A DNA stretch of 64,000 nt. It comes from [Zimmermannella] faecalis ATCC 13722 (GTDB lineage Bacteria > Actinomycetota > Actinomycetes > Actinomycetales > Microbacteriaceae). Shown piece after piece: positions 1-64,000 of this stretch. Made by a program: the position numbers and the translations under genes. Location of the stretch: the NCBI RefSeq assembly GCF_000381765.1, contig NZ_KB907075.1:186001-250000 (forward strand), given 5' to 3'. The notes under the pieces are model-generated. The model worked only from the letters and a program-made list of their open reading frames with translations, did not search any database and had not been told where the DNA came from. Position 1 is the first letter of the stretch; the number at the start of each line of letters is the position of its first letter.

Positions 1-514
1 TGATCGCCGCGAAGAGCAGCGCCGCCGAGATGATCCAGCCGAGCAGGGGCAGCACGAGGATGAACCCGAGTACCGAGCCGGCGGTGATGAGCGTCGCCCG
101 CCAGTTCATCTCGTGGGTCGGGCCGTCATCGTCGGCCGCCGGGGCCGGCGCGCTCGCCGCGAGCTGCGCATCCGCCTCACGGTGCTCGAGCGCGATCACC
201 TGCGTGTTCGCGTTGCCGACGTCGGTGAGCATGTCGCTCGAGACGTCGGGGCGAAGGGCGGCGTGCTCTTCGACGCGCTTGCGGGGGATGAGCGCCCGCA
301 CGAGCAGGTAGCCGCTCATGACGGTGAGGAGCACAGCGACGAGCAGCGGGAAGAACTCGGGGCCGGGCACGGCCTGGCCGCGCACCTCCATCGTGAGGGC
401 GCCGAAGACGAGCACGGCGGCGATCGCGAGGCCGATGGCCGCGACGAGGACGTCGCCCCATTTGATGGTGCGGGGGCGCGACGTCGTGCGGTCGCGCGTT
501 GGTGTTGCGGTCAT
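1..514 (-). CDS. tctB: Tripartite tricarboxylate transporter small membrane subunit TctB (3' part missing)
   Basis: The reading frame starts at the ATG at 514 and runs off the left edge, so about 171 residues are visible. After a short charged N-terminus (MTATPTRDRTTSRPRT) come membrane segments of the TctB type: one near residues 20-42, a second near 55-75 (EFFPLLVAVLLTVMSGYLLV), a long acidic/Ala loop, and two more hydrophobic stretches at the visible end. TctB is the small integral membrane subunit of the secondary TctABC carrier, in which TctC is the periplasmic-type binding protein and TctA the large permease. The start codon overlaps the tctC stop by four bases (ATGA), indicating translational coupling. 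tctA is expected just left of the window. The call rests on hydropathy and neighbourhood. Confidence 0.85.
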   Translation of the reverse strand, partial: MTATPTRDRTTSRPRTIKWGDVLVAAIGLAIAAVLVFGALTMEVRGQAVPGPEFFPLLVAVLLTVMSGYLLVRALIPRKRVEEHAALRPDVSSDMLTDVGNANTQVIALEHREADAQLAASAPAPAADDDGPTHEMNWRATLITAGSVLGFILVLPLLGWIISAALLFAAI

Positions 515-1491
515 AGTCCGAGCTCCTCCACGATCGCGTTGACCTCTTCTTGCTGCTGTTCGATGAACTGCTCGAACTCGTCACCGACCAGGTAGGTGTC
601 GGTCCAGCTGTTGCGCTCGAGCGCGGCGGTCCACTCTTCGGAGTCGCGCATCTCGGTGACGATGTCGACGAGCTCCTGCTTCTGCTCGTCGGTGATTCCC
701 GGCGGGGCGACGAAGCCGCGCCAGTTCGTCATCTGCACGTCGTAGCCGGCCTCGACGAGGGTCGGGGCGTCGACGCCCTCGACCGGGTCGGGCGCCGAGA
801 TCGCGATGAGCCGCAGCTGGCCCGCCTCGATCTGCGGTGCGACCTCGTTATAGCCCGAGGCGCCCGCCGTCGTCGTGTGCGAGAGCATCGCGCTGAGCGC
901 GTCACCGCCGCCCGAGTAGGCGATGTAGTTCACGTCGGCCGGGTCGATGCCGACCTCGCCCGCGAGCATCGCGGTTGTGAGGTGCTCGATCGAGCCGAGC
1001 GAGCCGCCCGCGAACGAGAACCCGGTCGGGTCGTCCTGCCACGCGGCGATGAAGTCGTCGAGGTCCTGAATGTCGCTGTCCGACGGCACGACGATGGCCG
1101 CGTAGTCGTCGGCGATGCGCGCGATCGGGGTGACGTCTTCGAGCGTCTCGTTCGGCTTCGACACGGCGATGCCGCCGACCATGACGCCGCCGGTCACCAT
1201 GAGGTAGTCGTCGCGGCCGGCCATCTGCACGCACTGCGAGAGGCCGATCGTGCCGCTCGCGCCGGGCACGTTGACGACCTGCGCGTTCGCGACGATGCCG
1301 TCGCTGCGCAGGGTCTGCTGTGCCGTGCGCGCGAAGCCGTCCCAGCCACCGCCGGGCGCGGCGGGCGCCATGATCGTGATCTTCGACCGCACGGTCGAGT
1401 TCGAGGCCGTGTTGATCGCATTGCCGAACGCGAAGACCGCGACGACGGCGACAACGACCCCGAATATGAGGTTGCGGATGATTTTGCCCAT
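511..1491 (-). CDS. tctC: Tripartite tricarboxylate transporter substrate-binding protein TctC
   Basis: A protein of 326 residues that captures a carboxylate outside the membrane and delivers it to TctAB. It begins with an N-terminal hydrophobic segment (IIRNLIFGVVVAVVAVFAFG), a signal peptide or anchor without a lipobox cysteine, followed by the Bug/TctC-family entry ITIMAPAAPGGGWD, where the PGGGWD loop contacts the ligand carboxylate. The family usually has 300-330 residues. I chose the ATG at 1491 because GGAG lies five bases upstream and the hydrophobic segment then sits properly at the N-terminus; an in-frame start at 1560 would add 23 residues encoded by the tandem repeat. It is divergent from the sensor kinase gene. 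Citrate or tricarballylate is the likely substrate, inferred from the tcuA neighbour. Confidence 0.92.
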   Translation of the reverse strand: MGKIIRNLIFGVVVAVVAVFAFGNAINTASNSTVRSKITIMAPAAPGGGWDGFARTAQQTLRSDGIVANAQVVNVPGASGTIGLSQCVQMAGRDDYLMVTGGVMVGGIAVSKPNETLEDVTPIARIADDYAAIVVPSDSDIQDLDDFIAAWQDDPTGFSFAGGSLGSIEHLTTAMLAGEVGIDPADVNYIAYSGGGDALSAMLSHTTTAGASGYNEVAPQIEAGQLRLIAISAPDPVEGVDAPTLVEAGYDVQMTNWRGFVAPPGITDEQKQELVDIVTEMRDSEEWTAALERNSWTDTYLVGDEFEQFIEQQQEEVNAIVEELGL

Positions 1492-1500
1492 CTGAACTCC

Positions 1501-1536
1501 GTTGTTCTGGAAACACCAGTTGTTCTGGAAACACCG
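1501..1536 (-). repeat. Two head-to-tail 18-bp repeats abutting the tctC ribosome binding site
   Basis: The 17 bases GTTGTTCTGGAAACACC occur at 1501-1517 and again at 1519-1535, a tandem unit of 18 bp. On the coding strand the second copy ends directly at the GGAG ribosome binding site of tctC. The pair may be an operator for the divergently encoded response regulator, or it may act in the mRNA leader. Which of these applies is inference; the repeat itself is plain. Confidence 0.8.
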
Positions 1537-1617
1537 GCGCGCGAGCGGCCCTGCCCGCACTGGGAAAACCCTACGAACCTCCCGAAGGCCTTGACGTGTT
1601 TCGTCGAGTAATGGTGG

Positions 1618-1635
1618 TTTTGGTCATTTCGGTCA
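1618..1635 (+). promoter_or_regulatory. Tandem 9-bp motif TTTyGGTCA in the tctC / sensor kinase intergenic region
   Basis: TTTTGGTCA at 1618-1626 is followed directly by TTTCGGTCA at 1627-1635. It lies about 50 bp upstream of the sensor kinase start and 125 bp upstream of tctC, in a locally AT-richer stretch between divergent genes. Direct repeats are a common arrangement for CitB/DcuR-type response regulators. This is a candidate only; no consensus is known to me for this clade. Confidence 0.35.
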
Positions 1636-1681
1636 CGCATGTGGTTGACTTCGTAGCGTCCGCTCGGTGCAAGGAGGCCCC

Positions 1682-3334
1682 ATGTCGCGAACCCGCGCGC
1701 CCAGGCGCCTGCGCGGCGCGCTCTTCACGGTGCAGATGGCGATCATCGTCGCCCTCGTCGCCGTCGTCGCGACCGTCGGCGTCGTGCGCTCCGCCGCATC
1801 CACCCAGGCCGCCGCAGAAGACCGCATCTACGGCCAGGCGCTCACACTGAGTCGACTCCCTACCGTCATCGAGGCGATGCGCAGCGACGACCCGCACGAG
1901 CAGATTCAGCCCATCGTCGACGCGGCCGTGAGCGCGGGCGACTTTCGCTACATCACGGTCGTCGGCATGGATAACCTCCGCGTCGCGCACGTCGACCCGA
2001 ACGAGGTCGGCGAGCCGGTCTCGAGCGACCACTCGGCGATCCGCGCGGGCGAGGAGTTTCGCGGCGTCGAGGAGGGCACGCAGGGCGTCACCTACCGCGT
2101 GAAGGTGCCGATTCGCGACGAGTCGGGCGAGGTCGTCGGCACGCTCTCGGTGGGCGAGCTCGTCGACGAGCTGCGCGAGGAGGCGCTCGCGCAGAGCCTG
2201 CCGCTCGCGCTCGCGTCGCTGCTCGCGATCATCGCGGGCGGCGTGCTCGCCTGGTTCGTCACGTCGTGGCTGCGCCGCAAGCTCTACGGCGTCGAGCCCG
2301 ACCAGCTCGCGCAGCTGCTGCAGGCGCACCGTGCCGTCATGGAGAGCACCGAAGAGGGCGTCATCACGACCGACGACGCGGGCCGGGTGCAGCTCGTGAA
2401 CGCCGAGGCGGCACGGATGCTCGGGGCCACGGCCGCCGACCTGGTCGGCAGCGAGCTCGACGCCCTGCCCGAGGAGCTCGCCGAGCTGCTCGCCGACGAC
2501 GAGCCCGTCTCGACCGAGCTTCGGCTCGTGCACCTCGAGCGCGGCTCGGTGTACGTGCAGGCGCGCGCGACGACCGCCGACGGCCGCGCGATCGGCCGCA
2601 TGCTCTCGCTGCGCGACCGCTCCCAGCTCGACGACGCGATCGCCCGGCTCGAGGCCCAGCGCGAGCAGGCACAGCTGCTGCGCATCGAGGCGCACGAGTT
2701 CGAGAACCGCATGCACGTGCTCTCGGGCCTGCTCGAGCTCGGCGAGTACGACGAGGCGCGCGCGTACCTCGAGTCGCAGCCGGCCGGCGCGCATCCGAGC
2801 GAGGTGTCGCGCCTCGAGCTCGACCCGATCGGGCCGACGCTGCTCGCGGCGCTCGTCTCGGCCCACGCCGACGCGGCGGCCCGCGAGCACGTCACGATCG
2901 AGCTCGCGCCCGAGTGCGAGGTGCCGGCCGAGCTCGCGGTCGACGCCGACGACCTGCTCGTCGTCGCGAACCTCGTGACGAACGCCGTCGAGGCGACCGG
3001 GTTCGGCGGCACGGTGCGGCTCACCCTCGCGGTCGACCCGGGCGACGACGCGCTCGAGGTCGTCGTCGAAGACGACGGGCCCGGCCTGCCCCTCTCCCCC
3101 GAGCGACTCACGACCGCCGGCGTCACGACGAAACCGATCGACCGCGAGCGCCACGGCATCGGCCTGCGGTCGGTGCGCGAGGTCGTGGATGCGCGCGGCG
3201 GCGAGCTGCGGTTCGGCGAGTCGCCGCTCGGCGGCGCGCTCGTCGAGGCGGTGCTGCCGCGGCCCGCAGCCAACTCCCCCGATGAACCCGCCGACCAACC
3301 GACCGAGCCGCCAGCCGAGGAGCCGAACGCATGA
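1682..3334 (+). CDS. CitA/DcuS-type sensor histidine kinase for carboxylates
   Basis: A membrane sensor kinase of 550 residues. Domains in order: TM1 near residues 14-36, an extracytoplasmic sensor of about 135 residues (Cache-like, carboxylate-binding in the CitA/DcuS family), TM2 near 174-198 (ALASLLAIIAGGVLAWFV), a cytoplasmic PAS domain (ESTEEGVITTDDAGRVQLVN), a SpoOB-like dimerisation helix with the phospho-acceptor His338 in HEFENRMHVLSGLLELG, and a HATPase with an N box (NLVTNAVEA), G1 (DDGPGLP) and G2 (ERHGIGL). The ATG at 1682 follows AAGGAGG at 1671. It overlaps the response regulator by ATGA. Divergent orientation from tctCB suggests it senses the transported tri- or dicarboxylate. 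Confidence 0.93.
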   Translation: MSRTRAPRRLRGALFTVQMAIIVALVAVVATVGVVRSAASTQAAAEDRIYGQALTLSRLPTVIEAMRSDDPHEQIQPIVDAAVSAGDFRYITVVGMDNLRVAHVDPNEVGEPVSSDHSAIRAGEEFRGVEEGTQGVTYRVKVPIRDESGEVVGTLSVGELVDELREEALAQSLPLALASLLAIIAGGVLAWFVTSWLRRKLYGVEPDQLAQLLQAHRAVMESTEEGVITTDDAGRVQLVNAEAARMLGATAADLVGSELDALPEELAELLADDEPVSTELRLVHLERGSVYVQARATTADGRAIGRMLSLRDRSQLDDAIARLEAQREQAQLLRIEAHEFENRMHVLSGLLELGEYDEARAYLESQPAGAHPSEVSRLELDPIGPTLLAALVSAHADAAAREHVTIELAPECEVPAELAVDADDLLVVANLVTNAVEATGFGGTVRLTLAVDPGDDALEVVVEDDGPGLPLSPERLTTAGVTTKPIDRERHGIGLRSVREVVDARGGELRFGESPLGGALVEAVLPRPAANSPDEPADQPTEPPAEEPNA

Positions 3335-4026
3335 CGCCCATCCGCACCCTCATCGTCGACGACGACTTCGCCGTCGGCCGGCTCCACGGCTCGTTCCTCG
3401 CCGAGGTGCCCGGCTTCGAGCTCGCCGGTAGCGAGCTCACCGCCTCGGCCGCGCTCGGGCGCATCCGCCAGGGCGGCATCGATCTGCTGCTGCTCGACCT
3501 CTACCTGCCCGACCTCAGCGGCGTCGACCTGCTGCGGCGCATCCGCTCCGACGCGGGGCTCGACGTCGACGTGATCATGGTGAGCGCCGCCTTCGAAGCG
3601 GAGCTCGTCGAGCAGGCCGTCTCGCTCGGGGTCATCGACTTTCTGCGCAAGCCGTTCACGCACGACGCGTTCACGTCGCGGCTGCAGTCGTACGCGACGT
3701 GGGCGCAGCATCGGCGGCGGATGCGCGACTTCGGCCAGCTCTCGCAGGCGCAGATCGACCTCCTGCTCGCCCGGGGCGCGCAGGCGACCTCGCCGTCGGT
3801 GCCGAAGGGGCTCAGCGCCGCGACGCGGGAGCGGGTGATCTCGGTGCTTGAGGAGGCGAGCGCCGCCGTGACGGCGGGCGAGCTCGCCGAGCAGACCGGG
3901 CTGTCGCGAGTGAGCGCGCGGCGGTACCTCGAGCTACTCGTGCACGAGGGGCTCGTCGAGATGCGGCCGCGCTACGGCGAGGCGGGCCGGCCCCAGCACG
4001 AGTATCGCTGGGGCGCGGGGTCGTAA
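3331..4026 (+). CDS. CitB/DcuR-type response regulator
   Basis: A DNA-binding response regulator of 231 residues, the partner of the kinase whose stop it overlaps. The receiver domain (residues 1-120) has the acidic pocket LIVDDDF, the phosphorylation site Asp56 in LLLLDLYLPDLSG, and the conserved Lys in FLRKPF. The C-terminal half (about 150-231) is a winged helix typical of CitB/DcuR regulators (TAGELAEQTGLSRVSARRYL). It probably activates tctCBA, and perhaps tcuA 80 bp downstream, when the sensor detects the carboxylate. The target assignment is inference from position. Confidence 0.93.
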   Translation: MTPIRTLIVDDDFAVGRLHGSFLAEVPGFELAGSELTASAALGRIRQGGIDLLLLDLYLPDLSGVDLLRRIRSDAGLDVDVIMVSAAFEAELVEQAVSLGVIDFLRKPFTHDAFTSRLQSYATWAQHRRRMRDFGQLSQAQIDLLLARGAQATSPSVPKGLSAATRERVISVLEEASAAVTAGELAEQTGLSRVSARRYLELLVHEGLVEMRPRYGEAGRPQHEYRWGAGS

Positions 4027-4047
4027 TCGGCCGACGCATCCGGGCCC

Positions 4048-4088
4048 TTGCCACCGCGACTCCGGCAATGTATACATTTGTATACAAA
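4048..4088 (+). promoter_or_regulatory. tcuA promoter covered by a double GTATAC GntR-type operator
   Basis: A -35 candidate TTGCCA (4048-4053) is followed after 17 bp by a -10 candidate TATACA (4071-4076). Two palindromes overlie the -10 and start region: TGTATACA (4069-4076) and TTGTATACAA (4078-4087), ten bp apart and so on the same helical face. FadR/FCD-type GntR regulators bind short TnGT-ACnA palindromes of this form. The GntR gene at 5587 in the same unit is the obvious candidate, which would make it autoregulatory. Confidence 0.6.
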
Positions 4089-4106
4089 CAAGCCACAGGA
4101 GGTCGC

Positions 4107-5576
4107 ATGTCCGAAGCACTCGAAACCGACGTCGTCATCGTCGGCGGCGGCAACGCCGGATTCACCGCCCTGCACGCCGCAACCGAGCGCGGCCGCCGCG
4201 TCGTACTCCTCGAGGCGGGCACCCCCGACCTCGCGGGCGGCAACAGCTACTACACCGCCGGCGCGACGCGCATCACGCACAACGGCCTCGACGACCTGCG
4301 CGACTGGCTCGAGCCCGACGAGCGGTGGGCGACCTCGATCGTGCCACCGTACAGCGCCGACGACTACCGGGCCGACCTCGCGAAGGTCACCGAGGGGCGC
4401 AACGACCCCGAGCTCACCGAGGTGCTCGTCGCCGAGGTCACCGACACCCTGAAGTGGCTCCACGGCAAGGGCCTGAAGTATCGCCTCATGTACGAGCGCC
4501 AGGCGTACGAGCGCCCCGACGGCTCGTACCTGTTCTGGGGCGGCCTGCACGTCGGCAACGTCGGCGGCGGCGAGGGCCTCATCGCCGACCACACCCGTGC
4601 GGCGGTCGAGGCGGGCGCCGACCTGCGCTACGGCCACCGCGCGACCGAGCTCATCCACGAGAACGGCCGCGTCGTCGGCGTGCGCGCGACTGGACCCGAG
4701 GGCGAGCTCGAGGTGCGGGCCGAGTCGGTGATTCTCACCGCGGGCGGCTTCGAGGCGAACCCCGAGCTGCGCCGCGAATATCTCGGCGAGGGCTGGGAAA
4801 ACGCGAAGGTGCGCGGCACTCCCTTCAACCAGGGCGACATGCTCCGCGCGGCGCTTGAGCTCGGCGCTGGCCGCGGCGGCGACTGGGAGACCTGCCACTC
4901 GGTGCAGTGGGACGCCTTCCTGCCCGAGAACGAGTCGAACCGCGAGCTCACGAACCGCCTCACGCGCCAGAGCTACCCGCTCGGCATCATCGTGAACCGC
5001 GAGGGCAAGCGGTTCCTCGACGAGGGCGCCGATTTCCGCAACTACACGTACGCGAAGTACGGCCGCGAGATCCTCCGCCAGCCGGGCTCGGTCGCGTGGC
5101 AGGTCTTCGACGCGAAGCTGCGCCCCATGCTGCGCGTCGAGGAGTACGACATGCCCGGCATCTCGGTCGAGCAGGCCAACACGATCGAGGAGCTCGCCGA
5201 GAAGATCGGCGTCGACCCGGCCGCCCTCAGCGAGACCGTGCGCGACTTCAACGCGTCGATCGACCGCTCGAAGACCTTCGACCCGACGGTGAAGGATGCG
5301 CGCCGCGCCGACACGACGCCGCCGAAGTCGAACTGGGCGGCCGAGCTCGAGACCGGCCCGTTCTACGCCTACGGCGTCACGTGCGGCATCACCTTCACGT
5401 TCGGCGGCCTGAAGTCGGATACGTCGGGTCGCGTGCTCGACGAGTCGGGCGAGCCGATCGCGGGGCTGTTCGTCGCCGGCGAGATGCTCGGTGGGCTGTT
5501 CAGCAAGAACTACCCGGGCGGCTCGGGCCTCGCCGCGGGCGTCGTGTTTGGGCGCCGGGCGGGCGCGCTCGCCTAG
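4107..5576 (+). CDS. tcuA: FAD-dependent tricarballylate dehydrogenase TcuA
   Basis: A flavoprotein of 489 residues from the fumarate reductase/succinate dehydrogenase flavoprotein superfamily. In the characterised Salmonella system TcuA oxidises tricarballylate to cis-aconitate, which enters the TCA cycle. Seen here: the Rossmann FAD motif VVIVGGGNAGFTAL at residues 9-22, the TcuA-like stretch GGNSYYTAGA, a segment YSADDYRADLAKVTEGR typical of this family, and a C-terminal FAD-contact GGLFSKNYPGGSGLAAG. AGGAGG at 4097 precedes the ATG at 4107. TcuB, the electron-transfer partner in Salmonella, is not nearby. The TctABC carrier would supply substrate. A related dehydrogenase with another substrate remains possible. 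Confidence 0.85.
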   Translation: MSEALETDVVIVGGGNAGFTALHAATERGRRVVLLEAGTPDLAGGNSYYTAGATRITHNGLDDLRDWLEPDERWATSIVPPYSADDYRADLAKVTEGRNDPELTEVLVAEVTDTLKWLHGKGLKYRLMYERQAYERPDGSYLFWGGLHVGNVGGGEGLIADHTRAAVEAGADLRYGHRATELIHENGRVVGVRATGPEGELEVRAESVILTAGGFEANPELRREYLGEGWENAKVRGTPFNQGDMLRAALELGAGRGGDWETCHSVQWDAFLPENESNRELTNRLTRQSYPLGIIVNREGKRFLDEGADFRNYTYAKYGREILRQPGSVAWQVFDAKLRPMLRVEEYDMPGISVEQANTIEELAEKIGVDPAALSETVRDFNASIDRSKTFDPTVKDARRADTTPPKSNWAAELETGPFYAYGVTCGITFTFGGLKSDTSGRVLDESGEPIAGLFVAGEMLGGLFSKNYPGGSGLAAGVVFGRRAGALA

Positions 5577-5586
5577 ATTGGGCAGC

Positions 5587-6240
5587 ATGTCTTCGAAGCG
5601 TTCGAGCGAGAGTCCCGCGAGCCTCACCGCGCTGTTGCGCGACGAGATCGTCGCGGGCACCCTCGCGCCCGGCACGGCGCTGCGCGAGGTCGCGCTCGCC
5701 GAACGCTTCGGAGTGTCCCGCACGCCGGTGCGGGAGGCACTCACCCGGCTCGAGGGGCTCGGCCTGCTCGAGCGGGATGGGCGCACCCTGCGCGTGACGG
5801 CGCCCGACCCCGACCGCATCCTGCACACCTACCAGGTGCGCATCGCGCTCGAGGGCGAGGCTGCGGCCGAGGCCGCCGCGAACCGGCAGCTCGGCGACCT
5901 CGTGCGCCTCGAGGGGCTCGTCGCCCGCGACCGGGCGCTCGAGCAGCCGAGCGACGCGCAGCGGCTCTCGACGAACGTCGAGTTTCACGAGGCGCTCTGG
6001 GCCGCCGCGCACAATCCCGTGCTCGTCGACCTGCTCGAGCGGCTCTCGCTGCACCTCACGAACGCGCCCCACTCGACGCTCTCGGTCGGCGACCGCTGGG
6101 CGCGCTCGCTCGACGAACACGAGGCGCTCGTCGCCGCGATCGACGCCCGCGACGAAGAGCTCGCGCGCCGCCTCGCGAGCGACCACATGCGGGCCGCCCG
6201 CGACCTGCGCATCCGGCTGCTGCGGGAGTTCGCGCGGTAG
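5587..6240 (+). CDS. GntR family (FCD domain) transcriptional regulator
   Basis: A regulator of 217 residues. The N-terminal winged helix (about residues 10-75) carries the GntR signature LAERFGVSRTPVREALTRLE; the C-terminal all-helical FCD domain (about 85-215) has the Asp/His metal- or ligand-binding pattern (EFHEALW, HEALVAAI, HMRAARDL). It begins 10 bases after the tcuA stop and is probably cotranscribed with it. FCD regulators usually repress and respond to small carboxylates, fitting control of tcuA through the GTATAC palindromes at 4069-4087. The effector is not deducible. Confidence 0.9.
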   Translation: MSSKRSSESPASLTALLRDEIVAGTLAPGTALREVALAERFGVSRTPVREALTRLEGLGLLERDGRTLRVTAPDPDRILHTYQVRIALEGEAAAEAAANRQLGDLVRLEGLVARDRALEQPSDAQRLSTNVEFHEALWAAAHNPVLVDLLERLSLHLTNAPHSTLSVGDRWARSLDEHEALVAAIDARDEELARRLASDHMRAARDLRIRLLREFAR

Positions 6241-6243
6241 CGC

Positions 6244-7620
6244 CTACTTGGCGATGAACTTCAGCCGCTCGTTGACGAACTCACCCATACCGAGCGGGCC
6301 CATCTCACGGCCGAACCCAGAGCGCTTCACGCCGCCGAAGGGAAGCTCGGCCGACTCGGCCGCGACGATGTTCACGTGGGTCATGCCGGTCTCGAGCCGC
6401 GACGCGATCCGCTCGGCACGGGCGACGTCGCTCGCGAATACCGACCCGCCAAGGCCGTAGTCGGAGTCGTTCGCGAGTTCGAGGGCCTCCTCGTCGCTCG
6501 ACACCTTGAAGACGGTTGCCACGGGTCCGAAGAACTCTTCGCGGTACGAGTCGGTATCGCGGCCCACACCCGTGAGCACCGCCGGCGAGTAGTACGCGCT
6601 CGTGTCGTCGCGAAGCTCGCCGCCGACCTCGAGCGTCGCCCCCTCGGCGATCGCACGCTGCACCTGGGCGTCGACCTTCTCGGCCGCGGCGCGGCTCGAG
6701 AGCGGGGCGTACCCGCGCTCGGGCATGTCGAGGGGATCCCCCGGCACGAGCCCGGTGGCGAGCTTCTTCAGCTCGGCCACAAACTCGTCGTACACGGTGT
6801 CGAGCACGATCATGCGCTTGTTCGAGTTGCAGACCTGCCCGCCGTTGTAGACGCGGAAGTCCCAGCCATCCTTCGCGACCTGCGCGACATCGTCGACGTC
6901 GAGCACGACCATCGCGTCGGTGCCGCCGAGTTCGAGCACCGCCTTCTTCAGGTTTCGGCCGGCCTGTTCGCCGATGATCGCGCCGGCGGCGTCAGAGCCC
7001 GTCAGCGAGACGCCCTGCACCCGCGGGTCGGCGATGATCGAGGCGATCTGCCCGTGCGACGCGAACAGTGCCTGGTACCCGCCCTCGGGCACGCCCGCGT
7101 CACGCATGATCTCTTCGATCGTGAGCGCAGAGCGGCCGCAGATGTCGGCGTGCTTCAGCAGAATCGTGTTACCGAGCACGAGGTTCGGCGCCGCGAAGCG
7201 AGCGACCTGGTAGTACGGGAAGTTCCAGGGCATGACACCGAGCAGTGGGCCGACGGGGCGGCGCTCGATCATTGCCGTGCCGGGGATCGTGCTCGGAATT
7301 TCGTAGGACGTCGCGAGACTCGGGCCGTGCACGCCGTAGTAGTCGATGATCGAGGTCGCGAACTCGACCTCGTCGACCGCCTCGGCGTAGGTCTTCCCCA
7401 TCTCGAGCGAGATCGTGCGGGCGAGCTCATCCTTTCGCTCTTCGAACAGCTCCGCCACGCGGCGCACGATCGCGGCGCGCTCCTGCACGCTGCGCTCGCG
7501 CCATTCGAGATGCTCGGCGGTCGCACGCGCGACCGCCCCCTCGATCTGCGCATCGGTGAACTCGTCGAAGGTCTCGACGATCTCGCCGGTTGCAGGGTTT
7601 TGGACTCGATAATTCGACAC
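6244..7620 (-). CDS. gabD: NAD(P)-dependent succinate-semialdehyde dehydrogenase (GabD1-like)
   Basis: An aldehyde dehydrogenase of 458 residues, resembling the short actinobacterial GabD1 type rather than the 480-500 residue forms. Visible motifs are MPWNFPYYQVARFAAPN (cofactor pocket), the general-base Glu in ELGGTDAMVVL, the catalytic Cys in NGGQVCNSNKR, and EEFFGPVATVFK followed by SELPFGGVKRSGFGREM. It would oxidise succinate semialdehyde to succinate. It is a single gene converging with the GntR gene on its left and followed upstream by purA. It could complete the catabolic pathway suggested for 10400-18641, whose likely product is succinate semialdehyde, but it also serves GABA catabolism in many bacteria. 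Confidence 0.85.
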   Translation of the reverse strand: MSNYRVQNPATGEIVETFDEFTDAQIEGAVARATAEHLEWRERSVQERAAIVRRVAELFEERKDELARTISLEMGKTYAEAVDEVEFATSIIDYYGVHGPSLATSYEIPSTIPGTAMIERRPVGPLLGVMPWNFPYYQVARFAAPNLVLGNTILLKHADICGRSALTIEEIMRDAGVPEGGYQALFASHGQIASIIADPRVQGVSLTGSDAAGAIIGEQAGRNLKKAVLELGGTDAMVVLDVDDVAQVAKDGWDFRVYNGGQVCNSNKRMIVLDTVYDEFVAELKKLATGLVPGDPLDMPERGYAPLSSRAAAEKVDAQVQRAIAEGATLEVGGELRDDTSAYYSPAVLTGVGRDTDSYREEFFGPVATVFKVSSDEEALELANDSDYGLGGSVFASDVARAERIASRLETGMTHVNIVAAESAELPFGGVKRSGFGREMGPLGMGEFVNERLKFIAK

Positions 7621-7691
7621 TTCACGCCTCCGTTGGTGTGTGTGGTGATTGGTCTTTGGCCGCTCGTCGCCGAGCAGCCGACTAGCAGCCC

Positions 7692-8981
7692 TTAGTCGCC
7701 GAGCAGGTTGTGCAGCTCGATGATGTGGTCGCGGGCCGGGCCCGTGCCGATCGCCGAGATGCGGGCGCCCGAGAGCTCCTCGATCGCCTTCACGTAGTCC
7801 TGCGCGTTCTTCGGCAGGTCGCTGAAGTCGCTCACGCCCGAGATGTCCTCGGTCCAGCCGGGGAACTCCTCGTAGATCGGCTTCGCGTGGTGGAAGTCCG
7901 ACTGCGACATCGGCATCTCGTCGAAGCGGGTGCCGTCGACGTCGTACGCGACGCAGACCGGAATCGTCTCGAAGGTCGAGAGCACGTCGAGCTTCGTCAT
8001 GACGATGTCGGTGAAGCCGTTGATGCGCGACGAGTAGCGGGCGACGACCGAGTCGAACCAGCCGGTGCGGCGCGGGCGGCCCGTCGTCGTACCGAACTCG
8101 CCGCCGCGCTCGCGCAGCTTGTCGCCGAACTCGTCGTCGAGCTCGGTCGGGAACGGGCCCGAGCCGACGCGCGTGATGTACGCCTTCTGAATACCGACGA
8201 TGCGGTCGATCTGGCGCGGCGAGACGCCCGAACCGGTCGCGACGCCGCCCGCGGTCGCCGACGACGAGGTCACGTACGGGTACGTGCCGTGGTCGATGTC
8301 GAGCATCGTGGCCTGGCCGGCCTCGAACACGACGGTCTCGCCGCGGCCGAGGGCCTCGTGCAGCTCGAGCGCCGTGTCGCCGACCATGGGCGCGAGCCGC
8401 TCGGAGTACTGCAACAGGTTGTCGGTGATCTCGTCGACGCTGAACGCGCGACGGTTGTAGGTCTTCACGAGCATCTCGTTCTTCGGACCGAGCGCGCCCT
8501 CGACCTTCTGGCGCAGGATGTTCTCGTCGAAGAGGTCTTGGATGCGGATGCCCACGCGGGTCATCTTGTCGGCGTAGGTGGGGCCGATGCCGCGGCCGGT
8601 CGTGCCGATGCGGCGCTTGCCGAGGAACCGCTCGGTCACCTGGTCGAGCGCGCGGTTGTACTCGGGAATCACGTGGGCGTTGCCCGAGACGCGGAGCTTC
8701 GAGGTGTCGAGCCCGCGCTCCTCGAGGTGGTCGAGCTCTTCGAAGAGCACGCCGAGGTCGACGACGACGCCGTTGCCGATGACGGGCGTGACGCCGGGGG
8801 TCAGGATGCCCGAGGGCAGCAGGTGCAGCGCGTACTTCTCGTCGCCAATCACGACGGTGTGGCCGGCGTTGTTACCGCCGTTGAACTTCACGACATAGTC
8901 GATGCGGCCGCCGAGCAGGTCGGTGGCCTTGCCCTTACCCTCGTCGCCCCACTGACTTCCGATGATTGCTACGCCTGGCAT
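7692..8981 (-). CDS. purA: Adenylosuccinate synthetase
   Basis: A protein of 429 residues, the family's normal length. It makes adenylosuccinate from IMP, aspartate and GTP, the first committed step to AMP. Seen: the N-terminal GTP loop [11 protein letters not shown] containing the catalytic Asp, the His in [26 protein letters not shown], and [19 protein letters not shown] with the switch loop. The C-terminus has GPARDHII, the GTP-binding end. It is a lone leftward gene with about 120 bp upstream before the DUF3151 gene; purA and a DUF3151 gene are close neighbours in mycobacteria as well. Confidence 0.97.
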
Positions 8982-9104
8982 GAGCTCCCTAACTATCGCT
9001 CGTTCCGGACCGCGTCGACTCCGACGCGAACCAGCTCACTACTCTACTGCGCCCGCTGCCGGGCGCGCCCGCCTATTGGCTCGGCCGCCTACTGGTTTGC
9101 CCGT

Positions 9105-9533
9105 CTAGTGGGCCCGCTCGGCCTCAATCTGCTCGGCGGCGCGCGAGTCGGCGTCGTTCAGCAGGTCGGTGAGCCGGTCGACCTCGCTCGTCTCGCCGAT
9201 TTCCCGGGCGGCCTCGCGCAGCAGCCAGAAGCAGCGCAGCACGCCGCGGTTCGGCTCGTGCGACCAGGGCACCGGGCCCTGGCCCCGCCAGCCGGCCTTG
9301 CGCAGCGCATCCAGGCCGCGGTGGTAGCCGACCCGGGCGTACGCGTACGCTTGAATCGTGCGGCCCGCGTCGAGCGTGAGCGCCGCGAGTTCCGACCACG
9401 CGAGCGACGAGGCGGGGTGCTTTTCGACGATCGCCTCGGTCGCGACGATGTCGTCGGGGAGGTTGCCGAGGTCGTCGATGACCTCGGGCTCCTCGGGCAA
9501 CAGGGTTTCGGGGATTCCGAGCAGGTTCTCCAT
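9105..9533 (-). CDS. DUF3151 family protein
   Basis: A small soluble protein of 142 residues from an actinobacterial family of unknown function. Family features visible are the N-terminal LLGIPETLLPEEP, an Ala-rich helical repeat region (HPASSLAWSELAALTLD), and the invariant block AYAYARVGYHRGLDALRKAGW, followed by GPVPWSHEPNRGVLRCFWLL. The helix pairs recall TPR-like folds. I prefer the ATG at 9533 (MENLLG...), although an in-frame ATG at 9554 would add seven residues; neither has a well-spaced ribosome binding site. Position upstream of purA in the same direction is conserved in several actinobacteria. No enzymatic motif is visible. Confidence 0.8.
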   Translation of the reverse strand: MENLLGIPETLLPEEPEVIDDLGNLPDDIVATEAIVEKHPASSLAWSELAALTLDAGRTIQAYAYARVGYHRGLDALRKAGWRGQGPVPWSHEPNRGVLRCFWLLREAAREIGETSEVDRLTDLLNDADSRAAEQIEAERAH

Positions 9534-9574
9534 GCCTCCATTATCCCGGCTCATGGCTGGATACGCGGGGCGGG

Positions 9575-9949
9575 TCAGTACGGCGCCGCGAGCTTCGGGA
9601 ACATCGGAAAGTGCTTGACGTTGCGGGTCAGCAGCCGCGCGTCGAGCGAGACGGCGGTCGCCGCGATCGCGAGGTCGGCGGAGTCAATGCCGCGGTTGCC
9701 TCGCAGCCACTTGCGGCCGAGTTCGCCCGCGATCTCGGCGATCTTCTCATCGAGGGGATGCCAGACGAAGGCGCCGAACAGCGACCTCGTGGCGGCCTCC
9801 TCGCTCGGCCGCATGCCCGCCAGCGCCTCGAGCCGCGTGACCTCGCTCGCGTGCAACGGCCCCGATTCCCGAGCGGTGCGCAGGCACTCGACGGCGGCTC
9901 GCTCGCCTCGCAGCACGTCGATGAGTACCGACGTGTCGACGAGCGTCAT
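9575..9949 (-). CDS. vapC: PIN domain toxin VapC
   Basis: A protein of 124 residues with the PIN-domain ribonuclease layout. It starts MTLVDTSVLIDVLRGE (first acidic residue Asp5), has a central Glu in SEVTRLEALAGM, and the C-terminal acidic pair in GIDSADLAIAATAV, with the typical later LDARLLTRNVKHF. The four acidic residues bind Mg2+ for RNA cleavage; VapC toxins cut tRNA or rRNA. It overlaps vapB by ATGA, the standard antitoxin-first order. Target RNA unknown. Confidence 0.9.
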   Translation of the reverse strand: MTLVDTSVLIDVLRGERAAVECLRTARESGPLHASEVTRLEALAGMRPSEEAATRSLFGAFVWHPLDEKIAEIAGELGRKWLRGNRGIDSADLAIAATAVSLDARLLTRNVKHFPMFPKLAAPY

Positions 9950-10203
9950 CGCGTCTGCGCCTCGTCGAGGCGGCCGCCCGACCGCAGCCCTTCGACATAC
10001 TCGGCGCCGTCAACCTCTCGGCCGGCCCACGCCCCGAAGGCGACGTCGATCGCCTCCAGGTCGTGCCGCGCATCCCGGTCGGCGCCGTACGTCACCGTCA
10101 CGGCGTGCCGGATGAGGGCCGAGATCGACCGGCCGGTGCGGGCCGCCTCGTCATCGAGCAGGCGCCGCTCGGCGTCGGTGAGCGAAATCTGCGTGCGCAT
10201 CAT
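9946..10203 (-). CDS. vapB: Ribbon-helix-helix antitoxin VapB
   Basis: A protein of 85 residues. Residues 1-45 form a ribbon-helix-helix DNA-binding unit (RTQISLTDAERRLLDDEA, then GRSISALIRHAV), and the C-terminal part (about 50-85) is the flexible toxin-neutralising tail. Two consecutive ATG codons open the frame (10203 and 10200). A perfect palindrome sits at its 5' end, as expected for autorepression by the VapBC complex. It overlaps vapC by four bases. Confidence 0.88.
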   Translation of the reverse strand: MMRTQISLTDAERRLLDDEAARTGRSISALIRHAVTVTYGADRDARHDLEAIDVAFGAWAGREVDGAEYVEGLRSGGRLDEAQTR

Positions 10204-10220
10204 GATGTAAGGCTACATCA
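10203..10220 (-). promoter_or_regulatory. vapB: Palindromic vapBC operator
   Basis: TGATGTA (10203-10209), spacer AGGC, TACATCA (10214-10220): a perfect 7-bp inverted repeat beginning at the first base of the vapB start codon. Position and symmetry suit binding of a dimeric ribbon-helix-helix antitoxin that blocks its own promoter. Confidence 0.65.
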
Positions 10221-10227
10221 CCTGCCT

Positions 10228-10282
10228 TAACTAGCCCGGCGCTATCTCGTCCACCGCTAACTAGCCCGGCCCTAACTAGCCC
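10228..10282. repeat. Three copies of TAACTAGCCC in the vapB / monooxygenase gap
   Basis: TAACTAGCCCGGC occurs at 10228-10240 and 10258-10270, and TAACTAGCCC at 10273-10282. The last copy overlaps the 5' arm of the long hairpin, whose 3' arm carries the complement. Each copy contains TAA and TAG stops in different frames. Function unknown; possibly debris of repeated hairpin copying. Confidence 0.6.
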
Positions 10283-10337
10283 AGAAAACGGGGGTCCTCG
10301 TCACGTGGGTGACGAGGACCCCCGTTTTCTGGGCTAG
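10276..10337. terminator. Perfect 29-bp inverted repeat, likely terminator of the monooxygenase operon
   Basis: Arms 10276-10304 and 10309-10337 are exact complements (29 bp) with a four-base loop GTGG. The stem lies 63 bp beyond the stop of the leftward monooxygenase gene and before the vapBC promoter, so it would isolate the two units. On the leftward strand the stem contains AAAACGGGGG/CCCCCGTTTT but no clear U-tract follows. A stem this long and perfect is unusual for a terminator. Confidence 0.7.
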
Positions 10338-10399
10338 TTGGCCAAACGTCCGGCCCACAAGCGGCGGATGCGCGCGGCCGGCCCCGGCCCGGCCGCCAC

Positions 10400-11446
10400 C
10401 TACTGGAAGTTCGGCACGACCTCGCGCAGGAACAGTTCGAGCGACGCCCGCTTCTCGGCATGGGTCATGGAGTTGTCGATCCAGAACCCGAACTCGGTGT
10501 ACCCGAGCTCCTCGTACGAGCGCACGCGGGCCGTGACCTCTTCCGGGGTGCCGATGATCGCCGAGCGGTGCAGCGCCTCGGGCGAGTACTCGGGCTTGTC
10601 GGCGAAGTCGGCCTCGGGCAGCGGCTCGAGGAACCCCCGCTCGGGGGTCTGCTTGTTCGAGGCCCACGCGCCGAACGTGCGGTAGTACCGGTTGATCGCC
10701 TCGGCACCGGGGCGCCAGCCCTCGGGTTCGTCGGCGGGGTGCACGATCGTGTGGCGCAGCACCATCACCTCGGGCCGACCCTCCACCTCGGGGTGGTTTG
10801 CGACGGCCGTGTTCACCTTGTTCATGAGGTCGACGACCTCATCGTCGTCCTTGCTGAGCGGCGTCACCATGATGTTGTAGCCGTGCTCGACCGCCCAGTC
10901 GTGGGTGTTCGGGTCGCGCGCGGCGATCCACACGGGCGGGCCCGACTGCTGCACCGGGTTCGGCACCGCGGTCGAGGTGGGGAACTGCCAGTGCTCGCCG
11001 TCGTGGGCGTAGTCGCCCTCCCACAGCTTCACCATCGCGGGCACGAGCTCGCGCAGGTAGCTGCCGCCGTCGCGGGCCGAGAGGCCGCCGGCGAGGCGGT
11101 CGAACTCGAACTGGTAGGCGCCACGGGCGACGCCGATCTCGGCGCGGCCCTTCGAGATCACGTCGAGCAGCGCGGTCTCACCGGCGGCGCGAACGGGGTG
11201 CCAGAACGGCGCGATGACGGTGCCGGCGCCGAGGCGGATGCGCTCGGTCTTCGCGGCGAGGTAGGCGAGCTGCGGGAACGGGCTCGGCGAGGCGGTGAAC
11301 TCCATCGCGTGGTGTTCCCCGATCCACACGGTCGAGAATCCGCCCTCCTCGGCGAGTTGGGTGAGCTCGACGAGGTCGTCCCAGGCCTGCTGGTGCGGCA
11401 CCTCGTCGTTCCAGCGTTCCATGTGCACAAAGAGTGAGAATCGCAT
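10400..11446 (-). CDS. Luciferase-like (LLM class) flavin-dependent monooxygenase
   Basis: A protein of 348 residues with the bacterial-luciferase TIM-barrel fold. Seen: the N-terminal RFSLFVHMERWND, TVWIGEHHAMEFTASPSPF, RIRLGAGTVIAPFWHPVRAAGE, and the later IGTPEEVTARVRSYEELGYTEFGFWIDNS. Such enzymes use FMNH2 made by a separate reductase, and a flavin reductase is encoded divergently at 15988. It is the last gene of a seven-gene leftward operon, 13 bases after the tautomerase. In the trigonelline pathway of Acinetobacter a monooxygenase of this class (TgnB) opens the pyridine ring; that role here is inference from the gene set, and the substrate is unproven. Confidence 0.88.
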   Translation of the reverse strand: MRFSLFVHMERWNDEVPHQQAWDDLVELTQLAEEGGFSTVWIGEHHAMEFTASPSPFPQLAYLAAKTERIRLGAGTVIAPFWHPVRAAGETALLDVISKGRAEIGVARGAYQFEFDRLAGGLSARDGGSYLRELVPAMVKLWEGDYAHDGEHWQFPTSTAVPNPVQQSGPPVWIAARDPNTHDWAVEHGYNIMVTPLSKDDDEVVDLMNKVNTAVANHPEVEGRPEVMVLRHTIVHPADEPEGWRPGAEAINRYYRTFGAWASNKQTPERGFLEPLPEADFADKPEYSPEALHRSAIIGTPEEVTARVRSYEELGYTEFGFWIDNSMTHAEKRASLELFLREVVPNFQ

Positions 11447-11459
11447 GCGTCTGGTCCTT

Positions 11460-11693
11460 TCAGTTGCTGACGTCGTTGTCGGTCGAGGGGGCGGATGCGC
11501 TGGTCGCGACGCGCTCCCGGATGGTCTGGTTGCCCCGCGACCAGTGCGCGGGTTCGATCTCGCGCACGAGCACGGTGATGTTCTCGCTCGCGGCGCCGAC
11601 GGTTTCTTCGGCGACGCGGTGGACGCCGTCGATGAGGGCGCGAAGCTGCTCGGGCGTGCGGCCCGCGGCGATGGAGATGTCGATGAGCGGCAT
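11460..11693 (-). CDS. 4-oxalocrotonate tautomerase family protein
   Basis: A small protein of 77 residues. After Met removal it starts with Pro (MPLIDISIAAGRTPEQ), the catalytic N-terminal proline of 4-OT tautomerases, and contains the family stretch ENITVLVREIEPAHWSRGN. The family moves double bonds between keto and enol forms. The C-terminus is longer and polar (TSASAPSTDNDVSN) compared with the usual 62 residues. It sits between the aldehyde dehydrogenase and monooxygenase genes with 13-base gaps on each side. Tautomerisation of a ring-opened enamine or enol is plausible. A tautomerase is not part of the trigonelline pathway as I know it, so it marks a difference. Confidence 0.88.
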   Translation of the reverse strand: MPLIDISIAAGRTPEQLRALIDGVHRVAEETVGAASENITVLVREIEPAHWSRGNQTIRERVATSASAPSTDNDVSN

Positions 11694-11706
11694 TACCTCG
11701 TCCTCA

Positions 11707-13191
11707 CTACTTGGTTCGCAGCACGAAGGGGTCGGCGGCGGGTGAGTCGTCGGTGTTGATCCAGACGCTCTTGAGGCGGGTGTAGTCGTACATCGACTCG
11801 ATGCCGTGCTCGGTGCCGACGCCCGAGTCCTTGAACCCCTGGCGTGGCGACTGGGGGCTCATCATGCGGTACATGTTGAACCAGATCGTGCCGGCGTCGA
11901 TGCCCCGTGAGAGGCGCACCATGCGGTTGAGGTCGCGCGTCCACACGCCCGCCGCGAGGCCGTAGTTCGTGTCGTTCGCGGCGGCGAGCACCTCGTCTTC
12001 GTGCTCGAAGGGCGTGATCGCGGTGACCGGCCCGAAGATCTCTTCGCGCACGATGCGCATGTTCGCGGTCGTGTCGGTGAAGATCGTCGGCTGCAGGAAG
12101 TAGCCGGGCAGGTCGACGTCGGGGCGGCGCCCGCCGTAGTGGAGGTTCGCGCCCTCGCGCTCGCCGATCGCGATGTACTCGCGAACCTTGTCGTACTGCC
12201 CTTCGAAGGCGATGGGGCCGAGCTCGGTTGCGTCGTCGAGCGGGTCGCCGAGCTTGATGGTCGACGCGCGCTGGGTGACGCGTTCGAGTAGCTCGTCGTA
12301 GACCGACTTGTGTGCGAACACGCGGCTGCCGGCGATGCAGGTCTGGCCGGCCGCCGCGAAGACGCCCGCGACGATGCCGGTTGCCGCGTTTTCGATGTTC
12401 GCGTCGTCGAACACGATCTGCGGGCTCTTGCCGCCGAGCTCGAGGGTCGTCGTGACGAACCGGGACGCGGTCTTCGAGGCGATCGCGGCGCCCGTGCCGG
12501 TCGAGCCGGTGAACGAGATCTTCGCGATGTCGGGGTGATCGACGAGCGGCGAGCCGGCACCCACACCCGTGCCGGTGACGACGTTCACGACGCCGGCGGG
12601 GAACCCCGCCTCGAGCGCAAGCTCGGCGAAGCGGAGGATCGCCCGGCTCGTGTACTCGCTCGGCTTGATGACGAGCGTGTTGCCCGCCGCGAGCGCCGGC
12701 GACAGCTTCGACGTCGTGAGCGTGAGCGGCGAGTTCCACGGGGTGATCGCGCCGACGACGCCGAGGGGTTCGCGCAGCGTGTAGTTGAAGATGTCGGTCG
12801 AGGCCGCGGGAATCGTCGAGCCCTGAATCTTGTCGGCGAGCCCGCCGTAGTAATAGAGGTACTCGGGCAGGCCGCGCAGCTGGCCGCGCATCTCGCGCAG
12901 CAGCTTGCCGTTGTCGAGGCTCTCGTATTCGGCGAGCTCGTCGGCATGCTCGCCGATGAGGTCGCCGAGCCGGCGCAGCAGGTGGCCGCGCTGTGTCGCG
13001 GTCGTGCGCCGCCACTCGGGCGACTCGAACGCCGCCTTCGCGGCCCGCACCGCCGCATCCACGTCGCGCTCGTCGCTCGAGGCGACCTCGTAGAGCGTCT
13101 CGAGGGTGGCCGGGTTCGTGCTCGCGAGGTACTCGCCCGAGGCCGGGTCGCGATACTCGCCGCCGATGAAGTTACCGAACCGCTGAGTCAT
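11707..13191 (-). CDS. NAD-dependent aldehyde dehydrogenase
   Basis: A protein of 494 residues of the classical ALDH family. Motifs: ITPWNSPLTLTTSKLSPALA (cofactor pocket), SFTGSTGTGAAIAS, general base in LELGGKSPQIVFDD, catalytic Cys in AAGQTCIAGSRVFAH, and EEIFGPVTAITPFE. The end (SPQSPRQGFKDSGVGTEHGIESMYDY) follows the usual pattern. Its 5' end overlaps the alpha/beta hydrolase gene by 20 bases, so the two are translated together. In the proposed ring-opening pathway it would oxidise the semialdehyde left by the monooxygenase (TgnC-like role); this is inferred from the operon. Confidence 0.9.
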   Translation of the reverse strand: MTQRFGNFIGGEYRDPASGEYLASTNPATLETLYEVASSDERDVDAAVRAAKAAFESPEWRRTTATQRGHLLRRLGDLIGEHADELAEYESLDNGKLLREMRGQLRGLPEYLYYYGGLADKIQGSTIPAASTDIFNYTLREPLGVVGAITPWNSPLTLTTSKLSPALAAGNTLVIKPSEYTSRAILRFAELALEAGFPAGVVNVVTGTGVGAGSPLVDHPDIAKISFTGSTGTGAAIASKTASRFVTTTLELGGKSPQIVFDDANIENAATGIVAGVFAAAGQTCIAGSRVFAHKSVYDELLERVTQRASTIKLGDPLDDATELGPIAFEGQYDKVREYIAIGEREGANLHYGGRRPDVDLPGYFLQPTIFTDTTANMRIVREEIFGPVTAITPFEHEDEVLAAANDTNYGLAAGVWTRDLNRMVRLSRGIDAGTIWFNMYRMMSPQSPRQGFKDSGVGTEHGIESMYDYTRLKSVWINTDDSPAADPFVLRTK

Positions 13192-13933
13192 GGGGGTCTC
13201 CTTCCGCGCTCCGCAGGTGGAGCTCGAGGGCTTCGACGAACGCGTCTTCGCGTTCGATGGGGAGCATGTGTCGGGCGCCGGGCACGATTTCGGCCCGGGC
13301 GTCGTGGATGCGCTCGGCGAGCCGCCGCGTCATCGCGGGGGTCGAGCCGGGGTCGAGTTCGCCCGTGATGGCGAGCGTCGGGGCGGCGATGTCGGGCAGC
13401 AGCGGGGCCACCTGCCGGTCGCCGGTCGCGAACACCTCGTAGGCGACGAGGTACGAGCCGAGGTCGTTCGCGAGCAGCATCGCGCGGGTGCGCTCGCGCT
13501 CCTCGTCGGTGACGCCCGAGTCGTCGGGGTACCAGCGGTCGATCGCGCGCTCGGCGGCCGCGGCGAAGTCGTGCCGCGCCGTTTCGAGCCGCCCGAGCAC
13601 CGCATCCGCCTCGGCCTCGCTGCGGTCGCACACCGCGTTGACGCACGTGAGCGTGCGCACCCGGTCGGGCACGGTCGCGGCGAGCTGCTGCGCGATGAGC
13701 GCCCCGAGCGAGAAGCCCACGAGGTGCACGGGCCCGTCGGGCAGGCGCCGCCGCACGTCGTCGGCGAGCTCGGCGAGCGTGGCCGGTCCGACGAGCGGCG
13801 GTTCGGCACCGTGCCCCGGCAGGTCGAGCGCGATGGCGGGCTCGATGCCGTCGGCCGCGAGGCGGACCCGCACCGAGTCCCACATCGACCGGTTGAGGCC
13901 GACGCCGTGCAGCAGCACTACCGGGGTGGTCAT
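13172..13933 (-). CDS. Alpha/beta hydrolase
   Basis: A protein of 253 residues with the alpha/beta-hydrolase fold. It begins TTPVVLLHGVGLNRSMWD with the oxyanion-hole HG motif, has the nucleophile elbow VGFSLGALIAQQLA (Ser in GFSLG), a likely acid in ITGELDPGSTPAM and the catalytic His in PGARHMLPIE near the C-terminus. It starts two bases after the DUF1185 gene and overlaps the aldehyde dehydrogenase. Hydrolases of this fold split N-formyl/acyl-aminomethylene succinates in trigonelline and vitamin B6 catabolism, releasing succinate semialdehyde; that is the role I would test first. The sequence alone does not fix the substrate. Confidence 0.88.
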   Translation of the reverse strand: MTTPVVLLHGVGLNRSMWDSVRVRLAADGIEPAIALDLPGHGAEPPLVGPATLAELADDVRRRLPDGPVHLVGFSLGALIAQQLAATVPDRVRTLTCVNAVCDRSEAEADAVLGRLETARHDFAAAAERAIDRWYPDDSGVTDEERERTRAMLLANDLGSYLVAYEVFATGDRQVAPLLPDIAAPTLAITGELDPGSTPAMTRRLAERIHDARAEIVPGARHMLPIEREDAFVEALELHLRSAEGDPHDSAVR

Positions 13934-13935
13934 GG

Positions 13936-14502
13936 CTACTTCTTGTCGAAGTCGGTGCCGAATACGGCGAGCCGCTGCTGCGGGCGGCCCTGGTTCGCGG
14001 CCGCGAGCGCGATCACGATCTCGCCGGGATGCGGGGCGTCGGCGATGCGCACCTCGACCGACTGGTGGTGCGAGCGAATCTTCATGTCGGTGATGTGCTT
14101 GAGCGGAATGTCGAACACGGTGCCCGACACGGCGCGCTTCTCGACCGCGGGCAACAGGGTGGTCGCGTCGGTCGCATTGCGGAAGTGGTCGCCGAACTGC
14201 AGCGTGTGGATGAGCGCCGAGCCGTGCTCGATCTCGCCGTCGGTGCCGACGATCGCGGCCTTGCCGTAGGCCTCGACCGGCTCGCCGAGCGCCTCGACGA
14301 CGCGGGGCGCGAGCAGGGCACCGAGCGCCGAGGCGATCTCGTCGAGGCCCTCGTTCAGGTCGGCGACGTAGCCGCGGCCGTGCCAGGGGTTGTCGATGAC
14401 GGCGGCGACGATCGCGACGCGGTGCGTGCGCTCGACCGACTCACCACCCTCGAGCAGCGTCTCTTCGACGACGGTCGTGATTTTGCGTGGGGAGATGCTC
14501 AT
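13936..14502 (-). CDS. Amino acid synthesis family protein (DUF1185, PF06684), copy 1
   Basis: A protein of 188 residues. Its family was structurally described as a variant of the Bacillus chorismate mutase fold with a suggested role in amino-acid metabolism, but no reaction is established. Seen: VVEETLLEGGESVERTHRVAI, NPWHGRGYVADLNEGL, EAYGKAAIVGTDGEIEHGSA, LIHTLQFGDHFRNATDA, and a late HHQSVEVRIADAPHPGEIVI. Copy 2, just upstream, has the same order of blocks (EHAGALIHTPYFGNLVREFL, NHYQSIDVSLPDAPHADE). The ATG at 14502 overlaps the stop of copy 2 (ATGA). The paired, translationally coupled copies suggest a hetero-oligomer. Confidence 0.85.
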   Translation of the reverse strand: MSISPRKITTVVEETLLEGGESVERTHRVAIVAAVIDNPWHGRGYVADLNEGLDEIASALGALLAPRVVEALGEPVEAYGKAAIVGTDGEIEHGSALIHTLQFGDHFRNATDATTLLPAVEKRAVSGTVFDIPLKHITDMKIRSHHQSVEVRIADAPHPGEIVIALAAANQGRPQQRLAVFGTDFDKK

Positions 14503-15137
14503 GCGAGGAGTCCTTCCAGAATGGTGGCGTCGATTGGCTTGTCGGTGGTGCGGTCGCCGATGCGGGGGTGGGGGCGCGGCCCGGTCGAGGCGACCGCGAT
14601 CACGGCGAGCTCGTCGGCGTGGGGTGCGTCGGGCAGCGACACGTCGATCGACTGGTAGTGGTTGCGGTTCGTCGCGTGCGTCTTGTGCCACATCGGCACC
14701 CGCACGTGGTCGCCCGGCTCGGCGCGGCCGTCGGTGAAGCAGAGCACCGAGGTGCCCTCGAGAAACTCGCGCACGAGGTTGCCGAAGTACGGGGTGTGGA
14801 TGAGCGCGCCGGCGTGCTCGAGTTCGCCCGCAGTGCCGACGACGGCGGCCTTGCCGAAGGTTTCGATGTTCGCGGCGCCGCCGAGGGCGGCGAGGAGCCG
14901 GTCGCTGAGCAGGCGCGCGAGCACGGGGGCGACGCGCTGCGTTTCTGGCGCGAGGTCGGCGTCGGTGCCGCCGTCGAGGAACGGGTTGCGCAGCACGGCG
15001 ACGGCGGCGGCCCGCCGCAGCGGCGTCGCGATCGCGGTGCCACCGTCGGCGGCGAGCTCCTCGACGGTCGTGGTGAGGCGACGCACGCCGAGCGAGGCGG
15101 CGAGCTCCTCGTACGTCGTGGGCTTGGTGGTGGTCAT
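14499..15137 (-). CDS. Amino acid synthesis family protein (DUF1185, PF06684), copy 2
   Basis: A protein of 212 residues, a diverged paralogue of the gene that follows it. Shared blocks are RRAAAVAVLRNPFLDGGTD, ETFGKAAVVGTAGELEHAGA, LIHTPYFGNLVREFLEG, VPMWHKTHATNRNHYQSIDV and SLPDAPHADELAVIAVASTG. It has an N-terminal extension of about 25 residues relative to copy 1 (EELAASLGVRRLTTTVEEL). It starts 35 bases after the GntR gene, so it is the first structural gene of the leftward operon. No catalytic residues are known for the family; the conserved GKAAVVG and ALIHT blocks are likely at the active surface. Function in this catabolic setting is unknown. Confidence 0.85.
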   Translation of the reverse strand: MTTTKPTTYEELAASLGVRRLTTTVEELAADGGTAIATPLRRAAAVAVLRNPFLDGGTDADLAPETQRVAPVLARLLSDRLLAALGGAANIETFGKAAVVGTAGELEHAGALIHTPYFGNLVREFLEGTSVLCFTDGRAEPGDHVRVPMWHKTHATNRNHYQSIDVSLPDAPHADELAVIAVASTGPRPHPRIGDRTTDKPIDATILEGLLA

Positions 15138-15172
15138 TCTTGGGACGCTCCTTTGCGCGGGCACGCGGCGGA

Positions 15173-15859
15173 CTATTCGGGCAGGTCGGCGGCGGGCACC
15201 GACGACTGCAGTGCGGCGACGCTCGAGGCGTAGACGTGGCCGCGCATCCGAAGGTCGGCGGCGACGGGGTCTTTCGACGCGATCGCGTCGAGCACGAGGT
15301 GGTGCTCGTGGGTCGAAGCCTCGAGCCGACCGGGCACCTCGATCGAGTTGAGCACGAGGCGGTGGTACGCGAGCTGGTTCATCATGAGCTCGTAGTGCTC
15401 GATGAGCTTCGTGTTGTCGGCGCCGCGGATGATCGTCGTGTGGAACTCGTGCACGAGCTTCGCGTAGGCGGCGTGGTCGTTCGCCGCGAGCGCCGCGTCG
15501 GAGTCGGCGACGTTGCTGCGCAGCAGTTCGAGCTGCGGCACCTCGCCGCGGCGGGCCATGAGCGCGGCGCCCATGCCCTCGAGCGCCTCCTTGAGCTGGA
15601 ACATCTCGACGATCTCGCGCCGGGTTGGCACTCGCACGAACGTGCCGACGCGCGGGCGAATCTCGACGAGCCCCTCGTTCTCGAGCAGCTTGAGCGCCTC
15701 GCGAATCGGGGTGCGGCTCACGCCGAACTCGTCGGCGAGCGACGTCTCGGGCATCTGGTCGCCCGGCATGAATCGGCCGTCGAGAATCGCCAGGCGCAGC
15801 CGCGTGGCGAGCGGGAGCTGGCCGGATGCGGGCGCGGCAGCAGGGCGGGTCTCTTGCAT
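15173..15859 (-). CDS. GntR family (FCD domain) regulator of the catabolic island
   Basis: A protein of 228 residues. The winged helix spans about residues 15-80 (SLADEFGVSRTPIREALKLL, then GLVEIRPRVGTFVR), and the FCD ligand domain follows (FQLKEALEGMGAALMARRGE, HEFHTTIIRGADN, HEHHLVLDAI, with metal-site His residues). I chose the ATG at 15859 because a TTGACA-17-TTACGC promoter ends seven bases before it, indicating a leaderless message; a TTG at 15895 would lie inside that promoter. It is the first gene of the leftward operon and probably represses both it and the divergent reductase-transporter unit. Confidence 0.9.
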   Translation of the reverse strand: MQETRPAAAPASGQLPLATRLRLAILDGRFMPGDQMPETSLADEFGVSRTPIREALKLLENEGLVEIRPRVGTFVRVPTRREIVEMFQLKEALEGMGAALMARRGEVPQLELLRSNVADSDAALAANDHAAYAKLVHEFHTTIIRGADNTKLIEHYELMMNQLAYHRLVLNSIEVPGRLEASTHEHHLVLDAIASKDPVAADLRMRGHVYASSVAALQSSVPAADLPE

Positions 15860-15895
15860 ACAAGAAGCGTAAATGCATACAAGACGACGTGTCAA
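15854..15895 (-). promoter_or_regulatory. Leftward operon promoter with two GntR operator copies
   Basis: Read leftward: -35 TTGACA (15895-15890), a 17-bp spacer, -10 TTACGC (15872-15867), then seven bases to the regulator's ATG at 15859. On the plus strand the direct repeats TTGCATACAAG (15854-15864) and ATGCATACAAG (15873-15883) are 19 bp apart; one fills the spacer and one covers the transcription start and start codon. They resemble the TTGTATACAA site before tcuA. This geometry predicts autorepression. Confidence 0.65.
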
Positions 15896-15950
15896 CCAAC
15901 CCGCCAGATTCCCCGCATAGACCCGTTTTTACTGAGAAGTCGCGAAGGTG

Positions 15951-15996
15951 TTGACATCCGGAGATTGCACTCCATATGCTCTCTTGCATGCATGAA
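15951..15996 (+). promoter_or_regulatory. Rightward promoter of the reductase-transporter unit with an overlapping operator
   Basis: -35 TTGACA (15951-15956), 18-bp spacer, -10 TATGCT (15975-15980), then seven bases to the ATG at 15988, again indicating a leaderless message. CTTGCATGCATGA (15983-15995) covers the start codon and matches the TTGCAT half of the operators on the other strand. The layout mirrors the leftward promoter. Confidence 0.6.
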
Positions 15997-16950
15997 CGCA
16001 TCAAGGAAGCTGTCGTTACCGCATGGACCCGCGCCTGGGATTTCGGCGACGTCGATGCCTTCGACTCGATCTCATCCGACTCGTACACGCGCGTGAACTC
16101 CGCCACCGGCGGCGAAATGTCGCTCGCCGAGCTGAAGCAGATGGTGCTCGACGTTCGCGCGGGCCTCCCCGACATCGAGACCGTCATCGACCGCATCCTC
16201 GTCGACGGTGACCTGCTCGCCATCTACTGGCACACGACGGGCACGTTCACCGGCACCCTCGGCGAGGTTCCGGCCACCGGCAACCGCGTCGTCACCGCCG
16301 GCGCCAACCTGAGCTACCTCGAAGACGGCGTCATCGTGCGCGAGGAGGTGACGTGGGATACGAGCGCGCTGCTGCGCGACGCCGGTATCGCCTCGCTCGC
16401 CTCGGCCTTCGAGCCCGACCTCGCTCCCGAAGCGGCCGACGCCGATGCCGAGGCGCAGCTGCCCCGCGAAATGCTCAAGGCCTTCAACAAGCAGTTCATC
16501 TCGGGCGTCACGGTCGTCACCGCGTACGACGATGACAACCAGCCGCGGGGGCTCGTCGTGAGCTCGTACAACTCGGTGTCGCTCGACCCGCCGCTCGTGC
16601 TGTTCTGCGTCATGAAGACCTCGTCGACGTATCCGTTCCTGTTCCGGGCGAAGCACGTCGGCATCAACATCCTCAGCTCCGAACAGCACGACACCCTGCA
16701 GGTGTTCGCGAGCAAGGCGAGCGACAAGTTCGCGGGCCTCGACTGGCACCCGGGGCCCGAGGGCAGCCCGCTCATCGACCGTTCCGCCGCGATCATCGAA
16801 GTTGAGATCAAGGAACGGTTCCAGGCCATGACCCACACGGTGTTCATTGGTCGCGTGCATCACGCAGAGACGAGTGATGACGCACCGATCGTCTACAAGG
16901 CCGGCAAGCTGTACGACGGTCGCCAACTCGCGCCAATCGACGCGGCGTGA
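15988..16950 (+). CDS. SnoaL/NTF2-like domain fused to a flavin reductase
   Basis: A protein of 320 residues with two domains. Residues 1-130 are SnoaL-like (EAVVTAWTRAWDFGDVDAFD, a mid-domain IYWHTTGTFTGTLGEVPATG, LEDGVIVREEVTWDT). Residues 150-320 are a flavin reductase of the FMN-binding split-barrel type (KQFISGVTVVTAYDDDNQPR, SSYNSVSLDPPLVLFCVMKT, FRAKHVGINILSSEQ, DRSAAIIEVEIKERFQAMTH). The reductase half would supply reduced flavin to the monooxygenase at 10400. I do not know this fusion from standard two-component monooxygenases. The SnoaL half might bind the substrate or ring-opened product. A start at 15976 would add four residues, but the promoter favours 15988. Confidence 0.85.
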   Translation: MHERIKEAVVTAWTRAWDFGDVDAFDSISSDSYTRVNSATGGEMSLAELKQMVLDVRAGLPDIETVIDRILVDGDLLAIYWHTTGTFTGTLGEVPATGNRVVTAGANLSYLEDGVIVREEVTWDTSALLRDAGIASLASAFEPDLAPEAADADAEAQLPREMLKAFNKQFISGVTVVTAYDDDNQPRGLVVSSYNSVSLDPPLVLFCVMKTSSTYPFLFRAKHVGINILSSEQHDTLQVFASKASDKFAGLDWHPGPEGSPLIDRSAAIIEVEIKERFQAMTHTVFIGRVHHAETSDDAPIVYKAGKLYDGRQLAPIDAA

Positions 16951-16976
16951 CCCATATCCCACGAAGGGACCCCTCC

Positions 16977-18641
16977 ATGTCAGATATCCGCACCGTGGTC
17001 GACCCCGCAATGGGCGACCCCGAGCCAGGTAACTTCAACCGCGTCCTCGAAGCCGGCGAAGAGTCGCCCGCGCAGGTCGACGCCGAGCGCAAGCGGCACC
17101 GCCCCGGCGTCGTCTTCTACATCTCCGTCAGCCTCGTCATCGCCTTCACGCTCTGGGCCGCGCTCGCGCCCACCTCGCTGTTCGACTCGATGACGGTCGG
17201 CATGAACTGGGCCGCCGAGTCGATCGGCTGGCTCTACCTCGTCGTCGCGCTCGGCTGCATCGGTCTGCTCGTCTACCTCGCGTGCAGCCGCTTCGGGCGC
17301 ATCCGCCTCGGCCGAGAGGGCGACCGGCCCGAGTTCTCGACGCTGTCGTGGCTCGCGATGATCCTCTCGGCGGTCATGGGCATCGGCCTCATCTCGTACG
17401 GTGTCGCCGAGCCGATCATGCACTTCGCGGCGCCGCCGCACGCGCTCGCCGAGGCGGGCACGATGGACGCCGCGGTGCGCGCCCTGCAGTTCTCGTACTT
17501 CGACTGGGGCCCGCACGCGTGGGCAATCTTCGGCGTCTTCGGCCTCGCGATCGCGTACTCGACCCACCGCCGCGGCAACACGGGCCTCGTCTCGCCGATG
17601 CTGCGACCCGTGCTCGGCAAGCTCGTCGACGGCTGGGTCGGGAAGGTCATCGACATCTTCGCGATTCTCGCGACCCTCTTCGGCACCACGACGTCGCTCG
17701 GCCTCGGCGCCTCGCAGATCTCGGAGGGCCTCGAGCGCGTCATCGGGATTCCCTCGAACACGATCACGATGGTGCTCATCATCGCGGTCATCACCGTCAT
17801 CTTCACGCTCTCCGCGCTGTCGGGCGTGAACCGCGGCATCAAGTACCTGAGCCAGATCACGATGAGCCTGTCGGTGCTGCTCGGCGTCTATGTGCTGTTC
17901 GCGGGGCCGACGAACTTCATCAGCAACGTGTTCTTCCGCTCGGTCGGCCAGTACCTCAGCGACTTCTTCCAGGTGAGTCTCTACACGCCCGCGACCTCTG
18001 ACGACGTCGCGTGGATGCAGTGGTGGACCTACTTCATGATGGCCTGGTGGCTGAGCTGGGGCGCCTTCGTCGGCGTGTTCCTCGCGAAGATCTCGCGCGG
18101 CCGCACCGTGCGCGAGTTCGTCGCCGGCGTGCTCGGCGTGCCGAGCCTCGTGTTCTTCACCTGGTTCACGATCACGGGCGGCGCAGCGATCGCGATGGAC
18201 ATGTCGGGCAAGACCGACATCGCCTCGGCCGCGAACGAGGACATCAACTCGGCGTTCTTCGAGATGCTCGGCGGGCTCCCACTTTCGGGCGTGACATCGG
18301 TCATCGCGATCATCCTCGTCGTGCTCTACTTCGTCTCTGGCGCCGACGCGAACACGTACGTGCTCAGCATGCTCTCGTCGCGCGGCACCCTGAACCCGAC
18401 GAAGCCGGTGCTCACGGTGTGGGGCGCGCTCACGGGCGTCGTCGCGCTGTTCCTGCTGCTCGCGGGCGGCCTCACGGCGCTCCAGCAGGCGGCGATGATC
18501 TCGGCGCTCCCGTTCACGATCATCGTCGCGCTGCTCGGCATCTCGCTCATCCGTGAGCTGCAGCGCGACCCGGCATTCGACTACACCCGCGACGTCACCC
18601 GCGGGGATGTGCGCACGCAGGCGATCCGCGTCGGCAAGTAG
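16977..18641 (+). CDS. BCCT family betaine/choline/carnitine-type transporter
   Basis: A membrane protein of 554 residues with about 12 helices. The N-terminus has about 45 polar residues before the first helix (PGVVFYISVSLVIAFTLWAA). The BCCT signature is clear: MQWWTYFMMAWWLSWGAFVG followed by VFLAKISRGRTVREFV, and the trimethylammonium-box region is present (MILSAVMGIGLISYGVAEPI). The family imports quaternary ammonium compounds by Na+ or H+ symport. It starts 26 bases after the reductase fusion gene and shares its promoter. Because it is coregulated with a ring-opening monooxygenase set, I infer the cargo is an N-methylated betaine such as trigonelline rather than an osmolyte. Confidence 0.92.
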   Translation: MSDIRTVVDPAMGDPEPGNFNRVLEAGEESPAQVDAERKRHRPGVVFYISVSLVIAFTLWAALAPTSLFDSMTVGMNWAAESIGWLYLVVALGCIGLLVYLACSRFGRIRLGREGDRPEFSTLSWLAMILSAVMGIGLISYGVAEPIMHFAAPPHALAEAGTMDAAVRALQFSYFDWGPHAWAIFGVFGLAIAYSTHRRGNTGLVSPMLRPVLGKLVDGWVGKVIDIFAILATLFGTTTSLGLGASQISEGLERVIGIPSNTITMVLIIAVITVIFTLSALSGVNRGIKYLSQITMSLSVLLGVYVLFAGPTNFISNVFFRSVGQYLSDFFQVSLYTPATSDDVAWMQWWTYFMMAWWLSWGAFVGVFLAKISRGRTVREFVAGVLGVPSLVFFTWFTITGGAAIAMDMSGKTDIASAANEDINSAFFEMLGGLPLSGVTSVIAIILVVLYFVSGADANTYVLSMLSSRGTLNPTKPVLTVWGALTGVVALFLLLAGGLTALQQAAMISALPFTIIVALLGISLIRELQRDPAFDYTRDVTRGDVRTQAIRVGK

Positions 18642-18646
18642 CGCAG

Positions 18647-18686
18647 GTGGATGGCCGCACGGCGTAACGAACGTGCGGCCATCCAC
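18647..18686 (+). terminator. Hairpin after the BCCT transporter gene
   Basis: GTGGATGGCCGCAC (18647-18660) is exactly complementary to 18673-18686, with a 12-base loop. It starts five bases after the transporter stop and ends about 30 bases before the riboswitch, so it separates the two transcripts. No strong U-tract follows. Confidence 0.65.
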
Positions 18687-18715
18687 ATCTCGTCGTACGA
18701 TGAGCAGCGAGTACA

Positions 18716-18836
18716 CGTGCTCCGGGGTCGGTGAAAGTCCGAGCCGGCGGTAAAGTCCGCGACCCGCATCCTTCGGGATGTGGCTGATTCGGTGTAATTC
18801 CGAAACCGACGGTGAAAGTCCGGATGGGAGGCGCGC
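18716..18836 (+). promoter_or_regulatory. FMN riboswitch (RFN element)
   Basis: The aptamer is recognisable by its ordered conserved blocks: GGTCGGTGAAAGTCC, CCGGCGGTAAAGTCCGCGA, a variable hairpin (GCATCCTTCGGGATG), GGCTGATTCGGTGTAATTCC, then ACCGACGGTGAAAGTCC and GGATGGGAG, flanked by short closing complements. It senses FMN and shuts off flavin synthesis or uptake genes. The next gene is an ABC permease start at 18911. In the 75-base platform CGGGG at 18888-18892 can pair with CCCCG just before the start codon, placing the ribosome binding site in the loop; this suggests translational control, as an inference. Confidence 0.93.
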
Positions 18837-18910
18837 GGTATTTGACGTTGCTTGGCAATGTCGCGCAGTGCGTTGATCCCGGGGCGAACACCAACCGAAG
18901 GAAACCCCCG

Positions 18911-19747
18911 ATGGACCGCACCCGACGCATCTGGCCGCGCCTCGCCGCGCCCGCCGGCCTCGCGGTCGCGCTGCTGTTCGCGTGGGAGTTCGCGGTGCGC
19001 GGCGGCCTCATCGCCGCCGAGTTCCTCCCCGCGCCGACCGACCTCGCGGGCCGCTTCATCACCGAGGTCACCTCGGGCCCGCTGCTCGAGTACACGCGCG
19101 TGACGCTGCTCGAGGCACTGCTCGGCACGCTCATCGCCGTGCTTGTCGCCGTGCCGGTCGGCTATCTCATCGCCCGCGTCGTGTGGGTCGACCTCGCCGT
19201 GACGCCGTACGTCACGGCCTCGCAGGCGATTCCGGCCGTCGCCCTCGCCCCGCTCCTCGCGCTCTGGATCGGCTACGGCCTCACCCCCATCGCGATCCTC
19301 TGCGCGATCGTCGCGTTCTTCCCGATGCTCGTCACGACCGTGCTCGGCGTGCGCGCCCTGCCGAGCGACGTCATCGAGGCCGCCCGCCTCGACGGCGCGA
19401 ACTGGTGGCAGAGCCTGCTCTGGGTCGAGGCGCCGCTCGCGATGCCGAGCGTGCTCGCGGGCCTGCGCGCCGGCACCGCCCTGTCGATCACCGGCGCCGT
19501 CGTCGGCGAGTTCACGATGGGCGGCCGCGGCCTCGGCATGCTCCTCACCCTCTACCGCGACGCGAACGACACCGAGGGCCTGTTCGCGACCCTCGTCATG
19601 CTCGTGATTCTCGCGGTCGGCCTCTTCACGATTCTGCGCGTGCTCGAGGCCGTGCTCGCGTCGCGCTCCCGCGCCCGCACATCCGATTCCGCCCAGACTC
19701 CCGCCGACGACGAGTTTCAGCTCGTCGCCCCGGCCGCTGCCCAGTAA
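18911..19747 (+). CDS. ribX: RibX-type ABC transporter permease
   Basis: A membrane protein of 278 residues with about six helices, of the SsuC/ThiX-type permease family. The cytoplasmic EAA loop, which docks the ATPase, reads IEAARLDGANWWQSLLWVEA followed by PLAMPSVLAGLRAG. It starts with MDRTRRIWPRLAAP after GAAGGAAA. It lies directly downstream of an FMN riboswitch and upstream of an NMT1-like binding protein, the arrangement called RibXY, which imports riboflavin or a precursor. No ATPase gene lies in the unit, so it must borrow one. The C-terminal 30 residues are polar. Confidence 0.88.
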   Translation: MDRTRRIWPRLAAPAGLAVALLFAWEFAVRGGLIAAEFLPAPTDLAGRFITEVTSGPLLEYTRVTLLEALLGTLIAVLVAVPVGYLIARVVWVDLAVTPYVTASQAIPAVALAPLLALWIGYGLTPIAILCAIVAFFPMLVTTVLGVRALPSDVIEAARLDGANWWQSLLWVEAPLAMPSVLAGLRAGTALSITGAVVGEFTMGGRGLGMLLTLYRDANDTEGLFATLVMLVILAVGLFTILRVLEAVLASRSRARTSDSAQTPADDEFQLVAPAAAQ

Positions 19748-19761
19748 CAAAGGACCCAATC

Positions 19762-20790
19762 GTGGCTCGCTCTCGACTCACCCGTTTCACGACCGCGGTC
19801 GCCGCGGCAACCGCCGCCGTGCTCGCGCTCGCCGGCTGCCAGGGCGGCGAGCCCGGCTCGACCACCGCATCCGGCGACACCCTAACGATCGGCCTCACCT
19901 ACACGCCGAACGTGCAGTTCGCGCCGTTCTACGTCGCCGAAGAGCTCGGCTACTTCGACGAGGCCGGCGTCAACGTCGAGCTGCGCCACCACGGCGAGAG
20001 CGAAGACCTGTTTGGCGCGCTGAAGAGCGGCACCGAGCAGCTCGTGTACGCGGGCGGCGACGAGATCACGCAGGCGGTCGCGGGCGGCGTCGACATGCAG
20101 TCGGTCGCGACGCTCTACAACACGTACCCGGCCGTGCTCATCGTGCCCGACGACTCCGAAATCGAGTCGGCGGCCGACCTCAAGGGCCACTCGGTGGGCG
20201 TGCCGGGGCTCTACGGCCAGACCTACTTCGCGCTGCTCGCGATGCTTGCCGACGCGGGCCTCACCGACGCCGACGTCGACATTCAGGCGATCGGATACAC
20301 GCAGCAGGCAGCGCTCACGGGCGACCGGGTCGACGCGGTGATGGGCTTCGCGAACAACGACGCCGTGCAGTTCGAGGCGAGCGGCTACGCGATTCGCACG
20401 ATCGAGGCCGTCGACCCCGAGCATCCGAACCTCGTGGGCCCCGCCGTGTCGGCCGACGCGGCGACGATCGCCGACCGCGGCGACGACATCGCGGCCGTGC
20501 TCGAGGCGGTCGACCGCGCGATCGAGTACATCGAGCAGAACCCCGAGGAGGCCGTGGAGATCACGGCGAACTACGTGCCGACGCTCGGCAGCGACGAGGC
20601 GAAGGCGCAGGCCCTCGCGACGCTCGAGGCGACGATTCCGCTGCTCGCGCCGCTCGCCGACCAGCCGCTGCTCACGAACGACCCCGACACGTGGGCCGCG
20701 ATGGCCGAGTTCATGCACTCGGCCGGGCTCATCGACACCGAGGTCGACGCCGAGTCGCTCTACACGAATGAGTTTGTGCCGGGCGAGTGA
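19762..20790 (+). CDS. ribY: RibY-type substrate-binding lipoprotein (NMT1/THI5-like)
   Basis: A protein of 342 residues. The signal peptide ends in a lipobox (LALAGC, Cys near residue 26). The mature domain has the NMT1/THI5-like opening TIGLTYTPNVQFAPFYVAEE followed by LGYFDEAGVNVELR, then the family stretches KGHSVGVPGLYGQTYFALL and YTQQAALTGDRVDAVMGFAN. It would capture riboflavin or a pyrimidine-like precursor outside the membrane and feed RibX. I chose GTG at 19762, 14 bases after the ribX stop with AAAGGA upstream. FMN control comes from the riboswitch upstream of ribX. A thiamine-precursor cargo is less likely given that riboswitch. Confidence 0.88.
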   Translation: MARSRLTRFTTAVAAATAAVLALAGCQGGEPGSTTASGDTLTIGLTYTPNVQFAPFYVAEELGYFDEAGVNVELRHHGESEDLFGALKSGTEQLVYAGGDEITQAVAGGVDMQSVATLYNTYPAVLIVPDDSEIESAADLKGHSVGVPGLYGQTYFALLAMLADAGLTDADVDIQAIGYTQQAALTGDRVDAVMGFANNDAVQFEASGYAIRTIEAVDPEHPNLVGPAVSADAATIADRGDDIAAVLEAVDRAIEYIEQNPEEAVEITANYVPTLGSDEAKAQALATLEATIPLLAPLADQPLLTNDPDTWAAMAEFMHSAGLIDTEVDAESLYTNEFVPGE

Positions 20791-20828
20791 CGCTGGCACC
20801 CGCGGAACCGGGCGACAATAGAAGCGAT

Positions 20829-21467
20829 ATGACCGAACAGCCTCCCACGCACGAGCTCTCGACCTGGGGCGTCGGCCCTTGGCAGGGCGAGTGGCCCGAC
20901 GACGACCGCCTCGACCCCGAGCTGCTGCGCGAGGGCGACACCCGAAACGTCATCGACCGGTTCCGCTACTGGAAGATGTCGGCGATCATCGCCGACCTCG
21001 ACACGACGCGGCACCCGTTCCACGTCGCGATCGAGAACTGGCAGCACGACATGAACATCGGCTCGATCGTGCGCAGCGCGAACGCGTTCGGCGCGAACAC
21101 GGTGCACATCGTCGGCCGCAAGCGCTGGAACCGTCGCGGCGCGATGGTGACCGACCGCTATCAGCACGTCGTGCACCACGAGACCATCGCCGACTTCGCC
21201 GCCTGGGCGCGCGAGGCCGACCTACCGATTCTCGCGATCGACAACGTGCCCGGCTGCGTGCCGATCGAGACGACCGAGCTCCCGGAGCGCTGCGTGTTCC
21301 TGTTCGGGCAGGAGGGGCCGGGGCTCACGCAGGAGGCGATTGACGCCGCCGTACAGGTCATCGAGATCACGCAGTTCGGCTCGACCCGCTCGATCAACGC
21401 GTCGGCGGCGGCCGCCGTGACGATGCACGACTGGGTGCTGCAGCACACCTATGGCCGGAAGCCTTAG
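20829..21467 (+). CDS. TrmH family RNA 2'-O-methyltransferase (SpoU type)
   Basis: A protein of 212 residues with the trefoil-knot SPOUT fold. Motif 1 is in NIGSIVRSANAFGANTVHIV (Asn/Arg for catalysis), motif 2 FLFGQEGPGLT, and motif 3 GSTRSINASAAAAVTMHDWV. It transfers a methyl group from SAM to a ribose 2'-OH, in tRNA or rRNA. The N-terminal 60 residues (GPWQGEWPDDDRLDPELLRE) form an extension seen in actinobacterial members. A TrmH-pyrE-clpB order is also present in mycobacteria, so the location looks ancestral. The modified nucleotide is unknown. Confidence 0.88.
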   Translation: MTEQPPTHELSTWGVGPWQGEWPDDDRLDPELLREGDTRNVIDRFRYWKMSAIIADLDTTRHPFHVAIENWQHDMNIGSIVRSANAFGANTVHIVGRKRWNRRGAMVTDRYQHVVHHETIADFAAWAREADLPILAIDNVPGCVPIETTELPERCVFLFGQEGPGLTQEAIDAAVQVIEITQFGSTRSINASAAAAVTMHDWVLQHTYGRKP

Positions 21468-21470
21468 TCC

Positions 21471-21959
21471 TCAGCCCGTCGCCGTCGGCGTGACGGATGC
21501 GCCGGGCTCGGCCACGGCGAAGCACACGTAGTCGCGCTCCCCGGCGTTCCAGTCGGCCTCGAGCGGCCAGCGCACCTCGAGGTCGAACGCGGTGTCGTCG
21601 CCGAGCAGTGTCTCGCACGCGAGCACGGCACGCTGCGCGAGCACGTCGTCGCCGGGCCAGGCGTCGCCCTCGAGCTCGTCTTCGGGCACGACGTCGTCGA
21701 TCGCGACGGTGCCGAGCACCTCGGCGGCGTGCGGGCCGGCGCAGTCGGTCGTCGCGTACTCGGCCTGCCAGGCATCCTCGAACTCGGCGAGGCAGGTGCC
21801 GGCCTCGGCGTCGAAGATGCTCGCCGCCTCGGTCGGCGTCGGGGTGGGCGCGGCCTCGGGCGTGCCGAAGGGTCGCCAGAGCCAGCCGACCACGAGCCCG
21901 ACCGCGAGCGCGACGGCACCCGCGACCACGAGTATCCGCGCCGCCCGGCCCCGCGCCAT
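21471..21959 (-). CDS. Septum-formation-type membrane-anchored protein
   Basis: A protein of 162 residues with a short basic N-terminus, one transmembrane segment (ILVVAGAVALAVGLVVGWLW, residues 9-28), a Pro/Thr linker (TPEAAPTPTPTEAAS), and an extracytoplasmic domain with Cys in GTCLAEFEDA, TTDCAGPHAAEVLG, LACETLLGD and YVCFAVAEPG. The CxGPHxxEV pattern is typical of the actinobacterial 'septum formation' family, where cysteines probably form disulfides. It starts next to the pyrE stop on the same strand. Role in cell division is a family annotation, not shown here. Confidence 0.75.
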   Translation of the reverse strand: MARGRAARILVVAGAVALAVGLVVGWLWRPFGTPEAAPTPTPTEAASIFDAEAGTCLAEFEDAWQAEYATTDCAGPHAAEVLGTVAIDDVVPEDELEGDAWPGDDVLAQRAVLACETLLGDDTAFDLEVRWPLEADWNAGERDYVCFAVAEPGASVTPTATG

Positions 21960-21962
21960 GCG

Positions 21963-22514
21963 CTACGCCTCGGCGAGCCCGAGGTCGTCGAGGCCGATCG
22001 CGTAGCGGTACGGGTAGCCCGCTTCCTCGATGCGCTCGCCCGCGCCGGTCGCGCGGTCGACGATCGTGCAGACGCCGACGACGGTCGCGCCGGCCTTCTC
22101 GAGGGCAGCGGCGGCAGCGAGCGGCGAGCCGCCCGTGGTGGAGGTGTCTTCGAGCACGACGACGCGCTTGCCGTCGACGTCGGGGCCTTCGACCTGCTTG
22201 CCGCGGCCGTGGTCCTTCGGCTCCTTGCGCACGACGAACGCGTTGATCGGCTCGCCCTGCGCGACCGACTGGTGCAGCACGGCGTTCGCGAGCGGGTCGG
22301 CACCCATCGTGAGGCCGCCGACGGCGTCGGGCTCGAACTCCTTGAGCAGGTCGATGAGCACCTGCCCGATGAGGGGCGCGGCGCGGTGGTCGAGCGAGAG
22401 CTTGCGCAGGTCGATGTAGTAGCTCGCCTGCTTGCCGCTCGTAAGCGTGAAGTCGCCGTGGAAAACGGCCTCGTCAGAGATGAGCTGAATCAGTTGCTGT
22501 CGCGCGTCGGTCAC
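21963..22514 (-). CDS. pyrE: Orotate phosphoribosyltransferase
   Basis: A protein of 183 residues that joins orotate and PRPP to give OMP in pyrimidine synthesis. Seen: the substrate loop FTLTSGKQASYYIDLRKLSL, DAVGGLTMGADPLANAV, the flexible catalytic loop VRKEPKDHGRGKQVEGP and the PRPP motif VVVLEDTSTTGGS. Length and motifs are standard. It is divergent from xthA, with 45 bases between starts, and is followed by the septum-type gene. Confidence 0.96.
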   Translation of the reverse strand: MTDARQQLIQLISDEAVFHGDFTLTSGKQASYYIDLRKLSLDHRAAPLIGQVLIDLLKEFEPDAVGGLTMGADPLANAVLHQSVAQGEPINAFVVRKEPKDHGRGKQVEGPDVDGKRVVVLEDTSTTGGSPLAAAAALEKAGATVVGVCTIVDRATGAGERIEEAGYPYRYAIGLDDLGLAEA

Positions 22515-22559
22515 GCCCCTAGCGTACTGGGCGCGGCGCCTGCCCGTTACGGTAGACGC

Positions 22560-23396
22560 ATGCGCATCGCCACGTGGAACGTGAACTCAATCCGCACCCG
22601 CAAGGGCCGGGTGGTCGACTACCTCCAGCACGCCGACATCGACGTGCTCGCGATGCAAGAGATCAAGTGCAAGCCCGACCAGTTCCCGTACGAGGAGTTC
22701 GAGCAGGCCGGCTACGACGTCATCGCCCACGGCACGAACCAGTGGAACGGCGTCGCGTTCGCGTCGCGCCTGCCGATCGAGGACGTGCGTCAGGGCTTCG
22801 ACGACATGCCCGGGTTCGGCAAGCCGCTCGACGACGGCTCGCTGCCGCTCGAGGCGCGGGCGCTCGGGGTCTCGATCGAGGGGCTGCGGCTCTGGTCGCT
22901 CTACGTGCCGAACGGCCGCGAGCTCGACAACCCGCACTACCCGTACAAGCTCGAGTGGCTCGGGGCGCTGCGCCGCGCCGTCGCGGCCCGCCGCGAGTCG
23001 CATCCCGAGGAGCCGCTCGCGATCATGGGCGACTTCAACATCGCGCCAGAAGACCACGACGTGTGGAGCATGGAGTTCTTCGAGGGCCGCACGCACGTCT
23101 CGCAGCCCGAGCGCGACGCGTTTCAGGCGTTCCTCGACGACGGGCTCGTCGACACGCTGCGCAGCCGCGGGGTCGAGGGCTACACGTACTGGGACTACCA
23201 GCAGCTGCGATTCCCCCGCAACGAGGGCATGCGCATCGACTTCATTCTCGGCACGCCCGAGTTCGACGAGCTCGTCGTCGACGCCGAGATCGCCCGCGAC
23301 GAGCGCAAGGGCGACGGCCCGAGCGACCACGTGCCCGTGGTTGTCGACCTCGACATCGACACGGCGCTCGACGATGACGCGCCGATGATCTTCTAG
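22560..23396 (+). CDS. xthA: Exodeoxyribonuclease III
   Basis: A protein of 278 residues of the AP endonuclease/exonuclease III family, which cuts abasic sites and trims 3' ends. Motifs: MRIATWNVNSIRTRKG (Asn7), MQEIKCKPDQFPYEEF (metal Glu), LWSLYVPNGRELDNPHY (catalytic Tyr), IMGDFNIAPEDHDV (Asp/Asn), and GPSDHVPVVVDLD (catalytic His). An in-frame open reading extends far upstream but overlaps pyrE and has no motif, so the ATG at 22560 is taken. A short hydrophilic tail ends in DALDDDAPMIF-like sequence. Confidence 0.95.
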   Translation: MRIATWNVNSIRTRKGRVVDYLQHADIDVLAMQEIKCKPDQFPYEEFEQAGYDVIAHGTNQWNGVAFASRLPIEDVRQGFDDMPGFGKPLDDGSLPLEARALGVSIEGLRLWSLYVPNGRELDNPHYPYKLEWLGALRRAVAARRESHPEEPLAIMGDFNIAPEDHDVWSMEFFEGRTHVSQPERDAFQAFLDDGLVDTLRSRGVEGYTYWDYQQLRFPRNEGMRIDFILGTPEFDELVVDAEIARDERKGDGPSDHVPVVVDLDIDTALDDDAPMIF

Positions 23397-23403
23397 GAGC
23401 GCC

Positions 23404-23847
23404 ATGCAGCCGCTACCCGCATCCGGGCCACAGCCGACGTCGCCTCGACGCGGCCGGTTCGGCCGCACACTCGCGATCGCCGCGGTCATCGGCGTTGCGG
23501 TGGGATGCGGCGGCTACTTCGCGCTGCGGGGCCTCCTCCCCTCGGCCGGCCCCGCAGAGGCCACGCTCGCCGCGGTGCCCGAGCAGTGCCTGCTCGACGA
23601 GGCCGACTACGAGCTCGACGACGAGTCGATCGTGCTGCTCGACGACCGCAACGACGACTATTTCGGCATCCGCTCGCTCGCGAACTTCGGCTGCGCGATC
23701 ATCACGCTCACCGACGACCCCGGCAACTGGTACGAGTTTCGCGAGGAGTTTCTCGTGAAGATGTCGGCCGACGACCTCCGCCTCGGCGAGTACGTCGTGA
23801 GCTTCGATGCCGACACGCAGTCGTTCCGAATCGAGGTCGCGTCATGA
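23404..23847 (+). CDS. Small membrane-anchored protein, cassette gene A (copy 1)
   Basis: I do not recognise a named family. The protein has 147 residues: a Pro-rich basic N-terminus (PQPTSPRRGRFGR), one membrane anchor (TLAIAAVIGVAVGCGGYFAL, about residues 22-41), and an extracytoplasmic domain opening AAVPEQCLLDEADYELDDES. The same opening recurs in the protein at 24389 (ESVPERCHLAEGGYELSETA), so these are paralogues. The gene follows xthA by seven bases and overlaps the next gene by ATGA. A paired extracellular function with that gene is likely but unknown. Confidence 0.75.
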   Translation: MQPLPASGPQPTSPRRGRFGRTLAIAAVIGVAVGCGGYFALRGLLPSAGPAEATLAAVPEQCLLDEADYELDDESIVLLDDRNDDYFGIRSLANFGCAIITLTDDPGNWYEFREEFLVKMSADDLRLGEYVVSFDADTQSFRIEVAS

Positions 23848-24233
23848 GCCGCGGCCAGCGCATCGCCGCCGTCGTGGCCGTGGTCGTCGCGGCCGCGGGG
23901 CTCGCGTTCGCGATAACGTTCGGCATCGCGATGCTCGCGGGCGGGGGACCTGCGACGATCACGCGCCTCGAGACCGCCGTGCAGATGTGCGACGCCCCCG
24001 ACGACCCGTATCTCGCGCCGCAGGTCGAGCTGCGCGACGACGGCCGCGTGCTCGAGTTCACCCCCACGGCCGAGTTCGACGACGAGGTACTCATCGACTC
24101 GATGTGGCACTGCCTCAAGTCGCAGTCGGGGCTCTCGGACGACTACGAGCCGGGCGAGGTCGAGCACGGCGTGCGCGTGAGCGAGATCGACCCCGACGAC
24201 GGCACGTTTACGATCGAGATCGTCGACGAGTAG
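23844..24233 (+). CDS. Small membrane-anchored protein, cassette gene B (copy 1)
   Basis: Unrecognised protein of 129 residues. N-terminal anchor (RIAAVVAVVVAAAGLAFAIT, about residues 6-25), then ITRLETAVQMCDAPDDPYLA, an acidic beta-rich domain (LRDDGRVLEFTPTAEFDDEV) and a second Cys in DSMWHCLKSQSGL. The protein at 25051 has the same layout (ARLDSAVAACSVAAGTPADV, then NMSCLMSTVGVGK), with both cysteines preserved, so the two are paralogues. The two cysteines could form a disulfide outside the cell. The start overlaps gene A by four bases. Confidence 0.75.
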   Translation: MSRGQRIAAVVAVVVAAAGLAFAITFGIAMLAGGGPATITRLETAVQMCDAPDDPYLAPQVELRDDGRVLEFTPTAEFDDEVLIDSMWHCLKSQSGLSDDYEPGEVEHGVRVSEIDPDDGTFTIEIVDE

Positions 24234-24328
24234 CGGGCACGTCGTTCCGCGGATGGGCGGCGCTCATTCCCCGAGCGGATGCGCGCCGGCCACGCGGGCT
24301 GGTTGGCTGAGAGTCTGACCAGCACAGT

Positions 24329-24376
24329 GCCGGTTGAACACAGGGCCGGATGAACACAGGGCCAGATCACCACAGG
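24329..24376 (+). repeat. Three tandem 16-bp repeats before cassette gene A (copy 2)
   Basis: Units at 24329-24344 (GCCGGTTGAACACAGG), 24345-24360 (GCCGGATGAACACAGG) and 24361-24376 (GCCAGATCACCACAGG) are head to tail; units 1 and 2 differ at one base and unit 3 at four from unit 1. The array ends in the AAGGA ribosome binding region of the gene at 24389. Copy 1 of the cassette lacks it. A repeated operator or mRNA leader element is possible. Confidence 0.8.
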
Positions 24377-24388
24377 AAGGAGCGGCGC

Positions 24389-25054
24389 ATGGACATGCCA
24401 CCGCTGCCACCGCTGCGACGCGCATCCGCCCCGCCGGCCGAGGCCGAGTCGTCGATCCCCGCGCCGCCAAGCTCCGCGTCGTCAACCCCCGCGCCGTCAA
24501 CCCCGGCGCCCTCGCGCGACGCGAGCGGCTGGGGCACCCTCGAGAGCGAGCCCGCCGAGGCGACGCAGCCCACGACCCAGGACGCGCCCGCGCGCGACGA
24601 GCTCCCGCCGCTGCCCGCGCTCGCCGAGTCGTCGGCGCAGACGGAACCGGCCACGCTGGCCGAGCCCACCGCATCCGCCACCAAGCCGCGCCGCGGCGGC
24701 GTGACGCTGCCCGTGCTCATCGGCATCGGGGTCGTGGCGCTGCTCATCGGCGCCGGCGGCCTGCTCGGCGCCCGCACGTTCCTGCAGCCGTCGGCCCTCG
24801 AGTCGGTGCCCGAGCGCTGCCACCTCGCCGAGGGCGGCTACGAGCTCAGCGAGACGGCCCTCACGATTCCGGCCCCGGCCGACGTGAGCGCCGCGCCCCG
24901 GTTCGCCGGCGACGTCGCGTGCGTCGCGTACGTGCTCGGTGGCGAAGACACCCAGATCGAAGAGGGCGGCACGCTGCCCGACCTCGAGGGCCTCGAGGGC
25001 TACACGGCGACGATCGATCCCGAATCCGGCGACTTTACGGTGGAGCAATCATGA
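24389..25054 (+). CDS. Membrane-anchored protein, cassette gene A (copy 2, with long disordered N-terminus)
   Basis: Unrecognised protein of 221 residues, a paralogue of the gene at 23404. Residues 1-105 are a low-complexity Pro/Ala/Ser/Glu cytoplasmic region (PPSSASSTPAPSTPAPS), then a membrane anchor (LPVLIGIGVVALLIGAGGLL, about 108-127), then the shared extracytoplasmic domain opening SVPERCHLAEGGYELSETAL with a second Cys in DVACVAYVLGG. AAGGA lies eight bases before the ATG at 24389; an ATG at 24350 lies inside the tandem repeats. It overlaps gene B copy 2 by ATGA. Confidence 0.72.
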   Translation: MDMPPLPPLRRASAPPAEAESSIPAPPSSASSTPAPSTPAPSRDASGWGTLESEPAEATQPTTQDAPARDELPPLPALAESSAQTEPATLAEPTASATKPRRGGVTLPVLIGIGVVALLIGAGGLLGARTFLQPSALESVPERCHLAEGGYELSETALTIPAPADVSAAPRFAGDVACVAYVLGGEDTQIEEGGTLPDLEGLEGYTATIDPESGDFTVEQS

Positions 25055-25521
25055 GCCACGAGACCAGCGCGAGCCCGAACCGCACGGCCACCCCGGCCCG
25101 CCGTTTCGGCGCGATCCCGATCGTCGCGACGGTCGTCGTCGGCCTCGCCGTCGGTGCCGGCGCCGCGTTCGGCGCGACGTCGCTGTTCGGCGGGAGCCCC
25201 GCATCCGCCCGACTCGACAGCGCCGTCGCCGCCTGCAGCGTCGCCGCTGGCACCCCGGCCGACGTCACGAACTTCGCGACGGTCACCGACGCGACGCACC
25301 TCGAGTACGTCGCGACCGGCGAGGTCGAGTCGGAGTCGGGGCAGAACGCGCACTACACGAACATGTCGTGCCTCATGTCGACGGTCGGCGTCGGCAAGCT
25401 CGAGTTCCCCGCGATTCTGCAGGGCCCGTTCGTCGTTGAGGTCGAGACCGAGCTGGCGACCGTGCACGTGACGGGCGACGACTTCGACAGCGCGACTCTC
25501 ACGATTACCCTCACCTCCTAG
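25051..25521 (+). CDS. Membrane-anchored protein, cassette gene B (copy 2)
   Basis: Unrecognised protein of 156 residues, a paralogue of the gene at 23844. A polar N-terminus (SHETSASPNRTATPARR) is followed by an anchor (AIPIVATVVVGLAVGAGAAF, about residues 21-40) and a domain with Cys in SAVAACSVAAG and TNMSCLMSTVG, ending in an acidic beta pattern (VHVTGDDFDSATLTITLTS). It ends the four-gene unit and is followed five bases later by a long hairpin terminator. Exposed outside the cell; no function can be named. Confidence 0.75.
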   Translation: MSHETSASPNRTATPARRFGAIPIVATVVVGLAVGAGAAFGATSLFGGSPASARLDSAVAACSVAAGTPADVTNFATVTDATHLEYVATGEVESESGQNAHYTNMSCLMSTVGVGKLEFPAILQGPFVVEVETELATVHVTGDDFDSATLTITLTS

Positions 25522-25526
25522 TCCCC

Positions 25527-25601
25527 CCCCAGTTGAGTGGTCTGAAATTGCTGTTCTGAGGCCTCAAAACAGCAATTTCAGACCACTCAACTGGGGTTTT
25601 T
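25527..25601 (+). terminator. Perfect 29-bp hairpin with T-tract
   Basis: Arms 25527-25555 and 25568-25596 are exact complements; the 12-base loop contains the palindrome TGAGGCCTCA. TTTTT follows at 25597, giving a good rightward terminator. The convergent serine hydrolase gene ends at 25607, and a long stem could stop that transcript too. The arm length equals that of the hairpin at 10276-10337. Confidence 0.85.
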
Positions 25602-25606
25602 CGGGG

Positions 25607-26968
25607 TTAGCAGTCGCGGGAGAGGGCCGCGTCGGCGATGTCGTAGGCGAGGTGCACGCGCACGTCGTTGTCTTGGCTGATCTCGGAGGCGGTCCAGAAC
25701 ACCGTCACCTGCCGCAGCCCGTCGGGGCTCGAGAGCGTCAGCGCGCGATAGCCGAGGCCCGAACCGAGGTGCCCGTACACGTATCCGGGCTCGCCGATCT
25801 GCACCGCGCTCGTGCCTGCGTCGTCGGTCGTGACGCTGCCAGAGCCCTCCTCGGGCTCGTCGGGCCAGTTCTCGGGAACGGATGGGCCGGGCGCCGCGGC
25901 GGGTGCTTCCGTCGGCGCCGCGCCGGTCGTCCCCTCCGCCTCGGGCGAGGCCCTCGGCTCGACGAGCTGCGAGTTGATGAGCGTCGGCTCGCTGTCACCG
26001 CACTGGTTGCCACGCGCCTGCACGCCGAGCCCATAGCCCTCGTCGTTGAGCCGCAGCATGTAGCCGACGAGCCGCGGCGACAAGATCTGCCCCGTGAGCA
26101 GCGCGCGCATGAACGTGCTCACGTCGGCCGGGGTCGATACGACGGCGCCGGCACCGGTCCACAGCGACGCGTCCTGCTCGGTAACGTCGATGCCAAGCCC
26201 CGACTCGACGACATAGCCGTGCAGCGAGTTGGTGGGGAGCGAGGTGCCCTCGGGGATGCTCGTGTTCGCGAGCCCGAGCGGGGTCGCGATGCGCTCGGCG
26301 AGCACCTCGGCGAGCGGCATGCCCGTGAGCTCCTCGATGAGCATCGTGAGCACGACATAGTTCGAGTTCGAGTACTCCCAGCCAGTGCCGGGGTCGAACA
26401 GCCAGTCCTGGCCGAGCGCGAGGTCGACGAGCTCCTCGTGGCTGCGCCCCTCTTCGAGGATGCTGATGATCTGCGTCGGGTCTTCGAGCGCGAGTGCCGG
26501 CACGTAGTCGGGCATGCCCGAGGTGTGCTGCAGCAGTTGCTCGACCGTGACGTCGCGCCCGCCGACGACGCCGGGCAGCACGTCTTCGATCGCGGTGTCG
26601 AGCGCGATCTCGCCGTCGTCGACGAGCTGCATCACGAGGGTCGCGACCATCGGTTTCGTGAGGCTCGCGACGCGGGATGCGTCGGTCGGTTTCGCGGGCA
26701 GCTCGCTGCGGGTCGACTGCACGCCGACGGCGCTCGACCACACCTCGTCGCCGTCGCGCACCTCGATCGTCACGGCCGGCGCACCGGCGTCGTGGAGGTC
26801 GTTCATGAGTGCGACGAGGTCGTCGGTCTCGAAGCTCGCGCTCTCGGTGGGGCGCAGCGGCACGGCGGTTGGCCCGGGCAGCGCCGAGCCGACGCAGCCG
26901 CTGAGCACGAGCGCGGCCACGGCGGCGGTCGCCGCCGAAACCCACCTCACGAAACTCGTTCTGCGCAT
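25607..26968 (-). CDS. Serine hydrolase lipoprotein (beta-lactamase / DD-peptidase fold)
   Basis: A protein of 453 residues. The signal peptide ends in a lipobox (LVLSGC), so it is anchored outside the membrane. The class C beta-lactamase-like domain has SxxK in RVASLTKPMVATLVMQ (nucleophile Ser), the helix LLQHTSGMPDYVPAL, and YSNSNYVVLTMLIEEL (the YxN element). A Pro/Ala-rich low-complexity stretch (TEAPAAAPGPSVPENWP) interrupts the C-terminal part before YGHLGSGLGYRALTLS, which supplies the HxG element. The family includes carboxypeptidases and esterases; no drug-resistance role should be assumed. ATG at 26968 is preferred over an upstream TTG. Confidence 0.85.
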   Translation of the reverse strand: MRRTSFVRWVSAATAAVAALVLSGCVGSALPGPTAVPLRPTESASFETDDLVALMNDLHDAGAPAVTIEVRDGDEVWSSAVGVQSTRSELPAKPTDASRVASLTKPMVATLVMQLVDDGEIALDTAIEDVLPGVVGGRDVTVEQLLQHTSGMPDYVPALALEDPTQIISILEEGRSHEELVDLALGQDWLFDPGTGWEYSNSNYVVLTMLIEELTGMPLAEVLAERIATPLGLANTSIPEGTSLPTNSLHGYVVESGLGIDVTEQDASLWTGAGAVVSTPADVSTFMRALLTGQILSPRLVGYMLRLNDEGYGLGVQARGNQCGDSEPTLINSQLVEPRASPEAEGTTGAAPTEAPAAAPGPSVPENWPDEPEEGSGSVTTDDAGTSAVQIGEPGYVYGHLGSGLGYRALTLSSPDGLRQVTVFWTASEISQDNDVRVHLAYDIADAALSRDC

Positions 26969-27105
26969 CCACAAAATCGTGCCACGTTCGCTCGACCGCT
27001 GTGTGAACGCGGGCCGTCACGCGCGGCAATATCGGATGCGAGCGGGCGCCGGCAGGACTACGCTGGCTCGCGCCTCCTCCCCTATTCACGTTCCGAAAGG
27101 ACCCC

Positions 27106-27672
27106 ATGGCCACCCCGCGCAACGCGACGACGAAGCCCATCCACGACCTGCTGGCCGACCGCTGGAGCCCCCGCGGCTTCGACGCGAGCTTCGAGATCTC
27201 GACCGAGCAGATGCGCACGCTGTTCGAGGCGGCCCGATGGTCGCCGTCGGCGTTCAACGCGCAGCCGTGGGCGTTCATCGCGGGCCGCCGCGGCACCGAC
27301 ACGTTCCAGCACATCCACGACGGGCTGCTGCCGTTCAACCAGCTCTGGACGAGCCGCGTGTCGGCGCTCGTGCTCACGCTCGCGCAGGTCGTGCGCGATG
27401 GCGAGCCGTTCGCCACCGCGCACTACGACCTCGGCCAGGCGGTCGCGCACCTCACGTTCCAGGCCGAAGCCCTCGACATCGACGTGCACCAGATGACCGG
27501 GTTCGACCGCGAGAAGTTCGAGTTCGAGATTCCCGAGGGATACGAGATCGTCTCGGCGATCGCGCTCGGCCGCTACGAGGATTCCGACGAGATCCCCGAG
27601 AAGATCCGCGAGCGCGACGCGTCGCCGCGCTCGCGGAAGTCGGTCGAGGAGATCGTGCTGGTTCGGGACTAG
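27106..27672 (+). CDS. Nitroreductase family protein
   Basis: A protein of 188 residues with the FMN-binding nitroreductase fold. Opening features are DLLADRWSPRGFDASFEIS, then the FMN-contact FEAARWSPSAFNAQPWAFIA with the conserved Arg/Ser-Pro-Ser pattern. Later parts are YDLGQAVAHLTFQAEALDI and ALGRYEDSDEIPEKIRERD with a closing Arg/Lys-rich segment for flavin phosphate. It reduces quinones, nitro compounds or flavin-like substrates with NAD(P)H. GAAAGG precedes the ATG. Monocistronic and divergent from the serine hydrolase; substrate unknown. Confidence 0.88.
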   Translation: MATPRNATTKPIHDLLADRWSPRGFDASFEISTEQMRTLFEAARWSPSAFNAQPWAFIAGRRGTDTFQHIHDGLLPFNQLWTSRVSALVLTLAQVVRDGEPFATAHYDLGQAVAHLTFQAEALDIDVHQMTGFDREKFEFEIPEGYEIVSAIALGRYEDSDEIPEKIRERDASPRSRKSVEEIVLVRD

Positions 27673-27695
27673 CAGAGCCGCGGCTAACCGCCGCC

Positions 27696-29852
<2,157 letters not shown>

Positions 29853-29920
29853 TGCGATCTCCTTCCGCTGGCCTGGTCTGGATGGGCGACTCGCGCCGGT
29901 CGCGCACCTCGCGCGCCGAA

Positions 29921-29967
29921 CCTGAGCCGATCTGACTCAAGTTTACGACTTTTCGCAGGTTACGCAA
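29921..29967 (-). promoter_or_regulatory. clpB: clpB promoter with HAIR-type (HspR) inverted repeat
   Basis: CCTGAGC-N7-ACTCAAG (29921-29941) matches the known HspR site CTTGAGT-N7-ACTCAAG with two mismatches in one arm. Leftward, a -35 candidate TTGCGT (29967-29962), a 16-bp spacer and -10 TAAACT (29945-29940) place the element over the transcription start, ideal for repression. hspR itself is not in the window. Confidence 0.7.
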
Positions 29968-30046
29968 GGATTCGAAACTGGGAAACCGACGGCGCGACAC
30001 GCCACGGCCACCCGCACCGGCGCCAAGTCGTTCACCTTTTGTTAAC

Positions 30047-30058
30047 CTTGAGTTCAAG
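30047..30058 (+). promoter_or_regulatory. 12-bp palindrome CTTGAGTTCAAG upstream of the SRPBCC gene
   Basis: The palindrome lies 86 bp before the ATG at 30144, just after TTGTTAAC. Its left half CTTGAGT is the same as an HspR/MerR-type half-site, and the HAIR element of clpB is 105 bp away on the other side of the divergent region. It could be an operator for the rightward gene; no experimental consensus is known to me. Confidence 0.35.
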
Positions 30059-30143
30059 CAACGGACACTCGTTGCCGCTGCCGCACCGTCGCGGCAGCCG
30101 TATCCACTGCCACACGGCATTCCGTAGAAGGAGGCGACATCAC

Positions 30144-30746
30144 ATGGCTGAAATCATCGGCAAGATCGGTCGCGAATCCGACGGCTACCGGGTCGTGTTC
30201 GAAATCGACTCACGATTCAGTCGCCGCGAGATCTGGCGCGCGATCAGCGACCGCACCGCCCTTGCGTCCTGGCTCGGGAAGTTCTCCCACGACCTCGCGA
30301 AGGGCACCGCGTTCACGGTCGAGTACCTGAACGACAACGACTACCGCATCGAGGGCGAGGTGCTCGAGAACTCGACCCTGCGCACCCTCGACTACACGTG
30401 GAAGTTCGGCGACTACCCGGCCTCAAACGTGCGCTTCGACCTCGAGAACGGGCTCATCTCGGGCACCCGCGTGCGCCTCACGGTGTCGGGCCTCGACAAC
30501 GCCGACGTCGTTCGCGCCGCCGCGACCTGGCACGCCCAGCTCGAGTTCCTGCGCTCGCGCCTCAACCACGCCGAGGTGCCGGCGTACGCGCTCCGGTTCC
30601 GCCGCGACGAGCTCGTCGAGCCCTACCGCCTGCAGGTGGAGCGCCTCGGCAGCGAGCCCGACGCGACGAACACGGTGACGCCGAGCCGCCCGGCACGCAA
30701 CAACCCCATGGTGTCGGTGCTGCACTCGCACGCCTACCTCGCGTAG
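30144..30746 (+). CDS. SRPBCC (START-like) domain protein
   Basis: A protein of 200 residues. Residues 15-140 match the AHSA1/SRPBCC ligand-binding fold: FEIDSRFSRREIWRAISDRT, ALASWLGKFSHDLAKGTAFT, RTLDYTWKFGD, and a late RVRLTVSGLDNADVVRAAAT followed by WHAQLEFLRSRL. The C-terminal 50 residues are polar and probably disordered. AAGGAGG precedes the ATG at 30144. It is divergent from clpB; AHSA1-like proteins can act with chaperones, but small-molecule binding is equally possible. Function unassigned. Confidence 0.8.
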   Translation: MAEIIGKIGRESDGYRVVFEIDSRFSRREIWRAISDRTALASWLGKFSHDLAKGTAFTVEYLNDNDYRIEGEVLENSTLRTLDYTWKFGDYPASNVRFDLENGLISGTRVRLTVSGLDNADVVRAAATWHAQLEFLRSRLNHAEVPAYALRFRRDELVEPYRLQVERLGSEPDATNTVTPSRPARNNPMVSVLHSHAYLA

Positions 30747-30772
30747 CAGCTCCCCTCCCGGCGTCGCGCGCG

Positions 30773-32194
30773 TCAGTGCCGCGCGTGGCGTTCGGTGAGG
30801 CGGCGCACCGCGAGCGCCGGAATCGTCAACCAGTCGGGCCGGTGCCGCGCCTCGTAGATCACCTCGTAGATCGCCTTGTCGAGCTCGTACGCGACGAGCA
30901 CCGACTCGATGTCCTCGGCGCCGATCTCGGCACCCGACTGCGCGCCGAGCGCCGCGAGCCCATCCGTGTAGCCCTGCAGGAACGACGCGCGCGCCGAGTC
31001 GGCCCACGCCCGCGCGACCTCGCGGCCCGCGCGCACCGAGAGCGCGCCCGAGACGTAGTCGAACGACCGCAGCATGCCCGCGAGGTCGCGCTGCGGCACG
31101 TCGGGCGAGTTGCGTTCCGCGAGCGACCGCAGCGGCTCGCCCTCGAAGTCGAGCAGTACCCAGCCGCGGTCGGGCACCGCGAGCACCTGGCCGAGGTGGT
31201 AGTCGCCGTGGATGCGCTGCAGCGACGGCCACGTCGCCCGCCGCGCGCGCTCGTACACGTCGTCGACCGCGTCGACGAGTGACTCGAGCTCGGGAAGCTC
31301 GCGCACCGCGACGCCGAAGCGGGCGCGCATCTGCTCGACCGCCTCGTCGACGTCGTCCTGATCGGGCGCGACCTGCGGCATCACCCGCGCGAGCGTCGCG
31401 TGCACCTCGGCCGTCGCCTCGCCGAGCGAGTGCGCGAGCTGCGAAAAGTCATCGCCGGCCTCGGCTGCGCGCAGGGCGACGCGCCAGGCGTCCTCGACGC
31501 CCGCGAAGAACTCCTGCGCGAACGCGAAGTGGCCCTGCAGCTCCCCCGCGTCGGGGTCGTGCCACGTGCCCGAGACCTGCCCGAACGTCGGCGGCACCCG
31601 CAGCGAGCCCGCCGCCGCGAGCGCGGTCTGCAGCGTCACGTCGGGATTGTCGCCGCCGTGCAGCGTGCGGAACACCTTGATGATGAGGGGCACCGCGAGC
31701 TCGCCGTCGTCGTCGCGCAGGTCGCAGATGATCGACGTGTTCGACTGCTCGCCGCTCAGCACGCGCGACGACGCGAAGCGGTGCGCGTGCGCGCCCGGCA
31801 TCGGCTGGCCGTACGCCTCGGCCGCGCCCTCGCCCGCGCCGATCGAGCTGCCCTCGTCGGCGATGAGCCCCATGAGCGCCCGCGCGAAGGCGGGGTCGTG
31901 GGGGCCGTCGACGAGCGCGGCGCGGTCGCCGTGTTCGGTCGCGGCGCCGATGTAGCCGAGCGGCTCGACGTCGGCGTCGATGTCGCGCACAACGAGCGGC
32001 ACCTGGTAGGTCTGGGGCCGCTCGGCCGCAGCGTCGCGCACGAGCGCGACCGTGATCATCCGCACCCCCGAGTCGTGCTCGGAGGCGCGCAGCTGATAGC
32101 TGCCGAGCAGCTCGAGGCGCCCCGGGCGCGACTCCCCCGCGAACCAACGCTGGTTCGGGAGCCAATCGCTCAGCAGATCAAGAACTTCAGACAT
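30773..32194 (-). CDS. mak: Maltokinase-like kinase
   Basis: A protein of 473 residues. The N-terminal cap reads LLSDWLPNQRWFAGESRPG, with a long acidic/Ala region typical of actinobacterial maltokinases. The kinase core has VPLIIKVFRTLHGGDNPDV (ATP-binding Lys), the catalytic loop in QRIHGDYHLGQVLAVPDRGW, and the metal site VLLDFEGEP, as in aminoglycoside-phosphotransferase-like folds. Mak makes maltose 1-phosphate for the GlgE route to alpha-glucan, normally next to or fused with treS. Neither treS nor glgE is adjacent here. GAGGAA precedes the ATG at 32194. Confidence 0.85.
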   Translation of the reverse strand: MSEVLDLLSDWLPNQRWFAGESRPGRLELLGSYQLRASEHDSGVRMITVALVRDAAAERPQTYQVPLVVRDIDADVEPLGYIGAATEHGDRAALVDGPHDPAFARALMGLIADEGSSIGAGEGAAEAYGQPMPGAHAHRFASSRVLSGEQSNTSIICDLRDDDGELAVPLIIKVFRTLHGGDNPDVTLQTALAAAGSLRVPPTFGQVSGTWHDPDAGELQGHFAFAQEFFAGVEDAWRVALRAAEAGDDFSQLAHSLGEATAEVHATLARVMPQVAPDQDDVDEAVEQMRARFGVAVRELPELESLVDAVDDVYERARRATWPSLQRIHGDYHLGQVLAVPDRGWVLLDFEGEPLRSLAERNSPDVPQRDLAGMLRSFDYVSGALSVRAGREVARAWADSARASFLQGYTDGLAALGAQSGAEIGAEDIESVLVAYELDKAIYEVIYEARHRPDWLTIPALAVRRLTERHARH

Positions 32195-32317
32195 CTCGTG
32201 ATTCCTCGCTGGGTAGACGTGCGCGAACGCAGGCACGCCCAAGCGTAGTTGGCGCCCGCGGGAATGCCTCCAGGCTTCCCGGCGCCGCGCGTGCCGAGGT
32301 GGAATAAACTGGTCGCT

Positions 32318-32842
32318 ATGGCACTGCCACAGGTATGCGTCACGTACCTCCTGCGCGACGGCGCGCAGGGCACCGAGGTACTGCTCGGGCGCAAGAAGCG
32401 CGGGCTCGGGGTCTCGAAGATCGTCGGGCTCGGGGGCAAGCTCAACTCGGGTGAGCATCCCCGCATCGCCGCGGTGCGCGAGATCGAAGAAGAGGCGAAT
32501 CTCTTCGTCGACCCGGGTCAGCTGCGCCACGTCGCGCTGCTCACCTACATCTTCGGCAGCAAGCCCGCGCTCTCGCAGGAGTCGTGGGTGTACCTCTGCC
32601 GCGATTGGATCGGCGAACCCGCCGAGAGCGACGAGGTCGCGCCCACCTGGTTTCCGCTCAGTGACCTGCCGCTCGACAGCATGTGGTCGGATGCCCAGTA
32701 CTGGCTGCCGCGCGCGCTGCGCGGCCAGTTCATCCGCGCGAGCTACGTGTTCGGCGCCGACCTGCACACGGCGGTCGCGTCCGACGACCCGTCGGCGGGG
32801 CTGCCGCGCCTCCCACCGCCCGGAACGCTCGGCGACGACTAG
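32318..32842 (+). CDS. Nudix hydrolase, 8-oxo-dGTP diphosphatase (MTH1) type
   Basis: A protein of 174 residues. The Nudix box runs GLGGKLNSGEHPRIAAVREI followed by EEEANL; the usual Gly after REUxEE is Asn here, a change tolerated in some members. The opening VCVTYLLRDGAQGTEVLLGR and KKRGLGVSKIVGLGGK resemble MTH1-like proteins that clear oxidised nucleotides. FPLSDLPLDSMWSDAQYWLP after the box fits MTH1-like enzymes as well. The stop shares a CTAG with the convergent methyltransferase stop. Exact substrate unproven. Confidence 0.85.
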   Translation: MALPQVCVTYLLRDGAQGTEVLLGRKKRGLGVSKIVGLGGKLNSGEHPRIAAVREIEEEANLFVDPGQLRHVALLTYIFGSKPALSQESWVYLCRDWIGEPAESDEVAPTWFPLSDLPLDSMWSDAQYWLPRALRGQFIRASYVFGADLHTAVASDDPSAGLPRLPPPGTLGDD

Positions 32843-33912
32843 CGTCGCGTCGTCAGCGTCACCGTGAACTTCGGGGTGCGCGCGAGCTGGCGCGTGGGGC
32901 CGACGATGCGCTCGAGGTGCTCGCGGTGGCGCAGGTGCGAGTTGAACACGGTAACGAGCTGGCCGCCGTCGCGCAGCACGCGGGCGGCCGCGCGGAACAG
33001 GTCGTTCGCCATGCCCTGCTGCACCTCGTGGCCGTCGTGGAACGGCGGGTTCAGCAGCACGAGCTCGCTCGAGGCATCGGCGAGGCCCGCGCCCGAGGTC
33101 GCCCGCACGACCTCGATGCGGTCGTCGAGCCCGTTCGCGCGGGCGGTCGCCGCCGCCGAGGCGCACGCGGCCCAGCTGCGGTCGGTCGCGACCACGCGCG
33201 CCGCCGGATGCTCGCGCGCAAACCAGGCCGCGAGTATCCCCGTGCCGCAGCCGAGGTCGACGACGTCGGCCGCGTCGAGCTCGGCCGAGCAGAGCGCCTC
33301 GATGAGGGCGCGCGTGCCGAGGTCGAGGGTCGGGCCCGCGAAGGCGGCGCCGTGCGCACACACCTCGAGGTCAAGGTCGCGGATGCGCGCCTCGCGCGGG
33401 TAGGTCGGTTCGCCGCCACGCCTCGGCAGGGTCGCGACGAGGGCCCGCGCCTTGCGGTGCCCGCGAGTCGCCCGCACCTCGCCGAAGTGTCGGGCGAGCT
33501 GCTCGTTCATCGAGCGGTTCAGGAACTTCTCGCGACCGCCGAGGATGAGCGTCACGCCGTCGTCGGCGTGGGCCGCCGCGACCTCGGCGAGCTCGTCGAG
33601 TTCGGCGAGCGACTTCGGCAGGCGGCCGGCGATGACGGTCGCGCCCGCGAAGAGCGAGGCGTCGAGGGCCGAGACCTCATCAACCTCTGCTTCGAGCCCG
33701 GCGAGCGCATCCGCCGCGAAGCCCGTGTCGCTGAACGCCCGGATGCGCGCCCCGGCTGCCCGCCCGGCCACGGCCGCGAGCGCGCGGGCGAACTCGCCGT
33801 CGGCCGTCTCGACCGTCGCAATCGACGCTCCCGAGCCCGCCCCCGAACCGGCGCCAAGCGCCCCGAGCGTCTCGAGCTCACCGAGCACGACCTCCACCAC
33901 CGCATCCGTCAC
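32839..33912 (-). CDS. RsmC/RlmG-type class I methyltransferase
   Basis: A protein of 357 residues in two related halves, as in RsmC/RlmG. The N-terminal non-catalytic half (about 1-180) includes GATVIAGRLPKSLAELDELA and LILGGREKFLNRSMNEQLA. The catalytic half has motif I DVVDLGCGTGILAAWFAREH, VVATDRSWAACASA, and the amino-methyltransferase motif LLNPPFHDGHEVQ. NPPFH marks guanine-N2 rRNA methyltransferases. GTG at 33912 is the best start; an ATG at 33984 would add an unconserved Cys/Arg-rich piece. Whether 16S or 23S rRNA is modified is not deducible. Confidence 0.85.
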   Translation of the reverse strand: MTDAVVEVVLGELETLGALGAGSGAGSGASIATVETADGEFARALAAVAGRAAGARIRAFSDTGFAADALAGLEAEVDEVSALDASLFAGATVIAGRLPKSLAELDELAEVAAAHADDGVTLILGGREKFLNRSMNEQLARHFGEVRATRGHRKARALVATLPRRGGEPTYPREARIRDLDLEVCAHGAAFAGPTLDLGTRALIEALCSAELDAADVVDLGCGTGILAAWFAREHPAARVVATDRSWAACASAAATARANGLDDRIEVVRATSGAGLADASSELVLLNPPFHDGHEVQQGMANDLFRAAARVLRDGGQLVTVFNSHLRHREHLERIVGPTRQLARTPKFTVTLTTRR

Positions 33913-34041
33913 CCGGCAAGCTTCCCACGTCGCATCTCCACATGCCGTTAACCGGCGCCCGTAGCATGGGAGGAGTTTCCGCATCCGGTCGGTGAACCCC
34001 CGCCGCCCGGGTGCGGCACTCGAGTGACATCAGGAGAACAC

Positions 34042-35274
34042 GTGAAGATCGCAATCCTCGGCGGCGACGGCTTCTGCGGCTGGCCCACCGCCCTGCACCT
34101 GTCGAATGTCGGACACGACGTCGTCATCGTCGACAACCTCTCGCGGCGACGCATCGACGAGGAGCTCGGCGCGAACTCGCTCACCCCGATCGCGCCCATC
34201 GAGGAACGCATCGCGGCGTGGAAGGAGGTGTCGGGCAAGGAGGTCACCTTCGAGCAGCTCGACGTCGCCCAGGACTACGACGGGCTCGTGCAGCTCATCA
34301 CCGACCAGGAGCTCGACGCGATCGTGCACTTCGCCGAGCAGCGGGCCGCCCCGTACTCGATGAAGTCGCCCACCCACAAGCGCTACACCGTCGACAACAA
34401 CGTCAACGCGACGAACAACGTGCTCACCGCGATCGTCGAGTCGGGCCGCGACGTGCACCTCGTGCACCTCGGCACGATGGGCGTGTATGGCTACGGCACC
34501 GCCGGCATGAAGATTCCCGAGGGCTACCTCGACATCGAGGTCGTGAGCGACGAAGACGAAGACGGCAACAAGGTTGAGCCACACCGCGTCGGCCAGCAGA
34601 TTCTCTACCCGACGAACCCGGGCTCGGTGTACCACCTCACGAAGGTGCTCGACCAGAACATGTTCGCGTACTTCGCGAAGAACGACCGGCTGCGCATCAC
34701 CGACCTCCACCAGGGCATCGTGTGGGGCACGAACACCGCCGAGACCGCGCTCGACGAGCGCCTCATCAACCGCTTCGACTACGACGGCGACTACGGCACG
34801 GTGCTCAACCGATTCCTCATGCAGGCCGCCGTCGGCTACCCGCTCACGGTGCACGGCACGGGCGGGCAGACGCGCGCGTTCATCCACATTCAAGACACGG
34901 TGCGCTGCATCGAGATCGCGCTCACGAACCCGCCGAAGGCGGGCGACCGGGTCATGATCTTCAACCAGATGACCGAGACGCACCGCGTGCGCGACCTCGC
35001 CGAGCTCGTCGCGAAGATCGCGGATGCGCGGGTCGAGAACGTGCCGAACCCGCGCAACGAGGCGGCCGAGAACGAGCTCCACGTGCGCAACGACACGTTC
35101 CTCGACCTCGGGCTCAACCCGACGCGCCTCGCCGAGGGCCTGCTGCTCGAGGTGACCGAGATCGCCGGCAAGTACGCCGATCGGGCCGACCGCTCGAAGA
35201 TTCCGGCGACGTCGCTCTGGACCGCGAACCAGCAGGCGGGCGTGCCCGCCTCGGTCGCCGCCGACGCCAAGTAG
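34042..35274 (+). CDS. sqdB: SqdB-like NAD-dependent epimerase (UDP-sulfoquinovose synthase family)
   Basis: A short-chain-type dehydratase/epimerase of 410 residues. N-terminal Rossmann motif KIAILGGDGFCGWPTALHLS, in which GGDGFCGWPTA is typical for SqdB. Further SqdB-like blocks are VHFAEQRAAPYSMKSPTHKR, TVDNNVNATNNVLTAI and the catalytic Tyr-x3-Lys in NPGSVYHLTKVLDQNMF. SqdB joins sulfite to UDP-glucose to make UDP-sulfoquinovose. GTG at 34042 follows AGGAGA. The next gene, six bases downstream, is a SqdX-like glycosyltransferase, which supports the call. Another 4,6-dehydratase-like sugar nucleotide enzyme is the main alternative. Confidence 0.8.
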   Translation: MKIAILGGDGFCGWPTALHLSNVGHDVVIVDNLSRRRIDEELGANSLTPIAPIEERIAAWKEVSGKEVTFEQLDVAQDYDGLVQLITDQELDAIVHFAEQRAAPYSMKSPTHKRYTVDNNVNATNNVLTAIVESGRDVHLVHLGTMGVYGYGTAGMKIPEGYLDIEVVSDEDEDGNKVEPHRVGQQILYPTNPGSVYHLTKVLDQNMFAYFAKNDRLRITDLHQGIVWGTNTAETALDERLINRFDYDGDYGTVLNRFLMQAAVGYPLTVHGTGGQTRAFIHIQDTVRCIEIALTNPPKAGDRVMIFNQMTETHRVRDLAELVAKIADARVENVPNPRNEAAENELHVRNDTFLDLGLNPTRLAEGLLLEVTEIAGKYADRADRSKIPATSLWTANQQAGVPASVAADAK

Positions 35275-35280
35275 CCCCGC

Positions 35281-36507
35281 GTGCGCATCGCGCTGTTCAC
35301 CGAGGTCTTCCTCCCGAAGATCGACGGGGTCGTCACGCGCGTGCTCCGCTCGGTTGAACAGCTGCGCGACCTCGGCCACGAGGTGCTCATCTTCGCGCCG
35401 GGTGACGTGCCCTCGAACTACGCGCAGCAGCGCGTCGTGCACGTCAACTCGGTGCCGATGAAGCCCTGGTACCCCGAGCTGAAGCTCGGCATCGCGACGC
35501 CGAATATCGCGCGCGAGATGGAGCAGTTCGCGCCGCACGTCGTGCACCTCGTGAACCCGGTCGTGCTCGCGGCGTACGGCGCGCTCAGCGCCGCGCGCCG
35601 CGACCTGCCGATGCTCGCGAGCTTCCACACCGACACTCCGAAGTACGCGGATGCGCTCGGGCTCGGCGCGATCCGCAAGGCCGGCACGGCGTACCTGCGG
35701 CGCATCCACAACCTCGCCGAGGTGAACCTCTGCACGTCGCCGCAGATGGTCGAGCGGGCCGAGGCCCTCGACTTCGAGCGCGTCGACCTCTGGCCGAAGG
35801 CGATCGACACCGACACGTACCGGCCCGTCGCCGCGTCGCGCGAGGCGCGCATCCTGCTCACCGACGGGCACCCCGACGACAAGCTCATGGTGTACGTCGG
35901 GCGCATGTCGAAAGAGAAGAACCTGCGGGCGCTGCTCGAGCCGATTCGCCGGCTCGGGCCCGAGGGCGTGCGGCTCGCGATGGTCGGCTCGGGGCCTGAC
36001 CGCGACGAGCTTGAGCGCGAGTTTGCCGGCACGAACACCGTGTTCACGGGGTATATGGCGGGGCCCGCACTCGCCGCGGCGTTCGCGTCGGCCGACGTGT
36101 TCGCGTTCCCCTCGACCACCGAGACGCTCGGGTTTGTCGCGCTCGAGTCGATGGCGTCGGGCGTGCCCGTCGTCGGGGCGCGGGCCGGGGGCATCCCCTT
36201 CGCCGTCACTGAGGGGAACAGCGGGTTGCTGTTCAACCCCGACTCGGCCGGCGACTTCGAAACGCAGCTGCGGCGCCTGCTGTTCGACGACGAGCTGCGC
36301 GAGCAGTTCGGCCGGCAGGCGCGTGAAGAGGCGCTGCGCAGTTCGTGGCGGGCCGCCACCGAGCGGCTCGTCGAGTTTTACGAGCTCGCGATCGACCGCC
36401 ACTGGCGTCGCGCGAACGACCTCAGCAGCTACTCGATGCCGATGCGGCTGTTCGGCAAGCCGCTACCCCGGCCGACCGATCTGCCGCGCGGCCTCACACA
36501 TCGCTGA
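35281..36507 (+). CDS. GT4 family glycosyltransferase, SqdX/MgtA-like
   Basis: A protein of 408 residues with the GT-B fold. Opening RIALFTEVFLPKIDGVVTRV is the GT4 pattern shared by SqdX, MgtA and PimB. Acceptor/donor parts are LASFHTDTPKYADALGLG, LWPKAIDTDTYRP, VYVGRMSKEKNLRALLEPI and the EX7E element in FPSTTETLGFVALESMASGV. Coupling with the SqdB-like gene suggests transfer of sulfoquinovose to diacylglycerol. A mannosyl- or glucosyltransferase acting on another lipid cannot be excluded. Start GTG at 35281, probably in one transcript with the upstream gene. Confidence 0.82.
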   Translation: MRIALFTEVFLPKIDGVVTRVLRSVEQLRDLGHEVLIFAPGDVPSNYAQQRVVHVNSVPMKPWYPELKLGIATPNIAREMEQFAPHVVHLVNPVVLAAYGALSAARRDLPMLASFHTDTPKYADALGLGAIRKAGTAYLRRIHNLAEVNLCTSPQMVERAEALDFERVDLWPKAIDTDTYRPVAASREARILLTDGHPDDKLMVYVGRMSKEKNLRALLEPIRRLGPEGVRLAMVGSGPDRDELEREFAGTNTVFTGYMAGPALAAAFASADVFAFPSTTETLGFVALESMASGVPVVGARAGGIPFAVTEGNSGLLFNPDSAGDFETQLRRLLFDDELREQFGRQAREEALRSSWRAATERLVEFYELAIDRHWRRANDLSSYSMPMRLFGKPLPRPTDLPRGLTHR

Positions 36508-36657
36508 CGCCGGCGCGTACTACTCGGGATGCACGCGCACCGCGCTGCGGGATGATCTTCGCCGCTCGCTGGTTGGCAAGCCCGGCCGCGGCGCGCATCC
36601 GCCCCATAGGCTGGCTGACGTTGTTGAGAACGAGACACCTCCCGAGATAGGAACACT

Positions 36658-36993
36658 ATGAACATCAAGCTTCGCCGCCTCGCCGTCGTCCCGATGATCG
36701 GCGCCGCGCTCGCCCTGACCGCCTGCTCGGGTGCCGCCGAGCGTCCCACCGCCGACGAGCTCAAGGACGCCATGATCGAGCAGGTCGGCGACAGCGTTCC
36801 CGGCCTCGACGACGCGCAGCAGGACGAGTTCTTCACCTGCGTCGCCCAGGGCATGGTCGACAGCGACCTCTCGGACGAGACCCTGAACAAGGTCAAGAAC
36901 GACGACCAGGGCTCCTCGGAGGAGCAGAGCGAGGTCACCGAGGTCGTCACTGAGATCTCGACCGACTGCGCCACCGACATCCTCGGCGGCTAG
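36658..36993 (+). CDS. Small lipoprotein, tandem copy 1
   Basis: A protein of 111 residues. The signal peptide RLAVVPMIGAALALTACSGA ends in a lipobox (LTAC). The mature part is acidic and helical with two cysteines: PTADELKDAMIEQVGDSVPG, DEFFTCVAQGMVDSDLSDET, and TEISTDCATDILGG. The Cys pair may form a disulfide. About 90% of it is repeated in the gene at 37173. The family resembles short actinobacterial secreted proteins of unknown function. The ATG at 36658 follows GAGATAGGAA. Confidence 0.82.
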   Translation: MNIKLRRLAVVPMIGAALALTACSGAAERPTADELKDAMIEQVGDSVPGLDDAQQDEFFTCVAQGMVDSDLSDETLNKVKNDDQGSSEEQSEVTEVVTEISTDCATDILGG

Positions 36994-37022
36994 TTCCCAC
37001 CCCTTGCGTCTCGGCGCAACAC

Positions 37023-37057
37023 AACGAGGACCCGACACATTGTGTCGGGTCCTCGTT
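37023..37057 (+). terminator. Hairpin after lipoprotein copy 1
   Basis: A 17-bp inverted repeat (37023-37039 with 37041-37057, one central base) containing GGACCCGACACA. It lies about 30 bp after the stop of the lipoprotein gene. The equivalent hairpin after copy 2 has compensating changes in the stem (GGCCCGGCACA), which supports a real structure. Confidence 0.75.
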
Positions 37058-37070
37058 CGTGTTGGCGCTG

Positions 37071-37095
37071 CCTACGCCTCGAGCACGGTGAGGCG
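37071..37095 (-). pseudogene. Remnant of the serA 3' end
   Basis: CCTACGCCTCGAGCACGGTGAGGCG-type sequence here is identical over 25 bases to the true serA end at 37688-37712, including the stop codon and the codons for RLTVLEA. It sits in the expected place after the copy 1 terminator. It is a leftover of the tandem duplication and encodes nothing by itself. Confidence 0.8.
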
Positions 37096-37172
37096 TACGG
37101 CACGCATCCATCTCATAGGCTGATTCACATCGTTTTCAACGAGACAGCTCCCGAGATAGGAATACCACGAAT

Positions 37173-37583
37173 ATGAAGCTTCGCCGCCTCGCCGTCGTCC
37201 CGATGATCGGCGCAGCGCTCGCCCTGACCGCCTGCTCGGGTGCCGCCGAGCCCGATGCGCGTCCCGACGCAGGCGGGCCCGCAGAGCTTCCCATCCTCGA
37301 CGAGTTCATCGAGCGTCTCACCGCCCCCTGGCGCCCCACCGCCGACGAGCTCAAAAACGCCATAAGCGAGCAGGTTGGCGACAGCGTTCCCGGCCTCGAC
37401 GACTCGCAGCAGGACGACTTCTTCACCTGCGTCGCCCAGGGCATGGTCGACAGCGACATCTCAGACGAGACGCTGAACAAAGTCTTGAACGACGAGCAGG
37501 GCACCTCGGAGGAGCAGAGCGAGGTCACCGAGGTCGTCACCGAGATCTCGACCGACTGCGCGACCGACATCCTGGGCGGCTAG
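37173..37583 (+). CDS. Small lipoprotein, tandem copy 2
   Basis: A protein of 136 residues, nearly identical to the gene at 36658 apart from an insert of about 27 residues after the lipobox (PDARPDAGGPAELPILDEF and following). The lipobox LTAC and both later cysteines (FFTCVAQG, TDCATDIL) are kept. The N-terminus is one residue shorter than expected from copy 1 (MKLRR for MNIKLRR). Either copy 2 gained or copy 1 lost the linker. Ribosome binding region GAGATAGGAA is conserved. Confidence 0.82.
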   Translation: MKLRRLAVVPMIGAALALTACSGAAEPDARPDAGGPAELPILDEFIERLTAPWRPTADELKNAISEQVGDSVPGLDDSQQDDFFTCVAQGMVDSDISDETLNKVLNDEQGTSEEQSEVTEVVTEISTDCATDILGG

Positions 37584-37611
37584 TTCCCACCCCTTGCGTC
37601 TCGGCGCAACA

Positions 37612-37650
37612 CAGTGAGGGCCCGGCACAGGTTGTGCCGGGCCCTCACTG
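37612..37650 (+). terminator. Hairpin between lipoprotein copy 2 and serA
   Basis: An 18-bp perfect inverted repeat (37612-37629 with 37633-37650), three-base loop. The two neighbouring genes converge on it, so it may serve both strands. It is the counterpart of the hairpin at 37023-37057. Confidence 0.75.
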
Positions 37651-37688
37651 GTGTTCGGGGTTCGTGCCGCTGCGGTTGGCTGGGCGGC

Positions 37689-38888
37689 CTACGCCTCGAG
37701 CACGGTGAGGCGCGTCGTCGCCTCGAGGTCGCGAATCTGGTCGAGCACCGCCTGCGGTACGCCGCCCTGGCAGTCGGTGACCACGTAGCCCTGCTGGCCG
37801 CGGGTCGCGAGCTGCTGCCGGTCGATGTTCACACCGTGCTCGCCGAGCACCGAGTTCACGGCCGACATGACGCCGGGCACGTTGTGGTGCAGGTGCAGCA
37901 GGCGTGAACCCTGCGTGAGCGGGTCGAGCGAGATCTCGGGCAGGTTCACCGACATGTAGGTCGAGCCGCCGCGCACGTAGTCGCGGAACTTGCCGGCGAC
38001 GAAGCGGCCGATGTCTTCCTGCGCCTCGGCGGTCGAGCCACCGACGTGGGGCGTGAGAATGACGTTCGGGATGTTCTGCAGCACCGATTCGAAGGGGTCG
38101 CCCGCCTTCTTCGGCTCGACGGGGTACACGTCGAGGCCGGCACCGGCGATGTGGCCCGAGAGGAGGTTGTCGCGCAGCGCCTCGAGGTCGACGACGTGGC
38201 CGCGCGAGAGGTTGAGGAAGATCGTGCGGGGGCGCATCATCGCGAAGGTCTCGGCGTTGAACATGTTCGTGTTCTCGGCCCGGCCGTCGACGTGCACCGA
38301 CACCGTCTCGACGGTGTTCAGCAGCTCTTCGAGCGAGTTGCAGCGCACCGCGTTGCCGAGGGCGAGACGGTCGACGGCGTCGTAGAAGTAGACGCGCATG
38401 CCGAGCGACTCGGCGAGCACCGAGAGCTGCGAGCCGATGTTGCCATAGCCGACGATGCCGAGCGTGCGGCCGCGCACCTCGTGCGAGCCCTTCGCCGTCT
38501 TGTCCCACAAGCCGTTGTGCATGTTGCGGCTGTGGTCGCCGAGGTGGCGGGCGAGGTTGATGATCTCGCCGATCGCGAGCTCAACGACCGAGCGCGTGTT
38601 CGAGTAGGGCGCGTTGAACGCCGCGATCGAGGTGTCGGAGGCCGCCGCGAGGTCGATCTGGTTGACGCCGATGCTGAAGGCGCCGACGGCGCGCAGCTTC
38701 GGCGCGCTCTCGAGCACCCGGCGCGTCACCTGCGTCTTCGAGCGGATGCCGAGCAGGTCAACATCCTGCACGGCCTCGATTAGCTCCGTCTCGTCGAGTG
38801 CCCCCTTGCGGGTCTCAACCTCGATGCCCTCGGATTCGAGCAGCTTGACGGCTTCAACGTGGATGTTTTCGAGGAGCAGCGCTTTCAC
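37689..38888 (-). CDS. serA: D-3-phosphoglycerate dehydrogenase
   Basis: A protein of 399 residues, the shorter SerA type with one C-terminal ACT domain. It opens the serine pathway by oxidising 3-phosphoglycerate with NAD. Seen: LLGIRSKTQVTRRVLE, IGVNQIDLAAASDTSIAAFN, NAD motif TLGIVGYGNIGSQLSVLAES, the catalytic-site PRTIFLNLSRGHVVDLEALR and ILTPHVGGSTAEAQEDIGRF. The ACT domain (about 325-399) begins after LDPLTQGSRLLHLHHNVPGV and would bind serine for feedback. The GTG at 38888 gives the standard N-terminus (KALLLENIHVEAVKLL). A copy of its last 25 bases lies at 37071. Confidence 0.95.
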   Translation of the reverse strand: MKALLLENIHVEAVKLLESEGIEVETRKGALDETELIEAVQDVDLLGIRSKTQVTRRVLESAPKLRAVGAFSIGVNQIDLAAASDTSIAAFNAPYSNTRSVVELAIGEIINLARHLGDHSRNMHNGLWDKTAKGSHEVRGRTLGIVGYGNIGSQLSVLAESLGMRVYFYDAVDRLALGNAVRCNSLEELLNTVETVSVHVDGRAENTNMFNAETFAMMRPRTIFLNLSRGHVVDLEALRDNLLSGHIAGAGLDVYPVEPKKAGDPFESVLQNIPNVILTPHVGGSTAEAQEDIGRFVAGKFRDYVRGGSTYMSVNLPEISLDPLTQGSRLLHLHHNVPGVMSAVNSVLGEHGVNIDRQQLATRGQQGYVVTDCQGGVPQAVLDQIRDLEATTRLTVLEA

Positions 38889-38926
38889 CCGGTCAATTCT
38901 AGCGATCCCCCGGCGGATGCGGTGAT

Positions 38927-39907
38927 TCAGTCGGCGACGAGCGTAACGGGCTGCGTCGCGTCGCCGCGGTGCTCGTTGTTCGCGCTGAGAATTATCTCGA
39001 ACGAGAACTCGACGGTGTCGGCCGGCACCACAAACCAGGTGATCGATTCCGCCTCGTCGAAGGCCGCGGAGAAGCTGTTTGCCGACTCGACCCGCGTGCC
39101 GTCGTCGAGCACGAGCCACACCTCACTCGTGTCCTTCACGTAGCGCAGCTCGACCGCCTCGATGTCGACGCCAACAAACATCGAACCGGGCTCGGGCAGC
39201 GGCAGGGCCCCGGCCAACGGCGAGGTGTACACGGCCGAGACATAGCCCGCAACGGTCTCCTCCTCGGCTTCCGGATCGCCCGCAAACTCCCACCAGACCG
39301 GCTCGTACTCGGGATGCACCGCGGGGTAGTAGGTGAGGTCGGTCGTCGCTTCCCCCGTGACCAGGCTGAGTTGCTGCTGCACGCCGGCAACGGCAGCGTC
39401 GAGCGTGACGTCGTTCGGCGCCGCTCCTTCGCTGCCGTTCGTGATGACGAGGCACACACTGAGGTACCGGCAGGTGTCCGCGCTGCTCGTGACCGCGTCA
39501 CCCCCGTTGACGGTCAGCGTGACCTGCGTCATCGACGCATCATCAAACGTGTGCGTCATGTTCTGCGCTTCGCTGAACCGAACCTCCGCGAGGTAGAAGG
39601 CCTCGCCGTCCGGCGCGCGCACCGGCTCGCCAGACAAGCCAAGCTCGCTCGCGACGGCGGCGGGAAGCTCGCGCACCTCCGCGACGCTCGTCACCTGAAT
39701 TCGAGTCCCCGGCAACTCAATGAACTCATCCGGGGCGTCGATGGTCGTGGCCCCGTCGAGGTCCGGCATCGCCGTGTCGACCAAGACTTGCGAGTAGCGC
39801 TCTTCGGTGCCCTGCCCGTCACCATCACTCGCACACGCCACGAGGCCAAACCCCATGAGTAACGCGACAACGAGCGCCGCGACTGCGCGCATCCGCTGCC
39901 GAATCAT
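38927..39907 (-). CDS. Lipoprotein of the six-member array (member D)
   Basis: A protein of 326 residues, unnamed family. Signal peptide with lipobox LVAC near residue 25. Array hallmarks: an early IELPGTRIQVTSVAEVRELP, RAPDGEAFYLAEVRF, the central VQQQLSLVTGEATT, GSMFVGVDIEAVELR, and WLVLDDGTRVESANSFSAAF followed by TWFVVPADTVEFSFEI. These repeat in all six. A CxxxxxC pair (TCRYLSVCLV) is specific to this member. The protein is probably two tandem beta-rich domains on the cell surface. It is last in the unit and overlaps member C by ATGA. Function unknown. Confidence 0.8.
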   Translation of the reverse strand: MIRQRMRAVAALVVALLMGFGLVACASDGDGQGTEERYSQVLVDTAMPDLDGATTIDAPDEFIELPGTRIQVTSVAEVRELPAAVASELGLSGEPVRAPDGEAFYLAEVRFSEAQNMTHTFDDASMTQVTLTVNGGDAVTSSADTCRYLSVCLVITNGSEGAAPNDVTLDAAVAGVQQQLSLVTGEATTDLTYYPAVHPEYEPVWWEFAGDPEAEEETVAGYVSAVYTSPLAGALPLPEPGSMFVGVDIEAVELRYVKDTSEVWLVLDDGTRVESANSFSAAFDEAESITWFVVPADTVEFSFEIILSANNEHRGDATQPVTLVAD

Positions 39908-41052
39908 GCCACCACCTCGAGACGCGCGGTGAACGGCTCGGGGTCGAGCTGCTCGAGCAGACCATCGGTGCGGGGGAAGACCTCGGTGATCTCAAAGCTG
40001 AGTTCGCCGCCGCTAAATTCGGCCGGCGCCGCGAACCAAGCCACGAAGAGTGAGTCGCTGCCAACCCCGGTGACCTCGTTCGGTTCGATCAGCACCGCGG
40101 GCAGTTCCGTACCGTCATCGAGGGTGAGCGTGCCGGTGATTTCCTGCACCGGCAGGCGGATGTCACCGCTGCGCGGCGGCACGTAGTACTGGGATGCCTG
40201 CAGCTGCACGCCGACGTACGTGGCCCCGTCGGCTGGCCACCCCAGCACCTCCGAGTAGGGCGCCGCCGTGACGCCGTACTCGACGATCACGTCACCCGTT
40301 ACCGCGTCGTAGCCGTCTTCGTAGTCGACCCGCGTCTCGGAATACTCCGCACCGTGCAGTTCAACGTCGTCGCGTGTGGCCGTGCCGATGGTGCCGTCCG
40401 CGTCCTGCAGCAACGCGCCCGTGATGAGACTCAGTTGCTGCACCTTGCCGTCGACCTCAAGCTCGAAGGTCGCGTCCTCGGGCGCCGCATCCTCGTCGAC
40501 GAGCACCACGACAGCCAATGCTGAGCCGAGGCTCGGCGCCCAGCTCACCTGCTGCGTCACCCAGCCACCCTCCTCGCGGCCCTTCGAGGTCAGCGTGAAG
40601 CGTTGCACCTGGTCGAGCCAGTACGCCGCAGCGGTGCCGTCGGTGAGCCCGACCTGTGCCCATTCGGGGCCCTCGAGGGCGAGCAGCACCGATCGAAACT
40701 CTTGACCTTCGGGGGCGCTGACCGACTCGCCGTAGTCCAGTTCTGACCGGCCATACCGCAGGTAGGTCGCGTCATTGCCGGTCAGCACGTCGCCGCGGCT
40801 CGCGGATTCGACCGAGATCTGCCCCATCGGCGAGTTCATGACGCCGCCCTCGAGCCCGGCCACGGGCGTGTCGAACTCAACGCCGTAGTACGGCTCGACT
40901 ACTTCAACGTGATCGTCGGCAAAACCGAGGCCCTCGAGCTTGTCGTCACCGAGCTCCCCGATCAGCGTGCAGCCACTCAGCAGCAACACCGTCACAAGAG
41001 TGGGCGCGAGTGCCCACCATGCCCGCCTTCGCGCATCCCCCATGCGCGACAT
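39904..41052 (-). CDS. Lipoprotein of the six-member array (member C)
   Basis: A protein of about 382 residues, unnamed family. Signal peptide AWWALAPTLVTVLLLSGC with lipobox LSGC. Shared blocks are VSAPEGQEFRSVLLALEGPE, KVQQLSLITGALLQDADG, GATYVGVQLQASQYYVPP and TLDDGTELPAVLIEPNEV. It differs from the others by a longer N-terminal mature region (VEVVEPYYGVEFDTPVAGLE). The start is uncertain: 41052 gives a normal signal peptide, 41043 trims three residues, and 41106 lies only seven bases after the upstream stop but adds 18 odd residues. Confidence 0.76.
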   Translation of the reverse strand: MSRMGDARRRAWWALAPTLVTVLLLSGCTLIGELGDDKLEGLGFADDHVEVVEPYYGVEFDTPVAGLEGGVMNSPMGQISVESASRGDVLTGNDATYLRYGRSELDYGESVSAPEGQEFRSVLLALEGPEWAQVGLTDGTAAAYWLDQVQRFTLTSKGREEGGWVTQQVSWAPSLGSALAVVVLVDEDAAPEDATFELEVDGKVQQLSLITGALLQDADGTIGTATRDDVELHGAEYSETRVDYEDGYDAVTGDVIVEYGVTAAPYSEVLGWPADGATYVGVQLQASQYYVPPRSGDIRLPVQEITGTLTLDDGTELPAVLIEPNEVTGVGSDSLFVAWFAAPAEFSGGELSFEITEVFPRTDGLLEQLDPEPFTARLEVVA

Positions 41053-41113
41053 CGTACTTGGCCGCGAATATCCGGCTGCGGGCAGAAGTGCAGCTCGGGT
41101 TCGCATCTCTTGC

Positions 41114-42121
41114 TCAGCTCTCGTCGGGCGTCTCGAGGCGGAGCGGCACCTCGACGGGGGTGTCGACCGTCGTGTCGCTCGAGGCGAGGTGCACGAGCAC
41201 GTCGGCGGTGCCGGCGTCGGTCGGCACCTCGAACCAGAACGTGCCGCTCCCGGGGTTTTCGGGCGAGTCCGCCGGCTCGAGCTCGGTGCCGTCGTCAAGC
41301 CGGAGCGTGAGGGTGCTGCGGTCGTCGGCGACCACCGAGTGGATGCGCAGCCCCACGTACGTCGTGCCGTCGGGCGCCCAGCCGAGATCGGCGCCGGCGC
41401 CCGTGAACGAGGCCGGAACGGCCGGATACACCGCGACCGTGCGCACGTAGCCGGCGAACGAGTCGACCTCCCAGGGCACGCTGTCGACGCTCGCCTCGGC
41501 GCCGAACGCGTTATGTTCCACCGCATCCGACTGCGACCGCACGCCGTCGCTGAGCCGCAGCCGCTCGCTGCGGTCGCCGACGGTCGCGACCAGCTCGACG
41601 CGGTCGGCGTCGGCCTCGGGCACCGACATGACGAACTCGTAGTCCGAGAGCCCGGCCTCGATCGTGAGCTCGCCGCCGGCAAACTCGAGCTGCGTGTCAC
41701 CCGCCCAGAGCGACAGCTCGATTGGCGCATCCTGCAGCTTCACGGTCGGCATCTCGAGTGGCACGGCGGCGTAGACCTTCGCTGCGACGAGCACCTGCCC
41801 GGGGGCCGGCACGACGGTCGTGACCTCCGTGGTGTCGCGCGGCGCCTGCTCGTTGTCGACGAGCTCGCTCGCGGAGAAGTAGTCGAACTCGTCGGCCGTG
41901 CCGTACGTGAGCGATTCGATGCGCAGCCCCGGCACCTCGATGCCGCTGTCGGGGCCGTGCACGGCTGGCTGCACGACCACCCCCTTGGGCGAGGCTTCGG
42001 GCTCGACCGCGGTGTTCTCGAGCGCGACCACGCTCGACTCGTCTTGTGGGGCGCATCCGGCCACGAGCAGGCTCACGCCAACCCCGAGCGCCACGGCCAT
42101 CGCGACCAGCCGGCGCCTCAC
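41114..42121 (-). CDS. Lipoprotein of the six-member array (member B', second cassette)
   Basis: A protein of 335 residues. Signal peptide AVALGVGVSLLVAGC. It is most similar to the member at 44827: SGIEVPGLRIESLTYGTADE, ERLRLSDGVRSQSDAVEHNA, VDSFAGYVRTVAVYP, GTTYVGLRIHSVVADDRSTL, LRLDDGTELEPADSPENPGS and FWFEVPTDAGTADVLVHLAS all have close counterparts there. The pair B/B' therefore arose by duplication. The start GTG at 42121 overlaps the stop of A' (GTGA). Function unknown; exposed outside the membrane. Confidence 0.8.
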   Translation of the reverse strand: MRRRLVAMAVALGVGVSLLVAGCAPQDESSVVALENTAVEPEASPKGVVVQPAVHGPDSGIEVPGLRIESLTYGTADEFDYFSASELVDNEQAPRDTTEVTTVVPAPGQVLVAAKVYAAVPLEMPTVKLQDAPIELSLWAGDTQLEFAGGELTIEAGLSDYEFVMSVPEADADRVELVATVGDRSERLRLSDGVRSQSDAVEHNAFGAEASVDSVPWEVDSFAGYVRTVAVYPAVPASFTGAGADLGWAPDGTTYVGLRIHSVVADDRSTLTLRLDDGTELEPADSPENPGSGTFWFEVPTDAGTADVLVHLASSDTTVDTPVEVPLRLETPDES

Positions 42122-43212
42122 AGGGTGTCCTCGCACTGCGTCAGCGTGAGGTCGTAGACGACCTCGGGCGACTCGAGCGCCGCGCGCACGTCGCCGCCGG
42201 CGGGATACGGATGCAGGTCGACGCCAAGCTCGAGCGTCGCGGCATCGACCGGCACCTCGAACAGCGCAATGTCGACTTCGGGCGCGTTCGGGTCGTCGCG
42301 CACGACGGTCGGCTCGACCTGTGCGCCGTCGTCGCCGCGCACGAAAAACGTGGTGTCGTTCCCGGCGGGGAAGTTCTGCGACGACCAGGTCGCGTCGGCG
42401 GCCGTGTTGCGTGCCCGGTGCTCGACCTCGAAGGTCGCGACGAGCCACATGTTGCCCTCGCTCGCCCAGCCGTAGCCCGGCAGGAACGGCACCGCGACCT
42501 GCGTCAGGCTTTCGACCGAGATCTGATGCTCGACTCCGCCGGTCTGCGCCTCGACCGACTCGAACCGATACCCCTCGAGCGTCACCTCGTTGTTGCTGCC
42601 GTACACGTAGTCGACCGGCGACGGGAGCCGTTCGCCGGTGAGCAGGCTGAGCTGCTGCACGACACCCTCTGATTCCACCTCGAGCACCGCCGACTCGGGC
42701 GCGGCGTCGGTCGGCACCCGCAGCACCACCGTCGTGCCGCTGACGAGCTGCGAGAGCGGATGCACGACCACCTCACCATCCGCGGCGGTCACGACGACCC
42801 GCTCCACGATCGCCGATTCCTGACCCGAGAAGCCGTAGGCGTAGGCCGGGTCGACCGCGAGCTGCGCGACCACGAACTGTTCGCCCTCGGGCGCCGTGAA
42901 CGGGTCTTCGCGGTCGTAGGGCACCTCGTCGAAGGTGTTGTCGCGCGCGACCTCGGCGGTGATTTCGTCGCCGACAAGTAGGTCGCTCACGCGCACCTCG
43001 CTAATCGGGGCGCGCAGCGCGTGTTCCGAGTCGTTCGGCACGTCGACTCGCGTGAGCTGCACCCCGAGCGCCGTGCCCGAGCCGGTGCGGCCCTCGGTGA
43101 CGGCGGTAGCGGCGAACCCTTCGGCTTCGGCGTCGGTGGTCGCGCATCCGGTGAGCGCCGGGGCGATGAGCGCGCCAAGCAGCAGCGCCATCGCGAGTAT
43201 CCGCTTGTTCAC
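42118..43212 (-). CDS. Lipoprotein of the six-member array (member A', second cassette)
   Basis: A protein of 364 residues. Signal peptide ALLLGALIAPALTGC. Array blocks: FTAPEGEQFVVAQLAVDPAY, EGVVQQLSLLTGERLPSPVD, EHQISVESLTQVAVPFLPGY and GWASEGNMWLVATFEVEHRA. The C-terminal IALFEVPVDAATLELGVDLH followed by PYPAGGDVRAALESP matches member A at 45837 (VDVHPFDTGDDVRGALEQPR). It is the first gene of this part of the array, facing hipBA across 150 bp. Function unknown. Confidence 0.8.
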   Translation of the reverse strand: MNKRILAMALLLGALIAPALTGCATTDAEAEGFAATAVTEGRTGSGTALGVQLTRVDVPNDSEHALRAPISEVRVSDLLVGDEITAEVARDNTFDEVPYDREDPFTAPEGEQFVVAQLAVDPAYAYGFSGQESAIVERVVVTAADGEVVVHPLSQLVSGTTVVLRVPTDAAPESAVLEVESEGVVQQLSLLTGERLPSPVDYVYGSNNEVTLEGYRFESVEAQTGGVEHQISVESLTQVAVPFLPGYGWASEGNMWLVATFEVEHRARNTAADATWSSQNFPAGNDTTFFVRGDDGAQVEPTVVRDDPNAPEVDIALFEVPVDAATLELGVDLHPYPAGGDVRAALESPEVVYDLTLTQCEDTL

Positions 43213-43302
43213 ATGCTCCCCCGCCGCTGCGTTTCCTGCCGCGCGATTCCTCCCGCTTCACTTGTCCCTCGACGCTACCCGGCTTCGACAAACGGCACAT
43301 TT

Positions 43303-43340
43303 ATCTGGAAATACAGATTAGCCCGGCGTATCGTTATATT
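43303..43340 (+). promoter_or_regulatory. hipB: Candidate hipBA operator and -10 region
   Basis: ATCTG-GAAATA-CAGAT (43303-43318) is an inverted repeat in the divergent gap between member A' and hipB, and TATATT (43335-43340) is a good -10 box 22 bp before the hipB ATG. HipB-type regulators bind short palindromes near their promoter. The surrounding 60 bp are clearly AT-richer than the neighbours. Confidence 0.4.
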
Positions 43341-43362
43341 CAGGTACGACAGGAGGGCCGTC

Positions 43363-43608
43363 ATGGCGCAGCGACAGGCGCGACTCCGCGTGCCCGCGGA
43401 TATCGGGCTGGCGATTCGGCAGGCCCGTCTTGATCACGGGCTCACCCAGCAGGAGCTCGCTGAGCTGCTCGAGGTGTCGCAGAGCGCCATCAGCGAAATG
43501 GAATCCGGGAAATCGACCAAGTTCCTGCGGTTGATCCTGGAAGCGTTTCGCGCCACGGGGATCACCGTGTCAGCGACCTGGGAGGCAGACCGTGCGCCTG
43601 GCAGTTGA
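43363..43608 (+). CDS. hipB: HipB-type antitoxin (XRE family helix-turn-helix)
   Basis: A protein of 81 residues. The helix-turn-helix reads GLAIRQARLDHGLTQQELAE followed by LLEVSQSAISEMESGKST, then LRLILEAFRATGITVSATWE, the arrangement of HipB. It represses its own operon and neutralises HipA. The ATG at 43363 follows AGGAGG. The stop lies 17 bases inside the hipA coding region. Base composition is lower in GC than the flanking lipoprotein genes. Confidence 0.88.
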   Translation: MAQRQARLRVPADIGLAIRQARLDHGLTQQELAELLEVSQSAISEMESGKSTKFLRLILEAFRATGITVSATWEADRAPGS

Positions 43609-44830
43609 GCTCTCCGGAACGCGCATCGGCGTCCTCGAGGGCAACGAGCGGACCTTCGACTTTGTGGTCACCAACGAAGCCCTCGAACGCTTCGGGCTGA
43701 ACAGCACCGTCCTGTCGGTCGCGATACCGTTCACCGACGCCCCTCGGCGAGACCATGCCGACCGCCGCCGGAACTGGTTCCGGGAGGTCCTGCCGGAGGG
43801 CGACCAGTACGAGCACATGCTCGCGCAGAGCGGTCTCCGTCGAGGAGATACGCTCGGGTTTCTGGCGCGATACGGGCGCGATATCGCTGGCGCGTTGCAG
43901 ATCTGGGATCTTGACGACCCGACGGAGCCGCGAACCCCGGCAGTGAACGCGCTGACCGACCCACAGGTACGCCGCCTGCTGGAAGATCCCTTGGGCTCGC
44001 CACTCGGCAATGATCCGTTGGGTGGCAAATCGTCACTAGGTGGCGTGCAGCCGAAAGTGGTGCTCGCGGAGACCGCCGACGGTTGGGCGCAGGCGTTGGG
44101 GGGTTTCCCCACCACGCACATCGTGAAACCACGATTGTCGGGGGCAATGGCGAGCGTCATCTTCGACGAGGAGTACGGAGCGAGGCTCTCACGCAAGATC
44201 GGCCTTGCGCGCTTCGACGTGCGTGTTCACCGTTTCGACGGACTCGACGCCCTCGTAATCGAACGGTTTGACCGGCATCTCGGGCAGCGCATCCATCAGG
44301 AAGATTTCAACCAAGCGCTGGGTGCCGCCGGCAATCAGAAGTATCAGGAGCTGGGCGGCGTGGTCAGTATGGGCCGAATCGCGTCGACGCTCCGCCGCCA
44401 CGCGGCAGCAGGCGATTTGCAGCAACTAGCTCGAATGTTGGTGTTTGCCGTCGCGATCGGGAACCTCGATATGCACGCAAAGAACCTCGGCCTGCTTCAC
44501 GGTGCCGACGGCAGTGTGAAACTGGCACCAGCGTACGACGTCGTTCCGCAGGCGCATCAGGCCAACGATGGGCGAATGGCCCTGGCTTGCAACAAGAAGT
44601 ATCGGCACGGGGAGTTAACGCGTCACGATCTGCTCGCGGAGCTCGAGTCGTGGGGGCTGCGCCGGGCCGAGAAGCTCCTCACCGAGACCATGGACGAGAT
44701 CGCCGACGCAATCGCTACGGAGACACCGCTAACCGGTGCCGCGCCGAATCTCCAAGACCAACTCGCCGCGTTCGCTCGCAACCTCCAGAATGGTCGTCCG
44801 GTGGGCGGCGAGGTCAGCAAAGGCACCTAG
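43592..44830 (+). CDS. hipA: HipA-type serine/threonine kinase toxin
   Basis: A protein of 412 residues with the HipA fold: an N-terminal couple_hipA domain (RLAVELSGTRIGVLEGNERT, PFTDAPRRDHADRRRNWFRE), the phosphate loop GGKSSLGGVQPKVVLAE, a catalytic loop VAIGNLDMHAKNLGLLHGAD with the catalytic Asp, and the metal motif LAPAYDVVPQ. The E. coli enzyme phosphorylates glutamyl-tRNA synthetase and causes dormancy. The GTG at 43592 follows GGGAGG. Its stop shares CTAG with the convergent lipoprotein stop. Together with hipB it forms a 1.5-kb module within the lipoprotein array, probably acquired. Confidence 0.9.
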   Translation: MRLAVELSGTRIGVLEGNERTFDFVVTNEALERFGLNSTVLSVAIPFTDAPRRDHADRRRNWFREVLPEGDQYEHMLAQSGLRRGDTLGFLARYGRDIAGALQIWDLDDPTEPRTPAVNALTDPQVRRLLEDPLGSPLGNDPLGGKSSLGGVQPKVVLAETADGWAQALGGFPTTHIVKPRLSGAMASVIFDEEYGARLSRKIGLARFDVRVHRFDGLDALVIERFDRHLGQRIHQEDFNQALGAAGNQKYQELGGVVSMGRIASTLRRHAAAGDLQQLARMLVFAVAIGNLDMHAKNLGLLHGADGSVKLAPAYDVVPQAHQANDGRMALACNKKYRHGELTRHDLLAELESWGLRRAEKLLTETMDEIADAIATETPLTGAAPNLQDQLAAFARNLQNGRPVGGEVSKGT

Positions 44831-45840
44831 CCCTCGAGCCGCAGCGGCACCTCGATCGGCCCGGCCTCGAACTCGGTGCCGTCGGAGCCCTCCCCCGCGA
44901 GCCGCACGAGCACGGTGAGCTCGTCGGCGTCGATTGGCACCTCGAACCAGGTCGTGCCGTTGCCCGGATACTCGAACGCGTCGCCCGCGCCCTCGATCGA
45001 CTCAAGCTCGGTACCGTCGGGCAGCCGCAGCGTCAGCCGACTCGTGTCGTTGTAGAGCGCCGAGGCGTCGGCTTCGACCCGAAGCCCGACAAACGTGTGC
45101 CCGTCGCTCGCCCAGCCCGAGGCGAAACCGAGCACCGGCGACGTCACGACATCGCTCACGTAGCCCGCGAAAATGTCCTGCTGCCACGCAACATCATCGA
45201 CCACGGCTTCGAGGCCAAAGCCGTGGCGATCGACCGCGTCGGAGTGCGTGCGCACGCCGTCGGTGAGGCGCAGCCGCTCGACGTGATCGTCGACAGTCAC
45301 CTCAAGCGAAAGGTCGCCGATCAGCTCCTCCGGCACCGACACCGCGAGGCGCGTCGACGACGACTGCAACAGGCTCGTCGCGTCGAAGGTGCCCGGCAGC
45401 AGCGTCACCTCGGTCTCACCCGACACCAGCCGAAACTCGACGTCCGCAGCGGTAAGAGGCTGCGCGGGCATACCCGTCGGGTTCGTGCGCGTCAGCTCGG
45501 CGAAGAACAGCACCTCGCCGTCGGCCGCGGTGATCCACGGCGGCGCCTCCTCAGGCACGGGCCCGTCGGCAAGCTCGGGCGCGTCTGCGTAGTGGATGCG
45601 CTCGGCCGTGCCGGTCGTCTCGACCGTGATTCGCGCGCCCGGCACCTCGAGACCGCGATCGTCACCGCCCGGCACGGTGGCCGCGTCGAATACCCCGAAC
45701 TGCTCACTGCGCACGACGCCCGCGGTCGACGGCGCCGCCGCGGTGTCGGGGTCGTCTTGCGAACAGCCGAGCAGCACGATCGACAGGGCGAGCACCGCCG
45801 CGAGCGCGGCGCTGATGCGACCCGCAGCCACCCGGATCAT
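44827..45840 (-). CDS. Lipoprotein of the six-member array (member B, first cassette)
   Basis: A protein of 337 residues. Signal peptide ISAALAAVLALSIVLLGC. Close paralogue of the protein at 41114, shown by RGLEVPGARITVETTGTAER, RLRLTDGVRTHSDAVDRHGF, DIFAGYVSDVVTSPVLGFAS and TFVGLRVEADASALYNDTSR, followed by LTLRLPDGTELESIEGAGDA and TWFEVPIDADELTVLVRLAG. It overlaps member A by ATGA, and its stop codon lies at the right end of the hipBA module. Function unknown. Confidence 0.8.
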   Translation of the reverse strand: MIRVAAGRISAALAAVLALSIVLLGCSQDDPDTAAAPSTAGVVRSEQFGVFDAATVPGGDDRGLEVPGARITVETTGTAERIHYADAPELADGPVPEEAPPWITAADGEVLFFAELTRTNPTGMPAQPLTAADVEFRLVSGETEVTLLPGTFDATSLLQSSSTRLAVSVPEELIGDLSLEVTVDDHVERLRLTDGVRTHSDAVDRHGFGLEAVVDDVAWQQDIFAGYVSDVVTSPVLGFASGWASDGHTFVGLRVEADASALYNDTSRLTLRLPDGTELESIEGAGDAFEYPGNGTTWFEVPIDADELTVLVRLAGEGSDGTEFEAGPIEVPLRLEG

Positions 45841-46943
45841 TCGCCGACCCCGCTCGCCGAGAACTCGAGGTCGACCGTGACCCGCGGCTGCTCGAGCGCG
45901 CCGCGCACATCGTCGCCGGTGTCGAACGGATGCACATCGACGACGACCTGCGCCGCGTCGAGATCGGCCGGCACCGAGAACCACACCCGGTACGTCGTAT
46001 CCGACCCGCTCGCGAGCTCCTGCACGAGCAGCGCCTCCCGCACCGACCCGTCGGCGAGCTCGACGGTGATCGTCGTCCCCGACCCCGGCTCAAGCTCGAG
46101 GTAGCGCCAGACGCCGCCGCCGGAAGCGTCGTTGTTCACCGTGTGCCGCAGCTGCACGTCGGCCCACAGGAACATCTCGCCCTCGTCGGGCCAGCCGTGG
46201 CCGTGCATGAGCGGCTCGGTCGAAACCGACTGAATCCACGTGAGCACGTTGTGCTCTCGGTCGCCGACCTCGACGTACTCCGAGACATACCCCTGACCCT
46301 CGGAGTCGTACGACACCTCGCCGTGCCGGTCGAACAGCGCGTCGAGCTCCGACGGCAGGCGTTCGCCCGTGAGGAGGCTCAGCCGCTGCGTCACGCCCTC
46401 GATCTCGACCTCCAGCACGGCGTCGTCGGGGCTCGCGTCGACCGGCGCCTGGAACAGGTAGAACTCGTCGCCGGTGAGGTTCGCGATCGGGTACCGCTGC
46501 GATTCACCGTCGCGCGTGATGACGATGCGCTGCGCCTGCGCCTGCGCCTGCGCCGAGGGCGTGTCGTCGACGAGCGTGGTCGTCCGCGACTCCTTCGCAG
46601 ACTTCACCGCGACAAACTGTTCGCCGTCGTCGGCCGCGACCGCTTCGTCGCGGCTCGGCAGCATCTCGCCCGAGAGCGCGTGCGCCGTCGTTTCGGGCTG
46701 CAGCTCGTCGCCCCGGTAGATGAGCGCGACGCTCACCGTGCTCTGGGCGCCCATGAGCACGTGCGCAGCGTCGGCGGGCGGCTGGTCGATCGAGAACCCC
46801 TCCGGCGCCCGATCGAGCCGGAGCACCCCGGCCTCACTCTCCCCTTCGGGCGCGAGCGCGCTCATGCCCGTCGCCGCGCATCCGGCCAACAGCGGCACGA
46901 TCGCAGCGAGGAGCACCGCGATCGCGCGCATCCGCCCCCGCAC
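45837..46943 (-). CDS. Lipoprotein of the six-member array (member A, first cassette)
   Basis: A protein of 368 residues. Signal peptide MRAIAVLLAAIVPLLAGC. It carries VAADDGEQFVAVKSAKESRT, GVTQRLSLLTGERLPSELDA, HNVLTWIQSVSTEPLMHGHG and the A-type ending VVVDVHPFDTGDDVRGALEQ. A short Ala-Gln run (SAQAQAQAQR) interrupts one loop. Its GTG at 46943 shares one base with the hemL stop (TAGTG), so lipoprotein translation can follow heme-gene translation. First of the six; the coupling to a heme gene is unexplained. Confidence 0.8.
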   Translation of the reverse strand: MRGRMRAIAVLLAAIVPLLAGCAATGMSALAPEGESEAGVLRLDRAPEGFSIDQPPADAAHVLMGAQSTVSVALIYRGDELQPETTAHALSGEMLPSRDEAVAADDGEQFVAVKSAKESRTTTLVDDTPSAQAQAQAQRIVITRDGESQRYPIANLTGDEFYLFQAPVDASPDDAVLEVEIEGVTQRLSLLTGERLPSELDALFDRHGEVSYDSEGQGYVSEYVEVGDREHNVLTWIQSVSTEPLMHGHGWPDEGEMFLWADVQLRHTVNNDASGGGVWRYLELEPGSGTTITVELADGSVREALLVQELASGSDTTYRVWFSVPADLDAAQVVVDVHPFDTGDDVRGALEQPRVTVDLEFSASGVGE

Positions 46944-48328
46944 TACGTCGCGGAAGCCGCAGCCGCCGCCTCAGCCGCCTTCGGCAGCGCCGCGGCGATC
47001 GCGTCGAGCGCCTCGTCGTCGTGCGCGGCCGAGAGGAACCACGCCTCGAACACGCTCGGGGGCAGGCTCACGCCGCCGTCGAGCATCGCGTGGAAGAACG
47101 CGGGATACCGCCATGCCTCCTGCCGCTTCACCTCGTCTTCATTGATCGGCGCCGGGTTGCCGAACTCGTCGGTGCCGCTCCAGCCGAGGGCCGCGCCGTC
47201 GCCGAACTTGAACGAGAAGAGGTTGCGCACGCGGCCGACCGCGTGGGGCAGGCCGACGCGGTCGAACTCGCCGTGCACGAGCTCGACGACCCGGTTCGCC
47301 GCGGTGTCGATGCGCTCGTAGACGCTCGTGTCGGCGAGCCGCAGGGTCGCGACGCCCGCCGCGACGGCGACCGGGTTCCCCGAGAGCGTGCCCGCCTGGT
47401 AGACGGGCCCCGTCGGCGCGAGGTGGTGCATGAGCTCCCGCGAGGCGCCGAGTGCCGCGACGGGCATGCCGCCGCCAATGACCTTGCCGAACGTGAAGAT
47501 GTCGGGGTTCCAGCCGGCCGTCTCGGTGTCTTGCTGCTCGCGGCCCCACCAGCCCGCGGGCCCGGTGCGGAAACCGGTGAGCACCTCGTCACAGATGAGC
47601 AGCGCGCCCTCGCCGTGGCAGAGGTCGGCGAGCGCCTTGTTGAAGCCGGGCAGCGGCGGCACGACGCCCATGTTCGCGGGCGACGCCTCGGTGATCACCG
47701 CCGCGATCTCACCGGGATGCTCGGCGAACGCCGCGCGCACCGCGTCAAGGTCGTTATAGGGCACGACGATCGTCTGCGACGCGATCGCCTCGGGCACGCC
47801 GGCCGAACCCGGCAACGCGAGCGTCGCGAGGCCCGACCCGGCCGCGGCGAGCAGGCCGTCAGAGTGGCCGTGGTAGCAGCCCGCGAACTTGATCACGAGA
47901 TCGCGGCCCGTCGCGCCCCGGGCAAGGCGAATCGCGGTCATGGTCGCCTCGGTGCCGGTCGACACGAGGCGCACCTCGTCGATCGCGGGCACACGGTGCA
48001 CGATCTCTTCGGCAAGCTCCACCTCGCCCGTCGCGGGGCCACCCGGGCACATCATGCGCGACGCAGTCTCGGTGACGGCGGCGACGACGTCGGGGTGCGA
48101 ATGGCCGAGCAGCATGGGGCCCCAACCGCACACGAGGTCGACGCGGCGCACGCCCTCGACATCGGTGAGCCAGGCGCCCTGCGCCGAGGTGGTGAACGTC
48201 GGCACGCCGCCGACCGAACCGAAGGCACGCACGGGCGAGTTCACGCCACCCGGCGTGAGCTGCTGGGCGCGCTCAAACCACTCGCCGTTCGTCTTCGGCG
48301 AGCTCGTGGTCGGCTCGGTCGTGGTCAT
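46943..48328 (-). CDS. hemL: Glutamate-1-semialdehyde 2,1-aminomutase
   Basis: A PLP enzyme of 461 residues that turns glutamate-1-semialdehyde into 5-aminolevulinate. Seen: [80 protein letters not shown], the Asp region in [20 protein letters not shown] and the PLP Lys in [20 protein letters not shown]. An Ala-rich tail ([17 protein letters not shown]) extends the usual length. Lies 72 bp after hemB in the heme cluster and joins the lipoprotein array at its 3' end. Confidence 0.96.
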
Positions 48329-48400
48329 AGTGCTCCTTGGTCGACGGGTCATTCGGCCGCGAGCGCACGCCCCGGCCACAGGGAAGGATACGCGGGCAGA

Positions 48401-49378
48401 CTACCCGCGCAGGCGGCGCGCGACCTCGGTCGCGTAATAGGTGAGGATCGCGTCGGCGCCCGCGCGCTTGATCGAGAGGATCGCCTCGTCGACCATGCGG
48501 TCGCGGTCGATCCAGCCGTTCGCGGCGGCCGCCTCGATCATCGCGTACTCCCCCGACACGTGGTACGCCCACACGGGGCGCGTCGACTCGGCGGCGACGT
48601 CGGCGAGCACGTCAAGGTACATCGTCGCGGGCTTCACCATGACGATGTCGGCGCCCTCCTCGAGGTCGAGGAGGGTCTCGAGCATGCCCTCGCGGCGATT
48701 CGCGGGGTCAAGCTGGTACGTCTTGCGGTCGCCCTTGAGCTGCGAGTCGACCGCCTCACGGAACGGCCCGAACAGCGCCGACGCATACTTCGCCGAGTAG
48801 GCGAGCAGAATCGCGTCGTCGTGACCCGCGCGGTCGAGGGCCGTGCGCGCGGCGCCGATCTGGCCATCCATCATGCCCGACATGCCGATGATCTCGGCGC
48901 CCGATGCGGCCTGCACGACCGCCATCTCGTTGTAGATCGCGAGCGTGCGGTCGTTGTCGACGCGGCCGCGCGAGTCGAGCACGCCGCAGTGGCCGTGGTC
49001 GGTGAACTCGTCGAGGCAGAGGTCGGCCTGCACCGTGATCGCGTCGCCCGCCTCTTCGGCGACGACGCGGATCGCGCGGTTGAGAATGCCCTCGGGGTCG
49101 ATCGCGCCCGAGCCCTCCGCATCGCGCTGCTCGGGCACGCCGAACAGCATGATGCCCCCGACGCCGAGCTCGGCCGCCTCGGTGACGACGCCGCGAATCG
49201 AGTCGAGCGTGTGCTGGTAGAGGCCCGGCAGCGACGTGATCGCGACTGGCTCATCGATGCCCTCGCGCACGAACACGGGCAGCACGAGCTCGTTCGGATG
49301 CACGTGGGTTTCGCGCACCTGGCGGCGCACGGCGTCGCTCTGGCGAAGGCGGCGAAGGCGGGTGGTCGGGAAGGTCAT
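48401..49378 (-). CDS. hemB: Delta-aminolevulinic acid dehydratase (porphobilinogen synthase)
   Basis: A protein of 325 residues that condenses two aminolevulinates to porphobilinogen. Schiff-base lysines are in [16 protein letters not shown] and [14 protein letters not shown]. The metal region reads [20 protein letters not shown]: the zinc-type CxCx7C has become CxDx7C, so the active-site zinc is probably not used as in E. coli and Mg2+ dependence is more likely, as in related actinobacteria. The ATG overlaps the hemD stop (ATGA). Confidence 0.96.
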
Positions 49379-50133
49379 GACGACTCCTCGGTCGGGGTGA
49401 GGGCGAGCTCGACGGCAGTCACGAGCGATTCTGCCGTGCGCTCCTGGGATTCTGCGGCCACGGTGAGCCCCGCGGCGGTGAGGTCGGCGGTGGTCTGCGG
49501 GCCGATCGACACGATCGCGACCGGCGGCGGGTCGCCGAGCGCGTCGGCGAGGGCACGGCCGACCGAACCACTCGTGACGATCGCGGCGCGGATGCGCCCG
49601 TTCGCGACCTCGGCGCGGGTCGCCTCGTCGAGGGGTCGCGGCACGGTGACGTAGGCCGTCACGGCGTCGACCTCGTGGCCGCGGGCCGTGAGGCCGTCGA
49701 CGAGGGTCGGATGCGCGAGGCTCGACTGGGGCACGAACACGCGGCCGGGGTCGCCCTCGGGCCACTCGGCGACGAGCGCCGCGGCCGTCGCGTCCGCGGG
49801 CACGAAGTCGGGTTCGACGCCGGCGTCGCGCAGGGCCGCGGCCGTCGCGCCACCGACCGCGGCGACGCGCGTGCCCTCGGCGAGCGCGAGCCCGTGGCAG
49901 CCGCGCAGCGCGGCGACGGCGCGGGGTGAGGTGACGGCGAGCCAGTCGTAGCCGCCGCCGCGCAGGCGCGCGCTCGCGTTGGCGAGCCGGGCGAGGTCGT
50001 CGCCCGCGGGCGCCCGAAACGCGAGCACGGGCGCGACGACCGGGTCGCCGCCGCGCTCCCGCACGGCATCGGCGCAGCGCTCGGCGAGCTGCCCGGCACC
50101 CGGAATCAGCACGCCGACGCCCGCAAGGGTCAC
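49375..50133 (-). CDS. hemD: Uroporphyrinogen-III synthase
   Basis: A protein of 252 residues. The family is weakly conserved; visible support is the two-domain bilobed pattern ([20 protein letters not shown], then [20 protein letters not shown]), the motif [20 protein letters not shown] with [20 protein letters not shown], and [15 protein letters not shown] followed by [20 protein letters not shown]. It closes hydroxymethylbilane with inversion of ring D. Position between hemC and hemB, with GTGA/ATGA overlaps on both sides, makes the call secure. Confidence 0.92.
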
Positions 50134-51089
50134 AGCGTCAGTGCCCCGGCGCCCGCCGCGAAGAGGTCGTCGACGAGGCGCGCTGCGAGCTCCGCCCCGG
50201 CGCCGGTCGCAACGGGGCGGGCCTCGGCGGGGCCGAGCGGCAGGCGCGTCGCGGGCGCGGGGGCCTCGCCCGACGCCTCCATGACGCGCACGTTCACGGG
50301 GTCGCGGTCGTCGTAGACGACGGCGTGCAGTCGAAGCACACCGTCGACGACCTCGGCGTGCGCGCCGACCGGCGCCTGGCAGCCAGCGTCGAGCCCGGCG
50401 AGCACGGCCCGCTCGGCCTCGACCGCGAGCCGCGTGGCCGGGTCGTCGAGCTCACTGAGCGCATCCAGCTCGAAGCCCTCGCGCACCTCGATCGCGAGTG
50501 CGCCCTGGCCCGGCGAGTTCGGGAACTCGGCGAGGTCGAAGCGCTCCGTGATGTAGCCGGTGCGTTCGTAGCGCGAGAGTCCCGCGGTCGCGAGCACGAC
50601 GGCGTCGAGCTCGCCCGACGTGACGAAGCCGATGCGGGTGTCGATGTTGCCGCGAATGTCGCGAATGTCGAGGTCGCCGCGCACGCGGCGCAGCTGCGCG
50701 ACCCGGCGCGGCGAGCCCGTGCCGACGCGGGCACCGGCGGGCAGCTCCGCGAGCGTGAGCCCGTCGCGGGCGACGAGCGCGTCGCGCGCATCCTCGCGGG
50801 TCGGATGCGCCGCGAGCACGAGGCCCGGCGCCCCCGCGGTCGGGAGGTCTTTCAGCGAGTGCACCGCGATGTCGACCTCGCCCTCGCGCAGGGCGTCGCG
50901 CAGCTCGGTCGCGAACACGCCGCGGCCCCCGAGCTCCTTGAGCGAGGCGCGGTTCACGTCGCCGTGCGTCGTCACCGTGACGATCTCGACGTCGCGGCCG
51001 CTCAGCTCGGCGATGCGGTCGGCCGCCTGGCGGGTCTGCGCGACCGCGAGCTTCGAGCCGCGCGTGCCGATGCGCAGCACGCCGGTCAC
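50130..51089 (-). CDS. hemC: Hydroxymethylbilane synthase (porphobilinogen deaminase)
   Basis: A protein of 319 residues. Seen: [40 protein letters not shown] followed by [49 protein letters not shown] and the dipyrromethane cofactor Cys in [18 protein letters not shown]. It joins four porphobilinogens. GTG at 51089 overlaps the hemH stop (GTGA). Standard length. Confidence 0.97.
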
Positions 51090-52342
51090 GGCTGCAACCC
51101 GGCGACGGCGGGCCGGAACCCGAGCCGTTCGTTCTCGCAGCAGCCTGCGCGGCACACGTCGTACCAGGGGCCGAGCGAGGTGCGGCGCGGGCGGAGCGCC
51201 TTCGGCGTGCCGTTCACGCGCTCCTCGATGAGGTCGACGAGGCCCGAAATGTAGGCGGGATGCACGCCCGGCGTCGGCGAACGACGGAACGCGAGCTCGG
51301 CCTCCTCGGCCGACTCCTTCGCCTCGTTGTCGAGGTCCCAGAGCACCTCCATGTGGTCGCTCACGAACCCGATCGGCACGACGACGACGGCGCGGCGGCC
51401 GGCGCCGGGCAGCGTCTCGATGACGTCGTTGATGTCGGGCTCGAGCCACGGCTGGCTCGGCGGGCCCGACCGCGACTGGTACACGAGCTGCCAGTTGAGC
51501 TCGACGCCCGTGTCACCGCGCTCCTCGAGCGCCGCCGTCACGTCGGCCACGACGACCTCGGCGACCGCGAGGTGCTGCGCGCGATACGCGCCACCCTCAC
51601 CGAAGCCGCGGGTCTCGGGGCCCGACAGGTTCGCGTCGGCCATCGGCACCGAGTGCGTCGTGAACAGCACCTCGACGTCGCCGAGCTCGAGGGTCGGGTC
51701 GTCGGCGCGGAGCGACTCGAGGTCGGCGAGCACGCCGTCGACGAAGGGGCGCACGAAGCCCGGGTGGTCAAAGAACTGGCCGATCTTGTCGATCTCGAGC
51801 TCGCCAAAGAGGCCGGTCGACTCGAGGGCGTCGGCGTAGTCCTCGCGGTACTGCCGGCACGACGAGTACGACGAGTAGGCGCTCGTACCGAGCGCGATGA
51901 GCTTCGTCGCGCCCGCCTCGTGCGCCTCGGCCACCGCATCCTGCACGTACGGGTGCCAGTTGCGGTTGCCCCAGTACACGGGCAGGTCGAGGCCGCGGCG
52001 CTCGAGCTCGGCCTCGAGGGCCGCCTTGAGCTCGCGGTTCTGCTCGTTGATCGGGCTCACGCCGCCGTGGTGGCGGTAGTGCACCGCGACCTCCTCGAGG
52101 CGCTCGTCGGGAATCCCGCGGCCCGAGGTGACATTGCGCAGGAACGGAATCACGTCGTCCTGCGACTCGGGGCCGCCAAAGGAGGAGAGGAGCACGCCGT
52201 CATAGCGGGTCGGCTCCGTCACCCAGGGGTCGCCGCCGCAGGCCGCTGGAGTCGCCGCCGAGACGAACGCGCCCGGCGCGAGAGGCGCATCCTTCGCCGG
52301 GGCCGCCTTGCCGCGCGTGCGGCCAAGGTTCTCGATCGTCAT
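51086..52342 (-). CDS. hemH: Coproporphyrin III ferrochelatase (CpfC)
   Basis: A protein of 418 residues. It inserts Fe2+ into coproporphyrin III in the HemQ-dependent route. Seen: GVLLSSFGGPESQDDVIPFL, VHYRHHGGVSPINEQNRELK, VYWGNRNWHPYVQDAVAEAH, TTHSVPMADANLSGP and the Glu-containing VVVPIGFVSDHMEVLWDLDN. One Cys in SSYSSCRQYREDYADAL and a C-terminal cluster VCRAGCCENERLG suit ligation of a [2Fe-2S] cluster as in mycobacterial ferrochelatases. The N-terminal 45 residues are an extension. Overlaps hemQ by ATGA. Confidence 0.95.
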   Translation of the reverse strand: MTIENLGRTRGKAAPAKDAPLAPGAFVSAATPAACGGDPWVTEPTRYDGVLLSSFGGPESQDDVIPFLRNVTSGRGIPDERLEEVAVHYRHHGGVSPINEQNRELKAALEAELERRGLDLPVYWGNRNWHPYVQDAVAEAHEAGATKLIALGTSAYSSYSSCRQYREDYADALESTGLFGELEIDKIGQFFDHPGFVRPFVDGVLADLESLRADDPTLELGDVEVLFTTHSVPMADANLSGPETRGFGEGGAYRAQHLAVAEVVVADVTAALEERGDTGVELNWQLVYQSRSGPPSQPWLEPDINDVIETLPGAGRRAVVVVPIGFVSDHMEVLWDLDNEAKESAEEAELAFRRSPTPGVHPAYISGLVDLIEERVNGTPKALRPRRTSLGPWYDVCRAGCCENERLGFRPAVAGLQP

Positions 52343-53055
52343 TCGGCCGCCTCCGCCTCGTAGCGCAGCACGAGCGGCAGCTCGGCCGGCTCGATGCGAC
52401 GGCCCGCGTAGAACGGCACCTCTTCGCGCACGTGGCGGCGCGCCTCGGTGTAGCGCAGGTCGCGCATCATGTCGACGAGGTCGGTGAGCTCGTCGGCCTC
52501 GAACGAGAGCATCCACTCGTAGTCGCTGATCGCGAACGCCGCGATCGTGTTCGCGAGCACCGACTTGAAGGCGGCGCCGCGCATGCCGTGGTCGCGCAGC
52601 ATGACGCTGCGCTCCTCGTCGGGCAGCAGGTACCACTCGTGCGAGCGCACGAAGGGGTAGATGGTGATCCACTTCGCGGGCTCGCGGCCGAGCATGAAGG
52701 CGGGGGCGTGGCGCTCGTTGAACTCGGCAGCCCGGTGCACGCCCGTGACCTGCCAGGTGAGCTCGAGGTCGGCGAACAGCGGGTTCGCGCGCAGGCGCCG
52801 CACGGCGGCCTGCACCGCCTCGGGGTCTTCACCGTGGTGCCAGACGAGCACGTCGCCGTCGTGGCGGAAGCCCGAAACGTCGTAGATGCCGCGCAACTGC
52901 ACGCCCGAGTCGGTCGTGCGCGCGATCGCCGCGTCGAGCGAGGAGAGCGCGCCAGCGAGGTCGCCCGGAGCGTCGTGCCCTGCCGTACGTCGAAATACCG
53001 AGTAGTTTGCGTACTGCGTGAGTGGGCCGTGCGCCCCAGCTTCTGGAGATGCCAT
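52339..53055 (-). CDS. hemQ: Coproheme decarboxylase HemQ (ChdC)
   Basis: A protein of 238 residues of the chlorite-dismutase-like family. It converts coproheme III to heme b with peroxide, the last step of the pathway. Seen: YSVFRRTAGHD, IYDVSGFRHDGDVLVWHHGE, KWITIYPFVRSHEWYLLPDE (catalytic Tyr in IYPF), ERSVMLRDHGMRG and AAFKSVLANTIAAFAISDYE, followed by LSFEADELTDLVDMMRDLRY. ATG at 53055 is preferred because TAGAAT ends seven bases before it, a leaderless start; an ATG at 53064 would fall inside that box. First gene of the leftward heme unit. Confidence 0.95.
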   Translation of the reverse strand: MASPEAGAHGPLTQYANYSVFRRTAGHDAPGDLAGALSSLDAAIARTTDSGVQLRGIYDVSGFRHDGDVLVWHHGEDPEAVQAAVRRLRANPLFADLELTWQVTGVHRAAEFNERHAPAFMLGREPAKWITIYPFVRSHEWYLLPDEERSVMLRDHGMRGAAFKSVLANTIAAFAISDYEWMLSFEADELTDLVDMMRDLRYTEARRHVREEVPFYAGRRIEPAELPLVLRYEAEAAE

Positions 53056-53062
53056 GCGCACC

Positions 53063-53088
53063 ATTCTACGTTTTCTACGTTCTGTAGC
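53063..53088 (-). promoter_or_regulatory. hemQ: Candidate leaderless hemQ promoter with ACGTAGAA repeats
   Basis: Leftward -10 TAGAAT occupies 53068-53063, seven bases before the ATG at 53055. The region holds repeated TTCTACG on the plus strand (53064-53070 and 53074-53080) and GTTCTGTAGCG. No convincing -35 is seen. The repeats could bind a regulator of the heme unit. Confidence 0.45.
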
Positions 53089-53154
53089 GAACCTCTCGCT
53101 GCGAGATCGCCGCCCGCGCCGAATCCACCCGGCCGCACCGACAGAGAGCCGCCC

Positions 53155-53934
53155 TTGACCTCCGAACTCCTCGGCCTCGCACCACTCGCCTGGGTGCTGC
53201 TCGCGCTGTCGGCCATCATCGTCGGCGTCTCGAAGACCGCGCTGCCCGGCATCAACACGATCTCGATCGCGATCTTCGCCGCCGTGCTGCCCGCGAAGGC
53301 GTCGACCGGCGCCCTGCTGTTGCTGCTCATCGTCGGCGATGCGTTCGCGCTGTGGAGCTACCGCCGGCACGCGAACTGGCCGACGCTCATCCGCCTGGTC
53401 CCCGCCGTCATCGCGGGGCTCGCGCTCGGCGCGCTGTTCCTCGCGCTCGCCGACGACACGTGGGTGCGGCGGTTCATCGGCGTGATTCTGCTGCTCGTCA
53501 TCGCGTTCACGCTCTGGCAGCGGCGACGCAAGCCGAAGGCTGGCGACAACGCGGCGGCTGACGAGGCTGCTGCCGGGGCCGGGCGCCTCGCCGGCATGAG
53601 CTACGGCTCGCTCGGCGGGTTCACGACGATGGTCGCGAACGCGGGCGGGCCCGTCATGTCGATGTACTTTCTCGCCGCGCGGTTCCCCGTGAAGGCGTTT
53701 CTCGGCACGGCCGCGTGGTTCTTCGCGGTGATCAACCTCGTGAAAGTGCCGATCTCGGTCGGGCTCGGCCTCATCACGACCGACACGCTGCTGCTCGACC
53801 TGCTGCTCGTGCCGGGCGTCATTGTCGGCGCGTTCGTCGGCCGCTGGATCACCCGGCACATCAATCAGCGCACCTTCGACGTCGCCGTCATCGTGTGCAC
53901 GATTCTCGGCGCCGTCTACCTGCTCGTGAGCTAG
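53155..53934 (+). CDS. TauE/SafE family sulfite/anion exporter-type permease
   Basis: A membrane protein of 259 residues with about eight helices and the two-fold repeat of the family. Opening LGLAPLAWVLLALSAIIVGV and SKTALPGINTISIAIFAAVL, then RLVPAVIAGLALGALFLALA; the second half has SYGSLGGFTTMVANAGGPVM and SMYFLAARFPVKAFLGTAAW. The frame has no ATG or GTG near the right place; TTG at 53155, after ACAGAGAG, gives a sensible N-terminus. It lies between hemQ and hemY, facing away from hemQ and converging with hemY. Substrate unknown; sulfite or an organosulfur anion is typical. Confidence 0.85.
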   Translation: MTSELLGLAPLAWVLLALSAIIVGVSKTALPGINTISIAIFAAVLPAKASTGALLLLLIVGDAFALWSYRRHANWPTLIRLVPAVIAGLALGALFLALADDTWVRRFIGVILLLVIAFTLWQRRRKPKAGDNAAADEAAAGAGRLAGMSYGSLGGFTTMVANAGGPVMSMYFLAARFPVKAFLGTAAWFFAVINLVKVPISVGLGLITTDTLLLDLLLVPGVIVGAFVGRWITRHINQRTFDVAVIVCTILGAVYLLVS

Positions 53935-55205
53935 CCCGCGGCGCGCTCGGCCGCCGGCACGACGCTCGCGAGGCCCGTGCCCGCGATCCAGGTGCCGGTG
54001 CAGCGCACGTGGGGCGGCAGGGCGGATACGCGACGCTCGAGCTCCGCGCGGGCGGCGGCCCCGTCGAGGCCTGCGGGCGGCGCCGGCATCTGCCACGTGT
54101 GGCGGGCGGAGTCGAGCAGCTGCGCCGCGTCGAGCTCGATGCCGAGCAGGGTCGCCGCGTCGGCGAGCGCGGTGCTGTCGGTTGGCGCGGCACCGTCGAC
54201 GGGATACGATAGCCGCACGACGTGCCGCCCCTCGCGCGCCGCCGCGTCGAGCCACTCCCACTTCGCGGTGACGTGCGTGAGCGCCTTCACCCGCACCTGC
54301 GGCGAGCCGGGCGCGACGAGCAGGCCCGTGCCCCGCGGCCGCGCGTCGAGCGCGGGGGCGTCGAGCAGCAGCGCGACGACCTCGGTCGGCACGGGCGCGG
54401 GCGCCGCGGCGTCGCCAAGGTAGGGGAAGGCGGCCGAGGGCGGCACCGTCACGATGACGTCGCCCTCGAGCGCCTCGAGGTCGGTCACGCGCACCCCGGT
54501 TTCGAGCTCGACGCCGAGCCGCTCGCAGTCGACCACGAGCGCCGCGACGAGGCGGTGCATCCCGCCCCGAATCGACTCGACGAGAGCGCCGGGCGTCGCC
54601 CCGGCCCGCCGCTCGCGAATGACCGCGGCGAGCGAGCCGGCCGCGCGCATCCGCTCGAGCACGTCGGGCAGCAGGGCGTCGACCCGCACGTCGTCGGGGT
54701 CGAGCGAGTAGACGCCGCGGGTCACGGGCGCGACGAGGCGGTCGAGGATGCGCGTGCCAAAGCGGGCGCGCACGAGGGCGCCGAGGCTGGTCGCGTCGGC
54801 GCCGACCTCGGGGTCGAGCTTGGCCTCGCGGCGCACGGCCTCGACGCCTTCGGGGCCGACGGCCGCGGCGAGCCCCTCGGCGTCGGGGCCGGGCGGGATG
54901 CCGAGCAGGCCACCCTTCGGCTGCGCGTACGCCTCGCCGTTGTGGAAGCCCCACGACCCGAGTGGCCGCGGCGTCACGACATCACCGGCGAGCCCGAGCT
55001 CGTCGACGAGCCGGGCGACGGCTCCGCCGCGCACCGCAAACGCCTCGGCGCCGATGTCGATCGTGAGGTCGCCGAGCTGGGCCGCGCCGATCATGCCGCC
55101 GGGCGCCGCCGTCGCCTCGAGCAGGCGCACGCGGTCGCCACCGAGCGCGCGGCGCCGAGCGGCGACGAGTCCGGCGATGCCGGCTCCGACGACCGTCGTG
55201 GTCAC
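53931..55205 (-). CDS. hemY: Coproporphyrinogen III oxidase CgoX (HemY type)
   Basis: A flavoenzyme of 424 residues, shorter than the usual 460-480. FAD motif TTVVGAGIAGLVAARRRALG, then VRLLEATAAPGGMIG, IDIGAEAFAVRGGAVARLVD and GVYSLDPDDVRVDALLPDVL. C-terminal FAD contacts are GTWIAGTGLASVVPAAERAA. In the HemQ-dependent route it makes coproporphyrin III from coproporphyrinogen. GTG at 55205 overlaps the hemE stop (GTGA). Its stop shares CTAG with the convergent permease gene. Confidence 0.93.
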   Translation of the reverse strand: MTTTVVGAGIAGLVAARRRALGGDRVRLLEATAAPGGMIGAAQLGDLTIDIGAEAFAVRGGAVARLVDELGLAGDVVTPRPLGSWGFHNGEAYAQPKGGLLGIPPGPDAEGLAAAVGPEGVEAVRREAKLDPEVGADATSLGALVRARFGTRILDRLVAPVTRGVYSLDPDDVRVDALLPDVLERMRAAGSLAAVIRERRAGATPGALVESIRGGMHRLVAALVVDCERLGVELETGVRVTDLEALEGDVIVTVPPSAAFPYLGDAAAPAPVPTEVVALLLDAPALDARPRGTGLLVAPGSPQVRVKALTHVTAKWEWLDAAAREGRHVVRLSYPVDGAAPTDSTALADAATLLGIELDAAQLLDSARHTWQMPAPPAGLDGAAARAELERRVSALPPHVRCTGTWIAGTGLASVVPAAERAAG

Positions 55206-56326
55206 CGCTGCTCGCCCGGCAGCGAGTGGATGAACTCGACGAGCTCGGTGAGCACGGCCGGGTCGGTGTTCGGGGGTACGCCGTGGCCGAGGTTCACGAT
55301 GTGGCCGGGCGCCGTGCGGCCCTGCTCGACGACGTCGCGGGCGTGCGCGTGCAGCGACTCGGTGCCCGCGAAGAGCGCGGCGGGGTCGATGTTGCCCTGC
55401 ACCGGCACGTCGCCGCCGAGCAGTTCGATCGCCTCGTCGAGGCGGGTGCGGTCGTCGACGCCCTGCACGTCGCCGCCGGTCGCGTGCATCTCTGTGAGCA
55501 GGTGGCCGGTGCCGACGCCGAAGTGGATGCTCCGCACGCGTTCGCCGTCGGGCGTCGCGAACTCAGCGGCGCGGGCGAGCGGCACGGCGCTCGAGGGGGC
55601 GACCGCGCTGCGGTAGAGCTCGCGCGAGAGCGAGCCGGCCCACGAGTCGAACAGCTGCACGACCGAGGCACCCGCGAGAATCTGGGTTTCGAGGAACGCC
55701 GCCGAGAGGTCGGCGATCGCCCCCGCGAGCTCGCGCCAGAGCTCGGGTGCGCCGCGCATGAGGGCGCGGGCGCGCAGGTGATCCTTCGAGGGGGCGCCCT
55801 CGACGAGGTAGGCCGCGAGCGTGAAGGGGGCGCCCGCGAAGCCGATGAGCGGGGTCGAGCCGAGCTCGGCGACGGTGCGCTCGACCGCCTCGCGAATCGG
55901 CGCGAACACCTCGGCGCGGGCATCGTCGTCGGCGAGCGCGTCGCGCACGCTCGCGGCGAAGTCGGCGACTGCGGCGGCGTCGCGCACCGGCTCGGCGAAG
56001 ACGGGGCCGCGGCCCGGCACGATGTCGACGTCGATGCCGATGAGCTTGAGCGGCACGACGATGTCGCTGAAGAACACGGCGCCGTCGACGCCGTGACGGC
56101 GCACCGGCTGCAGCGTGATCTCGCTCGCGAGGTCGGGGCGCAGGCAGCTGTCGAGCATCGCGACGCCCTCCCGCAGGGCGCGATACTCGGGCAGCGAGCG
56201 GCCGGCCTGCCGCATGAACCAGACGGGCAGGGTTTCGGAGCGCTGCCCACGTGACGCGCGAACGAGCGGCGAGTCGCCGGTGCGGCCGTCGACGAGGGGG
56301 TGAGATGCGGCAAGCTGCGTGACCAT
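55202..56326 (-). CDS. hemE: Uroporphyrinogen decarboxylase
   Basis: A protein of 374 residues. Seen: TLPVWFMRQAGRSLPEYRAL (substrate-binding Arg), FFSDIVVPLKLIGIDVDIVP, IGFAGAPFTLAAYLVEGAPS, VVQLFDSWAGSLSRELY and HIVNLGHGVPPNTDPAVLTE (late His). It removes four acetate carboxyls to give coproporphyrinogen III, at the branch that then leads to hemY/H/Q. ATG at 56326 is seven bases after a GAAGAT box, again suggesting a leaderless start; 56335 is the alternative. It is divergent from hemA with about 65 bp between. Confidence 0.95.
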   Translation of the reverse strand: MVTQLAASHPLVDGRTGDSPLVRASRGQRSETLPVWFMRQAGRSLPEYRALREGVAMLDSCLRPDLASEITLQPVRRHGVDGAVFFSDIVVPLKLIGIDVDIVPGRGPVFAEPVRDAAAVADFAASVRDALADDDARAEVFAPIREAVERTVAELGSTPLIGFAGAPFTLAAYLVEGAPSKDHLRARALMRGAPELWRELAGAIADLSAAFLETQILAGASVVQLFDSWAGSLSRELYRSAVAPSSAVPLARAAEFATPDGERVRSIHFGVGTGHLLTEMHATGGDVQGVDDRTRLDEAIELLGGDVPVQGNIDPAALFAGTESLHAHARDVVEQGRTAPGHIVNLGHGVPPNTDPAVLTELVEFIHSLPGEQR

Positions 56327-56379
56327 GCCCCTCATCTTCGCAGGTTCGCGCGGCCCGCTCGCGCCCGCGTATCCCGGGC

Positions 56380-56385
56380 TAAGAT
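56380..56385 (+). promoter_or_regulatory. hemA: Candidate leaderless hemA -10 box
   Basis: TAAGAT at 56380-56385 is followed by eight bases and the hemA ATG at 56394, matching the spacing expected for a transcript starting at the start codon. No -35 is visible in the GC-rich sequence upstream. The divergent hemE start lies 68 bp away. Confidence 0.45.
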
Positions 56386-56393
56386 GGGGCATC

Positions 56394-57719
56394 ATGCTCG
56401 TTTGCCTCTCAGCGAATCACCACAGCGCGGGGTTTGCACTGCTGGAGCGTCTCTCCGCGGTGCCCGTCGCCGACGTCGAGAACAGCACGCGCGACATTGC
56501 CGGCCTGAACGGCGCCGTCGTGCTGTCGACGTGCAACCGGGTTGAGCTCTACCTCGACGTCGCGAGCGCCGGGGCAATCGACGCGATGTTCGCGCGCCTC
56601 GCTGACCTCTCGGGCATCGACGAAGACGAGCTGCGCGCCCACATGCGGGTGCTCGGCGACAAGCACGTGCCCGAATACCTGTTCTCGGTGTCGTCGGGGC
56701 TCGAGTCGGTCGCCGTCGGCGAGGGCGAGATCTCGGGTCAGGTGCGCCGCTCGCTGCAGCGGGCGCGCCAGCAGCGGCTCACGACGGGGCCACTCGAGGG
56801 CGTTTTCCGCATCGCCGCTGAGACGTCGAAGGGCGTGAAGGCAAACACCGATCTCGCGAACACGGGCCGCTCGCTCGTGAGCCTCGCGCTCGACCTCGCC
56901 GCCTCGCAGGTGCGCGACTGGTCGCGGGCCCGCGTGCTGCTCATCGGCACCGGCTCGTACGCCGGCGCCTCGCTGAAGGCGCTCACCGCCCGCGGCGCGC
57001 GCGACATCGGCGTGTTCTCGCCCTCGGGCCGCACACACACGCTCGGCGAACGCTACGACGTGCACGACGTCACGCCGGGCGAGTTCGGCGAAGAGGTGTC
57101 GAGCGCCGACGTCATCATCACCTGCTCGAACGCCGACACCTACGTGCTCGACCACGCGTTCGTGCGCAACACGCGCCTCGCGGCCGGCCACTCGCCGCGC
57201 CAGCTCATCATCGACATGGGCATGCCGCGCAACGTCGACCCGCTCGTCGGCAAGATCTCGGGGGTCGACGTGCTCGACCTCGAGACGGTGCGGCTCCACG
57301 CGCCCCTCGAAGACCTCGACGCGACCGACCTCGCCCGCTGCATCGTGGCCCGCGCCGCCCGCGACTACGACAACGAGCGGCGGGTGCAGCGCGCGTCCTC
57401 GGTCATCGCGACGTTCCGCGACACGGTGCGCGACCGCGTCGAGTACGAGATTGCCCGCCTCGGGGTCTCCGAAGAGACCGCGATCGCGATGCGCAAGCTC
57501 GGCAACTCGCTGCTGCACGAGCCGACGGTGCGCATCAAGGAACTCGTGCGCGAGGAGCGCGCCGACGAGGCGCTCGAGGCGCTGCGGGTGCTGTTCGCGA
57601 TCGACCCACCGACGCCGCCCGCGACGGGCGCGATCTCGGTGATCTCGCAACTGCCCGACCGCCTGCCGGCGATGCCCGGCGACGACGCGGCCGGCGACTG
57701 CCCGATGGGCCGCAGCTAG
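56394..57719 (+). CDS. hemA: Glutamyl-tRNA reductase
   Basis: A protein of 441 residues, first enzyme of the C5 route. Seen: CLSANHHSAGFALLERLSAV, the catalytic Cys in VVLSTCNRVELYLDVAS, VSSGLESVAVGEGEISGQVR, the NADPH domain LLIGTGSYAGASLKALTARG and IIDMGMPRNVDPLVGKISGV followed by the dimerisation helices. GTGSY replaces the more usual GAGE/GTGE motif, a small change. A Pro-rich tail ends in DCPMGRS. The end shares CTAG with azlD. Confidence 0.95.
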   Translation: MLVCLSANHHSAGFALLERLSAVPVADVENSTRDIAGLNGAVVLSTCNRVELYLDVASAGAIDAMFARLADLSGIDEDELRAHMRVLGDKHVPEYLFSVSSGLESVAVGEGEISGQVRRSLQRARQQRLTTGPLEGVFRIAAETSKGVKANTDLANTGRSLVSLALDLAASQVRDWSRARVLLIGTGSYAGASLKALTARGARDIGVFSPSGRTHTLGERYDVHDVTPGEFGEEVSSADVIITCSNADTYVLDHAFVRNTRLAAGHSPRQLIIDMGMPRNVDPLVGKISGVDVLDLETVRLHAPLEDLDATDLARCIVARAARDYDNERRVQRASSVIATFRDTVRDRVEYEIARLGVSEETAIAMRKLGNSLLHEPTVRIKELVREERADEALEALRVLFAIDPPTPPATGAISVISQLPDRLPAMPGDDAAGDCPMGRS

Positions 57720-58036
57720 GGCACGACGAGCAGCAGGATGCCGTAGGTCGCGATTCCGCCGACCAGACTGAGCAGCACGCTGTCGCGCCAGAAGTGGAGC
57801 GCCGCGGTCGCGACGACGCCGCCGATCGACGGCACCCAGCCCCACCCATCCCAGGGCGTGTCTTGCAGCATGCCGACGACGAGCACGGCCATGACGCCGA
57901 CGGGCAGCAGCAGTCCGAGGTCGCGCACGAAGTCGTTGTCGCGCAGCCAGCGCGAGGCCGCGAACGGCGCGGCGCGCAGCGCGAACGTGACCGCCCAGAT
58001 CACGGCGAGCAGGGCCGCGGTGTGCCACGGGCTCAT
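57716..58036 (-). CDS. azlD: AzlD family branched-chain amino acid transport protein
   Basis: A small membrane protein of 106 residues with about four helices (TAALLAVIWAVTFALRAAPF, LGLLLPVGVMAVLVVGMLQD, IGGVVATAALHFWRDSVLLS, LVGGIATYGILLLVVP). It pairs with AzlC as an exporter of branched-chain amino acids or analogues. ATG at 58036 overlaps the azlC stop by ATGA. Its stop is convergent with hemA in one CTAG. Confidence 0.88.
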   Translation of the reverse strand: MSPWHTAALLAVIWAVTFALRAAPFAASRWLRDNDFVRDLGLLLPVGVMAVLVVGMLQDTPWDGWGWVPSIGGVVATAALHFWRDSVLLSLVGGIATYGILLLVVP

Positions 58037-58770
58037 TTCGTCGCCTCCCCTGGGATGAACTGGGGCGCGGTCGTCGGGTGACTGCCGTGGCGGCGGCGCA
58101 CGAGCACGACGCCGACCGCGACGACGCAGTAGGCGATGAGCCCGACGAACATCATCGCCTCGGGCGCCACGAATGCCGCGACGACCGCGACCGCGAGGCC
58201 AGCCGCGAGGAGCAGCCACTCCCCCGAGGCCTTCGCGGCGTTGATCGCGAGAATCACGAACAGCGCGACGATCGCGAACCCCATGAACGAGAGGTCGAGC
58301 GGCACGAGGGCCGCGAACACGGCGCCGAGGGTCGTGCCGAACACCCAGTAGAACTGGGCAGAAACGGCGATCGCGACGAGGCGCGGGCCCGTGAGTTCGG
58401 CTCGCGGCAGCGAGATGCACACGGCGTACATCTCGTCGGTAAGCGCGTGAATCGTGTAGGCCCGCAGAATCGGATTTCGCACCCGCTCAAGGGGCACGCT
58501 GAGCCCGTAGACGAGATGGCGCGAGTTCACGAACAGCGCCGTCGTCGCCGCCGTGGCGAGGGGCGCCCCGGCCACGAGCATCCCCGCCGCGACGAACTCC
58601 ATCGAGCCCGCGTAGATGACGATCGCGGTGATCGTCGCGAGCCACCAGGGCAGGCCGACCGAGTGGGCGAACATGCCGTACGAGATGCCGAGGGGCACAT
58701 AGCCGAGCGCGACCGGAAGCGAGTCGCGCAGCCCGGCTCGGAAGTCGGAGGATGCGCGCATGCTCTTCAT
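58033..58770 (-). CDS. azlC: AzlC family branched-chain amino acid exporter
   Basis: A membrane protein of about 245 residues with seven or eight helices. AzlC pattern: FRAGLRDSLPVALGYVPLGI, then SYGMFAHSVGLPWWLATITA, IYAGSMEFVAAGMLVAGAPL, LFVNSRHLVYGLSVPLERV and ALTDEMYAVCISLP. It forms the core of the exporter with AzlD. Start at 58770 or 58761 cannot be separated by the sequence. No regulator (Lrp type) is adjacent. Confidence 0.88.
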   Translation of the reverse strand: MKSMRASSDFRAGLRDSLPVALGYVPLGISYGMFAHSVGLPWWLATITAIVIYAGSMEFVAAGMLVAGAPLATAATTALFVNSRHLVYGLSVPLERVRNPILRAYTIHALTDEMYAVCISLPRAELTGPRLVAIAVSAQFYWVFGTTLGAVFAALVPLDLSFMGFAIVALFVILAINAAKASGEWLLLAAGLAVAVVAAFVAPEAMMFVGLIAYCVVAVGVVLVRRRHGSHPTTAPQFIPGEATK

Positions 58771-58804
58771 TGTGCCGGATGCGCGACGGCGCCGGTGTCG
58801 CGCA

Positions 58805-59293
58805 TCAGGAGGGCTGCCAGCCGAAGCTCCGCATGACGATGATGCCGAGGGTTGCGACGAGCACGAGCGCGAAGACGACCGCAAACTGCAGGAGGTGCCG
58901 GTAGCCCGCACGCTCGGGGAAGATCGCGCGCAATAGGTACGGAATGAGCACGAGGATGCTCAGCGCAACGAGCAGGAACGGCAGGGCCTCCTGCGTGAGC
59001 CGGTCGGCGGCGAATTCCAGCCACTCGTCGTGGCGCACTTGCCTGGACTCCTCGTTCCACTCTGCGACTGCGTCGACCTCTTGGTAGGTCAGGCGGTTGA
59101 ACCCGGCGACGATCGTGCCGATCCACACGCCGAGCCCGACGGGCACGAGCATCCACAGGAGGTGGTGGAGACGGGGATACCGGTCGACCCACCGCTCGCG
59201 GGAGGTCGCATTGGTGAGTTCGAAGTCCATGGCGTCCACGATGTTGAGGGTAGGGATGCGGGGTGAACGGGCGTCGAGGGTTGTGGTTCGCAT
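58805..59293 (-). CDS. Small membrane protein of unknown function
   Basis: A protein of 162 residues without a family I recognise. Three hydrophobic helices: LLWMLVPVGLGVWIGTIVAG (about 46-65), LPFLLVALSILVLIPYLLRA (about 104-123) and LLQFAVVFALVLVATLGIIV (about 134-153). Between helices 1 and 2 is a polar region of about 38 residues (TYQEVDAVAEWNEESRQVRH). The N-terminus is cytoplasmic or extended and polar. It precedes azlCD in the same direction, 34 bp away from azlC. Confidence 0.7.
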   Translation of the reverse strand: MRTTTLDARSPRIPTLNIVDAMDFELTNATSRERWVDRYPRLHHLLWMLVPVGLGVWIGTIVAGFNRLTYQEVDAVAEWNEESRQVRHDEWLEFAADRLTQEALPFLLVALSILVLIPYLLRAIFPERAGYRHLLQFAVVFALVLVATLGIIVMRSFGWQPS

Positions 59294-59608
59294 GTTGTTT
59301 CGATGTGCTTTTTCGCAGCTTCTCGGTTACCCCCGTTCGGTGAACCTGAATATTCCCTGTAGTGGACGCATATCGCTTGCCCGTAGCCGAATCTGTGTTC
59401 TATTCTTGATACAGGTTCGATCCAGTAGCGAATCTGGCCGCTTCGGCGGCGAATGTGAGACGTCGACGAGTGGGAACTGGCAATTTCGACGTCGCTGGGG
59501 CAGGTCGGCCGTCTCCCGCACCTGCGTCACACACCTCAAGTAGTGCCGTGCAATGAGTGGTTTCGTGACGCCCTTCGGGCGCCACCCATCGTGCCCAGGA
59601 GGTGTTTC
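59294..59608. other. Intergenic region with AT-rich promoter segment and inverted repeats
   Basis: No gene is supported here. The first 130 bp are unusually AT-rich for this genome (TGTTCTATTCTTGATAC around 59394) and probably hold promoters for both flanking genes. GACGTCGA (59459-59466) and TCGACGTC (59486-59493) form a perfect 8-bp inverted repeat, and CGCCCTTCGGGCG near 59570-59582 forms a tight TTCG-loop hairpin 27 bp before the HNH gene start. Confidence 0.6.
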
Positions 59609-61153
59609 GTGACGTCGACGTTTGATGAAGGTGGTGGCGGTTCGACCGACACCGGTTGGGGCGTGCCCGGCGTGGAGTTCCGCCCAGGAATGAAGGCGCG
59701 CGTCGAGTTTCGACCGAGTGACGAGGCGCCGACGAAGCGGCAGCCCGACCCGATTGAGCTCGCCCACGAGGCCCTCGAGTTCTACCGGGTGGCCCTCGCG
59801 AATGATCCGATCGGCGTCGACGCCGGCGTTACCGACCCCGCGATGCTCTCCGACGCGGCGCTCCTCGAGCGGATGCGGGCGGCCGGGGCGGTCCGTCGCC
59901 GCCTTGACGCCGAGCTGAGCGTGCTCGCCGGCGAACTCGCGGCCCGTTCTCGCGCCGCGTACGGGCAAGCGTCGCTCGCGAAGCGCGCGGGATTCCGTGA
60001 CGCCGAGGGCGCGATCGCCCAGCTCGCGGCCCTCCCCCGCACCGACGCCCTCGACCTGCGTCGGGTCGCCGAGGCGACCCGCGAGCGCGAGTCGCTCACC
60101 GGCGAGCCGCTCCCGCCCGCGTGCGAGCACGTCGCCGCAGCCCACCGCGCGGGCGCCCTCACGACCGAGCACGCGGCGCTCATCGTCGGTTTCCGTTCCC
60201 GACTTGCCGCTCGCGTCGACTTCGCCGACCTCGCGGCCGCCGAGCGCATCCTCGTCGAGGCGGCGCCCGCGCTCGAGACCTACGAACTCCGCAAGAAGAT
60301 CGCCGCAACCGAGGCCGAGCTCGACCCCGATGGGCTCGAGCCGAACGAACAGCGCGCGCACCGGGCCCGATTCCTCTCGTTCACCGAGGTCGACGGCTCG
60401 CTGAAGATCCGCGGCCAGCTCCCGGTCGCCGATGCCGCGCCCATCCGTCAGGCGATCGAGGGCATTACGACCGCCCAGCTGCGGGCGAGCCGCGGCGCGA
60501 ATCGTCCCGGCGCCGAGCCCGCCGACGACACGGCCGTGGCCGAAGAGGTGCGCAGCGTGCGGCAGATGCAGGTCGACGCGCTCGTCATGGTCGCGAAGCA
60601 CGCCCTCGGGTGCGACGCCGACCGGGTGCCCGGCACCTCGACGAACGTCGTGGTGCGGCTCGACTTCGATCCGCTCACGCAGGCGTTCGGCGACACCGCC
60701 GAGATCGCCGGCACCGCATCGCGCATCAGTGCCGCGGCGGCCCGCCGCATGGCCGCGAGCGCCGGAATCATCCCGCTCGTGCTCGGTGGCGAGAGCGAGG
60801 TGCTCGATCTCGGCCGTACCCGCCGCCTCGCCTCACGCGCCCAGCGCATCGCCCTCGTCGAGCGCGACGGCGGCTGCGCCTTCTGCGGGCTCGCACCCGC
60901 GATGTGCGAGGCGCACCACGTGAACGAGTGGCTCCGGCACGGCGGCCGCACCGACCTCGACTGCCTGATTCTGCTTTGCACGAGCTGTCACCACCGGCTG
61001 CATCACGACGAGTGGATCGTCCGCATCATCGACGGGGTCGTGTGGTTCGTTCCGCCGCCGTTCGTCGACCTGCTGCGCTCGCCACGCCTCGGCGGACGGC
61101 TGCGCACCGCACCCGGCGCGCCGCCGACGCCTCCGGTGCTCGAATTCGCGTAA
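59609..61153 (+). CDS. DUF222 / HNH endonuclease-domain protein (13E12 repeat type)
   Basis: A protein of 514 residues. The large N-terminal DUF222 region (about 60-380) has FYRVALANDPIGVDAGVTDP, LLERMRAAGAVRRRLDAELS and later LKIRGQLPVADAAPIRQAIE. The C-terminal HNH nuclease domain reads ERDGGCAFCGLAPAMCEAHH followed by VNEWLRHGGRTDL and LLCTSCHHRLHHDEW, with the Cys2/Cys2 zinc pairs and catalytic His. These are multi-copy in Microbacteriaceae and behave like selfish or defence-related genes; role uncertain. GTG at 59609 is chosen because CAGGAGG lies six bases upstream. A leading 59543 ATG would add 22 unconserved residues. Confidence 0.88.
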   Translation: MTSTFDEGGGGSTDTGWGVPGVEFRPGMKARVEFRPSDEAPTKRQPDPIELAHEALEFYRVALANDPIGVDAGVTDPAMLSDAALLERMRAAGAVRRRLDAELSVLAGELAARSRAAYGQASLAKRAGFRDAEGAIAQLAALPRTDALDLRRVAEATRERESLTGEPLPPACEHVAAAHRAGALTTEHAALIVGFRSRLAARVDFADLAAAERILVEAAPALETYELRKKIAATEAELDPDGLEPNEQRAHRARFLSFTEVDGSLKIRGQLPVADAAPIRQAIEGITTAQLRASRGANRPGAEPADDTAVAEEVRSVRQMQVDALVMVAKHALGCDADRVPGTSTNVVVRLDFDPLTQAFGDTAEIAGTASRISAAAARRMAASAGIIPLVLGGESEVLDLGRTRRLASRAQRIALVERDGGCAFCGLAPAMCEAHHVNEWLRHGGRTDLDCLILLCTSCHHRLHHDEWIVRIIDGVVWFVPPPFVDLLRSPRLGGRLRTAPGAPPTPPVLEFA

Positions 61154-61175
61154 CTCGCTGAACGGAAAACCAAGC

Positions 61176-61210
61176 GAGTCGCGACCCCAAACACCCTGGG
61201 ATCGCGACTC
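61176..61210 (-). terminator. Terminator of tRNA-Leu
   Basis: GAGTCGCGA (61176-61184) pairs with TCGCGACTC (61202-61210), and CCCA/TGGG extends the stem inside. Reading leftward, the stem is followed by CTTGGTTTTCC, a short U-tract, so it serves the tRNA transcript on the minus strand. It sits 22 bp after the HNH gene stop and may also limit that transcript. Confidence 0.65.
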
Positions 61211-61219
61211 ACAACTTGG

Positions 61220-61303
61220 TGCGCGAGGGGGGAGTTGAACCCCCACGCCCTCTCGGGCACACGGACCTGAACCGTGCGCGTCTGCCTATTCCGCCACTCG
61301 CGC
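61220..61303 (-). tRNA. tRNA-Leu (anticodon CAG)
   Basis: Acceptor stem GCGCGAG/CTCGCGC closes 61303 and 61221, discriminator A at 61220, and CCA is encoded at 61219-61217. The anticodon stem CACGG/CCGTG encloses the loop TTCAGGT, giving CAG, which reads CUG leucine codons. The long variable arm (GTGCCCGAGAGGGCGT region) confirms class II. T-arm GGGGGTTCAACTCCCCC is intact. Leftward, upstream of fhaA in divergent orientation. Confidence 0.96.
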
Positions 61304-61468
61304 GCAAGCAGCCACCCTACCACAATGGCGACCGCTGATCCACGCGCGCCGGGCCGCGGCGCGCGCAACTCATTCTCGACCACTACTATGTGGGCGGTAG
61401 GCTTGCGCGCTGCGCAGGTCAGTCATCGCGAACGACCACGCCGGTGACCCGTCCCCCAAGGAGACAGT

Positions 61469-62182
61469 GTGGGAATTCTCGACAAATTTGAACGAGGGCT
61501 TGAGCGCGCCTTTAACGGCGCGTTCGCCAAGACGTTCAAATCGGGCCTGCAGCCTGTCGAAATCGTCTCGGCACTCAAGCGCGAGTGCGACACCCGCGCG
61601 TCGATCGTGTCGCGCGAGCGCATCCTCGTGCCCAACCGCTTTCACGTCATCGTGTCGCAGGGCGACTACGACCGCCTCGCGAGCCTCGGCGACTCGCTCA
61701 CGGGAACCCTCGTGCAAGAGCTCGAGCAGCACGCCTCCCGCCAGCACTACCAGTTCGCTGGCGGCCTCTCCGTGAAGCTGCTGCAGAACGACTCGCTGAG
61801 CGAGGGGCAGCTCGAAATCGAGTCGCGCACCGTCGAGGGCCGCGTCGAGTGGACCCCCGTCATCGACGTCAACGGCCAGCGCTTCACGCTGCGCCGCGGC
61901 AGCACCGTGATCGGCCGCGGCGGCGACGCCGAGATCACGATCGACGACGGCGGTGCCTCGCGCCGCCACGCCGAGGTGGTGTGGGACGGCCAGCGCGCCG
62001 GCCTGCGCGACCTTGGGTCGACGAACGGCACAAAGCTCAACGGGCGCCGAGTCTCGCAGTCGGCGCTCGACTCCGACTCGCTCATCGAGATCGGGCGCAC
62101 GCAACTCACGTTTCGAGTCGTGCCCCAGGCCTCGCCGAGCGACGATACTGGCTATCTGCAACAACCGGGAGGCATGCGATGA
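61469..62182 (+). CDS. fhaA: FhaA-type FHA domain protein (DUF3662 + FHA)
   Basis: A protein of 237 residues. The N-terminal DUF3662 domain (1-125) starts GILDKFERGLERAFNGAFAK and has PVEIVSALKRECDTRASIVS. The C-terminal FHA domain (about 145-220) has the phospho-threonine motifs VIGRGGDAEITID, GASRRHAEV and LGSTNGTKLNG. FHA proteins of this locus bind phosphorylated partners in cell-wall control; in mycobacteria FhaA interacts with MviN. Shorter than mycobacterial FhaA, which has a long linker. GTG at 61469 after AAGGAGA. Confidence 0.9.
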   Translation: MGILDKFERGLERAFNGAFAKTFKSGLQPVEIVSALKRECDTRASIVSRERILVPNRFHVIVSQGDYDRLASLGDSLTGTLVQELEQHASRQHYQFAGGLSVKLLQNDSLSEGQLEIESRTVEGRVEWTPVIDVNGQRFTLRRGSTVIGRGGDAEITIDDGGASRRHAEVVWDGQRAGLRDLGSTNGTKLNGRRVSQSALDSDSLIEIGRTQLTFRVVPQASPSDDTGYLQQPGGMR

Positions 62183-62721
62183 GCGGCGAACTGACACTGC
62201 TGGTGCTGCGCCTAATCTTCCTCGCGGTGATGTGGATCTTCGTGTTCTCGATCATCTACGCCCTGCGCAGCGACCTCTTCGGCTCCCGCTCGCGCGACTA
62301 CCAGCGCGCGCTCGAACAATCTCGACAGCAGGGCGCCCCGGCACCGCAGCCGGCCCCCGTCCCGGCGGGCGGCGCGCCCCGCCCCACCGCGCCGCAGCCG
62401 CAGCCGCAGCCGAGCAACGACGCCGGCCCCGCGCAGTTCCGCCAGGTCATCATCACCTCGGGCCCGAAGCGCGGCACCGAGATCGAGCTCACGGGCAAGC
62501 CGCTGCTCATCGGCCGCTCCCCCGACGCCGACCTCCGCATCCAAGACGACTACACCTCGACCCGCCACGCGCGCCTGCTGCGCTGGAACGACGCCTGGAT
62601 GGTGCAAGACCTCGACTCAACGAACGGCACCTATGTCAACGACGAGCGCGTCTCCCAGCCCGTCGAGATTCGCCGAGGCACGGTCGTGCGCATCGGCACG
62701 ACCACCTTTGAGCTTCGCTGA
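62179..62721 (+). CDS. fhaB: FhaB-type membrane FHA domain protein
   Basis: A protein of 180 residues. One N-terminal membrane helix (LTLLVLRLIFLAVMWIFVFS), a Pro/Gln-rich linker (APQPAPVPAGGAPRPTAPQP), then an FHA domain with LLIGRSPDADLRIQDDY, STRHARLLRWNDAWMVQDLD and STNGTYVNDERVSQPVEIRR. It recognises phospho-threonine and in mycobacteria (FipA) links PknA to division. Overlaps fhaA by ATGA; its stop shares one base with the pstP start. Confidence 0.9.
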   Translation: MSGELTLLVLRLIFLAVMWIFVFSIIYALRSDLFGSRSRDYQRALEQSRQQGAPAPQPAPVPAGGAPRPTAPQPQPQPSNDAGPAQFRQVIITSGPKRGTEIELTGKPLLIGRSPDADLRIQDDYTSTRHARLLRWNDAWMVQDLDSTNGTYVNDERVSQPVEIRRGTVVRIGTTTFELR

Positions 62722-64000
62722 TGCCACAGGTTGTTCGCGCCGGTGCGGTGTCGCACGTTGGCCGAGTCAGGTCGAATAACCAAGACTCCGGCCTCATTGG
62801 CAAGCACATCTACGGCGTCGCCGACGGGATGGGCGGCCACGCGGGCGGCGACGTCGCGTCGTCGATCGCGGTGAAGTTCCTCGCCGAACACGACACGAAG
62901 TTCACGTCGGTAGACGAGGCGAAGGAGGGGCTCACGTCGCTCCTCCACGAGGCGAACGAGCTCATCGTCGAGGCGGCGCGCGAACACTCCGAGCTGCGCG
63001 GCATGGGCACGACCGCCGACCTCATCACCCGCATCGGTGACGAGATGGTCATCGGCCACATCGGTGACTCACGCGTCTACCGGTTCCACGAGGGCGAGCT
63101 GAGCCAGGTCACGGTCGACCACACGTTCGTGCAGCGCCTCGTCGACGCCGGCCGCATCACACCCGAAGAGGCCCTCGTGCATCCGCGCCGCTCGGTGCTC
63201 ATGCGCGTGCTCGGCGACGTCGAGACCTCGCCCGACGTCGACACGTACGTCGTGCCCGCCGTCGACGGCGACCGCTGGCTGCTCTGCTCCGACGGCCTCT
63301 CGAGCTACGTCGACGAGACGCAGATCGCCGCCGTGCTCGCCCGCAGCGTCGAGTCGTCGCGCGAGGTCGGCGATGACCTCGTGCAGCTCGCCCTCGACAA
63401 CGGCGCCCCCGACAACGTCACGGTCGTCGTGCTCGAGATTGGCGACAAGCCCCTTGAGACGATCCGCCCGAAGGTCGTCGGCGCGGCCGTCAACCCCATG
63501 CGGTACGCCTCGAACGCGCCCCGCCGCGTCAAGCGCCTGCTCCCCGACGTGCTGCACTCGCGGCGCACCCTCGCGGCGCGGCCCGAGAACGAAGAGTTCG
63601 CGGCCCCGACCGACGAAATGTTCGAGCGCATCCTCGCCGAGGAACGCCGCTTCAAACTCATGCGCCGCGTCACCTGGGCCGCCGCGATCGTCGTGCTCGT
63701 CGCGGTCATCTTCGTCTCGTCGGCGCTCGCCTACTCGTGGACCCAAACCCGCTACTACGTCGGCGTCCACGAGGGCAACGTCGCGATCTACCAGGGCGTG
63801 AACGCCGACCTCGGGCCCATCTCGCTCTCCGAGGTCGTGCAAGAGAGCTCCCTGAAGGTCGACGACCTCAACCCGTACCAGCGCAGCCAGGTCACCGGCA
63901 CGATCGCGTTCCCGACCCTCGAAGAGGCACAGAACCTCGTCGAGCGCCTCGAGAACGGTACCGCCCCAACCGAGGCGCCCGACGACGACGCGGTCGAGGA
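62721..64000 (+). CDS. pstP: PP2C-type serine/threonine phosphatase PstP (3' part missing)
   Basis: The frame starts at the ATG at 62721 (TGATG junction with fhaB) and runs off the right edge; 426 residues are visible. PP2C motifs: RSNNQDSGLIGKHIYGVADG, MGGHAGGDVASSIAVKFLAE, GTTADLITRIGDEMVIGHIG, DSRVYRF and LLCSDGLSSYVDE, NGAPDNVTVVVLE, with the metal-binding Asp residues. A membrane helix follows (VTWAAAIVVLVAVIFVSSAL, about residues 316-335) and an extracellular part has begun. It reverses PknA/PknB phosphorylation; rodA, pbpA and the kinases are expected beyond the edge. Confidence 0.95.
   Translation, partial: MPQVVRAGAVSHVGRVRSNNQDSGLIGKHIYGVADGMGGHAGGDVASSIAVKFLAEHDTKFTSVDEAKEGLTSLLHEANELIVEAAREHSELRGMGTTADLITRIGDEMVIGHIGDSRVYRFHEGELSQVTVDHTFVQRLVDAGRITPEEALVHPRRSVLMRVLGDVETSPDVDTYVVPAVDGDRWLLCSDGLSSYVDETQIAAVLARSVESSREVGDDLVQLALDNGAPDNVTVVVLEIGDKPLETIRPKVVGAAVNPMRYASNAPRRVKRLLPDVLHSRRTLAARPENEEFAAPTDEMFERILAEERRFKLMRRVTWAAAIVVLVAVIFVSSALAYSWTQTRYYVGVHEGNVAIYQGVNADLGPISLSEVVQESSLKVDDLNPYQRSQVTGTIAFPTLEEAQNLVERLENGTAPTEAPDDDAVE

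Follow-up and report, generated by a model that had tools for sequence, protein, structure and literature searches.

A probable trigonelline-type catabolic island in an actinobacterial chromosome

The genes at positions 10400 to 18641 of the window (the whole stretch of 64,000 nucleotides that was analyzed) probably constitute an actinobacterial catabolic island of the trigonelline type, providing uptake and ring opening. Trigonelline (N-methylnicotinate) is an N-methylated pyridine of plants and is common in plants and plankton. The support for the trigonelline reading is good but short of proof, and every reaction, the substrate, and the binding of the regulator are deduced from sequence; the observations on which it is based are the gene content, the conserved linkage, the co-occurrence of the genes, an operator motif, the insertion into a chromosomal gap, and an orthologous cluster on pSymA. 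If true, it would extend trigonelline-type ring opening to the Actinomycetota and would give a firm catabolic context to DUF1185, a family with solved structures whose authors left its function open. The features of the region are as follows.

9575-10203, minus strand: PIN-domain/RHH toxin-antitoxin-like pair, within the inserted stretch (PF01850, PF01402)
10400-11446, minus strand: luciferase-like FMNH2-dependent monooxygenase (PF00296, Bac_luciferase, 2.6e-61)
11460-11693, minus strand: 4-OT-like tautomerase (PF01361, 1.7e-15)
11707-13191, minus strand: aldehyde dehydrogenase, Aldedh (PF00171, 3.7e-167)
13172-13933, minus strand: alpha/beta hydrolase, PcaD-like (profile scores)
13936-14502, minus strand: DUF1185 protein b (PF06684, 1.5e-58)
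14499-15137, minus strand: DUF1185 protein a, second paralogue (PF06684, 4.5e-53)
15173-15859, minus strand: GntR/FCD regulator (PF00392 and PF07729; ATG start chosen, TTG at 15895 possible)
15855-15862 and 15874-15881 (span 15855-15881), no strand: two putative GntR operator sites, TGCATACA (motif TGYATRCA)
15976-16950, plus strand: SnoaL domain fused to a flavin reductase, Flavin_Reduct (PF07366, 3.3e-19; PF01613, 1.6e-36)
15985-15992, no strand: third putative operator, TGCATGCA, at the beginning of the gene for the SnoaL-flavin reductase
16947-18641, plus strand: BCCT transporter, BetP-like (PF02028, 6.5e-172)

All the components named in the original prediction were borne out, each with strong profile scores; its two facing transcripts turned out to be divergent, running from about 15.9 kb. 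The overlaps between the aldehyde dehydrogenase and hydrolase genes, between the genes for DUF1185 a and b, and between the reductase and BCCT genes indicate an organization in operons. When eight island proteins were searched against NCBIfam, with the two DUF1185 proteins left out, none reached an equivalog cut-off among the families shown and only the BCCT carrier passed a subfamily cut-off. Thus, the function of the island is not readable from standard annotation.

The gene block is an island inserted into a chromosomal gap. The site is empty in five of six same-genus genomes, with DUF3151 and riboflavin-type ABC genes lying 0.25 to 1.5 kb apart and no cluster gene between them. The PIN/RHH pair found no match at the six same-genus sites. 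Both the ABC genes of riboflavin type and the FMN riboswitch (18714-20790) were considered as part of the flavin-dependent system and rejected from the island as ancestral neighbors, since all six sites have the riboswitch, including the five that lack the island.

The arrangement of the island genes is not due to chance, as its core recurs in two phyla. The DUF1185, hydrolase, flavin reductase, and aldehyde dehydrogenase genes were all found no more than 9 kb from the orthologous monooxygenase gene in 79 of 80 loci of Pseudomonadota (a nonrandom sample, namely the 80 top-ranking of 266 matches obtained with a single Pantoea-like query) and in 19 of 21 actinobacterial loci, linkage being counted by tblastn at 1e-5 with the window proteins and a few reference proteins as queries. 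The 21 loci are the 22 relatives with an orthologous monooxygenase minus L125, which contains the monooxygenase only. Aldehyde dehydrogenase, taken singly, lies within the same distance in 80/80 and 20/21 loci, respectively, and two DUF1185 genes per locus were present in all 21 actinobacterial loci. The original prediction had regarded the DUF1185 proteins, the tautomerase, and the SnoaL domain as extra parts. This stood for the last two, which were matched within 9 kb in 20/21 (tautomerase) and 19/21 (SnoaL) actinobacterial loci versus 0/80 loci of Pseudomonadota in both cases, in a search liable to overlook small, diverged proteins, the tautomerase among them; it did not stand for DUF1185 (see below). 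L040 shows one weak SnoaL match just outside the 9-kb limit. The actinobacterial form is marked by the DUF1185 pair, the tautomerase, and the SnoaL fusion, as well as by an operator motif that is conserved and upper modules that can be exchanged.

Across the order (396 genomes), the monooxygenase (E 1e-60) was found in 14 genomes, DUF1185 (E 1e-15) in 17, and both in 13. DUF1185 without the monooxygenase (4/396 genomes) was counted against the trigonelline reading, as was G005 (L125), in which the orthologous monooxygenase stands alone, the other query genes being absent in 20 kb. A further possibility is an ordinary, unrelated flavin monooxygenase cluster, acting on an alkane or a sulfonate or in secondary metabolism, in which the enzyme classes are merely shared. 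Among solved structures, bacterial luciferase and luciferase-like monooxygenases match the window monooxygenase best, which would agree with this possibility, but the protein scores far under the SsuD, SfnG, and NtaA cut-offs, and the DUF1185-hydrolase-aldehyde dehydrogenase-reductase linkage is nearly invariant in the examined loci of two phyla, which makes such a cluster highly improbable.

A flavin reductase gene linked to that of a luciferase-like monooxygenase and linked aldehyde dehydrogenase and hydrolase genes are marks of Tgn clusters, and the island contains all of them. By analogy, the monooxygenase (10400-11446) would take the TgnB role, the SnoaL-flavin reductase that of TgnA, the aldehyde dehydrogenase that of TgnC, and the hydrolase (13172-13933) that of TgnD. 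Orthologues of the monooxygenase retrieved in the order and family searches were 65 to 71% identical, and that of Sinorhizobium meliloti Rm41 pSymA was 49% identical; the identity with the enzymes of Pseudomonadota, only about 43 to 53%, was counted against the trigonelline reading. In a tree of 58 rows picked from more, where L207 and L208 form very long branches of uncertain placement, the window enzyme has the longest end branch (0.36) of the 23 actinobacterial rows. This branch, the different luciferase-like enzyme (27% identical) found in the same cluster in G373, and the BCCT carrier would fit an analogous ring-opening island for a different substrate: some other betaine or N-methylated heterocycle, for example homarine or N-methylnicotinamide. 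We regard this as unlikely, given that the core genes match those of the cluster that pSymA links to trigonelline (on a source available in part) and that, in the available part of PMC8269262, its authors judge TgnA/TgnB unlikely to act on homarine owing to steric hindrance. The different N-heterocycle offered as an alternative in the original prediction is possible for this exact oxygenase, but trigonelline is favored.

In the hydrolase, Ser75, Asp194, His222, Arg104, Arg115, and Arg133 are invariant (25 sequences), the first three forming the putative catalytic triad. Its matches to solved structures (profile search, cut at E 1e-20) were esterases, enol-lactonase, and similar hydrolases, and a single-sequence search matched alpha-(N-acetylaminomethylene)succinate hydrolase (E 7e-8), with no claim of residue equivalence. 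Tautomerase residues Pro-1, Arg-11, Arg-43, and Trp-50 (numbering without Met) are identical in 20/20 actinobacterial sequences, and the position of 4-OT Arg-39, presumably a residue with a role in 4-OT, is mostly Thr (17/20; position via the 3ry0 alignment). DUF1185 b shows invariant residues E90, E92, H93, H99, R143, H145, R173, and R177. Its AlphaFold model (pLDDT 84.7, with residues 143 to 145 and 174 to 188 poorly modeled) retrieved only 3byq and 2qtp at E 0.001 or better, so that no enzyme function can be read from the fold. The family is nevertheless no extra part, since the available part of PMC7913881 describes TgnF, from the trigonelline cluster of Acinetobacter, as a homologue of the DUF1185-type protein HcdD; through that homology, the two PF06684 proteins of the island correspond to a TgnF-type component. 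In the same part of PMC7913881, the authors of HcdD did not observe a TgnF-like stimulation by it, which was counted against the trigonelline reading.

According to the route that we propose, the BCCT carrier would import trigonelline or a very close N-methylpyridinium acid, the SnoaL-flavin reductase would supply FMNH2, and the luciferase-like monooxygenase would open the N-methylated ring with O2. The resulting aldehyde or hydroxylactone would be converted to a carboxylate by the aldehyde dehydrogenase, after which the alpha/beta hydrolase would cleave N-methylformamido-methylene-succinate with release of formate and methylamine. The remaining formyl-succinate type acid would lose CO2 to give succinate semialdehyde, possibly with help from the tautomerase, and a succinate-semialdehyde dehydrogenase (SSADH) encoded elsewhere in the genome would complete the route. 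The DUF1185 pair (TgnF family) may assist the lower steps. The stretch from ring opening to decarboxylation (steps 3 to 6) is modeled on the published trigonelline pathway as reportedly laid out by Perchat in 2018.

The BCCT carrier aligned with BetP at E 1e-101 and mostly retains the aromatic box of betaine carriers, with Tyr changed to Phe at one box position; the box residues, their numbering, and their roles are those that we take to hold for BetP. Substrates of BCCT carriers are usually quaternary or N-methylated compounds, and the presence of such a carrier was counted in support of the trigonelline-type reading, in line with what had been argued from it in the original prediction. BCCT genes lie within 9 kb in 16/21 actinobacterial loci versus 3/80 loci of Pseudomonadota, those three all being marine-type Rhodobacterales. 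Transporters are variable, which was counted against the reading: NCS1 carriers occur in 43/80 loci of Pseudomonadota and 5/21 actinobacterial loci, and polyamine-type ABC importers in 34/80 loci of Pseudomonadota.

No SSADH (TgnE) gene was found within the island, an in-cluster TgnE being what we take to be a mark of Tgn clusters. SSADH-type matches occurred within 9 kb in 19/80 loci of Pseudomonadota and 2/21 actinobacterial loci, leaving 61/80 and 19/21 unmatched, so that an in-cluster TgnE may not be a strict mark. Outside the island, two candidate SSADH genes, both intact, are present in the genome itself; their products share 57% and 52% identity with the Arthrobacter dokdonellae SSADH. 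Methylamine assimilation genes were located in the flanks of 5/135 loci (four with at least two genes, L051 with one), and in Aquabacterium they adjoin the cluster. MgsC was present in 6/22 monooxygenase-positive versus 3/56 negative genomes (one-sided Fisher P = 0.013, uncorrected for kinship), the six positives being spread over four genera and the three negative-set matches all belonging to one family; its absence from the own genome was counted against the trigonelline reading.

These links bear on the proposal that unmethylated pyridine, or else a simple alkylpyridine, is the ring opened by the island, in the manner of the Pyr pathway of Arthrobacter sp. 68b and with ammonia, formate, and succinate semialdehyde as products. 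That pathway reportedly comprises the same enzyme classes (luciferase-like monooxygenase, reductase, aldehyde dehydrogenase, amidohydrolase, and SSADH) and acts on unmethylated pyridine; the NCS1 carriers that replace BCCT in five actinobacterial loci, and the closely similar A. dokdonellae cluster with its SSADH, riboflavin kinase, and NCS1 permease, point the same way. We consider the proposal quite improbable, in view of the BCCT carrier with most BetP aromatic residues, the methylamine genes linked to some clusters, and the three invariant arginines of the hydrolase, which would suit a dicarboxylate. In general, the trigonelline-type reading advanced in the original prediction is supported by the enzyme classes, the orthologous pSymA cluster (tied to trigonelline by a source available in part), the BCCT carrier, and the methylamine genes of a few clusters.

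The GntR protein would govern both divergent operons via TGYATRCA sites, its putative operators. Over 23 loci (the 21 plus the variants L169 and L207, which lack an orthologous monooxygenase and were added for this count), 49 of 50 sites fell at -350 to +60 bases from the GntR, DUF1185 a, SnoaL-reductase, or importer starts, a zone that makes up 31,036 of 449,276 bases.

The sixth same-genus genome, G860, carries at the same insertion site a variant cluster with the same core, in which the monooxygenase, tautomerase, reductase, and BCCT carrier give way to a zinc alcohol dehydrogenase and an ABC importer. Plasmid relatives of this alcohol dehydrogenase numbered five records at E 1e-60, and the two examined, in TRAP/CoA-transferase clusters of Skermanella and Ancylobacter, gave no substrate clue. 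A tentative interpretation, which we hold to be possible but doubtful, is that the actinobacterial form is a modular platform for several ring-derived substrates, with a fixed lower unit, one GntR operator type, and exchangeable upper units. The lower unit would consist of the two DUF1185 proteins, the hydrolase, and the aldehyde dehydrogenase; the upper units would be monooxygenase/tautomerase/BCCT in the window, zinc alcohol dehydrogenase/ABC importer in G860, and the other luciferase-like enzyme in G373. The tautomerase would perform the decarboxylation or an enol step after the hydrolase, and a carboxymuconolactone-decarboxylase-family protein would stand in for it in some Pseudomonadota. 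G860 and the window genome offer a natural experiment, with the same lower unit and site and different first steps, in which the roles of DUF1185 and the tautomerase are directly testable.

Among known systems, Arthrobacter sp. 68b Pyr resembles the island in its reported enzyme classes and differs from the trigonelline-type reading in its unmethylated substrate; the searched collections yielded no recognizable Pyr sequence. Plasmid pDCT5 of A. dokdonellae shares the gene order, including both DUF1185 genes, the tautomerase, the SnoaL-reductase, and GntR; unlike the window, it has an NCS1 permease instead of BCCT and adjacent SSADH, NUDIX, and riboflavin kinase genes, and it is annotated by class only. 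HcdD belongs to the 7-hydroxycoumarin cluster of Pseudomonas mandelii 7HK4, where, in the available part of PMC7913881, its gene adjoins one for a zinc-type alcohol dehydrogenase, a pairing also seen in the G860 variant; the coumarin cluster serves another substrate class, and its FMN reductase and cupin genes are unmatched here. With TgnA-F of Acinetobacter baylyi ADP1, the island has in common the classes of its luciferase-like monooxygenase, flavin reductase, hydrolase, and aldehyde dehydrogenase, as well as a DUF1185-type protein (TgnF, by the homology described in the available part of PMC7913881). It differs in having a pair of DUF1185 proteins, a tautomerase, a SnoaL fusion on the reductase, and BCCT, and in lacking an in-cluster SSADH. 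In a figure legend of PMC11354265, TgnB of ADP1 is given as UniProt Q6F9F6. The monooxygenase on a plasmid entered as Acinetobacter venetianus, the one record examined of six Acinetobacter plasmid records with DUF1185, was rejected as a guide to A. baylyi, being 100% identical to that of Pantoea eucrina. A class-level search for Acinetobacter tgn genes matched 8/369 genomes, whose loci all lacked the low G+C typical of Acinetobacter, and a 16S probe pattern matched 0/369.

On pSymA of S. meliloti Rm41, one PF06684 gene and one monooxygenase match (E 1e-5) were found, both in one cluster at about 708 to 713 kb, and the same DNA is present in strains 1021 and 2011 at 99.9%. In the available part of PMC4207669, wild-type S. 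meliloti, but not the delta-pSymA strain, grows on trigonelline, which ties this orthologous cluster to trigonelline at the level of the replicon, not of the cluster. Like the island, it has DUF1185, hydrolase, flavin reductase, monooxygenase, and aldehyde dehydrogenase genes in one run, followed by an importer and an SSADH match; unlike the island, it has a single DUF1185 gene and a polyamine-type ABC importer in place of BCCT, and no tautomerase or SnoaL match was obtained in the 18.5 kb read. The original prediction, which saw in the island a candidate for an undescribed system, overstated the case, the island being a variant of a kind already described.

Profile searches found the genes of the original prediction where it had placed them: Bac_luciferase, Tautomerase, Aldedh, alpha/beta hydrolase, GntR/FCD and BCCT. 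The SnoaL and Flavin_Reduct domains belong to one protein, and two island proteins are members of PF06684 (DUF1185, 'AA_synth'), the only PF06684 genes found in the 2.85-Mb genome. The transcripts had been described as facing each other, which is wrong, since the two gene sets instead diverge from a shared promoter region, as follows.

Features of the island
GntR start near 15859 to monooxygenase end at 10400, minus strand: minus-strand gene set
15976-18641, plus strand: SnoaL-reductase and BCCT genes
15855, 15874 and 15985: putative TGYATRCA operators at the GntR and SnoaL-reductase gene starts

The motif TGYATRCA occurs five times in the 64-kb window, versus 0.63 expected, and none of 100 shuffles reached five; the remaining two sites, at 4069 and 4079, are unrelated. 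Across 23 actinobacterial loci (21 with the orthologous monooxygenase plus the variants L169 and L207), 49 of 50 sites fell between -350 and +60 bases relative to where a GntR, DUF1185a, SnoaL-reductase or importer gene starts; together these intervals cover 31,036 of 449,276 bases. At least one site was present in 21 of the 23 loci, and simple shuffles of these loci gave about nine sites in total.

The island is a conserved cluster. Relatives were gathered by tblastn in plasmids, by searching named genomes with a Pantoea-like monooxygenase as query, and by a search of order and family genomes, in which 14 of 396 and 9 of 299, respectively, were monooxygenase positive, our own genome included. 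DUF1185 was found in 17 of the 396 order genomes, and both genes in 13. DUF1185, hydrolase, flavin reductase and aldehyde dehydrogenase (ALDH) all lay within 9 kb of the monooxygenase in 19 of the 21 actinobacterial loci, a set that omits L125, whose 20 kb yielded the monooxygenase alone, and in 79 of 80 Pseudomonadota loci, which are the best 80 of 266 for the Pantoea-like monooxygenase and not a random sample. In a monooxygenase tree of 58 rows, the window protein was placed (support, 100/100) inside a set of 24 rows, comprising 23 actinobacterial rows and one long, unsure row, and has the longest actinobacterial end branch of that set. The monooxygenase of the plasmid locus L006 (CP060162.1), a record under the name Acinetobacter venetianus, is 100% identical to a Pantoea eucrina one; the L006 cluster either was recently transferred or lies on a mislabelled replicon.

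Within 9 kb of the monooxygenase, the actinobacterial loci contained two DUF1185 genes (21/21), a tautomerase (20/21) and a SnoaL domain (19/21). No tautomerase or SnoaL match was found in that interval in the best 80 of 266 Pseudomonadota loci, of which five (L058, L078, L082, L088 and L089) had at least two DUF1185 genes, the extra one coming from a second gene or from another cluster copy on the opposite strand. Of the stand-alone reductases of Pseudomonadota, the two scanned consist of a reductase domain followed by a C-terminal half without domain assignment, and a Mesorhizobium protein is a hydrolase fused to a reductase. No description of such an actinobacterial cluster was found in the open-access literature that was searched.

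Of six same-genus genomes, five have neighbouring DUF3151 and riboflavin-type ABC genes separated by 0.25 to 1.5 kb that contain no cluster gene; one of these five, G1043, has the cluster at another place (L159). In the window, this site holds an insert of about 9 kb, including a PIN/RHH toxin-antitoxin-like pair (9575-10203) at the island edge that was unmatched at the six same-genus sites. Between that pair and the monooxygenase, at 10274-10339, a perfect inverted repeat of 31 nt encloses a 4-nt loop and may be a strong bidirectional terminator or a palindromic element; TAACTAGCCC repeats precede it at 10228-10283. A G+C content of about 70% and the close match of the island to a cluster of Arthrobacter dokdonellae point to an actinobacterial host. 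Beyond the island, an FMN riboswitch (99 bits) precedes ABC permease and NMT1/THI5-type binding-protein genes (18714-20790), which make up a riboflavin importer of the RibXY kind; these elements are kept at the six same-genus sites and are thus ancestral and outside the island.

In the sixth same-genus genome, G860, the site (L169) holds DUF1185a (76% identical to that of the window), DUF1185b (90%), hydrolase (74%) and ALDH (92%), and its flanking genes are 77 to 94% identical. Monooxygenase, tautomerase, SnoaL-reductase and BCCT all lacked a match there, and the whole G860 genome gave no monooxygenase match at 1e-60; in this variant island (L169 7764-16623), the core is joined to ABC importer, zinc alcohol dehydrogenase and isochorismatase-like genes. 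Because core and flanks show similar identities, the core was probably present in the common ancestor, the upper part having been exchanged or lost in one line. The G373 cluster (L207 6984-15318) is complete save for the monooxygenase and has another luciferase-like protein (27% identical); each of these swaps is a single case. Single DUF1185 genes (52 to 54% identical) in G143 (L208) and G157 (L209) have ABC importer genes and a distantly related luciferase-like gene (27 to 31% identical) nearby, and perhaps represent another related cluster type.

Transporters differed as well. Within 9 kb of the monooxygenase, BCCT was present in 16 of 21 actinobacterial loci and in 3 of the best 80 of 266 Pseudomonadota loci (L047, L083 and L085), versus 5 and 43, respectively, for an NCS1 carrier; 34 of the same 80 had a polyamine-type ABC importer. 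The window BCCT aligned with BetP (1e-101), and at the positions that we take to be the betaine box the Trp residues are retained, with Tyr replaced by Phe at one place.

Mechanistically, the island most likely follows the trigonelline pathway, reportedly described by Perchat in 2018. Hydrolase residues Ser75, Asp194 and His222 and three arginines were invariant in 25 sequences, and the arginines would suit a dicarboxylate substrate. Loss of formate and methylamine would leave a beta-formyl acid, on which the tautomerase is proposed to act because malonate semialdehyde decarboxylase, of the same superfamily, decarboxylates such acids. Tautomerase Pro-1, Arg-11, Arg-43 and Trp-50 were kept in all 20 sequences, most of which have Thr where 4-OT has Arg-39. 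A carboxymuconolactone-decarboxylase-family protein, encoded within 9 kb of the monooxygenase in 17 of the best 80 of 266 Pseudomonadota loci (L008, L035 and L070 among them) and in none of the 21 actinobacterial loci, may perform the step proposed here for the tautomerase. Two candidate succinate-semialdehyde dehydrogenase genes, each with an intact frame, lie outside the island in the same genome.

Cleavage of an N-methylated ring should yield methylamine, and that of a pyridine, ammonia. Immediately before the cluster on Aquabacterium olei pTB101 are glnT, class II amidotransferase, glxC and FMN-binding glutamate synthase genes, which we take to encode gamma-glutamylmethylamide synthetase and N-methylglutamate synthase. 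Of 135 loci, 5 had methylamine-gene matches in their fetched flanks (at least two genes in L048, L090, L115 and L216; one in L051). Genome-wide, MgsC was found in 6 of 22 monooxygenase-positive genomes (four genera), neither of 2 variant genomes and 3 of 56 negative genomes (one family); the one-sided Fisher test of positives versus negatives, with kinship ignored, gave p = 0.013. MgsC lies about 10 kb (G176) and 13 kb (G101) from the monooxygenase and was not found in our own genome.

By fold comparison, the only clear structural neighbours of DUF1185 are 3byq and 2qtp (PMC2954203). In Sulfitobacter and Sagittula plasmids (L010 7426-8591 and L215 7426-8585), a DUF1185 pair adjoins 6-hydroxynicotinate reductase, molybdenum hydroxylase, UPF0280 and Rieske oxygenase genes, placing DUF1185 in another N-heterocycle cluster. 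According to PMC7913881, HcdD, a DUF1185-type protein from 7-hydroxycoumarin work, is a homologue of TgnF, the A. baylyi protein that stimulates TgnE-dependent oxidation of succinate semialdehyde; the authors of that paper could not demonstrate such stimulation for HcdD. Sinorhizobium meliloti Rm41 pSymA holds a single DUF1185 gene and, at a cut-off of E 1e-5, a single monooxygenase match, both in a run that also has hydrolase, reductase, ALDH, ABC importer and a succinate-semialdehyde dehydrogenase match; pSymA of strains 1021 and 2011 carries DNA 99.9% identical to this run. Since the wild type, but not a delta-pSymA strain, grows on 10 mM trigonelline, a difference by which a genome-reduction study told the two apart (PMC4207669), this run is the best candidate for the S. 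meliloti trigonelline genes, a link at the replicon level. The island itself rather probably follows a trigonelline-type route.
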